This document shows, piece by piece, positions 1-35,737 of a DNA stretch of 35,737 nt (its first letter is position 1; each line of letters begins with the position of its first letter). This DNA is from a virus. The notes beneath the pieces were generated by a model. It was not told where the DNA came from. It did not search any database and worked only from the letters and a program-made list of their open reading frames with translations. The DNA lies in the IMG/VR virus record IMGVR_UViG_3300042883_000694, positions 1 to 35,737 of that record. One strand, written 5' to 3'. Made by a program: the position numbers and the translations under genes.

Positions 1-613
1 TTAAAATCATGTTTAAATGATCTGAACTATTCAAGTAATTACCACTAAAATTATAACCTATTTTTTCACTTAAAAGATTAAACATTCCTTTAACATTCAC
101 ACAAGGCAACATTTCTCTAACATCAATAGTGTCCGTTGTGAAGAAACTATCTATATCAGCTCGCCAGTCAATTAATGGATACGAAAAATAAGAATCAATT
201 GTTGAATTTGTAGGGTAAAATAAGTTCCAAACGTGGGAAGCATTTGCGTATAATTCGCCCACTTTTAAATCACCTATTGCTTCAATTAAATCTAGGTTAC
301 CGCTGTAAACATTAACATAAAAATAGTTGTTATCAGTAGATTGAATTTCTGCAACTCCGTCACTAACTATTTCAACTCCATTTTGTTTGTAAGTTACTTT
401 TAGCTTTAAATAAGGCATTAAACTAGCCGTACTTTGCAAATGTGACCATTCAAATATTTCTTTATTATTCTTTGTAATTGGTAACTTGAAAGTATTCGAA
501 AAATTGCCTTGTCTATTTTGCAACTCACCGATATTATTGGCACAAAAAGTTAGTCCGATATTGGTATTTTCGCTTAAATCTACCCTCCTATCATTGATAA
601 TTAGCTCGTTCAT
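1..613 (-). CDS. Tail-tip/baseplate protein, N-terminal part (continues across the genome join)
   Basis: This is the first part of a large structural protein, read from ATG at 613 to the window edge. The start overlaps the stop of the preceding gene (TAATG at 615-611). The frame stays open through the 126-bp terminal overlap into the gene ending at 34192. Joining 613-162 to 35737-34192 gives 1998 nt, or 665 aa. The N-terminus has a GELQNRQGNFSNTFKLP stretch that I associate with conserved Bacteroidota phage tail proteins. Its place just before the tape measure fits a distal-tail or tail-tip role, but no catalytic motif is visible. The extreme left end (1-35) encodes a variant of the same protein segment found at 35577-35611, with Asn/Thr, Ser/Pro and Ile/Val differences. 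Confidence 0.8.
   Translation of the reverse strand, partial: MNELIINDRRVDLSENTNIGLTFCANNIGELQNRQGNFSNTFKLPITKNNKEIFEWSHLQSTASLMPYLKLKVTYKQNGVEIVSDGVAEIQSTDNNYFYVNVYSGNLDLIEAIGDLKVGELYANASHVWNLFYPTNSTIDSYFSYPLIDWRADIDSFFTTDTIDVREMLPCVNVKGMFNLLSEKIGYNFSGNYLNSSDHLNMIL
36..161. repeat. Terminal direct repeat, left copy (genome join)
   Basis: These 126 bases are identical to 35612-35737. An open reading frame continues in phase across the join, so this is an end overlap of a circular or circularly permuted genome and not a dispersed repeat. Bases 1-35 align with 35577-35611 but differ at 7 positions. Confidence 0.95.
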
Positions 614-1053
614 TAAGCTTGAATAAATATGTAAGGTAATTCTAATGTTATTTGTATAGTTGCTCTAACATCAGTTGTATCGTACAACTTAAATGAGCCT
701 ACTTGAGGTCTTACCGTTTGCCACATAATTGGATTATCATTTACTAACATTTCCACACAAGGCGAATAAAGCATTGTTTTTAAACCTTCTATATCCTCAA
801 TGTCAACCGTAGCATTTACAATCAATAATGGTGTTGCATTCTTAGATATGTCAGTTATTTGACCTCTTGCAATTGATAAAGCATCAATGTAAGGCTCGTA
901 AGTTCCAGCATTCGAGGTAACTATTCCCTTCGTTTGCACCTTGTGAAATAACCAATGTTCACGACCTCCGTAGGTATTTAACCACGAAACGAAAACTGGA
1001 TTTTCCTTACATTCTCTATCTATTTTTATAGTCTTTTTTTCTGTTACTCTCAT
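613..1053 (-). CDS. Conserved phage tail protein, function unknown (146 aa)
   Basis: A 146-aa soluble protein in the tail block between the 357-aa gene and the 665-aa tail-tip gene. The start overlaps the upstream stop by ATGA (1053-1050), and its own stop overlaps the next start (TAATG), so the three genes look translationally coupled. A central segment, FVSWLNTYGGREHWLF, is rich in aromatic residues and resembles a motif I associate with small tail proteins of Bacteroidota phages and prophages. There is no signal peptide or membrane segment. A tail or baseplate component is inferred from context; the biochemical role is unknown. Confidence 0.75.
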   Translation of the reverse strand: MRVTEKKTIKIDRECKENPVFVSWLNTYGGREHWLFHKVQTKGIVTSNAGTYEPYIDALSIARGQITDISKNATPLLIVNATVDIEDIEGLKTMLYSPCVEMLVNDNPIMWQTVRPQVGSFKLYDTTDVRATIQITLELPYIFIQA

Positions 1054-2123
1054 TCGTATAAAGATGTTGTATATTCATTATTTGGCAATGTTAAGGCGAA
1101 ATATCCTGAAGCTGTATATTCAAGATCAACATATGTTTGTTCATCAATTATTTCACCAGTTTCAAGCCAAATATCAATGAATTTAATATTACTGGTGTAA
1201 GTGCCATCTAACATTAATCTATTTGCCAATTCTCTGTGAGCTAAATTTAAATTAGCAGTTGTGTTGGTTATAATTGTTCCATTTATATCTTTTGCGTCCT
1301 CTACCCTTATTAATTGATAATTTAACATATTATCAGAATAGATGAAATTCAAACTAAATGGATAAGCTACGAAATAAGTAGGTCTTGAAAATACACTTTG
1401 AAATTTAGCTTTATCAGTTCTTGTAGCATCCAAAGTAGGTACATAATTACCCATATTATAACCATATTCATTTTGAATTTGATTTGCCGAATTTGTGAAA
1501 TAACTTAAATTTGATTTTGTAACATTAATTATACCAGTAGGTATAGAGTTGTAATATTCTCTAACTTGAACATTGAATCTAGAACCTTCCCCAGCTATTC
1601 CCTTATTAATTTCGTTATATAAAAAGTCATTTTGATTAATACATTTTGTTGAAAGGAAATCTTGAACAGACACTTGAGATATTCCCAATAAATTTGTTTT
1701 ACTTTTTAGCTTACCTACATTTTGATAAGTATTACTTTTGTCAACTGAAAATATAGTAGTTTCAATGTGATAATTAATGTCATTAAATAAAACCTCCCCG
1801 CCACTTGTAGAATTAAATACATTGTCAAATTTAACCGTTACAAAGTTAGTTCCAACAGACAATATAGTTAATGTCTTATTTGCAATTGCTGTAAAATATG
1901 TTAATTTTTGACCAACTTTTACCCCCCAATTTGAATTCGTTAGATTTACATTTATTGTTAACCTAATTTGTGAAGGCACACCACCCGAAAATATGTATTG
2001 TTGCTGAATTACAGTAGCATCAATTCTTTGTATCTCAAATTTTATTGGCTGATGAGCAGGCAACCACTTATATTGATGACCATTTACTAATTGAACGGGT
2101 CTTTTTGTTATGTAAATACTCAT
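1050..2123 (-). CDS. Putative tail/baseplate structural protein (357 aa)
   Basis: A 357-aa protein rich in beta-prone residues (T, N, V, I, Y), without cysteine clusters, signal peptide or membrane segment. This composition is typical of tail and baseplate proteins. The ATG directly follows the stop codon of the upstream gene (2126-2124), and its end overlaps the next gene by ATGA. It lies in a run of tail genes between the terminase and the tape measure, so I infer a tail-tip or baseplate component. I do not recognise a named family. Confidence 0.7.
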   Translation of the reverse strand: MSIYITKRPVQLVNGHQYKWLPAHQPIKFEIQRIDATVIQQQYIFSGGVPSQIRLTINVNLTNSNWGVKVGQKLTYFTAIANKTLTILSVGTNFVTVKFDNVFNSTSGGEVLFNDINYHIETTIFSVDKSNTYQNVGKLKSKTNLLGISQVSVQDFLSTKCINQNDFLYNEINKGIAGEGSRFNVQVREYYNSIPTGIINVTKSNLSYFTNSANQIQNEYGYNMGNYVPTLDATRTDKAKFQSVFSRPTYFVAYPFSLNFIYSDNMLNYQLIRVEDAKDINGTIITNTTANLNLAHRELANRLMLDGTYTSNIKFIDIWLETGEIIDEQTYVDLEYTASGYFALTLPNNEYTTSLYE

Positions 2124-2582
2124 TTATTTTATTGTTATATTAGTTATTTGAACATAGTACCTTTGCCCTATCAAATTTAACAAATTATCTATTCTATTTC
2201 TAGTCAAAATCGGTTCAAAAATATTTTGTTTTCCGCCTTGTTGGTCTAGCTTAGTTCCATTTAAGTGAATAGACTTAGAAATACCCCAACTTAATTGTTC
2301 ACTTGTTGGAACATTGCCTTGTGCATTTGCTTTGCCTGAAATACCTTTTTTCTTTATCCAACTTAGAATAGCTTGTTGCAAAGTAGGTGAGCCAGTTTTC
2401 GCACCCATTGAGGTAGGTTTTCTTCCATTCCATAGAACCGATATAAATGGAGAAGCATAAATAGTCATACTATTTTCAGTATTTTCAGCATACATTGTAG
2501 ATCCTAAACTACCACTAACCTTTTTTAGTTCAGGAATAATTGTATTCGTAAATTGGTCAAATATCTCTTTATTTGTTGACAT
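2124..2582 (-). CDS. Putative head-tail joining/tail completion protein (152 aa)
   Basis: A 152-aa protein starting at the ATG of MSTNKEIF. The open frame extends to a TTG at 2600, but ATG at 2582 is the better start. Residues around VSGSLGSTMYAENTENSMTI form a strand-rich region, and the C-terminus (LIGQRYYVQITNITIK) is also beta-like. Size and position, just before the larger tail genes and after a putative tail terminator, recall HK97 gp10-type completion proteins. This is inferred from context and no signature motif is seen. The gene stops directly before the next ATG. Confidence 0.6.
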   Translation of the reverse strand: MSTNKEIFDQFTNTIIPELKKVSGSLGSTMYAENTENSMTIYASPFISVLWNGRKPTSMGAKTGSPTLQQAILSWIKKKGISGKANAQGNVPTSEQLSWGISKSIHLNGTKLDQQGGKQNIFEPILTRNRIDNLLNLIGQRYYVQITNITIK

Positions 2583-2658
2583 AATAAATAATTGACCCAA
2601 TTAATAACCAACTAACTACGGTAATTATCCAAAGATATTTTTTAGTATTTAAATGCAT
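2569..2658 (-). CDS. Single-span membrane microprotein (29 aa)
   Basis: A 29-codon frame, ATG 2658 to TAA 2569, filling the gap between the 147-aa gene (stop 2649) and the 152-aa gene (start 2582) and overlapping both by a few bases. The peptide has a short basic N-terminus (MHLNTKKY), then about 19 hydrophobic residues (LWIITVVSWLLIGSIIYYV), then NK. This is a clear single transmembrane helix. It is the only membrane peptide in this structural block. Function is unknown; a membrane-active lysis accessory or exclusion peptide is possible, but there is no direct evidence. Confidence 0.5.
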   Translation of the reverse strand: MHLNTKKYLWIITVVSWLLIGSIIYYVNK

Positions 2659-3092
2659 ACACCATCTGAATTAATCATTCTTAAGCTAAACGGCATCATA
2701 ACACCACTCATGTTTGTATCAAATAAGTTTTGAACTTGAACGCAAGTTTCAACCTTTAAATCACGTACATTATTGACATCGTTTTCTAACAATATTTGAA
2801 ATTCACGTTGAGCATTTTCAGCTTTTACAAATGTAGCTTCTTGTTGTGTATCGTTGTCATCTAATTCACTTTTAAATAAGAATAAAGCCACGCAAATATA
2901 AGTCTTTTGAAACGCTCCTGTAATAGCAATTGTCGGAGTGTATTTCATAGGCATGTCTAAATAAACACAAGGTAATAATTGTTCATCTGCCATTAAATTT
3001 TGAAACTGAGTTTCGCTATGTAGGAAAGTATAGCTTTCACTATTTGAACTCATTAAAGCTACGTGTGAGCTAACTAATTGTTTAATTGTCAT
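2649..3092 (-). CDS. Putative tail terminator-like protein (147 aa)
   Basis: A 147-aa soluble protein whose start overlaps the upstream stop by ATGA (3092-3089). The order here is assembly-type protein, this protein, completion-type protein, larger tail proteins, and the size is right for a tail terminator or neck protein. Mixed alpha/beta composition (LLENDVNNVRDLKVETCVQV, then MMPFSLRMI) is compatible with the gpU-like fold, but I see no diagnostic motif. Treat it as a conserved tail-block protein of uncertain role. Confidence 0.55.
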   Translation of the reverse strand: MTIKQLVSSHVALMSSNSESYTFLHSETQFQNLMADEQLLPCVYLDMPMKYTPTIAITGAFQKTYICVALFLFKSELDDNDTQQEATFVKAENAQREFQILLENDVNNVRDLKVETCVQVQNLFDTNMSGVMMPFSLRMINSDGVCI

Positions 3093-3739
3093 TTGTCTTT
3101 TATTATTTCTGAATAGTTCTTCTCAAATTTAGTACTAATATTTTGTTTTAATAGAATTAAAAAGATTAAATTATACGGCAATTGTTCAACTTGTTCGTGA
3201 GTATAGCTATATTTTTCTGCTATCATATCAATTGTATTGAAATCACCTAGTTCATTAAAGCTATCAATACTAGCCATCTTTTGCTCTATTGTAATCTCGG
3301 ATTTTAACCTTTCATTATCTCGTTCAATTATCTTAGTTAACCTATTCAATAGGTAGCAATAGGCTTGAAATACGACCTCGCAATCTAATTCTAAACAATC
3401 TACACCAGAATATAATTTAATGACTTCATACACGTTTGAAATATCTCTACAAGCTAATATTTTTTTCTCATAGCTTTGTTCACCTAGATCAAAAGGTAGT
3501 TCAATATTATCTATAAAATTACTTTCTTCAAACTTAGTCGGGTCATCCTGGAGAAACTCTAAATAAGGAGTAATTACCTCAATATCTAACATCAATATTT
3601 CGACCTCATTTAACCCTGTCAATATCTGAATAGCTTGTATTTCGTTTGAACTTTGCAATCTTAGATAGTCCTTGAATTTAATATCACTCCAGCTAGTGGG
3701 TAAATTGAAATCCTTTATTTGAGTTTTAAATTTTATCAT
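3089..3739 (-). CDS. Putative tail assembly chaperone-like protein (216 aa)
   Basis: A 216-aa acidic, mostly helical protein immediately after the large terminase gene, with ATGA overlaps at both ends. The N-terminal half (LPTSWSDIKFKDYLRL..., then ILTGLNEVEILMLDI) resembles a helical protein type I have seen in tail regions of Bacteroidota phages, where a tail assembly chaperone role is often suggested. No programmed frameshift site or downstream overlapping frame is evident. The role is inferred, and it could be another packaging or tail assembly factor. Confidence 0.5.
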   Translation of the reverse strand: MIKFKTQIKDFNLPTSWSDIKFKDYLRLQSSNEIQAIQILTGLNEVEILMLDIEVITPYLEFLQDDPTKFEESNFIDNIELPFDLGEQSYEKKILACRDISNVYEVIKLYSGVDCLELDCEVVFQAYCYLLNRLTKIIERDNERLKSEITIEQKMASIDSFNELGDFNTIDMIAEKYSYTHEQVEQLPYNLIFLILLKQNISTKFEKNYSEIIKDK

Positions 3740-4905
3740 AATAAACGGCTTCGGGGTGCTTTTGCTTTTGGTTTTGACGTAAAGAAATACCTAATTCCGT
3801 CTATAGCGTGGTTAAAATTATCGATAGGTTTATTTAGTTTGTTACCTTCACGATCAACCGCCCAAGTATAAGCTCGTAATTCTTTGATTATATTCAAACT
3901 ATTTGATGTTACATAAAAGTTATTTTCTTGCATTCTTTGAATACCGTACATAATACTGTCAGCTCCCTTAGTTGCACCGATTATTTTCATACCTAAACTA
4001 GATAATTCTTGTATTGATTTTGGCTCGGCACTATCCGCAATAGTGTAAATTGAATTATCAATTGCCAAAGATTTAAATTCTCGCCATATTTCAGGATTTG
4101 TTAAACCAGTTCGATAAATACGTTCATCAAATATGTATTCGTTATTCCATTGATAAATGTCAGTTATTGTTGTGGGGTCGTTTGTGTAACCAAAATCCAT
4201 TCCACGTCCTACCAATTTAGCATCTAAAGGTATTTTGTCAAGTTGTTTCCACTCTTTAAATATTACACCTTCTAAATTACCAATTTGACCTAAGCCGTAA
4301 ACTTTCCACCAATTATCCCAGTATGAAGACGTTTTTGCTTTCTCCCTTGCACTTTCTATCTCTTTAATAATTGATTGCTCTAAGGCTTCGTTATCCTTAT
4401 AAGTTAAGACAATAAAATCTGTGTCTTCGTGACCTATTAACTCCTTATCCACCCAAAATTCAGCTACAGGATTATAATCTAAATAAATGAAATCACGTGT
4501 ACGAATAGCTAATTGATAATAACTTTCCCAATCTACATTATTGCACTCGTTTATGAATAAAACGTCACGTCTTGCACCCCTCAATTTATTAGGTTGGTCT
4601 GCACTAAAAAATTCAATGTAAGAACCGTTTGAAAATTTATAAGTTAATGATGACTTATTCCAATTATTATCGTTGTACATTCCTATCATATCCATAATTT
4701 TAAGAAAGTCACGAATTGCACCCCTTCTTAAATGTGGTATAGTTTCTGAAACAACTGATATTTCTTTCTTTGGGTTTTTAACTGCGTAGTCTATTAAAAA
4801 AGGTATAATTGTAAAGGTTTTACTTGCTGAAGTTCCACCCCTTACAACTCTAACCCTCTTTAGTAGATTCGCTATCTTCTGTTGTGCTGTCGTTTCTTGT
4901 AACAT
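3736..4905 (-). CDS. terL: Terminase large subunit
   Basis: The DNA-packaging motor ATPase and headful nuclease (389 aa). The N-terminal ATPase shows a Walker A variant GGTSASKT at residues 23-30 and a Walker B VLFINE at 115-120 with catalytic Glu120. The RNase H-like nuclease domain has three acidic positions in the expected spacing: D237 in GMDFGYTND, D291 in IADSAEP and D369 in HAIDGIRYFF. The GGTSASKT form is typical of phage terminases of the Terminase_3/6 type. Its start lies 56 nt inside the small-subunit gene, an unusually long overlap, but the Walker A position requires a start this early. The stop overlaps the next gene by ATGA. It acts with the small subunit and the portal. Confidence 0.95.
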   Translation of the reverse strand: MLQETTAQQKIANLLKRVRVVRGGTSASKTFTIIPFLIDYAVKNPKKEISVVSETIPHLRRGAIRDFLKIMDMIGMYNDNNWNKSSLTYKFSNGSYIEFFSADQPNKLRGARRDVLFINECNNVDWESYYQLAIRTRDFIYLDYNPVAEFWVDKELIGHEDTDFIVLTYKDNEALEQSIIKEIESAREKAKTSSYWDNWWKVYGLGQIGNLEGVIFKEWKQLDKIPLDAKLVGRGMDFGYTNDPTTITDIYQWNNEYIFDERIYRTGLTNPEIWREFKSLAIDNSIYTIADSAEPKSIQELSSLGMKIIGATKGADSIMYGIQRMQENNFYVTSNSLNIIKELRAYTWAVDREGNKLNKPIDNFNHAIDGIRYFFTSKPKAKAPRSRLL

Positions 4906-5254
4906 TGATATTTATTCCGTTAAAAATAGGTTTTTCAACCTCCTCTGTTACTTGGTGATTCATTGATAATTTTCTTAGTTCTTCAGGACTTGCAATCAAT
5001 TTCATCAATGCCATTTGCAAAGCGGGAGCGTTTGACTTGTACCATTTTGACCGCATCGAAACTTTTAATTCAATACGATTAGTTTCCAACAACCCTTTTA
5101 GCTCGTTAACTTCGTTAGATTGAATAGGAAAATACTCGTAAAAAGTAGGTTTTGAAATTGGTAAAAAGGCGACTATATCCTCAATAAAAAATAGTTTATG
5201 CTTAACTATCATTTCCTTTGCCTGTTCAAATATCTTTTGTTTGTCGTATGCCAT
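4850..5254 (-). CDS. terS: Terminase small subunit (putative)
   Basis: A 134-aa protein directly upstream of and overlapping the large terminase gene. The N-terminus carries a helix-turn-helix-like segment (IEDIVAFLPISKPTFYEYF, residues about 24-42), followed by a helical region and an acidic, Ser/Thr-rich tail. Size, HTH and position fit the DNA-recognition subunit of the packaging motor. The start shares bases with the stop of the ABC-ATPase gene (TAATG at 5256-5252), suggesting coupled translation. Identification rests on context and the HTH, since small terminases diverge strongly. Confidence 0.8.
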   Translation of the reverse strand: MAYDKQKIFEQAKEMIVKHKLFFIEDIVAFLPISKPTFYEYFPIQSNEVNELKGLLETNRIELKVSMRSKWYKSNAPALQMALMKLIASPEELRKLSMNHQVTEEVEKPIFNGININVTRNDSTTEDSESTKEG

Positions 5255-6342
5255 TATCCTATATATTTAAAACTTACAGTAATTCTATTAGATGAAGTAC
5301 TGCCTTTTTTATTTTTATTTTGTATTTTACCGCTACCGCCACCGCTACTTGTTCTTCCTATCCTTGTTATAATCCAATTTTTATCATTTTTTCTTGAATT
5401 AATAAAAGCAGGGCTTGAACTTGTAGAAATAAATCCTTTATTATTTTGTTTTAATATTTCAGCAATATTGCAACTTAATTTATGACCCAAACCGATACCT
5501 TGATAATCAGGTAAAACTACTGTTCTATGTTCTTTCCAATGATTTTTTAAAATTGGATGTGGAAAAGGTAAAACACTACAAAAACCAAAAATATTATTAT
5601 TTATAGTGCCTATAAAAACTCTTGCAGCATTATTATGCGAATGGCTTAAATAATGATATTTACTAAACATTGACCAATATTTTGATTTTTCTTTTGTTTC
5701 GTATATTTTAAATTCAATTTCTGGTCTATTTTTTTTTTGCTCTCTATAATCATAGAAAGTCATATCATTTGTATTAAAAACCCAATCAGGCAATAACCAA
5801 TCTTCTACATCGTGATGGCAAGTAATTGCAATAAATTTTTTATTTGTTTTTCTTATTGCTTTCTGCATAGCAAAAGAGCCTATTTTAGCTACTTCCCTAT
5901 CTACTACAGATGTAAATTCATCAAAAGCAAATGTTTCGTTATCTGATAAAATAGCATTTGCTAAATCAACTCTCATTTTTTCACCATTTGATAAAACTGA
6001 ATAAGGTTTTAACCAACTTGGTGGACTTGAAAATCCAACTGAATTAAATGTTTTACAAATTTCTTCTACTGATTTATTTTTTGGCATATCATCTAAAATA
6101 CTTTCGTTTTTATATTCAAATGAATTAATTAAAACATCTGAAAATAATTGTTTTGCTATTGTAGTTTTACCAGTTCCTGAATGTCCAACAATTAATCCTA
6201 TTTGCCAATTGTCATCAATATCAATATTACCTTTGAATCTTTCTTCTATAACATTTGAAGATAAATCAAAAGTCCCCTTAACACTTTCTATTCTAAAAGT
6301 GCTTTTTGGTTCGTGTTTTTTTATAATGTCAAAAGTCGGCAT
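5254..6342 (-). CDS. ABC-type ATPase fused to a GNAT-like acetyltransferase domain (COG2401-like)
   Basis: A 362-aa two-domain protein. Residues about 20-200 form a soluble ABC ATPase: Walker A GHSGTGKTT (53-61), signature LSNGEK (117-122), Walker B FAFDEF (138-143) and an H-loop histidine at about 176-177. Residues about 210-300 look like a GNAT acetyltransferase, with an acyl-CoA loop in VVLPDYQGIGLGHKL (275-289). The tail is Ser/Gly and basic, ending in a strand ITVSFKYIG. No transporter membrane segments exist, so this is not a transporter. This architecture matches the group annotated as COG2401. The gene overlaps the ParB-like gene by 22 nt upstream and abuts the small terminase downstream. 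The substrate is unknown; a role in packaging-associated DNA or protein modification is inference. Confidence 0.85.
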   Translation of the reverse strand: MPTFDIIKKHEPKSTFRIESVKGTFDLSSNVIEERFKGNIDIDDNWQIGLIVGHSGTGKTTIAKQLFSDVLINSFEYKNESILDDMPKNKSVEEICKTFNSVGFSSPPSWLKPYSVLSNGEKMRVDLANAILSDNETFAFDEFTSVVDREVAKIGSFAMQKAIRKTNKKFIAITCHHDVEDWLLPDWVFNTNDMTFYDYREQKKNRPEIEFKIYETKEKSKYWSMFSKYHYLSHSHNNAARVFIGTINNNIFGFCSVLPFPHPILKNHWKEHRTVVLPDYQGIGLGHKLSCNIAEILKQNNKGFISTSSSPAFINSRKNDKNWIITRIGRTSSGGGSGKIQNKNKKGSTSSNRITVSFKYIG

Positions 6343-6827
6343 TCGTAATTTCTTTCTATTAATTCGTTATACAATAATTCTTGTGTTTTTTCATCAGATA
6401 AAATTACTTCAATTCTATAATTTGTTTCTAAATTATCAGATAAATCATTATCTTCATTTTCATTATTTAAGTCAAATGTAGGCACGTCTAACCCCCAATC
6501 TTCCAATTGTTCAGTGTCCCATTCATTTAATAAATCCCAATCCCATTCCCCGCCTGAAACATTATCTTTAATCAAAAACTCTTTTTGTTGCTCCTCAGTC
6601 AAATCAGTTACAATAACTGGTATTTCTTTTAACCCTGCTTCTTTACAAGCCTTGTATCTCATATTACCACCTAATATAATCATATCCTGATTAACAACAA
6701 TAGGTCTTATATCTAACATTTCTGGAAAGTCTTTAATAGACTGAACTAATTTTGTAAACTTATCATCCTTAATTATTCTAGGATTGTTTGGATTAAGTTT
6801 TATTTCGTTTATTTTTAAATATTTCAT
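6321..6827 (-). CDS. ParB/sulfiredoxin-like domain protein
   Basis: A 168-aa protein with a ParB N-terminal type fold: PNNPR near residue 13, then IILGGNMRYKACKEAG (51-65) carrying the GGNxR box that binds nucleotide in this superfamily, followed by an IPVIVTDLTEEQQ strand-helix. After an acidic linker (about 118-135) there is a short extra C-terminal alpha/beta unit. It lacks the HTH and dimerisation parts of chromosomal ParB, so plasmid-type partitioning is unlikely. Phages often place such single-domain ParB proteins near terminase genes. It starts by ATGA overlap with the 70-aa gene and overlaps the ABC-GNAT gene by 22 nt, so the pair probably works together. Confidence 0.85.
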   Translation of the reverse strand: MKYLKINEIKLNPNNPRIIKDDKFTKLVQSIKDFPEMLDIRPIVVNQDMIILGGNMRYKACKEAGLKEIPVIVTDLTEEQQKEFLIKDNVSGGEWDWDLLNEWDTEQLEDWGLDVPTFDLNNENEDNDLSDNLETNYRIEVILSDEKTQELLYNELIERNYECRLLTL

Positions 6828-7036
6828 AAAATAAGTGTCATTTGTTTATTAAACATTGCATCTACAACCGTTGAACAACCGTATCTTTTAACCGCCAAAT
6901 CAATAAAGTAAGGTTCTTTCCTAACTCTATAATTTGACTTCACAATAGGCAAAGGATCTATTAAAATACCATCTACAAAAGTAGCTTTGATATTCCTAAT
7001 CTTACAGTATTCTTCTAATTTCTCTAGTTGTAGCAT
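6824..7036 (-). CDS. Hypothetical protein (70 aa)
   Basis: A 70-aa basic protein with alternating charged and hydrophobic residues and a conserved-looking LPIVKSNYRVRKEPYFIDL stretch. No motif, signal peptide or membrane segment is recognised. It ends by ATGA overlap with the ParB-like gene (6827-6824), and its start overlaps a 32-aa frame. Its place in the tightly coupled chain supports a real gene with a possible link to the ParB/ABC pair. Confidence 0.65.
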   Translation of the reverse strand: MLQLEKLEEYCKIRNIKATFVDGILIDPLPIVKSNYRVRKEPYFIDLAVKRYGCSTVVDAMFNKQMTLIL

Positions 7037-7122
7037 ATCCGTTCATAAAGATAATAATATTTCTCACATCTTATATTTTCATATACGATTATTTCAATCC
7101 ATTGAAAAATTTCCACTGTCAT
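7024..7122 (-). CDS. Hypothetical small protein (32 aa)
   Basis: A 33-codon frame starting with ATG at 7122, which overlaps the stop of the 60-aa gene as ATGA (7122-7119). It ends with TAG inside the start region of the 70-aa gene. The peptide begins MTVEIFQWIEIIVYEN and is rich in Tyr and Ile. It has no recognised motif. Support comes from the ATGA coupling and the lack of any other use for this 82-base gap. Confidence 0.45.
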   Translation of the reverse strand: MTVEIFQWIEIIVYENIRCEKYYYLYERICYN

Positions 7123-7301
7123 TTTTTTGTTTTAAAAGTACTGTAATTGTTTACAATGTAGATGACAAATTCACGCATAAAAATACTATCCTTTTCAGAC
7201 TTGTACCATTCTGTTGCAACTTTATGAAGGTCGGACAAAGTACCATGTTTTGTAATTATATTTCTTCTATTGGGCAAATCTAATATCGGCTGGATTAACA
7301 T
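7119..7301 (-). CDS. Hypothetical protein (60 aa)
   Basis: A 60-aa protein overlapping the preceding 113-aa gene by 35 nt at its start and a 32-aa frame by ATGA at its end. A shorter start at MREFVIYIV is possible and would remove the long overlap, but most of the protein would be lost. The helical sequence TLSDLHKVATEWYKS suggests a folded peptide. Not recognised. Confidence 0.5.
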   Translation of the reverse strand: MLIQPILDLPNRRNIITKHGTLSDLHKVATEWYKSEKDSIFMREFVIYIVNNYSTFKTKK

Positions 7302-7608
7302 AATTTTTTAATTTTATAATTTTTGAATATTTAGGTATATCAATTCCATGTTCTGACATTTTACCATCTCTTTTTTTTATCTTTTTAAAATGATAAGTAT
7401 AACCTAAATAACCATCTTTTCTAGGTGCAATATAATAAATATAACCTATTGCTTTTTCAGTTCCATAATCTCGACTTTCCCAAGTTACTTCTACCATTTG
7501 ACCAACTTTAAATTTGCATCTTTGAACTCTTTTATTTTGTAAGTCTTCAATACTTTTGTAAAAGTTGTATTTTAATTGTTTTTCTAATATGTCAATATCA
7601 GTTAACAT
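7267..7608 (-). CDS. Hypothetical protein (113 aa)
   Basis: A 113-aa lysine-rich protein. Residues about 30-80 (CKFKVGQMVEVTWESRDYG, then AIGYIYYIAPRKDGYLGYTYHF) look like a small SH3- or KOW-like beta barrel, a fold often seen in short phage accessory proteins. The N-terminus is helical. It overlaps the DUF3310 gene stop by 7 nt. The barrel assignment is impression only, and the function is unknown. Confidence 0.6.
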   Translation of the reverse strand: MLTDIDILEKQLKYNFYKSIEDLQNKRVQRCKFKVGQMVEVTWESRDYGTEKAIGYIYYIAPRKDGYLGYTYHFKKIKKRDGKMSEHGIDIPKYSKIIKLKNYVNPADIRFAQ

Positions 7609-7958
7609 AGCTCTTTATTTTCGTTCAAATATAAATCAATAAGGAATTTAGTTTTTTCTAAATCTTCTTTAAAGTTACCTTTTTTTCTGCATCTAATAAT
7701 TCTTTTTATAATATCAAATTCGTATGAATTAAGATTTTGTTGTTCAGCAAACTGATATAAACTACCTTTTGAATTATCATAGTGCGAAGGTTCTTTACAA
7801 TTACTAGATATATCAAATGAACTTGTACTCCAATAATCTACCTTACCAATTTCATTATATTCATCACCAACTAAAACTTGACCTTTGATAATATTGTCAT
7901 CTTTATAAGTCACTTGAATAACTAAGTCACTTATCTTATGTTCTGCAATTGTATTCAT
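7602..7958 (-). CDS. DUF3310-domain protein (T7 gp1.7-like nucleotide kinase family)
   Basis: A 118-aa protein whose second half matches the DUF3310 pattern: EPSHYDN near residue 57, a helical core, then IIKRIIRCRKKGNFKEDLEK near 85-104 and a final LIDLYL helix. DUF3310 occurs in phage T7 gp1.7, a nucleotide kinase that phosphorylates dGMP and dTMP. Activity is not proven for short members. The N-terminal 50 residues are strand-rich and not part of the domain. The start overlaps the 36-aa frame by ATGA (7958-7955). A nucleotide-metabolism role would suit its place behind the replication genes. Confidence 0.7.
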   Translation of the reverse strand: MNTIAEHKISDLVIQVTYKDDNIIKGQVLVGDEYNEIGKVDYWSTSSFDISSNCKEPSHYDNSKGSLYQFAEQQNLNSYEFDIIKRIIRCRKKGNFKEDLEKTKFLIDLYLNENKELC

Positions 7959-8065
7959 TTCTTTTCGTTTAAATATATCTTAATCATATGTTCAATCGGA
8001 TGACATACGTATTTTTCTCCGTTGGTTCTGAACCACATAAAGAAATCTAGCAATTCCTTTTCCAT
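7955..8065 (-). CDS. Small conserved-looking protein (36 aa)
   Basis: A 37-codon frame, ATG 8065 to TGA 7955. The start overlaps the upstream 57-aa stop (TAATG) and the stop overlaps the DUF3310 start (ATGA), so both ends are coupled. The peptide MEKELLDFFMWFRTNGEKY then HPIEHMIKIYLNEKK is strongly helical and resembles short phage peptides I have seen near DUF3310 genes. No function can be assigned. Confidence 0.6.
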   Translation of the reverse strand: MEKELLDFFMWFRTNGEKYVCHPIEHMIKIYLNEKK

Positions 8066-8238
8066 TATTTTAATTCGTCTATTGAGTTATTTACTGCTTT
8101 ATTAAAATCGTGTCCTAATTCTAGTGAAATTATTTTTAATTGAAGTCCTAAGTTTCCTATTGCATCAATCTGTAAATACGGATCTTTTAATTCAATTGCT
8201 TCTTTTAATTTTTCTAATTGTAATTCTAGTTCTTTCAT
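8065..8238 (-). CDS. Small helical protein (57 aa)
   Basis: A 58-codon frame, ATG 8238 to TAA 8065. The ATG overlaps the VRR-NUC stop (ATGA, 8238-8235) and the stop overlaps the next start (TAATG). The sequence begins MKELELQLEKLKEAIELK and continues with LGLQLKIISLELGHDFNKA. It is entirely helical with heptad-like leucines, suggesting a small coiled-coil or helical-bundle protein. Function unknown; a partner for the neighbouring nuclease is possible. Confidence 0.6.
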   Translation of the reverse strand: MKELELQLEKLKEAIELKDPYLQIDAIGNLGLQLKIISLELGHDFNKAVNNSIDELK

Positions 8239-8618
8239 AATTTTAGTTTTAAATTTTCGGCTAATATAACTATTTTTTTGAATTCGTCAAGTGATCTAAC
8301 TAAAAAATATTTGTGACCTTGTGAAATAATACTTTTTTCAAATTCTTTTTGTTTTTCTGATTGCTTACCTTTATAATCTTTTAATTCAATAAACAAAACT
8401 TCTCCATTATTTACACAAATCAAATCACTTACACCAGCTAAAACTCCTGATTGAATATACTTTGAATTATTCCTTGTTGCTTCGTTTGGAACTGAGAAAC
8501 AAATTATACCATTCTTTCTACAAAATGCTATAATTTCAACTTGAATTGTGAACTCTGACTTGTTGCTTAATGCCTTAATTTTACTCTCACTCATCTTTTT
8601 TATGCTTTCCAACTTCAT
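8235..8618 (-). CDS. VRR-NUC domain nuclease
   Basis: A 127-aa stand-alone PD-(D/E)XK nuclease of the VRR-NUC group. Visible active-site elements are E22/Q26, the core SGVLAGVSDLI with D65, ELK with E78 and K80, and the QSEKQ segment (86-90). The length is that of the bare domain, as in many phage members. The family includes Holliday junction- and flap-processing nucleases. Its gene follows the origin-like region and the primase, consistent with a role in resolving replication or recombination intermediates. The ATG at 8618 has GGTAACA, part of the repeat array, as its leader. Confidence 0.9.
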   Translation of the reverse strand: MKLESIKKMSESKIKALSNKSEFTIQVEIIAFCRKNGIICFSVPNEATRNNSKYIQSGVLAGVSDLICVNNGEVLFIELKDYKGKQSEKQKEFEKSIISQGHKYFLVRSLDEFKKIVILAENLKLKL

Positions 8619-8657
8619 TTGTTACCTTTTTATGTTTTATAACTACTTGATTTTCAA

Positions 8658-8803
8658 CTTTGTTACCTTGTTACCTCGTTACTTCATTATTTTAAGACTT
8701 TTTTCTATAATATATATATTATGTCATTATGTATAATATGATGTAATATATATATGTTCTATAATACTTTTTATTGAATATTTTAGGTAACAAGGTAACA
8801 AAG
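8658..8803. repeat. 18-bp perfect inverted repeat bracketing the AT-rich core
   Basis: The left arm 8658-8675 (CTTTGTTACCTTGTTACC) is the exact reverse complement of the right arm 8786-8803. Each arm contains two hexamers spaced 8 bp apart. The intervening 110 bp has very few G or C bases. Confidence 0.9.
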
Positions 8804-8829
8804 TAGTTTTATTTATTGATTTTAAACAA

Positions 8830-8887
8830 GTTACCCTGTTACCTTTTTAAAATAAAACAGGTAACATTTAGGTAACAAGGTAACAAA
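8830..8887. repeat. Iteron cluster of GTTACC/GGTAAC units
   Basis: Five hexamers in 58 bp: two GTTACC (8830, 8838) facing three GGTAAC (8860, 8871, 8879). Within-pair spacing is 8 bp, making GGTAACAA tandem units. The array runs up to the primase stop codon at 8888-8890. Confidence 0.85.
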
Positions 8888-11071
8888 TCAAAATGGAGCT
8901 TCATTGTTGTTTTTCATAAATTCAAACTCTTTATACAATTTATAACCCTTTTTTAATTTACCTAAGTATCTATAAGTGTGTAATTCCATTTTGTGTTTGG
9001 TTACTAATCTTTTTATATCGTATTTACTTAGTTGTGTTTTGAATTTTATAGCCATGTAGTCCATTATCTCACCTTGATTTAATACTACTTCATTTATAAA
9101 GTTTTCACTTTGTTCAATCGAAAATTCAGTAAAGAATAAATCTTCAAAAATATCAATCTCAAGGTTTGCTGTTGTGTTTTCATTTAGGTAGTCTATATCT
9201 TCTTTGCTGAATATTCTAAACTCAAAATTATCTTTATACATTGTATAGGCACATTTTAGTAAAGCATCTTTATTAAACGCTTTTGCTCGTTCGTAATCGA
9301 CTGAATTAAATTCAATGGGTAAAATTCTTCTGTTTCCCGTTTCATCTTTTAAAACTGCTGAATCGTTCGTTGTTCCACAAAGCATCGTTCTTCTTTTTAA
9401 ATCTACATCTAAATGACCGTAAGGAAGCCTAACTGTTATTTTATTTTTTTCTGTTATTTTTTTAAAGTTTTTTACGTCCTTTCCTGCCATTCCACCGAAT
9501 TCATCGTTTAACATAATTAAAGAAGTAGCCATTCTCTTCATTACATCTTTACCAGCTTCTTCCATACTTTCATCAATAAAGTATTTTCTTAGTTCTAATG
9601 GTAGAATGTTTCTAAAAAATGAAGTTTTTCCGCTCGCTTGTTTACCGCACAATACCAAAACTAATGGACTAACTTCTTCGTGTTCGTATGATGCAGTCCA
9701 ATTGTGTATCGCTCCGACTAACCATTTTCTTAAAATCCATCTATTAAAAATATTAAATGGTTTAATTAAGTCTGCGTATTCGTCAATTTCATTTCCTGTT
9801 ATCTCTGTTTTATTATTTTTAAAATAGTCATTAATCGGATTATAACTTAACGCTTTTGAATTAAATATAAGTTGTCTAACATCTGTTGCACTTACTTTGA
9901 AATCAAAGTATTTCTTTGCGTGAACGGTTATTGTATTAATTATTTCATCGTTTAATATTTCGCTTCCAATTTCCATTGATTGATTAAAATCATTTTTAAT
10001 TATTGGATAGTTTTCTTTAACAAAATTATCTAGTTTTACAGTTTCGTTATTCTCATCTTCTATATTTTTAACAAAGTTTTCTTTTGAATTTATTAATTGT
10101 TGAATAAATTTTTTGTCTGTTGTTTCTACTCCTAAAACATCAAGTGTTTTCATTACACTTTCAGGGGTTTGAATGTTTCCATTTGCCTTACCTACTGCAA
10201 CTTGTTTAATTATTTTCTTTGAAGTTTCAGAATATAATTCGCATCCAGATTGCTTAGCATAAAAATAGAATGTAGAAATATTTATATTCCCTTTTTGACA
10301 AAATTTAGCATATTGTTTTTCAATTCTTTTAGCATCATATTTAGAGCCATTTTGACAAATAGTTTTAAAATAATTCAATCCATCTATTCCAAACTCAGAA
10401 CCAATAGCGAAACCAATATCACAAAACTTTTTATAGTCATCTTCGCAAAGGTCTATATTTCTGCTTTTAATTTGGTCTATAATATATGAAAAGTCATCCT
10501 GAGCAAAAAAGAATGTTTCTTTTTTTACTTCTTTCTTTTGTTTTTTAGCTACAAATTTTGATGACTTTTCATTAACATAAATATCCATATCAAAAGATAT
10601 ATATCTTAAACGTGAAGCATCTTTACAAGACTGATCAATATCTACATTAAACATATCAGAATAATACTGTGCTAATCCGTGAAACGATTCGATAAATAAT
10701 TCAGGATTTATTTTAACAAAAACAACTAAACCAGTTCCACTAACAGAACGATTTGAACACATTGTATATTTATCTTCATCGATACGTTTGCGAAGCTCTG
10801 TATCTACAACATCATCAATATCAATTAAAATTAACCCGTTCATTTCTTCAACATTTGCAACTGAACGACCACCTTGTTTCTGCGTACAACTTCCTGTTAT
10901 TGCAGGTAACTGAGATTTAAAACTATTATAAATTGCTTTGTCTTTTATGTTTGCCCTAGCATTAAAAATCAAACCTTGATGGTCTCCATTTTTCACTAAT
11001 TCTACATATTTTTCAAAATCTATTTTGATGTTATCTTTATCAAAATGCGTTTTATACTTACTGAATATCAT
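8888..11071 (-). CDS. Primase-helicase: BT4734-like AEP domain, PriCT, VirE-type ATPase
   Basis: A 727-aa replication protein. The N-terminus (about 45-175) is an archaeo-eukaryotic primase-type domain of the BT4734/VirE N-terminal kind: metal-binding ILIDIDD (81-87), SVSGTGL (109-115) and a basic SRLRYISFD segment (about 153-161). A PriCT-like helical region follows (about 200-285). The C-terminal half is a VirE/SF3-like ATPase with Walker A GKQASGKT (about 472-480), a Walker B-like LIMLNDEFG and a sensor segment GTTND. It probably primes and unwinds phage DNA at the adjacent origin-like region. The start overlaps the SF2 helicase stop by 14 nt. Confidence 0.9.
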   Translation of the reverse strand: MIFSKYKTHFDKDNIKIDFEKYVELVKNGDHQGLIFNARANIKDKAIYNSFKSQLPAITGSCTQKQGGRSVANVEEMNGLILIDIDDVVDTELRKRIDEDKYTMCSNRSVSGTGLVVFVKINPELFIESFHGLAQYYSDMFNVDIDQSCKDASRLRYISFDMDIYVNEKSSKFVAKKQKKEVKKETFFFAQDDFSYIIDQIKSRNIDLCEDDYKKFCDIGFAIGSEFGIDGLNYFKTICQNGSKYDAKRIEKQYAKFCQKGNINISTFYFYAKQSGCELYSETSKKIIKQVAVGKANGNIQTPESVMKTLDVLGVETTDKKFIQQLINSKENFVKNIEDENNETVKLDNFVKENYPIIKNDFNQSMEIGSEILNDEIINTITVHAKKYFDFKVSATDVRQLIFNSKALSYNPINDYFKNNKTEITGNEIDEYADLIKPFNIFNRWILRKWLVGAIHNWTASYEHEEVSPLVLVLCGKQASGKTSFFRNILPLELRKYFIDESMEEAGKDVMKRMATSLIMLNDEFGGMAGKDVKNFKKITEKNKITVRLPYGHLDVDLKRRTMLCGTTNDSAVLKDETGNRRILPIEFNSVDYERAKAFNKDALLKCAYTMYKDNFEFRIFSKEDIDYLNENTTANLEIDIFEDLFFTEFSIEQSENFINEVVLNQGEIMDYMAIKFKTQLSKYDIKRLVTKHKMELHTYRYLGKLKKGYKLYKEFEFMKNNNEAPF

Positions 11072-12629
11072 ACTTCTTTTTTAATTTGGTTAATACTATT
11101 TTTTTTTGTTGGTAAAATGTTCTATTTGAAAAAGATTTTAAATCGGATTGTATTATTTTTAAATATGCTTTTTTGAAAGTTGTGTCTAAAAAACGTTCAA
11201 CCCCTCCGTTTAAATTTCTTTCAAATTGTGATTTATCTATGTTGTCAAATTTTCTGACAGCCTGTGAAGTTAAAACTTTTAAAGCGAAAATCTTATCTTT
11301 CCCTTCTGAATATTTAATTATTTTATCAATATCAATACCGACGGAATTTACCTTTATAGCAATTCTATTTAATATTTCTACATCTTTTATTTTACAATTA
11401 TTGAAATCACAAGCCTTGCATAAACAAGCTTTTATATTCATTAATTGACCGCAATTTTCGCAATCTTTTGTTTCTTCTTCGGGTGCTTCTTTTTTGGGTT
11501 TATAGTCTCCTTTGCACCAAAAATTATTATTCCAATCAAAATCTTCTGACCATCTACCTAACCTTTGAATATTTGTTCCTCCATCAATTACAATAAATTT
11601 ATCTTTAAATAACTTATCTGTAGTTCGTGAACCTCTACCAACTATTTGAATCCATAAAGACAATGAAGATACTCTTCGAGCTACTATTATTGCTTCAACA
11701 TCTGTAACATCAAAACCTTTTGTAAAGCATCCTACATTAAACAAAATAGAACCTGGAGTATCTCTGAATTTATTTACTGTTTCACTTCTGTTATATTCTG
11801 TCAAATTTACAGAATCATACATAAATACATTTTCAATACCATTTTCAACAAATTGGTTATATAGTATATTATTTAAATTTGTATTTTGTGTAAAAATCAA
11901 AGTTTTTTTTCCTTTACAGAATTGTAAGTAATTTTGCAAAACATCCATTTGAAACTTAACATCAAAAACTTCTTCAGAATTCGAGACCTCGCCAAATGAA
12001 TCGAATTTAAAATCGTTTTCATCTACTGGAATAACATAATTTTCATCAGGAACTAAAAAACCTTTTTCTATTAATTGAGAAATTGGTATACCTATAATAA
12101 TATCTTCAAAAATATCTGATAAATAAAAATCCTTTTTAAATTCAATTCTGCCATCTAAATGTTCTTTATACATTTGTTTCTGTTCAAAATCAAAAAAGTA
12201 TTTATCTACTCTATTTGAAACTGGAGTAGCAGTAAATCCAATCACTTTGCAGGTTGCTATTTTCAAAACTTGTTCGTAGCATAAAACGTGACATTCATCA
12301 ATTATGATTAAATCAAAATCGTTTATCATTTCAGGAGTTTTTTTTATCCTTGATCTTAACGTTTGAGCCATCGAAATAATAACTTTATCATTTGGAATAA
12401 AATCATCTTTAGCTTCAAATGTCCCAGCTCCTTTAATATGGTCAGATGTTTGAATAACTAATTCAGTACTATCAACAAGTATTAAAACACGTCCATTATA
12501 GCTTTCTGCTAATTCTGAAAAAATAACTGTTTTCCCTCCGCCTGTTGCAAGTTGAACACATATTTTTTTGTGGTGGTTTTGATTTATTTTCTCTAATAAA
12601 TCTTTTTGGTAATCTCTTAAAATCCTCAT
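11058..12629 (-). CDS. SF2 DNA helicase (DEAD/DEAH, RAD25/UvsW-like) with C-terminal zinc ribbon
   Basis: A 523-aa helicase starting at MRILRDYQ. The frame continues 14 codons upstream, but the Q-motif region RDYQ normally lies near the start. Motifs: Walker A ATGGGKT (28-34), Walker B IIIDECH (108-114), FTATP (133-137) and motif VI QIVGRGSR (about 326). A four-cysteine ribbon, CENCG then CKAC, lies at about 388-410, followed by a helical C-terminus. It probably remodels forks or recombination intermediates alongside the primase-helicase. Promoter-like elements lie about 85 nt upstream at 12714-12737. It overlaps the primase gene. Confidence 0.92.
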   Translation of the reverse strand: MRILRDYQKDLLEKINQNHHKKICVQLATGGGKTVIFSELAESYNGRVLILVDSTELVIQTSDHIKGAGTFEAKDDFIPNDKVIISMAQTLRSRIKKTPEMINDFDLIIIDECHVLCYEQVLKIATCKVIGFTATPVSNRVDKYFFDFEQKQMYKEHLDGRIEFKKDFYLSDIFEDIIIGIPISQLIEKGFLVPDENYVIPVDENDFKFDSFGEVSNSEEVFDVKFQMDVLQNYLQFCKGKKTLIFTQNTNLNNILYNQFVENGIENVFMYDSVNLTEYNRSETVNKFRDTPGSILFNVGCFTKGFDVTDVEAIIVARRVSSLSLWIQIVGRGSRTTDKLFKDKFIVIDGGTNIQRLGRWSEDFDWNNNFWCKGDYKPKKEAPEEETKDCENCGQLMNIKACLCKACDFNNCKIKDVEILNRIAIKVNSVGIDIDKIIKYSEGKDKIFALKVLTSQAVRKFDNIDKSQFERNLNGGVERFLDTTFKKAYLKIIQSDLKSFSNRTFYQQKKIVLTKLKKKYDIQ

Positions 12630-12713
12630 ACAATAAAAAACCCCATAAATCGGAGGTCGCTGTCTCGTCATTACGGGGAGTTTATAAAATTTCTATAAGT
12701 GTCAGCGACAACA

Positions 12714-12737
12714 CAAATGTAAAGATAATCAAATATA
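12714..12737 (-). promoter_or_regulatory. Promoter P3 candidates (two TAnnTTTG elements)
   Basis: On the minus strand there are two Bacteroidota -7 matches, TATATTTG (12737-12730) and TACATTTG (12721-12714), 8 bp apart. They lie about 85-110 nt upstream of the helicase ATG, at the 3' end of the lipoprotein gene. No clear -33 TTTG is found at the usual spacing, so strength is uncertain. Confidence 0.5.
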
Positions 12738-12920
12738 TTTATTATAAACTCTTTTTTTATAAAATTTTACTCTTTTTTTCCTGCTATCTCGAATTTTCTG
12801 CTGTTCGCTCCTACTTTTTTGATCAAATTGTTGCATTGATTTTTGTTGTTGGATCATATTCGTTTCGTGGACGCTGTAAGTTTGGCAGGAAAATAGTAGT
12901 AAAAGTATAATGTATTTCAT
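12729..12920 (-). CDS. Small putative lipoprotein (63 aa)
   Basis: The likely start is ATG 12920, giving MKYIILLLLFSC, a short hydrophobic signal ending in a lipobox-like LFSC (Cys12). An upstream frame extension exists but would bury the signal and run through the terminator hairpin. The mature part is Gln/Arg/Lys-rich (MIQQQKSMQQFDQKS, then a very basic end with RKKRVKFYKKR). It sits alone between a terminator and promoter P3. Small phage lipoproteins can block superinfection or act as outer spanins. The function here is unassigned, and the distance from the endolysin argues against a spanin. Confidence 0.55.
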   Translation of the reverse strand: MKYIILLLLFSCQTYSVHETNMIQQQKSMQQFDQKSRSEQQKIRDSRKKRVKFYKKRVYNKYI

Positions 12921-12932
12921 AGATGTAAAGAT

Positions 12933-12962
12933 AAAAAAAACCTCGCTATTACTAACGAGGTT
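12933..12962 (-). terminator. Intrinsic terminator after the methyltransferase gene
   Basis: On the minus strand: AACCTCG stem (12962-12956), 10-nt loop, CGAGGTT stem (12945-12939), then a run of Ts (complement of the A run 12933-12940). This is a complete Rho-independent terminator, 20 nt past the stop at 12982. Confidence 0.9.
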
Positions 12963-12981
12963 AAAACGATAAATTTTTAAT

Positions 12982-13641
12982 TTATAATTGATCAAAAATT
13001 GAAACTTGGTTATTCTTATTACTTTCTTCTATTCCTATCATAGTATTGTAAATTGTTTTTCCAGCTTCATAGTCAACTAAATTTCGTGCTACTTTAATTA
13101 AAGATTGGTTTCCTTTATAGCTTGAAATATCTATTTTATGAAATTCACAAAGTCTATTTAATTCATTTTTACCAGCTCCAATTTGTATTCTTCTATCATT
13201 TAAATTTGTAGGTAAATTAAAATTAGTCCAATATAAATGACGACCTCTTTTTTTAGCTTGTATTAAAGGCTCGTAATAAGGAATAACATTTTCAACAACC
13301 CATTTACCTTTAAAATAATGCTGTAAAAATAATATTTCTTCATACAATTTCATGTCTGGGTAAATAGCTTCTGTAGTAGTATCATAATTATAACTATTCC
13401 AATACCTCGCCCTTGAGTGTGTTGGGCAGGGTGGTGAACTCCATATAAAATCAAATTCTTTAAAATGCTCTAACAAATATTGGTGAGCATCTGCAACTAT
13501 TACCTTATCATTTGGGAATCGCTCTTGATATAATTTAGCAAGTTCTTCATCCAATTCAACCGCTGTAACATCGCAATTTTCCCAAAGTAACCTGTTACCA
13601 CCTAAACAAGCGTATAAATTTAGTACTTTAATTTTCTTCAT
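12982..13641 (-). CDS. C5-cytosine DNA methyltransferase (short phage type)
   Basis: A 219-aa protein with the C5 methyltransferase motif order: motif I LNLYACLGG (7-15, the SAM site), an acidic AVELD (28-31), motif IV SSPPCPTHS with catalytic Cys72, and motif VI ENV (117-119). A basic motif VIII-like NDRRIQIG lies near 148-155, and a C-terminal motif IX/X helix at about 186-204. It is much shorter than typical Dcm enzymes, with almost no room for a target-recognition domain. No cognate endonuclease is adjacent, so an orphan anti-restriction enzyme is likely. The last residues contain QVSIF (212-216), which resembles a beta-clamp-binding motif. Confidence 0.85.
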   Translation of the reverse strand: MKKIKVLNLYACLGGNRLLWENCDVTAVELDEELAKLYQERFPNDKVIVADAHQYLLEHFKEFDFIWSSPPCPTHSRARYWNSYNYDTTTEAIYPDMKLYEEILFLQHYFKGKWVVENVIPYYEPLIQAKKRGRHLYWTNFNLPTNLNDRRIQIGAGKNELNRLCEFHKIDISSYKGNQSLIKVARNLVDYEAGKTIYNTMIGIEESNKNNQVSIFDQL

Positions 13642-13849
13642 TATTCACATATTTTTTACGGTAATTTTGAATTGAATAGCCAAAGTATTCCTTTTTGCAA
13701 TGTTTTAAGACTATTTTAGCTCGTATCTTGCTTGACTTACAGAATAAAGTTTTAAAGTCTTTACATCTAAGATATGCAAGTCTATGTTTATTCCTTATTA
13801 ACGAGTTACGTTTGACGTAATTTTCGTATTTTAAAGTGCTATCCATCAT
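13628..13849 (-). CDS. Basic hypothetical protein (73 aa)
   Basis: A 73-aa protein very rich in Lys and Arg, with two or three cysteines (RCKDFKTLFCKSSKIR, then KHCKKEYF). It is probably nucleic-acid binding by charge alone. It overlaps the upstream stop by ATGA (13849-13846) and the methyltransferase start by 14 nt. The second Met could also be the start. No family is recognised. Confidence 0.6.
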   Translation of the reverse strand: MMDSTLKYENYVKRNSLIRNKHRLAYLRCKDFKTLFCKSSKIRAKIVLKHCKKEYFGYSIQNYRKKYVNNEEN

Positions 13850-14184
13850 TCAAATTCTGTTTTTATTATTTCTCTACCATTATCTAACATTCTATAACCT
13901 ACATTTGTTAGTGCTGAATATTCATCTACTATATTATTTTTATCTTTATCTTCATTTAAGGTTATAACTGGCTCATTATTCCAATCATTTAAGGCATTGT
14001 AAAGCCTTTTTAATAGATAGTTAGGATTGACTTTCATTTGAGTTTCTAACAAGTCTAAAAAAGGTATCTGTAAAGATATTAATAAAGCAGTTTCACATTC
14101 GTAATATTCAGGATTACTTTTATATTCGTTTGCGTATTCTAGTTTTTCCAATTGTCTTTTTAATTGTATTTCTTTCTTATTCAT
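13846..14184 (-). CDS. Hypothetical protein (112 aa)
   Basis: A 112-aa helical protein beginning with a charged coiled-coil-like segment (KKEIQLKRQLEKLEYANEY), followed by an amphipathic region and an acidic middle. Both ends are coupled to neighbours by ATGA overlaps. There is no recognised domain, signal peptide or membrane segment. Confidence 0.6.
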   Translation of the reverse strand: MNKKEIQLKRQLEKLEYANEYKSNPEYYECETALLISLQIPFLDLLETQMKVNPNYLLKRLYNALNDWNNEPVITLNEDKDKNNIVDEYSALTNVGYRMLDNGREIIKTEFE

Positions 14185-14618
14185 TTTCTTAAAAATTTAG
14201 CATTTGCTATAAACTCATCCGCCATTATAATAGCATCTTGTTTAGATATAGTTGTATATTTACCTCTTTTATCTGTTATATAAATTTCTTCAGAAAAATC
14301 ATATAATCTTACAATATATCCATAAATTGTTGACTGTATATTAGCTCCGCTTTCCTTTTTTGATAATATCTTTAAAGTATTTGCGAAATCAATTAAGTCA
14401 TGTTTTTTAATAAAAAATACTGAAGCTCTATCAACTATATGGGTGTATTCTTTGTTTTGGTAACCATAGTAAAAATAAGTCATTGTGTCTTTAGAATTTT
14501 CTATATCCATTGATATATCCCAACCACCTGTTCCAGTAGCTAATTTTTTAGTTTCAGTCATTTGAGAGAAAACATTTGATGCTATAAACATCGCTACACT
14601 AATTGCTAATTTTTTCAT
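14181..14618 (-). CDS. Exported protein with signal peptide, function unknown (145 aa)
   Basis: A 145-aa protein with a textbook N-terminal signal: MKK, hydrophobic LAISVAMFIAS, then NVFSQ, the usual cleavage end in flavobacterial secreted proteins. The mature part (about 126 aa) is strand-rich (MTYFYYGYQNKEYTHIV, then YIVRLYDFSEEIYITDKRG) and ends in helices. A periplasmic or surface protein made from an accessory operon suggests envelope modification or superinfection exclusion. This is inference. The start is coupled by ATGA to the 37-aa frame and the end by ATGA to the 112-aa gene. Confidence 0.7.
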   Translation of the reverse strand: MKKLAISVAMFIASNVFSQMTETKKLATGTGGWDISMDIENSKDTMTYFYYGYQNKEYTHIVDRASVFFIKKHDLIDFANTLKILSKKESGANIQSTIYGYIVRLYDFSEEIYITDKRGKYTTISKQDAIIMADEFIANAKFLRK

Positions 14619-14728
14619 TTCTTATCAATTTTAAATTTTGAACTATCTTTTTTTAAACTTACTAAATAGTATTCTAGTGTTTCAAAGTGAATGTGGTAAG
14701 TTGTTTTGTCTATTTTAATTGTTTTCAT
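14615..14728 (-). CDS. Small hypothetical protein (37 aa)
   Basis: A 38-codon frame, ATG 14728 to TGA 14615, whose stop overlaps the start of the exported-protein gene as ATGA. The peptide starts MKTIKIDKTTYHIHFETLEY and ends in a basic segment. It begins MKT, like several neighbours (53-, 77-, 67- and 87-aa genes). No function is recognised. Confidence 0.55.
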   Translation of the reverse strand: MKTIKIDKTTYHIHFETLEYYLVSLKKDSSKFKIDKK

Positions 14729-14792
14729 AGTTTATTTTATTTCGTGTATATCTCTGTTTTGGTTGTATATGCGATACGAGTGGCGGGTATAT

Positions 14793-14961
14793 GCTAGTTA
14801 TAGCCAATTAATAAGAATACACATTCCTACTAAAAAGCCGAATAATCCGAATCCAAATGTCATTACCTGAAATACATCTTTATTCGATACTCCTTCTGGG
14901 TTTGGTTTTGTCCACCATGTATATTTTTCCATATTTATAAAATTAACTGGCTATAACAAGC
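14793..14961. repeat. 20-bp inverted repeats flanking a membrane microprotein gene
   Basis: The left arm is 14793-14812 (GCTAGTTATAGCCAATTAAT). The right arm is 14942-14961, whose reverse complement differs at only 2 of 20 positions. They enclose about 130 bp containing essentially one 44-codon gene. The arrangement looks like a small cassette with terminal inverted repeats or a large stem. Confidence 0.7.
14798..14932 (-). CDS. Membrane microprotein (44 aa) between inverted repeats
   Basis: A 45-codon frame, ATG 14932 to TAA 14798. A polar, Trp-containing start (MEKYTWWTKPNPEGVSNKD) precedes one strongly hydrophobic helix (VMTFGFGLFGFLVGMCILI) and a short NWL end. This suggests a single-span inner-membrane protein with the N-terminus likely outside the bilayer. 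The stop codon lies inside the left arm of the 20-bp inverted repeat. Function unknown; the operon also encodes an exported protein, so an envelope role is plausible. Confidence 0.6.
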   Translation of the reverse strand: MEKYTWWTKPNPEGVSNKDVFQVMTFGFGLFGFLVGMCILINWL

Positions 14962-14966
14962 AATAT

Positions 14967-14987
14967 AAAACAGTTGCCAGAAAACTG
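14967..14987 (-). terminator. Weak hairpin with T-rich tail after the zinc-ribbon gene
   Basis: On the minus strand CAGTT (14987-14983), 7-nt loop, AACTG (14975-14971), then TTTTATATT. The stem is only 5 bp. A longer alternative pairing ACGGTTGCC with GGCAACTGT (about 15019-15011 with 14979-14971) also exists. This may be an attenuator inside the P2 operon. Confidence 0.3.
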
Positions 14988-15019
14988 CATCATATTTGAA
15001 ACGAACTAGAAGGCAACCG

Positions 15020-15322
15020 TTATATATTATATTCTCTCATTATCTCGTTATACGTTGGTGCTTTGTATTCGTAATTTTCGCCTTCAAAATAAGGTTCTTC
15101 TTTATAGCCAATTACAGCTTGTCTAATGTAGTGCATTCCTTTACTGGGCTTTATGACATTCCTTCTATCTTTCCTAGCTTGTATCTCATTCTTATAATGA
15201 CATTGTCTACATTTATAATAGAAATATTGTCTTGGTTCTGCTCTATGTTTGTTGTAACTTTCCATAAAGTTAAGCACGTTCAACTTTTTTTCAACCCCAC
15301 ATTGTTTACACGTTCTTTTCAT
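15020..15322 (-). CDS. Zinc-ribbon protein (100 aa)
   Basis: A 100-aa protein with two CxxC knuckles, CKQC (5-8) and CRQC (38-41), separated by about 30 residues. This is a small zinc ribbon like those at the start of HNH-type and other nucleic-acid-binding phage proteins, but no HNH catalytic residues follow. The region after it is basic (QARKDRRNV), then acidic and Tyr-rich. It probably binds DNA or RNA. The start overlaps the 77-aa stop by ATGA. Confidence 0.65.
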   Translation of the reverse strand: MKRTCKQCGVEKKLNVLNFMESYNKHRAEPRQYFYYKCRQCHYKNEIQARKDRRNVIKPSKGMHYIRQAVIGYKEEPYFEGENYEYKAPTYNEIMREYNI

Positions 15323-15552
15323 AATTCAGGCTTATCAATTAAAGCAATTGTTATATTTTCACTTTCATATCTGTAGTTCTTATAGTCTTCATTCCATTGC
15401 ACCTGGTAACCTTTATCGAATAAAAACTTTTCAAGTTGATCCGTATTCCAAGCTAGCAATTGAACTCTGTAGTCAGTAATTTCAACACTAAAAAAGTTAT
15501 CTAAATTCAATTCAAAATGTAATCTCCAGGCATTATCTAAATTTGTTTTCAT
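15319..15552 (-). CDS. Hypothetical protein (77 aa)
   Basis: A 77-aa acidic protein (MKTNLDNAWRLHFELNLDNF, then YQVQWNEDYKNYRYESENIT), probably a small alpha/beta fold. It starts 1 nt after the stop of the 53-aa gene and ends by ATGA overlap with the zinc-ribbon gene. There is no recognised family. Confidence 0.6.
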   Translation of the reverse strand: MKTNLDNAWRLHFELNLDNFFSVEITDYRVQLLAWNTDQLEKFLFDKGYQVQWNEDYKNYRYESENITIALIDKPEL

Positions 15553-15553
15553 C

Positions 15554-15715
15554 TTATTTTGTTTTAATTGTGTATGTATTTCGTTCCCAACTTTTAAGGT
15601 TTTTTACCCTATCCATTTCTTTACCATATAATCCCCAAAAGTACATTGCCCACTCGTTAAAATCTTTTGGTTTATCTTTTGGAAAAATTGTTTTGCTAAT
15701 TCTTAAAGTTTTCAT
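15554..15715 (-). CDS. Small hypothetical protein (53 aa)
   Basis: A 54-codon frame, ATG 15715 to TAA 15554, ending one base before the next ATG. It is basic and Trp-rich (MKTLRISKTIFPKDKPKDF, then NEWAMYFWGLYGKEMDRV). Its leader, ACTAGAAATTATGAA, is the same as that of the preceding gene at 15943, which supports real initiation here. Function unknown. Confidence 0.6.
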   Translation of the reverse strand: MKTLRISKTIFPKDKPKDFNEWAMYFWGLYGKEMDRVKNLKSWERNTYTIKTK

Positions 15716-15727
15716 AATTTCTAGTTT

Positions 15728-15943
15728 TTAAATTTTAGTTATTAAATATCCTGAAGTATACAACCAACCTAATGGTGTATTACCTCTTTGACTGTAAATT
15801 GTGTTTTCGTCTGCGGAAACAAGGTAGCAATTTCCTCTTATTTCGCTAATAAAGGCATTTTCACAAAAATATTTTGTTTGCCAATTTCTAGTGACATTTG
15901 TTTCAACGTTTACTCGATCTCCAATTTTCAATTCTGCATTCAT
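15728..15943 (-). CDS. Hypothetical protein (71 aa), first gene of the P2 operon
   Basis: The frame extends to a TTG at 15979, but that TTG is part of the P2 -7 element. The ATG at 15943 (MNAELKIGDRVNVE), preceded by AAAACTAGAAATT, is the sensible start. The protein looks like a small beta barrel (LKIGDRVNVETNV, then FISEIRGNCYLVSADENT), perhaps SH3-like. No function is recognised. It is the promoter-proximal gene of the accessory operon. Confidence 0.6.
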   Translation of the reverse strand: MNAELKIGDRVNVETNVTRNWQTKYFCENAFISEIRGNCYLVSADENTIYSQRGNTPLGWLYTSGYLITKI

Positions 15944-15975
15944 AATTTCTAGTTTTTTAGTAATTGTTATCTGTG

Positions 15976-16020
15976 ACAAATATACACACTTATTCTTTAA
16001 TATACAAGCGTAAATTTAAA
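15976..16020 (-). promoter_or_regulatory. Promoter P2 (45-bp block shared with P1)
   Basis: On the minus strand the block runs from TTTAAATTTAC (16020-16010) through TTG at about the -33 position to -7 TATATTTG (15984-15977), with 20 nt between TTG and the -7 element. It matches the Bacteroidota consensus TTG/TAnnTTTG and is 36/45 identical to 19291-19335. It lies about 35 nt upstream of the ATG at 15943. Confidence 0.75.
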
Positions 16021-16032
16021 ATAAATGTAAAA

Positions 16033-16072
16033 TAAAAATTAACTACCTAGATTTAAGATAGTTAATTTTAAA
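16033..16072 (-). terminator. AT-rich intrinsic terminator after the PAPS-reductase-family gene
   Basis: On the minus strand AAAATTAACTA (16069-16059), 13-nt loop, TAGTTAATTTT (16045-16035), then further T-rich sequence. This is an 11-bp perfect stem of mostly A/T pairs. It lies 15 nt past the stop at 16084 and just before promoter P2. Confidence 0.7.
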
Positions 16073-16083
16073 AATAATTCATA

Positions 16084-16971
16084 TTAAAATGCTTCGCAAC
16101 TTTCTTCGCATCCATTTGATATGTCTATAATTTCTAGTTCTTTACCGTTATGTAATAATGAAGTTTGAAAATTGATTAATTGTGTGTCATCTATTGCGTT
16201 TAATATCTTTTTATTTTTACTCATTTGTTCAATATCTTTAATTGTTTTACTTTCTCTAAAAAATCTAATTGGAAAAGCTATTTTATTTTTATCTCTTTCA
16301 GGCTTTACAAATTCTTCAAACTCTTTTTCCATTTGCTTAAAGAACTCAAATTTTTCTTTATTTTCTCTAAAAATAGTAACTAATTTTCTATCTGATTTTT
16401 TCCAACAAGTTTTACAATTACCTTCATAACCTTTTAAATTTAAGCGAAACGGCATACTATTCCAAAAGTTATTAATTATCAGTTTAGTAATATTGTGTTC
16501 AGCTAATGGATAGTAATATTCGCCTAATCTATCCATTTCGTCAGCACGTATGCCAATAGCAGTTTTGTATTTTGAAGGCTTCCAACCGATAGAACTCATA
16601 TATCTTTTAATTGTTTCTTTCTTCATGTCTCTGGAACAAACATTGTTTTGTATGTTAGGTATTCCGAAATGTGAGATATGTTTTCTAAAAGGGTGATTTT
16701 TCCATTTATTTTTTATTTCAATTGGATTGTGTGAACGATAAGCAGTTTCAAAATTAACAATATTAAAAGAACTTCTTTCATATTCCAACCATATAATGTC
16801 AATGTTAAAAAATTTAGAAACTTCATTTACAAAAATTAAAGTTTCTTCATTTTCTTCTCCTGTATTTGCAAAAACAAATTTATATTCTTTATTAGGTTCG
16901 TTTAATAATAACCAATTAATCATATAAGCTGAAGTCTCACCACCGCTAAACGAAACTAATACTTTATTCAT
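16084..16971 (-). CDS. PAPS reductase-family (PP-loop) protein
   Basis: A 295-aa protein with the ATP-pyrophosphatase PP-loop SFSGGETS (7-14) and the family core (FVFANTGEENEET, about 33-45). Cysteines in VCSRDMKK (about 109) and NCKTCWKK (about 185), and a C-terminal GCEESCEAF, may hold a metal or Fe-S centre. The ATG at 16971 overlaps the previous stop as ATGA; the earlier ATG at 16980 is less likely. The superfamily includes PAPS reductases, DndC-type DNA-sulfur proteins and tRNA-modifying enzymes. Phage members are common and mostly uncharacterised. No sulfur-metabolism or Dnd partner is nearby, so the substrate is unknown. Confidence 0.85.
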   Translation of the reverse strand: MNKVLVSFSGGETSAYMINWLLLNEPNKEYKFVFANTGEENEETLIFVNEVSKFFNIDIIWLEYERSSFNIVNFETAYRSHNPIEIKNKWKNHPFRKHISHFGIPNIQNNVCSRDMKKETIKRYMSSIGWKPSKYKTAIGIRADEMDRLGEYYYPLAEHNITKLIINNFWNSMPFRLNLKGYEGNCKTCWKKSDRKLVTIFRENKEKFEFFKQMEKEFEEFVKPERDKNKIAFPIRFFRESKTIKDIEQMSKNKKILNAIDDTQLINFQTSLLHNGKELEIIDISNGCEESCEAF

Positions 16972-17183
16972 AAATAACATTTAAATACATTTAATACTTT
17001 CTCGCTTACTGGCATCTTATAAATTATGAACTTATTGTAAGTAACTCGATTGATACTTTCTAAAACTTTCTCACGTAATGGAGATTTTGATTTCAACCCA
17101 ACTACTATTCTTTGTTGGGTTTCAAGTGTGACAAAGCTATTTCTAACTTCGTCACACATTGATTTATCTACTAATAATTTCAA
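16968..17183 (-). CDS. Hypothetical protein (71 aa)
   Basis: A 71-aa basic, helical protein (VDKSMCDEVRNSFVTLETQQ, then a Lys/Arg-rich middle) with ATGA overlaps at both ends, between the DUF3127 and PAPS-reductase-family genes. This strict coupling suggests a functional link with the latter. No motif is recognised. Confidence 0.6.
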   Translation of the reverse strand: MKLLVDKSMCDEVRNSFVTLETQQRIVVGLKSKSPLREKVLESINRVTYNKFIIYKMPVSEKVLNVFKCYL

Positions 17184-17509
17184 AATGGTGGCTCTTCTAA
17201 TATTGTATTTTCAATTTGAACTTCATTTGTAATTGGCTCAATTCTCCAGGCATCTAAAGAAACAAAGTTACTTACTATTTGAGTTGTTGGATTAGTCCAG
17301 TCACGTCCGTTTAGATTACAACTTACATTCACCTCGTCGTTAACTTTGAACTTGTCTAATAGACTGCATTTGTCTTTCGTCACTTGAATTTTAAACGTGT
17401 TAGGATACGTTTCATTTGTTACTACTTTAAACTCTCTTTTTGAAAAGTTTTCACTTACTACGATTGTGTCGTTTATTCCTACAATCTTACCTTTAATTTC
17501 AATGTTCAT
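17180..17509 (-). CDS. DUF3127 protein, SSB-like OB-fold (putative ssDNA-binding)
   Basis: A 109-aa protein matching the DUF3127 pattern: IKGKIVGIND near the start, FKVVTNETYPNTFKIQVT (about 27-44), LLDKFKVNDEVNV (about 50-62) and LDAWRIEPI (about 86-94). DUF3127 is a Bacteroidota-rich family with an OB-fold related to single-strand binding proteins. The last residues, ILEEPPF, resemble the acidic aromatic tip by which SSB recruits partners. It lies in the ERF recombination operon, which supports an SSB role. Confidence 0.75.
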   Translation of the reverse strand: MNIEIKGKIVGINDTIVVSENFSKREFKVVTNETYPNTFKIQVTKDKCSLLDKFKVNDEVNVSCNLNGRDWTNPTTQIVSNFVSLDAWRIEPITNEVQIENTILEEPPF

Positions 17510-17514
17510 ACCTG

Positions 17515-17601
17515 TTATTTATTTATTATTATTACTATTAACATACTCATTATATAATAACCTACTGCTATTATTATAGCTCCTAAAATTATCTTAAACA
17601 T
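17515..17601 (-). CDS. Single-span membrane microprotein (28 aa)
   Basis: A 29-codon frame, ATG 17601 to TAA 17515. It overlaps the end of the 166-aa gene and ends 5 nt before the DUF3127 start region. The peptide is MFK, then an almost continuous hydrophobic helix (IILGAIIIAVGYYIMSMLIV) and IIINK. It fills the only gap in this operon. An AT-rich codon bias can create such a frame by chance, so support is moderate. Confidence 0.4.
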   Translation of the reverse strand: MFKIILGAIIIAVGYYIMSMLIVIIINK

Positions 17602-18094
17602 TTTTAACCATTATAGATGATTTACTAAATGTTATTATAGGGCGTTGTAAAACTTCGCCTGTGCTTTCATCTAAGCTACTAACTTTTGAAAGTGCAACTT
17701 GTTTATATTTGTCCTCAATTTCTTTCAAGTTATCCTTAGCAATTTTCCACTCTTCAATATCTGAAAAGTCAATTAACCTACGTCCTTCAACTTTTGTAAT
17801 CATTTTACTACCGTATTTAAAACTTTTTTCCGTACGGTTTTCAGCTTCTTCAATAGCTAGTTCCTGAACTTCTCTATTAACTTTGTCTGCTATGTCTTTT
17901 ACTTCCTTAGAAATAGTGTATAGGCTCAAAGCGTCTAGTTCTCCATTTCTAACAGCGTTAACCATCATTTCAAAATGATCTTGTAAAGTTATAACAGTTG
18001 CTTCGGTAACTACTGATAAATGAAACGGATTTTCAGTTGGTGTGTTTTCGTAGTGCATTTGATCTTGTTTGTCTATGTCGTTTAAATTTTCCAT
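17594..18094 (-). CDS. Recombination-operon protein, unknown function (166 aa)
   Basis: A 166-aa acidic protein starting at MENLNDIDKQ (ATG 18094). The open frame reaches a TTG at 18118, but the ATG lies 4 nt after the upstream stop. A long helical region (LYTISKEVKDIADKVNREVQ..., then WKIAKDNLKEIEDKYKQV) suggests a coiled coil. It sits between the ERF and DUF3127 genes, where phages often keep a recombination or nuclease accessory. No named domain is recognised. Confidence 0.65.
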   Translation of the reverse strand: MENLNDIDKQDQMHYENTPTENPFHLSVVTEATVITLQDHFEMMVNAVRNGELDALSLYTISKEVKDIADKVNREVQELAIEEAENRTEKSFKYGSKMITKVEGRRLIDFSDIEEWKIAKDNLKEIEDKYKQVALSKVSSLDESTGEVLQRPIITFSKSSIMVKNV

Positions 18095-18098
18095 TTTT

Positions 18099-18278
18099 TT
18101 ATATATTAAGTAATTCAATAATTTTTTTTATATCTGTTTTATTTAATTTAGAATAAATATCAAATAATTCAATTCTAAATTTTGCAGGTTCTTGTTGATA
18201 TTTTCCATATTTTTCTAAACCTTTTTTTCTATAAACACTCGTATGATATAGTGTTATTTTATGAATTTCATCTTCCAT
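18099..18278 (-). CDS. Small hypothetical protein (59 aa)
   Basis: A 60-codon frame, ATG 18278 to TAA 18099, beginning 1 nt after the ERF stop and ending 4 nt before the next ATG. The sequence is basic, then helical (MEDEIHKITLYHTSVYRKKG, then IELFDIYSKLNKTDIKKII). The tight fit between neighbours supports a real gene. Function unknown. Confidence 0.6.
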   Translation of the reverse strand: MEDEIHKITLYHTSVYRKKGLEKYGKYQQEPAKFRIELFDIYSKLNKTDIKKIIELLNI

Positions 18279-18279
18279 C

Positions 18280-18792
18280 TTATTTGCTTTTTTCTATTAA
18301 TAATTGTTCTATTTCGTTACTTACATTATACTTTGCTTTGATTTGATCAATCGTTCCTTTGCCCTCTTTTAAAGCATCTACGCAACGGATAAAGTTAGTT
18401 GAACCAACTTGTAAGATTTCTTTAACTATTGGTTGTGGTTGGCTTGCTCTTTGACCATCATCGTCATCCGCCTGTAAACTCATCAAACTTTGTAATGTAT
18501 ATCTACGGTAATAAGTCACTTGACTGCCCAAAGCCTGTGCCGTTAAATTTGGGCTTAAGTCAATTGCACTTTCTACCATTTCAAAAGTATCAATGTCAAT
18601 GATTTGTGTAAAAACCTTGCCATCTTTAATAGGCTGTAACATTATCAAACCTTTTTCAAGTAGTATTGGTTCGACTGCTTCAATTAATGCGTTTAAATCT
18701 GCGTACGTGTTTTTGAAGTGTGGGTTTTTTGCGTTTTTCTTTACCACTCCAATTTCTTTCTTAGCCTCGTGTATTTTTGCGTAAATTTTCAT
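18280..18792 (-). CDS. erf: ERF-family single-strand annealing protein
   Basis: A 170-aa phage recombinase of the ERF superfamily. It shows the diagnostic NPHFKNTYADL (23-33) and the ALGSQVTYYRRYTLQSLMSL segment followed by the acidic ADDDDG (87-113). ERF proteins form rings on ssDNA and anneal complementary strands, as P22 Erf does. The C-terminus (about 120-170) is a variable tail. It overlaps the upstream 67-aa gene by ATGA and sits in an operon with an SSB-like DUF3127 protein, a natural partner. Confidence 0.92.
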   Translation of the reverse strand: MKIYAKIHEAKKEIGVVKKNAKNPHFKNTYADLNALIEAVEPILLEKGLIMLQPIKDGKVFTQIIDIDTFEMVESAIDLSPNLTAQALGSQVTYYRRYTLQSLMSLQADDDDGQRASQPQPIVKEILQVGSTNFIRCVDALKEGKGTIDQIKAKYNVSNEIEQLLIEKSK

Positions 18793-18992
18793 AATTTCTC
18801 GTATATTAAATCCATTATTTCTTCTATTTGTTTTTCTGAAAATATATCAGTAACATCAATGTCCTGAATGTATACTGTTAAGTCTTCGATGTCACCACCC
18901 TCCTCAGGTTGATACATTGTTGCTGGCACATATTGGTCGATGCTAAATTCACATCCTAGTTCAATGTGTAAATATTTTACGTAAGTTTTCAT
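18789..18992 (-). CDS. Hypothetical acidic protein (67 aa)
   Basis: A 67-aa strongly acidic protein (EEGGDIEDLTVYIQDIDVTD, then KQIEEIMDLIYEKL). The pI and size recall phage DNA-mimic or inhibitor peptides, but nothing specific is seen. It starts in the common leader AAAATTATGAAAAC and ends by ATGA overlap with erf. Confidence 0.55.
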   Translation of the reverse strand: MKTYVKYLHIELGCEFSIDQYVPATMYQPEEGGDIEDLTVYIQDIDVTDIFSEKQIEEIMDLIYEKL

Positions 18993-19005
18993 AATTTTAG
19001 TTGTT

Positions 19006-19269
19006 TTAGTTAAAATTTACTTTTTCACATTTAAAAGAACCATCTAATTGTTTAACGAAATAGTGGTGCCATTCATTAATTGTTGATTCTTGACTTTTAA
19101 GAGCATATAAAAAGCCATTTGATACATATACATTGTCATCATCGTTAGTATTAATTTGATCTAAAATATTTCTACCATTTAAACCCATATCAATTAGTAA
19201 ATCTTTCACATCGTAAGCATCAATTTTGTTTATCTCTGTTCCTCTGTAGTTAATTTTTTCAGTTTTCAT
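19006..19269 (-). CDS. Hypothetical protein (87 aa), first gene of the P1 operon
   Basis: An 87-aa acidic protein (YDVKDLLIDMGLNGRNILDQ, then YVSNGFLYALKSQ). It is the promoter-proximal gene, with the ATG about 23 nt from the P1 -7 element. The leader ends AATTAATTATGAAAAC. There is no recognised domain. First genes of such operons are often early host-takeover proteins, but that is inference. Confidence 0.6.
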   Translation of the reverse strand: MKTEKINYRGTEINKIDAYDVKDLLIDMGLNGRNILDQINTNDDDNVYVSNGFLYALKSQESTINEWHHYFVKQLDGSFKCEKVNFN

Positions 19270-19290
19270 AATTAATTCGTTTTAGTTACC

Positions 19291-19335
19291 ACAAATATAC
19301 AAACTCTTTTTTAATTATACACTAGTAAATTTAAA
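19291..19335 (-). promoter_or_regulatory. Promoter P1 (45-bp block shared with P2)
   Basis: On the minus strand it runs from TTTAAATTTAC (19335-19325) to -7 TATATTTG (19299-19292). It is 36/45 identical to P2 with no gaps. A GTTACC hexamer, the unit of the origin-like array, lies at 19285-19290, in the expected start-site region. Confidence 0.75.
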
Positions 19336-19346
19336 TTATTTTAAAT

Positions 19347-19381
19347 AAAAAAAGTGAGATAATTTTAATCACCTCACTTTT
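19347..19381 (-). terminator. Intrinsic terminator after the endolysin gene
   Basis: On the minus strand AAAAGTGAG (19381-19373), 14-nt loop, CTCACTTTT (19358-19350), then more Ts. This gives a clean end to the late operon 43 nt past the endolysin stop, just before P1. Confidence 0.88.
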
Positions 19382-19423
19382 AAACTATTAACTATAAAAC
19401 TAAATTATGAAATATAAAGATAG

Positions 19424-19831
19424 TTATTTTATTATTAATATTTGCTTTCTATTTGTCTTTTTTTCAGTATAACTTATATGAACCCACGAAAAATTATACT
19501 CATTTATTATCTGATCAAATTCTAAATTAGCTTTGCACCACTCAAATAACTTCTTATTTTCCTCAATTGAGCCAGCATCCATATCAATTGCTTCGCCTTT
19601 ACAATGTTGACTAGACAAACTACCTTTAACAGCTTTGTTAAGCTTTAAACCTCTGTAAAATGAATTAATACGAATAGGTTTTTTATACCATTCACGTAAA
19701 GGCTCAAAGCATTTTTCAGCAACTAGTTTCATACAAGCTAAATGTTCATCAGTCGGTATGTTATCTATACCTAATCTAGTAGCTGTAGATGAAAATGTAG
19801 CTTCTTTAAGACTTATATGTTTGCTTATCAT
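19424..19831 (-). CDS. Endolysin: M15-family peptidase (D-Ala-D-Ala carboxypeptidase-like)
   Basis: A 135-aa zinc peptidase of the M15_3 type. The ligands are visible as SQHCKGEAIDMD (His76, Asp83) and WVHISY (His118), with substrate-loop residues in INSFYRG (55-61). This family cleaves peptide cross-links of peptidoglycan. No signal peptide is present, so release needs the holin. It starts by ATGA overlap with the holin gene and is followed by a terminator. Confidence 0.9.
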   Translation of the reverse strand: MISKHISLKEATFSSTATRLGIDNIPTDEHLACMKLVAEKCFEPLREWYKKPIRINSFYRGLKLNKAVKGSLSSQHCKGEAIDMDAGSIEENKKLFEWCKANLEFDQIINEYNFSWVHISYTEKKTNRKQILIIK

Positions 19832-20016
19832 ATTTTAGTTAGTTTAGCAATTGCAGTAGCCGTTGCTCCAATAGTTACCATTACCCCACCGATAACCGCA
19901 GTAGCCGGCAAAGTTATTAACCCACCACCAATTAAGCCTACAATTATACCTAAGTGAATGACCTTCTTGAAAAACATCGGAGTATCTGAATTCCATCTTT
20001 TTTTTAGTTCTTTCAT
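19828..20016 (-). CDS. Putative holin (62 aa)
   Basis: A 62-aa protein with a charged N-terminus (MKELKKRWNSDTPMFFKK) and two adjacent hydrophobic helices (VIHLGIIVGLIGGGLITL and AVIGGVMVTIGATATAIA), ending KLTKI. Size, two-span topology and ATGA overlap with the endolysin gene fit a class II holin. It also overlaps the HNH stop by ATGA. Confidence 0.7.
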   Translation of the reverse strand: MKELKKRWNSDTPMFFKKVIHLGIIVGLIGGGLITLPATAVIGGVMVTIGATATAIAKLTKI

Positions 20017-20528
20017 ATTAATTCTTTTAATTTATTATTATATACCTCACTTGCTTCCTCTTCATTTAAAAAATAACCTAGAAAAAGATTTTTACCATTA
20101 ATTTTGAATCTAACTGTCCATTTGTTTCTTTCTTTATCCCAACTAACTCCAGTATATTTTGAAGTTCCATTTTTTCTATCTTTAGATGCATTTTCTCTAT
20201 TAGTTATAATTTGTAAATTTTCTAATCTATTATCTAATGGATTATTGTTTATATGGTCTACTACTAATTTTAAACCACAAGGCTTATGACCTAAAAATGC
20301 TATTGCCATTAATCTATGAGGATTAGATGTTTTTATTTTACCATTTTTATATAAACTTACACTATAATAACCATTTGTATCTTTACCTAGTTTTAAAATT
20401 TTCTCTTTACATATAAATGGAAATTTACCTTTATTAAATTTTATTCGTGACAAACTTTTAATATTACCTAAATTACTAACCTCATAAATACCCTCATAAC
20501 TAGGTAATTCTTTCCAAATTTCTTCCAT
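20013..20528 (-). CDS. HNH homing endonuclease (NUMOD4-HNH-AP2)
   Basis: A 171-aa free-standing homing endonuclease. An N-terminal NUMOD4 (WKELPSYEGIYEVSNLGNIKS, residues 4-24) is followed by an HNH core around VVDHINNNPLDNRLENLQII. The C-terminal AP2-like DNA-binding domain (YTGVSWDKERNKWTVRFKI, then FLGYFLNEEEA) completes the usual layout. It is embedded between the membrane GAF-like gene and the holin, overlapping the latter by ATGA. It is probably a selfish insertion that spreads between related phages. Confidence 0.92.
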   Translation of the reverse strand: MEEIWKELPSYEGIYEVSNLGNIKSLSRIKFNKGKFPFICKEKILKLGKDTNGYYSVSLYKNGKIKTSNPHRLMAIAFLGHKPCGLKLVVDHINNNPLDNRLENLQIITNRENASKDRKNGTSKYTGVSWDKERNKWTVRFKINGKNLFLGYFLNEEEASEVYNNKLKELI

Positions 20529-20546
20529 TGTTTTATACGTTTTTAC

Positions 20547-20612
20547 TCACGTTATTAAAAGAATGGAGCAGGAACGTGAACCTTTTGCATAAGACCGCTA
20601 AGCCTTAACTCC
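20547..20612 (-). other. Structured intergenic element upstream of the HNH gene
   Basis: Two nested or alternative pairings are visible. A 7-bp perfect arm pair TCACGTT/AACGTGA (20547-20553 and 20573-20579) overlaps an outer GGAG/CTCC pair (20565-20568 and 20609-20612) with a tRNA-D-arm-like GCTTAGCGGT inside. It is not a complete tRNA. It may be a homing recognition site, a tRNA remnant or an RNA control element. Confidence 0.3.
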
Positions 20613-20628
20613 TCTATAAATATACTAA

Positions 20629-21237
20629 TTATTCACAAAGTATCCTACCTATTTCATTAGTTAATGATTTAAATTCTTTATAATCAAAGTTACAATTATT
20701 GTTATTTCTTACAAAGTCAAGACCTATATAAGCCACGAATTTACCATCTTTGAAATAAGGTGCAATATACACGCTTTTTACTCCTTGTCTATTAAGTGCT
20801 ATATATGTACTCGTTTCTTTAATGTCTTTAATATCTGAATAAATCATTCTATCTAACATAACTTCTTGCAGAAAGTTAGGGAATAAAGAAACGGGCAAAT
20901 TTTGCAAGTTTGGACCTTCATAACTTATACCATATGCACAAACTTCAAATGACATGTTGGTATGATTTCGATGAGTATTATCATAGTACATTATACTATT
21001 GCTAAATTGAAAGATATACGACCTATCAGCTTTGTATTTAAGCATCAAATTGTTAAGCATCTGCTGAATTAAAACATTGTTATTAATGTCCTCTTTTACT
21101 GGGTCATTAATCTTTTTTTCAACTACCTTAGTTATTAAGGGTTGGTATGAATAAAGCACTAACCCAACGAATAGAAGGATTAGTGCTATGTTTTTCATTT
21201 TTCTTAGTTCTGATAGTATTAATTTTATATTATTCAT
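20629..21237 (-). CDS. Membrane-anchored GAF-like domain protein (202 aa)
   Basis: The N-terminus is cytosolic and basic, followed by one transmembrane helix (IALILLFVGLVLYSYQPLI, about 17-35). The rest (about 60-200) resembles a GAF-type sensor domain: LKYKADRSYIFQFSNS, then NLPVSLFP and FVAYIGLDFV. Similar one-span GAF proteins occur in Bacteroidota phages and hosts. It lies just upstream of the lysis cassette, so a lysis-timing or envelope role is conceivable. A shorter start at MKNIALILL is possible. Confidence 0.65.
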   Translation of the reverse strand: MNNIKLILSELRKMKNIALILLFVGLVLYSYQPLITKVVEKKINDPVKEDINNNVLIQQMLNNLMLKYKADRSYIFQFSNSIMYYDNTHRNHTNMSFEVCAYGISYEGPNLQNLPVSLFPNFLQEVMLDRMIYSDIKDIKETSTYIALNRQGVKSVYIAPYFKDGKFVAYIGLDFVRNNNNCNFDYKEFKSLTNEIGRILCE

Positions 21238-21259
21238 TATTTTTTAACTATAAATATAG

Positions 21260-21496
21260 TTATATTAAAGGATTTTCAACTATTTTTGGCTCGTATATTG
21301 TCAAAGATAAATCTTTAATAAATACAAGTTCTGAATTTAATTCGTCAAGATACCACAAGCCAAGACAATAGTAATATTCAATTTCTGATATTACCCAATT
21401 ATTATTTAAGTCTTGAATAGGATTAAAATAACTATCAATTTCAAATTGTTTTCCTACTAATATATCTTTTTGTTCTGTTGTTAATATTGCTATCAT
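21260..21496 (-). CDS. Hypothetical protein (78 aa)
   Basis: A 78-aa acidic protein (MIAILTTEQKDILVGKQFEI, then a Trp/Tyr-rich VISEIEYYYCLGLWYLDEL). It starts on TAATG overlap with the lectin-like gene. It may be a small fibre-associated chaperone or structural protein. No family is recognised. Confidence 0.55.
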   Translation of the reverse strand: MIAILTTEQKDILVGKQFEIDSYFNPIQDLNNNWVISEIEYYYCLGLWYLDELNSELVFIKDLSLTIYEPKIVENPLI

Positions 21497-22287
21497 TATA
21501 CTTGTCTGCTTAAAGTTGTTTGAAAGGTGTTTACTAAATTTGTTAAATCAATACAATTTTGATTTGTTAAAGCATTTCCAATAAAAGAAAATGCTAATTC
21601 ATGATTTGAATATAAATCTACACCAAATGACAATCTATTTCTAGCACCAAAGAAAAACTCACCATTTACATTTGTAGAGCTTAAAGTAGTATCTGTTCCT
21701 AGTGAAGTACCATTTCTATATGCTTGAAAATCATTAACTGAACGTCTTGTAGCCATTAACATTCTTGTACTTGGAGACTGTGTGTATGTTATAAAGCCAA
21801 CATTAAGGTCGCCTATTATAAAATTCCCAGTTCCAATATTGTTTTGAAAAATATTTGTACCACTTTGATTTATACCATAACCACCTTGAGTAGAGTTAGT
21901 TCTTGAATAAACGCCAAATGATGCGGAGTTAAGTGTTAAATCATTTGTAGGGTTTAAAAAAGTATTTGCATAAGCATTTGTTCCGTTTGGTTGATAACCA
22001 GTTGCTGAAAATGTACCACCACCAAAAAATTGCAATCTAAATGCTACATCTAAATCTCTAGCATCCATAAAATTGTACTTGTGCGTTGACGCTGTACCAC
22101 CAACAAATGGATAAACAGCTTTCATTTCAGCATCTAAATTATTGCTAATTAACCCTAAATCAAAGGTATTTAAAGCTCCTAATATAGTTGTGTCAGTTAT
22201 TCCTGTTGCAGTTGCAAAAGCGGTTGTTCGTGCGGTGTAACTAGATACAACCGCCCTATTCATACTATTTATAAGTCCGTAGTACAT
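21496..22287 (-). CDS. Lectin-like (LamG/jelly-roll) tail protein (263 aa)
   Basis: A 263-aa Gly/Asn/Thr-rich protein. Residues about 60-240 show the strand pattern of a concanavalin-type jelly roll, with FRLQFFGGGTFSATG, DFQAYRNGTSLGTDT and a final helical DLTNLVNTFQTTL. Such proteins are common at the tips of Bacteroidota phage tails and are likely receptor- or glycan-binding. It starts on TAATG overlap with the 505-aa fibre gene. Confidence 0.65.
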   Translation of the reverse strand: MYYGLINSMNRAVVSSYTARTTAFATATGITDTTILGALNTFDLGLISNNLDAEMKAVYPFVGGTASTHKYNFMDARDLDVAFRLQFFGGGTFSATGYQPNGTNAYANTFLNPTNDLTLNSASFGVYSRTNSTQGGYGINQSGTNIFQNNIGTGNFIIGDLNVGFITYTQSPSTRMLMATRRSVNDFQAYRNGTSLGTDTTLSSTNVNGEFFFGARNRLSFGVDLYSNHELAFSFIGNALTNQNCIDLTNLVNTFQTTLSRQV

Positions 22288-23804
22288 TATGCCTGAATAT
22301 TATATCCAACAACATCCCATTTACTATCTGTTGAATTGTAAATAATTCCTAAATACATAGTTTTACTTATTACCGTTGTTGTTGGTAAAGTGACTCCAAT
22401 AGCTCTATAATTAGTGTCGAATGTAACACCTCTTGCGGTTCCGTTGTCTTTAATTCTAATCATTAAGGCTTGACCCTCTGTGAATGTACCCGTTGGATTT
22501 GCTAACGTTAAACCAGTAGCTTGTGCTGTAATTATAACCAAATCATTTGTTGAAATTGGAGTAACCGTTGCCGAACTTGATACTGTTTGAACTCTTGCAT
22601 TCAAGAAAGTTTGGTCGCCCGTATTCGTTCCGCTTGTATTTCCTATAACTGTTAAATTTGCATCCGTTACATATCTTTTATTTAAACTGTCAGCAATATC
22701 AGCTGTTGTTATAGTTTGTAAAACCCATACAGCCGTTGCAGTTGTTGTATCGGTGCAAATGTATAAACTACCATCGTCTAATATCCATCTACTACCAACT
22801 ATAAATCCTTTTGTATTGTCGTCTGTTGCACCAGGAGTGGTTGTGAAATTATGAGATACCTCTCTAATTGTAGTACCACCATCGCCCATCACGTAAAGCC
22901 TACCCGCTTCCCACTTTAACTCGTATCCAACTGAACAAATTTGAGCAATACCTTTAGCACCACCGTAGCCAGCGTCAATAGTTCCCTTTCTTAATGTAGA
23001 TGTATTGTCAAATAGCACACCAACACCACCCGTAAATTCAATGTTATCAGTAGTTGTGTTGCCTTCCGTAGTGACTTGTTGTAAATCCTGTGCTACTAAG
23101 CCACCAATAAACGTATCTACTAAGTCAGGTACAACCGCAGTTATATAAGTGTCAACCGCTTGTGTTGTTGGATAAAGTGTATCATTTATTGTTGTAAAAT
23201 CAGTTACTTTATTAGTTACGTCTTCTGCACTTAACGACTCCAATGTTTGATCGCCTGTGTTTGTTCCGCTTAAATTGTCAAGTTTTACTTTATCCGTAGC
23301 ATTAAGTAACCCAGCTTCCTCAAAATTAGCTTCTGGCAATGTGACATCTGCACCCGTTGAACTTTCAATTTTGAAACTATATGGAGTTTTCGTAGATAAA
23401 CTTAAATTAGTTGTACTAGTTAAACCAGCATCGATAAAAGCTCTAATTTCTTCAACCGTAGTTTCATTTGTTCCACCTTCATCTAGTATAGTATCTTTGT
23501 TTTTTTCGTGTGCTAAAACACTAGGGAAAATATCATTCCACTCAATACTATCAATAGTCGGTGCAACACCCGTGCTTTCAGTTGTTGCAACCCATAAACG
23601 ACCGTTATAAGTAGTGTATTCGCCAGTTACATAGCTTCTAATTGAACTAAATGTTAACGTTGAATCACTAACATAGTTAGAAGCTAAAAGATCATTATAG
23701 ATTTTGATTATATTTTGATCGAATTCAGCACTTGTTAAAGTATCTTCTTTATTGATTAACGGTGCATTGTCCGTTTGCCTTAATATTAAATTGTCGCTAT
23801 TCAT
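22287..23804 (-). CDS. Tail fibre protein (505 aa)
   Basis: A 505-aa fibre. The N-terminal part (INKEDTLTSAEFDQNIIKIYN) is a fibre attachment-like segment. Two GTNTGDQT repeats, typical of phage fibres, lie at about 178 and about 391. The middle is Asp/Thr-rich and beta-solenoid-like, and the C-terminal 100 residues form a strand-rich head (VTFDTNYRAIGVTLP, then KWDVVGYNIQA). It shares TAATG junctions with both neighbours. It is probably a host-recognition fibre. Confidence 0.75.
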   Translation of the reverse strand: MNSDNLILRQTDNAPLINKEDTLTSAEFDQNIIKIYNDLLASNYVSDSTLTFSSIRSYVTGEYTTYNGRLWVATTESTGVAPTIDSIEWNDIFPSVLAHEKNKDTILDEGGTNETTVEEIRAFIDAGLTSTTNLSLSTKTPYSFKIESSTGADVTLPEANFEEAGLLNATDKVKLDNLSGTNTGDQTLESLSAEDVTNKVTDFTTINDTLYPTTQAVDTYITAVVPDLVDTFIGGLVAQDLQQVTTEGNTTTDNIEFTGGVGVLFDNTSTLRKGTIDAGYGGAKGIAQICSVGYELKWEAGRLYVMGDGGTTIREVSHNFTTTPGATDDNTKGFIVGSRWILDDGSLYICTDTTTATAVWVLQTITTADIADSLNKRYVTDANLTVIGNTSGTNTGDQTFLNARVQTVSSSATVTPISTNDLVIITAQATGLTLANPTGTFTEGQALMIRIKDNGTARGVTFDTNYRAIGVTLPTTTVISKTMYLGIIYNSTDSKWDVVGYNIQA

Positions 23805-24340
23805 TATGAACCTATATTTCTAATTTTTATACCGTTAGTAAAGTTAGCATTTTTATCACATTTAAATAGTGGATATGTTGCTTTATTTCTTTCTAAATAT
23901 TTCTTAATATTTTCTTCGCAAAATGTAGCTCCTGAACGTGCTTGAGATACTAATCTACTAATAGTTTTTTCCTCTACTTTGTCCGAATATTGGTTAGTTT
24001 TGTGAACTAGTCCAGTAGCTGTTGAAATCACGTTTGAATTAGCTAAATATCTTGCGTATGTAGAATAAACTAAATATTGTTTTATGCCGTCCAAATAATA
24101 CACCTCATTTAGATAAGTATATTGACCGCCGTTAAACAATAAAGCATATTTATCTAGTGATGGCAAAGCCGAAAAATCAGCTATTAAATCTAAATAAAAA
24201 GCATCGCCTATTAATTCACGTAAATCGAAATTTTGAGATTCTAAAATATGCGGGGTTAATTGCTTTATTTCATTAACATTCAAAGAAATTGACTTAACCG
24301 CCTGAATATTTGCAAGTGTTATTAATTTTGTTGTTATCAT
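23804..24340 (-). CDS. Head-tail adaptor-like protein (178 aa)
   Basis: A 178-aa mostly helical protein right after the portal gene (ATGA overlap, 24340-24337). It resembles a Bacteroidota phage connector pattern (DUF6712-like by my recollection): ILESQNFDLRELIGDAFYLD, then LLFNGGQYTYLNEV and QYLVYSTYARYLA. Size and location suit the ring that joins portal to tail. Context is strong, the family name less so. Confidence 0.65.
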   Translation of the reverse strand: MITTKLITLANIQAVKSISLNVNEIKQLTPHILESQNFDLRELIGDAFYLDLIADFSALPSLDKYALLFNGGQYTYLNEVYYLDGIKQYLVYSTYARYLANSNVISTATGLVHKTNQYSDKVEEKTISRLVSQARSGATFCEENIKKYLERNKATYPLFKCDKNANFTNGIKIRNIGS

Positions 24341-25521
24341 ATTAATAGATTATTTTCTTTAGGTTCATATCCTAATGATATTCTAATTTCATCTTCAGTA
24401 AAATATTGAGCGTAAGCCACATCAATAGGTTTTGAATATTTCAAGGGCAAAATTGAATAATCATTTGAAGGGCAAATATTATAATAATAATTGGTAAATA
24501 TTTCGGTTAAAATCTCTTCAACTACTAATCTGTCATCTGAAGTTATACCATTATAATAGTCGAAAGCGTCGCTAATCTCTTTTGACGTTCCTAAACTACC
24601 AGCCACACGTAAAAGTAAAACGGGTGGTATTAAAAACATTTTAATTATAGCATCACGTGAACTGTTTTCAGTATACTCGTAAAGACCATCGTAGTTTTGA
24701 ATGTCTAATTTCTTAAGTTCGATTGCCTCTTCATTGCTTTCACGCTCGATTACCATTATACGACCTGCACCCTCACCACCCTGAAACGCTCTCATATTTT
24801 CATCAAACAATTCAGCGTCCTCATCGCTTTCTGTTTTTCCCATTACGAGTAAATGAGAAGCCAAAAAGTTATCAGTAGCCGTAGAATGTTTGAATTTCTT
24901 TAATTGACCTTCAGTTAACATGTCCTCCAATACTGCGTCAAATGGAGCTAATGGATATTCGTTCATAGGTGAATAGTAGATTTGACCTTTATAATTTTCC
25001 CAACCGCCAGCTTCTTCGACTTCTAGTTCTACATTTGCAGGATTATAAGGGTTAATGTAAACTATATCAGTCTTATCGAATTTCTTGTGCTTAGTCATTC
25101 CCCAGTCATCGTAAACCTCAATCATTCCATAACGTGCATCACCCTCAGGAACTAATCTACAAAATTCAAATGGAATTAAACTAACCTCCCTTTTTTGATA
25201 AAGTCCGTTATAATTAACGTGAATAGCGACACCGCCAAATTTACCGAAATCCTTAACTAATTTTCTAACAAATTTATCCGTAGTTTCACCTTTTGAGTTA
25301 ATTTTACTTTTATAAAAATCTGTATCTTTTAACCCGCCACCAAAAACAAATTTTTCGTATAATTTTAAACAAGTTTTCGCAGTTCCTGAATCATTGACAA
25401 TATCAGTTACCCTTTGCGGATATTTATTATCAAAGTCATATTTCTTTACGAAAAAACCAATGTTATCTATAACATCAATTCTTTGCGTGACCTTTTGAGC
25501 CGTAGATTTAACTTTCGCCAT
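24337..25521 (-). CDS. Portal protein
   Basis: A 394-aa portal-like protein. Typical features are the N-terminal clip and wing region (CLKLYEKFVFGGGL), the strand-rich GGVAIHVNYNGLYQKREV, the tail-facing stem (SSRDAIIKMFLIPPVLLLRVAG, with the LLR...GSLG pattern) and an acidic C-terminus. It forms the dodecameric ring through which the terminase packages DNA. It is placed after the capsid and tail-tube genes, an unusual order. The gap to the 153-aa gene is 2 nt. Confidence 0.8.
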   Translation of the reverse strand: MAKVKSTAQKVTQRIDVIDNIGFFVKKYDFDNKYPQRVTDIVNDSGTAKTCLKLYEKFVFGGGLKDTDFYKSKINSKGETTDKFVRKLVKDFGKFGGVAIHVNYNGLYQKREVSLIPFEFCRLVPEGDARYGMIEVYDDWGMTKHKKFDKTDIVYINPYNPANVELEVEEAGGWENYKGQIYYSPMNEYPLAPFDAVLEDMLTEGQLKKFKHSTATDNFLASHLLVMGKTESDEDAELFDENMRAFQGGEGAGRIMVIERESNEEAIELKKLDIQNYDGLYEYTENSSRDAIIKMFLIPPVLLLRVAGSLGTSKEISDAFDYYNGITSDDRLVVEEILTEIFTNYYYNICPSNDYSILPLKYSKPIDVAYAQYFTEDEIRISLGYEPKENNLLI

Positions 25522-25523
25522 TA

Positions 25524-25985
25524 CTATTTACGTTTAGCCCTAGTTTTCTTAACTAACTGAATTACTTCTTTAATTTCTTCAGCTAATTCTTTAACGTCCT
25601 CAACTATACCAACTATTTTTTGCCAATTTTCAGGAACTTTCTCAAAGAATTTAATCAATACTGGATTGTGTTTAAGTGCTGAAATACATTGTTTATCAGT
25701 TGAATGTTCAGTAATTGTGTCAATTCCGAACGACATGATAACCGATCCTTTTTTTACGTGAAATTGTTTTTCCATTTTTTCTATTATTTTGTTTGTTATG
25801 TTTGGACGTTTTAATGCAAAAAATAAGTCTTCTATACATTCGCACTTTTGAGCCTTATTTAGACTTATTCCAAATAAAGTTATATTTAATTTATTAGCTT
25901 CTTGCCACTCCGTAGATAAATGGTTACCTCTCCATATACTTTTGGTTTTTTCGTAACTTAAAACTTTATCAATTTCGTTTTGCAT
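25524..25985 (-). CDS. Hypothetical protein (153 aa) before the portal gene
   Basis: A 153-aa basic protein with a long C-terminal helix (EDVKELAEEIKEVIQLVKKT) and a central HSTDKQCISALKHNPVLIKFF. It lies between the capsid-block terminator and the portal gene, so a head-assembly or packaging accessory is plausible. No family is recognised. Confidence 0.55.
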   Translation of the reverse strand: MQNEIDKVLSYEKTKSIWRGNHLSTEWQEANKLNITLFGISLNKAQKCECIEDLFFALKRPNITNKIIEKMEKQFHVKKGSVIMSFGIDTITEHSTDKQCISALKHNPVLIKFFEKVPENWQKIVGIVEDVKELAEEIKEVIQLVKKTRAKRK

Positions 25986-25990
25986 ATCTT

Positions 25991-26023
25991 AAAAAAAAAG
26001 GGCATCAAATAAATGACACCCTT
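25991..26023 (-). terminator. Intrinsic terminator after the tail-tube gene
   Basis: On the minus strand AAGGGTGTCA (26023-26014), 6-nt loop, TGATGCCCTT (26007-25998), then seven Ts. The stem of 10 bp includes two wobble pairs. It closes the capsid/tail-tube transcript before the 153-aa gene. Confidence 0.88.
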
Positions 26024-26046
26024 AAATTTAGCAATTATTTTTGATA

Positions 26047-26619
26047 TTACAATAAACTATCTACAACCGCTTTAGACGCTGCATAAGAAGTAATGAATAA
26101 AGAGTTCGGTAAACGAGGTTCTTTATTGTTAATTGTAGTAAAAGTAAAATCAAATGCACCTTGAGTATCCGCATTATTCGGGTCTCTTTCTAGAACTGAC
26201 ATTTCAAGTCCAGTTGTTAAACCATATATCTCAAATGAAGCGTTACCCGCAACACCTTTGAAATAATTTTCTGTGATAATAACAAAACGTCCATCCTTCA
26301 TTGAGTTAAGTTGTTCTTTAATCTCAGGTGAAATATCAAAACCTTTCATCATAACAGAATGATCAAACATATTGTTGAAACCAACTTTAACCATTGAAGC
26401 TTTCGGTGCAATTGAATTGTTTTTACCATCAATTTGATATGCTAATTTACCAGCCGCTAAAACGATGTCCTCTACTGTGTTTATATTTACAGCGTCGAAA
26501 ACTAAAGAAGAAATATCATCAAAGTTAAAGATAACCGCTCTGTCACGAGTACCACCTTGCATAGGCGTGTCGCAACTTATTAAAATGTTTGAAGCTATAG
26601 CTCCACATACTACTGACAT
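26047..26619 (-). CDS. Putative major tail tube protein (190 aa)
   Basis: A 190-aa protein of the right size for a siphovirus tail tube. It has beta-rich segments (FEIYGLTTGLEMSVLERDP, then FDFTFTTINNKEPRLPNSLF) and no membrane segment. Two terminators flank it, one after the capsid gene and one after itself, as expected for highly and separately adjusted structural genes. A head decoration protein is an alternative. Confidence 0.55.
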   Translation of the reverse strand: MSVVCGAIASNILISCDTPMQGGTRDRAVIFNFDDISSLVFDAVNINTVEDIVLAAGKLAYQIDGKNNSIAPKASMVKVGFNNMFDHSVMMKGFDISPEIKEQLNSMKDGRFVIITENYFKGVAGNASFEIYGLTTGLEMSVLERDPNNADTQGAFDFTFTTINNKEPRLPNSLFITSYAASKAVVDSLL

Positions 26620-26642
26620 ATTTATATTTTTTTAAAGTGAGT

Positions 26643-26664
26643 AAAAAGGGAGTGTTTAGCTCCC
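26643..26664 (-). terminator. Intrinsic terminator/attenuator between capsid and tail-tube genes
   Basis: On the minus strand GGGAG (26664-26660), 7-nt loop, CTCCC (26652-26648), then TTTTT. It lies 10 nt past the capsid stop at 26674. The stem is short but G/C-rich. It probably terminates partially, giving a high capsid to tail-tube ratio. Confidence 0.7.
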
Positions 26665-26673
26665 ATTTAATAA

Positions 26674-27750
26674 TTAATATGCAACTTGAATTTCGTAATC
26701 AAGAACTACTTTTGCATCAATGTTGAATGCGAAGTCGATAAAGTTTTTCTTAGATTTTTTATCATTGAAAACATCCATTCCAGACATTGCAGAAACTTCT
26801 TCAGTACCTACTTGTAAGTTTGTTGGAGTAACTAATACCGCTCTGTGAGGTAAGTGATAAACTGTTCCATTAGAATAGTAAGAACGGATAATTCTGTCCC
26901 ATAAATTGAAAGAGTAAACCTCAATACCACCAGACTTAAGTAAAGTAATACCGTTTTCAAGTCTTTCAGTTGTGAACGCTACGTTATAAGCTAATAACTC
27001 TCTCTCATATTGGTCAGCAACTGATTGAGTTACAACATAAACCAAACCAGCTTGTTCACGTAATCTGTAATCCGCTCCAAAACGCATATTTTGTAATGCA
27101 TTTGAAACTACTTTGTTTGTTGTATCCGTAGATGTGAAATTTTGAAGAGCAAATGACGCTTGTCCATTTCTAGAAGCTAAATCAGTTGTTTTTCTAGTTG
27201 CATCAGCAGTTACGATAGCGAAAATTTGTTTCCAAAAACCATCGATTTTGTTGAAATAAGCTAAGTCTGTTCCGTTAGTAATTACACCCCCGTCAACAAC
27301 ATTTTCAGCTGTAGTATCACCAAACCAAGCAATTCTGTAAATAGCTTCTTGAATAGCATCTGTTACCAATTCCTCAACAAAGTTCAAGAAATCAGTCCCT
27401 GTAAGGTCATATTTTTCAATACCTTTTTTCGTACCATACAAAAAGAAAGTTTCTTTTAAGTCTGACCAGCAAGACTCGAATCTATCAGAAACAACCGCAG
27501 GATTCCAGAATTTTTCTGTGTTTACAATTGCGTTAGTCGCACTTGAAGGGTCACAAGAACCAGTTCCTTTACCTACTAATCCATTCAACCTTCCTAAGAT
27601 TGCAATTTGTTTTTTCGCTACAATTCCATTCACTACAGAATGAAATTTTGTTAATTCAGGTTTTGAGAACGCACTCTCAAATACCGCTTCGGATACTGCT
27701 TTGATCTCTTCTCCGTTGAATGTTAAATCTGTTACATCAATTAATGCCAT
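26674..27750 (-). CDS. Major capsid protein
   Basis: A 358-aa protein directly after the protease/scaffold gene, the usual place for an HK97-fold capsid. It has a long helical N-terminus (EEIKAVSEAVFESAF), a mixed central region (TKKGIEKYDLTGTDFLNFVE) and a strand-rich C-terminal half (GIEVYSFNLWDRIIRSYY, then NFIDFAFNIDAKVVLDYEI). A 5' gap of 16 nt separates it from the protease stop. The sequence looks like capsid proteins of Bacteroidota siphoviruses. Confidence 0.85.
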   Translation of the reverse strand: MALIDVTDLTFNGEEIKAVSEAVFESAFSKPELTKFHSVVNGIVAKKQIAILGRLNGLVGKGTGSCDPSSATNAIVNTEKFWNPAVVSDRFESCWSDLKETFFLYGTKKGIEKYDLTGTDFLNFVEELVTDAIQEAIYRIAWFGDTTAENVVDGGVITNGTDLAYFNKIDGFWKQIFAIVTADATRKTTDLASRNGQASFALQNFTSTDTTNKVVSNALQNMRFGADYRLREQAGLVYVVTQSVADQYERELLAYNVAFTTERLENGITLLKSGGIEVYSFNLWDRIIRSYYSNGTVYHLPHRAVLVTPTNLQVGTEEVSAMSGMDVFNDKKSKKNFIDFAFNIDAKVVLDYEIQVAY

Positions 27751-27766
27751 CTTGTTTATTTATTTA

Positions 27767-28324
27767 TTATTTGTTTTTACTAATTAATTTTCTTTCTTTC
27801 ATTTGCTCCTTGATAGTCTTAGGAGTTTCAATTTCTCTAAAAACCGTCGCTTGTGCAGGAGGCGTATAATTACTCCCAACTTTCGCAAGTTCTTCCATTT
27901 TAGCCACAACTGTTTCGGCAACTCCATTTGCTTTATCCAACTCCAATTTCAATGCTTCAATTTCAGCTTTTAAACTTTCATTTTCAGCCATCAAAGTATC
28001 CATTTCTTCTTGCGTAGGCATTGCTGAAAGTTCAACTTCCAATTCTAGTTCAGGTGCTTCAGCTTCCATATACTCAGAAACTAATCCGTTTAAAATAACG
28101 ATTGTAGCACCTTCATTAGTTAAGTAAGTGCCATCTGTTGGAACTGTACCGTCTTCCAATAATACAGAATCACCAACTTGAATGTCATCAAAAGGTAGTT
28201 CTAAATTACCTTTATCCGTTTCAACCATCATTGCTAGTTCAGTTCTTTCAACCGTAGCAACAATTTCTTCACCTTTTAAAATCGACATTGCTAAGGCAAC
28301 TCTTTCCATTAATGGTTTTTTCAT
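27767..28324 (-). CDS. Possible nested scaffold protein (internal in-frame start, 185 aa)
   Basis: Inside the protease frame, Met193 (ATG 28324) is preceded by an A-rich leader (CAAAAACAAACAAAT), like the real starts in this genome, and opens MKKPLMERVALAMS. Translation from here would give the 185-aa C-terminal scaffold part alone. This mirrors lambda C/Nu3. The region contains a coiled coil (MDTLMAENESLKAEIEALK). No experiment confirms the product. Confidence 0.4.
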   Translation of the reverse strand: MKKPLMERVALAMSILKGEEIVATVERTELAMMVETDKGNLELPFDDIQVGDSVLLEDGTVPTDGTYLTNEGATIVILNGLVSEYMEAEAPELELEVELSAMPTQEEMDTLMAENESLKAEIEALKLELDKANGVAETVVAKMEELAKVGSNYTPPAQATVFREIETPKTIKEQMKERKLISKNK

Positions 28325-28900
28325 ATTTGTTTGTTTTTGATTATAAATTAGAGCCACCGCTCTTTGTTGCTGTTTTGGAACTATTGCGGAAGCAAAATTC
28401 AATTTCAAACATTGATCAGTTGTTAGACTAGTTTCAATTTTCATCAAACCGCTTAAAGCCTCTTTACTAACTCCCGTAGCCTTAGCGTAGTTATTGATCA
28501 TTTCACTTTCAGTTTCCTTAATATTTTTAGACATTTCTTCAAGTGCATTTGCATCACCTGTAACGTTCATTAAGAATGGATTATGAATAATGTATGCTGT
28601 ACCCTCTTGAATAAATCTGTTATTAAGTGGAACTGATAAATGTATTTCAGTTGCGATTGAAGCACAAAGATTTTCTGCAATTGTGTTAACATTTCCTAGT
28701 GAAGAAAGAAATTGAGCGATTGAACGACCTACCTCGACATAACCGCCCTCACTATCAATATGTACATTGATTGTATCTACTTCTCCAAGTCTTTGAACTT
28801 GCGAAACTACATCAATTAATTCAACCCCAGTTTTAGTAATTATACCATTTTCATCGTATGAATTACCAATTTGACCTTTTATGTAGACATTTCCTATCAT
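27767..28900 (-). CDS. ClpP-like prohead protease fused to a scaffold domain
   Basis: A 377-aa protein. The N-terminal about 190 residues form a ClpP/S14-like serine protease: HIDSEGGYV (47-55), catalytic Ser81 in CASIATE and His106 in YIIHNPF. Residues about 195-290 (a conserved EDGTVPTDGTY segment) and a coiled coil (about 300-325) form the scaffold part. Such fusions direct capsid assembly and then are cleaved. The capsid gene follows. An upstream A-rich leader marks the start. Confidence 0.88.
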   Translation of the reverse strand: MIGNVYIKGQIGNSYDENGIITKTGVELIDVVSQVQRLGEVDTINVHIDSEGGYVEVGRSIAQFLSSLGNVNTIAENLCASIATEIHLSVPLNNRFIQEGTAYIIHNPFLMNVTGDANALEEMSKNIKETESEMINNYAKATGVSKEALSGLMKIETSLTTDQCLKLNFASAIVPKQQQRAVALIYNQKQTNMKKPLMERVALAMSILKGEEIVATVERTELAMMVETDKGNLELPFDDIQVGDSVLLEDGTVPTDGTYLTNEGATIVILNGLVSEYMEAEAPELELEVELSAMPTQEEMDTLMAENESLKAEIEALKLELDKANGVAETVVAKMEELAKVGSNYTPPAQATVFREIETPKTIKEQMKERKLISKNK

Positions 28901-28954
28901 ATTGTAAATTTAATTTATTATTGTTGTGTTAATTTGACTTTAAAACGTCAAAAA

Positions 28955-29191
28955 TTATAAGTAATAATTGACCGCTATTTCAGGATAATAAGTTTGAAGG
29001 ACATTAAATATCTCAGGTTTGTGAATTTCAATCTCACTTACCAAAGTTTCTTCAATCGTTCCGACTATTGTATCATCATGACCATACAATAACAAGTCTT
29101 TTAAAGCTAAATTAGTCGGAGCTAATTCGTAATAAAATGTACCGTTATGATTATCTACTATTCTGTGAATTTCTACGTTAAATTGTTCCAT
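28955..29191 (-). CDS. Hypothetical protein (78 aa)
   Basis: A small acidic protein starting at MEQFNVEIH (ATG 29191), 1 nt after the stop of the fibre-like gene. A longer frame from 29203 would overlap it. The sequence is strand-rich (FNVEIHRIVDNHNGTFYYEL) with an acidic middle. It could be a fibre-associated chaperone. No family is recognised. Confidence 0.55.
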   Translation of the reverse strand: MEQFNVEIHRIVDNHNGTFYYELAPTNLALKDLLLYGHDDTIVGTIEETLVSEIEIHKPEIFNVLQTYYPEIAVNYYL

Positions 29192-29192
29192 A

Positions 29193-31169
29193 TTATAAAG
29201 CATATCCTATTAAATGTGACCATTGTGTTACCGTTGCTAATGCACTTGCTCCGTTTGTTCTAATTGATTGACACGCTAATAAAGTTGTTGCGTCTGGCAA
29301 GTCAGTTGAAAGTGTTCCTTGTGCTGTTATTCCTGTTTCTCTGTTTGTTATTCTATACTTTACCTCCGTTGTGTTAGTTTCATTGTATAAATCAAAAAAG
29401 TAAAAAGCATTTAACGAAGCTCCAACCGTTCTATTTGCGGGGAAATCACTACCCAAATCTATTTGACTTGCGACACCAGTTGCATCGTTGTAAAATATCT
29501 GTAAATTTAAATCACTTGCATCACTACCAACTCCTATGAAATTTATCAAACTTGAAACATCTACTAAATTGCTTATCGTACTTAATGAACTTGTAGGTAA
29601 CAACCCGTGAAATTGTTTAGCACCCGTCACATAAGAAGCGTCTTGAATACACCAACCAACCGAAAAGCTGAAACCTTGCCCAACTGAATACCTTAAAGAA
29701 GCAGTCCTAATACTAGCTTTTGACCCTGCGGTTGAACTTGTTGGAATTTGCGTTCTAATTGTACGTGTTAAATTGTTTGTATTTGTTATTGAAATTCCCG
29801 AAGCTGTACCACTTAATGCGGCTGTTGAAACGTTGCCCAATACTGAAAATGTAGCCGAACCATTATTGGCATAGTAACCTCCTGGAATGTCACTTGCCGA
29901 ATGTGAGGGAATAAACGAACCACCAACAACTGAAGGCTGTTTATTTTCCCAAAGTAAAGTTGAACTATTGTATTGAATTATGTCGTTATTTGCTAATGTG
30001 CCACTATCAATTTTAACATTATGCAACTCATCTAATTCATAACCATTATCTACTTTTACAAATATTGTTCCTTGCGTAATGTGTGCCGAAACTACATAAC
30101 CAATTATAATTAAATGATTCGGTGCTATTGGTTTAATATTGGTTAAATTACCAGCAGTTGTTGGACTTAAATAAACTATATCTCCATCTAGCCAAGTTTC
30201 ACTCTGTAAAGAACCCGTTGTATTAATACCTCTAACTAATCCACTTGTTGTTATAAAACCCTCTTGATTGTTTGCTATTGTTTCTGTAACAATTCCAATA
30301 GTTTCAGCACTTAACAAATCATTTGTCGCTTGTGCTAAGTCTACTTTCAATCTTTGACCTTGAGAACCCGTTACCCTTACTGCTTGGTAGTTTGCTTCTG
30401 ATAATGTTACATTTGTAGATGTTTTATTTACTACTCTTAAAACTTGCTCTTGACCAACTTGCAAAGTAACATTGCCACCTTTTAATTTTAAATCTAACGT
30501 TCCGTCAGTATCATTCCATACCATTGATCCAACCGTAGTTGGTATATCAGTAGGTGTATTATCAAATTCTAAGTTTCCTAACTGAACACCAAACTCACCC
30601 AAATTAATATCACTTGTCGCACCCGTATATGGTACTTTTGTAGTCCATTTAGTCGCATTCTCAAATGTCGAAGGAGTTAGATACTTATCTGTTAATGTTC
30701 CCGTGTTTACCTCGTTTTGCGTTGCCGTTGTTGGTGCATCTATATACTCCCAACTTGTACCGTTTGAGTAATAAAGTCCATTTGATTTATATGTCCCTAA
30801 AATTCTATAGCCTTGTGTACTTGAAACCCAATAGAAATCGTTTGAAACTAGTGTAGGATCTGGCAAACTTGCATAATTTGAAACAGTATTAATTACCGTT
30901 CCTGCCCCACTACCTCCTGAGGCTGGATTAAAACCCGTATTTTCCGCATACCAAAGTTCCCATGCAGAAACACTAGCGTAAGCCGTTCCATTTTCCTGAG
31001 TTAGTTCACTAAATGTCACATAATTTACACCCAAGTCATCTGAATAGATACTGTAAGTTTCATTTGATACGTTTGTTTTGGTAATCTTAACCTCATTTGC
31101 GTGGTCTTGTTTGATGTCACCACTTGCATTCACTAGATAAATGTAATTACCTTTTTTGTAGATTTTCAT
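29193..31169 (-). CDS. Tail fibre-like structural protein (658 aa)
   Basis: A 658-aa Thr/Ser/Asn-rich protein. It opens MKIYKKGNYIYLVNASGD, a head-proximal strand module, then a GGSGAG hinge (about 88). A central NLGEFGVQLGNLEF/solenoid region and a C-terminal strand-rich head (YNETNTTEVKYRITNRETG) follow. It lies between the tape measure block and the protease, apart from the second fibre at 22287-23804. This suggests a tail-side appendage or a virion-surface fibre. It overlaps the HTH gene by ATGA. Confidence 0.65.
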   Translation of the reverse strand: MKIYKKGNYIYLVNASGDIKQDHANEVKITKTNVSNETYSIYSDDLGVNYVTFSELTQENGTAYASVSAWELWYAENTGFNPASGGSGAGTVINTVSNYASLPDPTLVSNDFYWVSSTQGYRILGTYKSNGLYYSNGTSWEYIDAPTTATQNEVNTGTLTDKYLTPSTFENATKWTTKVPYTGATSDINLGEFGVQLGNLEFDNTPTDIPTTVGSMVWNDTDGTLDLKLKGGNVTLQVGQEQVLRVVNKTSTNVTLSEANYQAVRVTGSQGQRLKVDLAQATNDLLSAETIGIVTETIANNQEGFITTSGLVRGINTTGSLQSETWLDGDIVYLSPTTAGNLTNIKPIAPNHLIIIGYVVSAHITQGTIFVKVDNGYELDELHNVKIDSGTLANNDIIQYNSSTLLWENKQPSVVGGSFIPSHSASDIPGGYYANNGSATFSVLGNVSTAALSGTASGISITNTNNLTRTIRTQIPTSSTAGSKASIRTASLRYSVGQGFSFSVGWCIQDASYVTGAKQFHGLLPTSSLSTISNLVDVSSLINFIGVGSDASDLNLQIFYNDATGVASQIDLGSDFPANRTVGASLNAFYFFDLYNETNTTEVKYRITNRETGITAQGTLSTDLPDATTLLACQSIRTNGASALATVTQWSHLIGYAL

Positions 31170-31393
31170 TGTTCAAATCGTTTAATTATTCTGTATACTA
31201 TTCTTTCACTAACTCCAAAAACATCGGAAACATCTGTAATCGATTGAGTTTTTTTCACTCCTTTTTCCATTTGAAATTGATACGCTTTGTAAATTTTAAA
31301 CCAAGTTAGTACGTTTACCGATATAAGACCTGAACGTAATAAGTCATGAAGCTCTCCGCTATCATGTAATTTTTCGAGTAATTTTATAGACAT
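31166..31393 (-). CDS. Small HTH DNA-binding protein (75 aa)
   Basis: A 75-aa protein starting at MSIKLLEK (ATG 31393); the frame continues to a TTG at 31399. The C-terminus SITDVSDVFGVSERIVYRII is a clear helix-turn-helix resembling a transposase or Hin-like HTH. It sits in the structural operon right after the tape measure gene and overlaps the fibre-like gene by ATGA. It is the only obvious sequence-specific transcription-factor candidate in the genome apart from the small terminase. Confidence 0.7.
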   Translation of the reverse strand: MSIKLLEKLHDSGELHDLLRSGLISVNVLTWFKIYKAYQFQMEKGVKKTQSITDVSDVFGVSERIVYRIIKRFEQ

Positions 31394-31405
31394 ATTCAAA
31401 GTTAG

Positions 31406-34195
31406 TTAAAAATTCGCTCTATTTTCAACACTTGCCAAATTACCTTGAGCATCGTTTATATCCTGAACGATTACAACTGGTTTCGGCATCAATTCAATCA
31501 TTCTCAATAATTGGTTTTGTGCGTTTAATTGATTGTCTAAATTATTAGATATTGAACTAGCAACCGCCCCACCGTTGGCAAATTTAACCGCCCCACCATT
31601 AGCCATTAAAGGTACACCACCCGTAGCCATATTAATGTTAGATAATTGACTAATTAATGGAGTAGCTCTTTTGTTTAGAATAAAGAAACTTTCATCTTTT
31701 TCAACCTCTATTTGCGTACCGTCCTCAAAGTAACCTTTCGTTCCACCGTTTGCATGACTATTTCCACCGAATAAACCCCCTTTTGCAAATTTAGGAGTAG
31801 GTTGTGAAGCTATTAATCCAACTTGAACTGCTCCCAATACACCTGCTAAAATCGCTAGTGGTGGATTTTCCAAAGAAGCTGTAACACTTACTGCGGTGTT
31901 CATAATTGCCTTAATTATATTAGCTTGTTTTTCTTTTTCAAATGCTTCTTTTTTTAGTTTACTTTCAGTTGCTCTAAATGTAGCATCTAATTCAGACTTC
32001 TTACTTTTAAATTCAGCTTCAGTAATTAACCCAGCTTCTAGTTGAGCTTGTAATTGTTTTTGATTTTCATCATTTTTATTTTGTTCCGCTAATAACTCTT
32101 TAGCTAATCTATTTTGTGTTATTTGTGAAAGTGCATCCGTCAATTGAATGGCACTATTTAAAGCAATTTCAGTTGTTTTTTGAGCTTTTAATTGTGCTTC
32201 ACTTAGTCCTTGTTTAGTTTCTTCTTTATTACCTTCAGTTTTTATTTTTTGAATATCTAACTCTAATTGTTTTTGAATAGCTTGTTTTTGAGTTGCTGTA
32301 TATTTATCTAATCCAATTTCAATTTGTGCATTTTCAGTTAATATATCAATTTTTGTTTGTTGAAAATCTAAAAGAGCTTGTTTTTCATCTGCTGTATCTT
32401 TTGCTTTTAGATAATTTAATTCAGCATTTATTGATTTTATTTCATTTGTTGTTTTTCGTTCGTCCTCTATTTTTGCTTTATTAAATAATTCAGTATCTTT
32501 TATACTTTGTGCATCACGTACTTTTTTCTTATTTTCATAATCAGTATTAATTTTTTCTTTTTCTAGCGTATATTTTATATCAATTTCAGTTATTAATTGA
32601 GCGTTATTATCTGCTTCTTTTATTTCTTTATTATAATTATCTAATGTACGTGCTAAAGCATCTGCATTTGCTTCTTTATCTAAAGCGTCTAATTTAGTAT
32701 TTTTTTCTTTTTCAATATTAATTAGGTCTTGAGTGCTATTGGTAGATAATTCAGACATTGCACTATATGTAGCTTCAATTTCATCATATCTATTTTGATT
32801 TGATTTTTCTTCGTTTGATAATTGCAAATCTGCTAGTTTATAAAGAAAATCTAATTTCTTTTGTTCAGCATCAATTTCTTTTTGATCTGCAATTTGTTTA
32901 TCTGCTAATCGTTTATCACTTGCCGTTTTATTTTCTTGAGCAATTGCGTTATTATTTTCTAATATTAAATTCTTTCTTTTATCCTCATAAAGTTGGTTTT
33001 CATTTGTAAGCTCTAAATGACTTTTTTCAATGTCATCATATTGTTTTTTCAAATTATCCTTCCTTTCACCTTCTTCAATTCCTGCAATTGTATTTGCTAA
33101 ATTTCTTTTTAAAGTTTCTGAAGCTTTTATTTCAGCTAATTGGTTATTATTTGAATCTTTTAATAATTTCAATTTTAAATCTCCAATTTCCTTTGCACTT
33201 TTACCTTCTAATTCAGCTCTACGTATTTCTAGATCAGAGGTTTTTTCTAACCATTTTTGTCTTTCTTTTATACTTTCAATGTTTTTTTCTAATGATTTTG
33301 TGTGTTTTTCTTGAGCCTTAACCGCTTGTTCACTTGTATAGTCACTCCACATTTTTAAAGCACCAACAACACCAGCAATAACACCTACCATCAAAAACAT
33401 AGGATTCATTAAGATTGCTTTACCTAATGAAATCAAAGCACTACCCATGTTTTTTAAACCACCTAAAACCTCTTTAAATGACATTCCCTTAGAAATAACA
33501 GCCATTTGTTTCATTTTCTCCGAAACTCCAGCGAAATCTAAGTTCATTAAGTCATCCTTAACAAGTCCTAAGTTGTTAGATAGTTTCTCAAAGCCAGTAC
33601 CACCAGAAGAAGCTTTAACATTCTCGTTAACCTCTTTAATTTTATCGCCTAATTCCCCAGCTTTCTCGCTTGCTTGTTGGTATTCAACTGAACCAGCGTC
33701 TAATCCAACCATTTGAGATTTTAAAGCCTTTAATTCAGCTTTTAGACCTTGAATACCTTTGTCGTAGTTACCTACTTCACGTTGGTTATCTCCGTATGCT
33801 TTCTCTGATTTCTTTAAAGATTCATTTAAATCGTTTACTTCTTTATTAAGTTGCCTTCCACTTTCAGTATTTGCAATTTGATCAGCAGTTAAATTACGTA
33901 AAGCAACTTTGCCAGCACTTAAAATGTCCGCTTGTTCTTTTAACGTTAAATTTTGCTTATTACCTAACCTTTCATTTATTTCAATTGCTTTACTCGATTG
34001 ATTTAATATTGCATTTTGTGCCTTTATTTCAGCTCCCAACTTAGCATAAGCCAAAGCACCCTCTTTGGTAGTTTTGTCTAACTCCGATTGTCTTTTTTTA
34101 AGATCCAAAATCTTTGCCGAAGCTTCTTCACTATTCTTTTTTAAATCTCCGGTATCTAATTTGATACTCAATAATATTGTTTTGTCCTCGCTCAT
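31406..34195 (-). CDS. Tape measure protein (929 aa)
   Basis: The longest gene. It has long coiled-coil segments rich in K, E, Q and A (about 1-220 and 300-720), a hydrophobic helix at about 262-283 (MFLMVGVIAGVVGALKMW), a second near 770-800, and a Gly-rich C-terminus (KFAKGGLFGGNSHANGG). It sets siphovirus tail length; roughly 0.15 nm per residue predicts a tail of about 140 nm. It starts by ATGA overlap with the 665-aa tail-tip gene. Confidence 0.9.
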   Translation of the reverse strand: MSEDKTILLSIKLDTGDLKKNSEEASAKILDLKKRQSELDKTTKEGALAYAKLGAEIKAQNAILNQSSKAIEINERLGNKQNLTLKEQADILSAGKVALRNLTADQIANTESGRQLNKEVNDLNESLKKSEKAYGDNQREVGNYDKGIQGLKAELKALKSQMVGLDAGSVEYQQASEKAGELGDKIKEVNENVKASSGGTGFEKLSNNLGLVKDDLMNLDFAGVSEKMKQMAVISKGMSFKEVLGGLKNMGSALISLGKAILMNPMFLMVGVIAGVVGALKMWSDYTSEQAVKAQEKHTKSLEKNIESIKERQKWLEKTSDLEIRRAELEGKSAKEIGDLKLKLLKDSNNNQLAEIKASETLKRNLANTIAGIEEGERKDNLKKQYDDIEKSHLELTNENQLYEDKRKNLILENNNAIAQENKTASDKRLADKQIADQKEIDAEQKKLDFLYKLADLQLSNEEKSNQNRYDEIEATYSAMSELSTNSTQDLINIEKEKNTKLDALDKEANADALARTLDNYNKEIKEADNNAQLITEIDIKYTLEKEKINTDYENKKKVRDAQSIKDTELFNKAKIEDERKTTNEIKSINAELNYLKAKDTADEKQALLDFQQTKIDILTENAQIEIGLDKYTATQKQAIQKQLELDIQKIKTEGNKEETKQGLSEAQLKAQKTTEIALNSAIQLTDALSQITQNRLAKELLAEQNKNDENQKQLQAQLEAGLITEAEFKSKKSELDATFRATESKLKKEAFEKEKQANIIKAIMNTAVSVTASLENPPLAILAGVLGAVQVGLIASQPTPKFAKGGLFGGNSHANGGTKGYFEDGTQIEVEKDESFFILNKRATPLISQLSNINMATGGVPLMANGGAVKFANGGAVASSISNNLDNQLNAQNQLLRMIELMPKPVVIVQDINDAQGNLASVENRANF

Positions 34196-35737
34196 ATCTC
34201 AATTATTTCGCAACTTGTCAAGCCACCTTTGTAATTTTCTATTTTGTTAATGTAAAAGTAACCACTTATATTTAAATCAGGACGTTGTATTTGTATCGGT
34301 ATAGTGAAATCTAGATCACTTATATCAGTAACATCTAATTTAGCTACAATTTTTAACATTTTAGTGCTATTTAAAATTCCTTCTAAAGCAGAATAGTACT
34401 TAGGTACTAACTCACTAAATGGTTTAAAGTCACAAAATGGTATATTACTATTTTTAACCGTTGTTGTTGTACCATCTGTATAGTTAACGTTGAAATTAGT
34501 AGATTGTATTTTTAAATTTAACAGCCTCCAGTCACTTTTTAACCATTCGTTAGTACTATCTTTTAACCCATTAATGACTGGTATAATAAAGCCGTTATAT
34601 CTATTTCTTAAAACGGTAGATGGGTGAGCTAATTTAACAACTGTTTTTTCATTGTCTAAATTTTCATCTGTTAAATTAAAATAACTATCATATAAAGTGT
34701 CTGAATTCCATACTTTGTCATTATCTGGTTTGAATAAAAAATTATTTTTTTTAGCATAGTTTCCAAACTTAAATGCCATTGATTTATTAGGCTGTATTTT
34801 TTGACTCCAATCTTTTGCTATTGATTTATTTAAATTTACATCCTCAAATGAATTAAACGATATTGTTTTTGTAAAATTATCGGTTTGAATTATAATAGCT
34901 CTTAAATTTAAAATGTCTTTTAAAACATCTGAAACTTTCATCGTGAAAATATTAGTGAAATTTAAACTAGTATTAAATGCTATTTTTGGAGAAGGTGTAA
35001 ATTCTAAATAGTGAGGAAAAGTTGTTGTTATCGGAGTGCCTGAAAAATATCCAATTGGAAAGGTATTCGTTATTGAATATTCGTACAAATTGAATAAAGT
35101 AGATACGTTTTTTTGTTCTATTTCAGCCGTTATTTTAACCTTATAAATTCTCGTAGATGAAAATGTAAGTTCAGGAGTTTCAATGTCAACAGTTATCAAA
35201 TCTGAAATATTCTTGTTTTTCGCAAACGTATAAGGCCCAGACTTAATAGGCCCGTAAATAACATTATTTAAGTCATCAATTATTCTTAAATTCAAAAAAC
35301 AATTCTTTGTATTTTCATTTTTTTTTGTTTCCGTTGCAATCCATTTAATTTGATAATCTCCTGCAAATCTTAATTTTCCAACTTTACTTGTTATTGGTTT
35401 AAACACTCCCAATGCAAAATCTGGGTTATTAGTTTCATTTCTAAAAGTAGGAAAATAATCTACATAACCAATTGCAGTTCCTGAAGAAATTGCAGTTCCG
35501 CCAGTTGTTCCAAGTGTTGTTAAATTTTGACTACTTTTAACGGCATCACTTGAAGGAATACTAAATTCGTTTGGAGTTAATACCATATTTAAATGGTCTG
35601 GACTAGTCAAATAATTACCACTAAAATTATAACCTATTTTTTCACTTAAAAGATTAAACATTCCTTTAACATTCACACAAGGCAACATTTCTCTAACATC
35701 AATAGTGTCCGTTGTGAAGAAACTATCTATATCAGCT
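34192..35737 (-). CDS. Tail-tip/baseplate protein, C-terminal part (continues from 1-613)
   Basis: This is the remaining 515 codons of the 665-aa tail-tip protein, open to the window end. The first Met inside the segment (35688) is not the true start, because the frame runs on through the terminal repeat to the ATG at 613. It has many strand-prone segments, Phe/Asn-rich, and a C-terminus NISGYFYINKIENYKGGLTS. Just before the tape measure (ATGA overlap), it suits a tail-tip or baseplate hub. Around residues near 35577-35611 the window carries two alleles. Confidence 0.8.
   Translation of the reverse strand, partial: ADIDSFFTTDTIDVREMLPCVNVKGMFNLLSEKIGYNFSGNYLTSPDHLNMVLTPNEFSIPSSDAVKSSQNLTTLGTTGGTAISSGTAIGYVDYFPTFRNETNNPDFALGVFKPITSKVGKLRFAGDYQIKWIATETKKNENTKNCFLNLRIIDDLNNVIYGPIKSGPYTFAKNKNISDLITVDIETPELTFSSTRIYKVKITAEIEQKNVSTLFNLYEYSITNTFPIGYFSGTPITTTFPHYLEFTPSPKIAFNTSLNFTNIFTMKVSDVLKDILNLRAIIIQTDNFTKTISFNSFEDVNLNKSIAKDWSQKIQPNKSMAFKFGNYAKKNNFLFKPDNDKVWNSDTLYDSYFNLTDENLDNEKTVVKLAHPSTVLRNRYNGFIIPVINGLKDSTNEWLKSDWRLLNLKIQSTNFNVNYTDGTTTTVKNSNIPFCDFKPFSELVPKYYSALEGILNSTKMLKIVAKLDVTDISDLDFTIPIQIQRPDLNISGYFYINKIENYKGGLTSCEIIEI
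35612..35737. repeat. Terminal direct repeat, right copy (genome join)
   Basis: Identical over 126 bases to 36-161. Joining the copies gives a unit length of about 35,576 bp and restores one 665-aa gene. Confidence 0.95.

Follow-up and report, generated by a model that had tools for sequence, protein, structure and literature searches.

A probable replication origin in a Bacteroidota phage: iterons around an AT-rich core covary with the predicted wing of the adjoining VapE-type primase-helicase

Results

An iteron array at positions 8619–8887 of the window (the whole IMG/VR virus record IMGVR_UViG_3300042883_000694, 35,737 nt) is very likely the DNA replication origin of the phage, read by the adjoining VapE-type primase-helicase through its C-terminal winged helix. 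This reading rests on covariation between iterons and protein across related phages; there are no replication, binding or copy-number data. What the computation shows is the architecture of the array, its conservation, the prediction of a winged helix and the covariation between wing and iterons. The site had been picked out in an earlier note, made from the sequence alone, as a candidate replication origin. Our results support that proposal as the best-supported reading, with initiation and binding themselves remaining inferred.

Organization of the iteron array

The array exactly fills the gap between two co-directional minus-strand genes, the stop of the primase-helicase (8888) and the start of a VRR-NUC-like gene (8618); its position right beside the primase-helicase gene is thus confirmed. 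The features are as follows (coordinates, strand, description).

8235..8618, minus, VRR-NUC-like nuclease gene of 127 aa bounding the array (Pfam VRR_NUC E 2.9e-4, just below the cut-off; PHROG resolvase/endonuclease)
8621..8626, minus, lone outer iteron immediately preceding the start codon of the VRR-NUC-like gene
8657..8683, minus, core-flanking iterons GTTACC at 8662 and 8670 and a degenerate third copy, GTTACT, at 8678; the second arm of the inverted repeat is 8657–8676
8677..8784, no strand, AT-rich core, 85% AT, with a palindrome at 8707–8722
8785..8804, plus, pair of iterons flanking the core (8786 and 8794), forming one arm of the inverted repeat (20 bp, perfect)
8830..8843, minus, outer iteron pair in opposite orientation, GTTACC at 8830 and 8838
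8860..8884, plus, outer iteron set adjoining the primase stop, GGTAAC at 8860, 8871 and 8879
8888..11071, minus, 727-aa primase-helicase, the proposed initiator, with a BT4734-like N-terminal domain, PriCT_2, a VapE-like helicase and a predicted C-terminal winged helix
8930..9151, minus, codons of the predicted winged-helix domain, aa 641–714 (AlphaFold2 with 55 relatives)
8939..8992, minus, codons of the wing hairpin, aa 694–711 (starts KMELHTYRYLGKLKKGYK), the stretch covarying with iteron sequence

Read along the minus strand, the primase stop is followed by three GTTACC copies, an inverted pair, the core-flanking pair and the AT core, and then by three copies in opposite orientation (one of them degenerate), a single copy and the ATG of the VRR-NUC-like gene. 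The earlier count of ten exact GGTAAC/GTTACC hexamers in 269 bp held: all ten lie within 8621–8884, while about 0.08 would be expected per 269 bp at the rate found in dinucleotide shuffles. The whole window contains 30 copies vs. 10.5 expected, the largest number in any shuffle being 20. With its 9–10 copies the array also stands apart from every other 270-bp tile of the window, none of which holds more than six copies of any G/C-containing hexamer. The 8-bp spacing inside pairs was confirmed for four pairs (8662/8670, 8786/8794, 8830/8838, and 8871/8879). The inverted repeat, given before as 18 bp, is indeed perfect but measures 20 bp (8657–8676 with 8785–8804, 108 bp apart). The description of the enclosed segment as about 110 bp of roughly 85% AT with a 16-bp palindrome was also borne out: it spans 108 bp, is 85.2% AT (window, 69.8%) and includes the palindrome ATAATATATATATTAT. 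AT content alone does not make the core unique, as other 108-bp tiles reach up to 87%; the core is nevertheless likely to be the unwinding element. Outside the array the hexamer is, as claimed, only scattered singly: 20 copies were seen vs. about 10 expected, an approximately twofold enrichment in which every copy is isolated. A search of the array region against Rfam revealed no structured RNA. Cumulative GC skew, which had been suggested as a check, is negative along the whole window without a turn at 8.7 kb and is uninformative here, because nearly all genes of the window lie on the minus strand.

Proteins encoded in the window include a large terminase, portal and head protease, a tape-measure-like protein, an endolysin, an Erf-like annealing protein and an SSB; neither an integrase nor a DNA polymerase was recognized in those phage proteins that were scanned. 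The closest isolates, mumin and snusmum (46.5% identity), are virulent phages of Flavobacterium, and their description names neither an origin nor iterons (PMC7077304). TAnnTTTG, the −7 promoter element of Bacteroidota, is enriched in the window (101 occurrences vs. 66 expected), which fits a Bacteroidota host.

The primase-helicase has a predicted C-terminal winged helix

The 727-aa protein scores above the Pfam cut-offs for PF08800, PF08707, and PF05272, and so combines BT4734_N, PriCT_2, and VapE domains in one chain. It matches a PHROG DNA primase at 1.7e-73, and the sequence profile of its helicase part matches PDB 7pds, annotated as 'similar to D. nodosus vapE' (E 1.4e-11). The full-length AlphaFold model was poor (mean pLDDT 58), and nothing but its C-terminal part was used. 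AlphaFold2 run with 55 relatives predicts that residues 641–714 form a winged helix, at pLDDT values mostly of 79–91, and the full-length model gives the same elements: helix 641–649, strand 660–664, helices 666–677 and 683–692, and strands 697–702 and 705–714. Structural comparison of this domain by VIA-align returned winged-helix proteins of many families (LmrR, Fur, ArgR, RFX) at Z 5–6.4. These matches support the fold class only and point to no specific relative. RFX is known to read DNA with its wing, and the resemblance to it may serve as a lead, no more. A sequence search of the PDB with the C-terminal domain gave no meaningful match, and Foldseek with the same domain found nothing at E ≤0.001, only weak hits to winged-helix proteins.

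The array is conserved among relatives while its iterons change

Relatives were drawn from viral contigs, isolates and one Flavobacterium MAG, a single contig of which was all that a search of bacterial genomes yielded. A comparable arrangement was seen 3′ of this gene in about 65 related viral contigs and isolates (Flavobacterium muminviruses), and often in far relatives as well. Nearly all relatives show the usual succession 3′ of the primase, i.e., iterons, AT core, iterons, and VRR-NUC, and several of them also carry the single copy before the VRR-NUC ATG. The earlier note had named a lack of conservation in relatives with the same primase among the findings that would speak against an origin; the comparison shows the opposite, as the architecture is kept in nearly every one of them. 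The outer iteron sets (8830–8884 in the window) are retained in most relatives and are additional to the two sets described for PICIs; copy control or handcuffing are conceivable roles for them.

The iteron sequence itself differs between phages. We found GGTAAC, GGTTAC, TGTAAT, GGTAAT, GGTAAG, GGTAAA, AGTAAAC, AGTTAC, and GGTAGT types. Copies within a single phage mostly agree, whereas between phages all copies change together. Within the group to which the window belongs, a 94% identical relative (L004) has GTAACC in place at the window's GTTACC sites. The AT core is similar within clades and may stay identical while the iterons change; between close relatives it is more strongly conserved than they are, and pairs whose iterons all differ still share 92, 90, and 64 consecutive bases of it.

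In three relatives (L010, L021, and mumin6-1) a T5orf172-type nuclease gene lies between primase and array, and the array reappears behind it with 8–9 copies. The insertion is annotated as PF10544 in mumin6-1 and the others were judged alike by eye. Beside the origin, GIY-YIG/T5orf172-type nuclease genes were seen 3′ of the primase stop in L010, L021, L028, and L083, and after the core in L015; it is possible that such genes home into or next to origins.

Farther away, one hexamer occurs at least six times in the 330 nt following the stop at 36 of 61 distant VapE-type loci, where control windows inside the gene average about three copies; the other 25 loci do not pass. A layout described as unique to PICIs is thus common in phages with a VapE-type primase. 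It is not universal, since the distant relative P12024L has only four TGTAAT-like copies and no array was found 3′ of the primase of Cellulophaga phage phi46:1. One 39.6-kb contig (IMGVR_UViG_3300042310_000167) bears two VapE primase genes (L114 and L119) that are 94% identical and have different wings and different downstream repeats. Chimeric assembly could explain this contig, or else the phage has two replicons.

Wing residues covary with the iterons

In 55 dereplicated phages we regressed the difference in iterons on that in the primase, using sliding windows of 15 residues and taking the distance over residues 11–600 as covariate. A single peak stood out, at residues 694–708 (partial r 0.40); windows in the protein body had a mean of 0.00, an sd of 0.07 and a maximum of 0.19. 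By max-statistic permutation over all windows the peak had p 0.001, also when labels were shuffled only within clades. The set includes L010, in which the array sits behind the nuclease insertion; its repeat profile at the compared place amounts to noise. The covarying stretch coincides with the predicted hairpin wing (strands 697–702 and 705–714), and little signal was detected in the helices at 666–692. As controls, the VRR-NUC protein gave a partial r of 0.017 and the upstream SF2 helicase one of −0.07, while the wing reached 0.36 and 0.33 on the same control sets. A second, independent set of 40 distant primases, collected with another query, likewise had its maximum at the C-terminal hairpin (r 0.275, p 0.002). 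The partial r of the main set is moderate, and the peak of the second set is only modestly above its body maximum of 0.22.

Pairs of close relatives display the same relationship directly. Snusmum6-1 (L031), whose array lies at about 18,790–19,050 of its record, and L037 differ in every iteron but share a stretch of 92 identical bases in the AT core; their primases differ at 8 of the 22 residues at 691–712 vs. 8 of 705 elsewhere. The same counts (8/22 vs. 8/705) were obtained for L040 and L044, and 7/22 vs. 8/705 for L084 and L044, the latter pair sharing a run of 64 identical bases in the core. DNA identity between L031 and L037 goes from 74% in the wing to 96% in the tail between wing and stop, then to 48% in the left iterons, 92% in the core segment, 72% in the right iterons and 94% in the next gene. 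Mosaics of the L031/L037 and L044 type cannot derive from transfer of one continuous tract; coupled selection, perhaps together with short exchanges, could account for them. There are also counter-cases: in L041 vs. L047 and L046 vs. L047 the iterons differ with only 3 or 2 differences in the wing.

Within the wing, residue 708 is K or R in phages with GTAAC, GTAAA, or GGTAG iterons, and M, I, V, F, or H in those with GTAAT or GTAAG. This rule fits 57 of 59 rows (the exceptions are L078 and L079). Well-supported branches in a tree of residues 1–640 force at least eight changes of iteron class, and of eight independent pairs seven agree with the rule and none opposes it (sign p 0.016). The residue was picked after viewing the alignment, so we regard this test as supportive but not blind. 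In a nearest-neighbor test the wing predicts iterons better than the body does up to moderate divergence. At body differences above 0.4, i.e., between the deepest clades, it is no better than the body, and the code does not carry over. Taken as it stands, the covariation shows recognition by the primase and not, by itself, that the site is an origin. It does suggest that the start signal and the hairpin that reads it are likely to evolve together across related phages.

Proposed initiator and mechanism

The earlier note saw no obvious initiator gene, which needs correcting. The neighboring primase-helicase is the likely initiator, because its predicted winged-helix wing covaries with iteron sequence, and by analogy it would likely work in the manner of SaPI/PICI Rep and phage P4 alpha. 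In the mechanism we propose, the winged-helix domain would bind the iterons and read the bases largely with its beta-hairpin wing. Rings of the AAA+ helicase part, oriented towards the AT-rich core, would then be loaded by the iteron sets on both sides of it, after which the core would melt and the helicase would unwind the DNA. Primers would be made by the N-terminal primase of archaeo-eukaryotic type and extended by host replication proteins and polymerase. Only recognition, among these steps, has evidence, namely the covariation; direct binding, melting, ring loading, priming and use as an origin during infection are inferred.

Alternative explanations

The array might instead be an operator, bound by the primase-helicase or another regulator that controls the VRR-NUC operon or its own, with replication starting elsewhere. 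In favor of this, the array immediately precedes a start codon, whose ATG is abutted by one iteron, and initiators of iteron plasmids are known often to autoregulate. On the other hand, it sits between two co-directional genes, no TAnnTTTG occurs on either strand between 7634 and 9144 although the motif is enriched in the window, and the AT core remains identical where the binding sites have changed. Moreover, the matching reader is a helicase-primase, and the array persists with a nuclease gene inserted between it and the primase, or after it. We therefore consider an operator very improbable. A partition or centromere-like site bound by the ParB-like protein encoded at 6321–6827, which the earlier note had allowed for, is extremely unlikely. 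A protein with a ParB_N domain does lie 2 kb from the array, but the complete genomes of mumin6-1 and snusmum6-1 keep the array and contain no match to the window's ParB, only 5 of about 50 relatives have the ParB-like protein within 3 kb downstream, and it matches ParB-like nucleases as well as partition proteins.

It could also be argued that this is a stem-loop origin of the pRN1 type, in which the inverted arms extrude a cruciform recognized by its shape, with the hexamers arising only as a consequence of the arms. The perfect 20-bp arms, 108 bp apart, speak for it, as does the stem-loop reported 3′ of a similar protein in pRN1 and phage BIP-1 (PMC4234260). However, direct and inverted sets of iterons are present well beyond the arms, and what is kept within each phage is repeat identity and not arm complementarity, the inverted arms following from iteron orientation. 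In L009 the inner left unit (GTAACC) and the inner right unit (GTAACTTT, read towards the core) pair incompletely, as judged by eye, and the protein wing is tracked by base sequence, not by shape. This reading is accordingly held to be very unlikely. Hitch-hiking, whereby one recombination tract would bring the primase end and the array together from another phage, has in its support the short distance, about 50 bp, that separates the wing codons from the stop codon and first iterons. Against it stand the alternation of low and high identity between L031 and L037 described above and the lack of correlation for VRR-NUC, which is equally close on the other side. Such an artefact thus has very little likelihood as an explanation, although short-tract exchanges may be the route by which matched wing–iteron sets move.

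Comparison with known replicons

One of the closest parallels is the SaPI/PICI replicon, with its VapE-like SaPI helicases included. The C-terminus of SaPI Rep binds iterons directly downstream of rep (PMC7581432), and in PICI origins an AT-rich region 3′ of rep is bordered on each side by a set of iterons (PMC6092414). Here, too, the array lies immediately 3′ of the proposed initiator gene (rep or pri-rep in SaPI/PICI), except in the relatives with a nuclease insertion, short iteron sets occur on both sides of an AT-rich region in the window and its relatives, and iterons differ between elements. In SaPI/PICI the initiator is a helicase that loads itself and in some cases carries a fused primase, and its C-terminal domain reads the iterons; the counterpart of that domain here is the predicted winged helix in which the covariation is located, without binding data. 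A PICI is a satellite lacking a full set of structural genes, and this is not met by the window, which has a large terminase, portal and head protease. Unlike those satellites, the phages described here are full-size tailed phages with extra outer iteron sets and with wing residues tied to the repeat sequence.

P4 alpha with ori1/crr shares the primase-helicase fusion and a C-terminal winged helix that binds origin repeats (PMC4234260). Its primase is of the TOPRIM type, whereas that of the window (BT4734_N/PriCT_2) is of the AEP type, so the match to P4 fails on this point. P4 is known to have a distant second site, crr; in the window, unlike P4, the repeats surround one core beside the gene. 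ORF904 of pRN1 and the proteins of phages BPP-1/BIP-1 resemble the window's protein in having an AEP primase, PriCT_2 (BIP-1), an SF3 helicase and a winged helix, and their proposed origin is likewise downstream of the gene (PMC4234260). They are reported with a stem-loop and without origin-like iterons, while in the window and its relatives a clear iteron array, rather than a stem-loop, is the conserved feature. In SCCmec, the C-terminal domain of Cch2 binds short direct repeats (AAGTG iterons) in the intergenic region downstream of its own gene (PMC7581432); the differences are that only three iterons are present, that the primase complex, CCPol-MP, is separate, and that the element is chromosomal.

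Repeated initiator sites beside an AT-rich unwinding region, as seen here, are also familiar from lambda O and ori-lambda and from iteron plasmids (RepE, RepA). The lambda iterons lie inside the O gene, and the lambda O, RepE, and RepA initiators are not helicases; no initiator of these families was recognized in the phage proteins scanned. Geminiviruses offer a parallel to the covariation, as the iterons of close relatives differ and are matched to the cognate Rep (PMC12548392), yet Rep is a rolling-circle initiator, unrelated in protein and mechanism. The pattern expected of ParB/parS, a linked ParB with a conserved site, is not met, the array being kept in complete relatives without a ParB match.

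Replication specificity

A bolder reading, against which we lean slightly on present evidence, is that of a switchable replication address. Selection would repeatedly replace all iterons of an origin plus a few wing residues, so that close relatives would fall into numerous groups of replication specificity, comparable to plasmid incompatibility groups, and the code from wing to base would be readable in part. In the tightest pairs the primase is about 99% identical outside the wing. Avoidance of replication interference between co-infecting phages, or of origin theft by satellites, are possible examples of such selection.

On the joint reading of array and primase-helicase, a large group of Bacteroidota phages very likely gains both its origin and its initiator, with no replication or binding data as yet, and a layout that has been called exclusive to the origins of phage satellites appears in virulent phages. 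Such an assignment would also allow replication specificity to be inferred from sequence and the reasons for the diversification of phage origins to be explored. This kind of origin is known; the setting in virulent Bacteroidota phages, the switching of whole iteron sets in place and the localization to the wing are new as far as the literature searched shows. The matched pairs L031/L037 and L044/L084 make initiator specificity directly testable, since a few wing residues and the hexamer set can be swapped from one almost identical phage to the other.

Additional observations in the window

A nucleotide search of the phage collection for near relatives returned only a 47-bp HNH fragment: positions 20452–20498 are 95.7% identical to the HNH homing endonuclease of Staphylococcus phage vB_SscM-1, the two phages being otherwise unrelated at the DNA level. 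At 5254–6342 the window encodes a 362-aa protein that joins an ABC-type ATPase part (best match at about aa 9–180) to a C-terminal GNAT acetyltransferase part. Finally, a 219-aa ORF at 12982–13641 matches only the first quarter of C5-cytosine methylases and is possibly a truncated or split methyltransferase.
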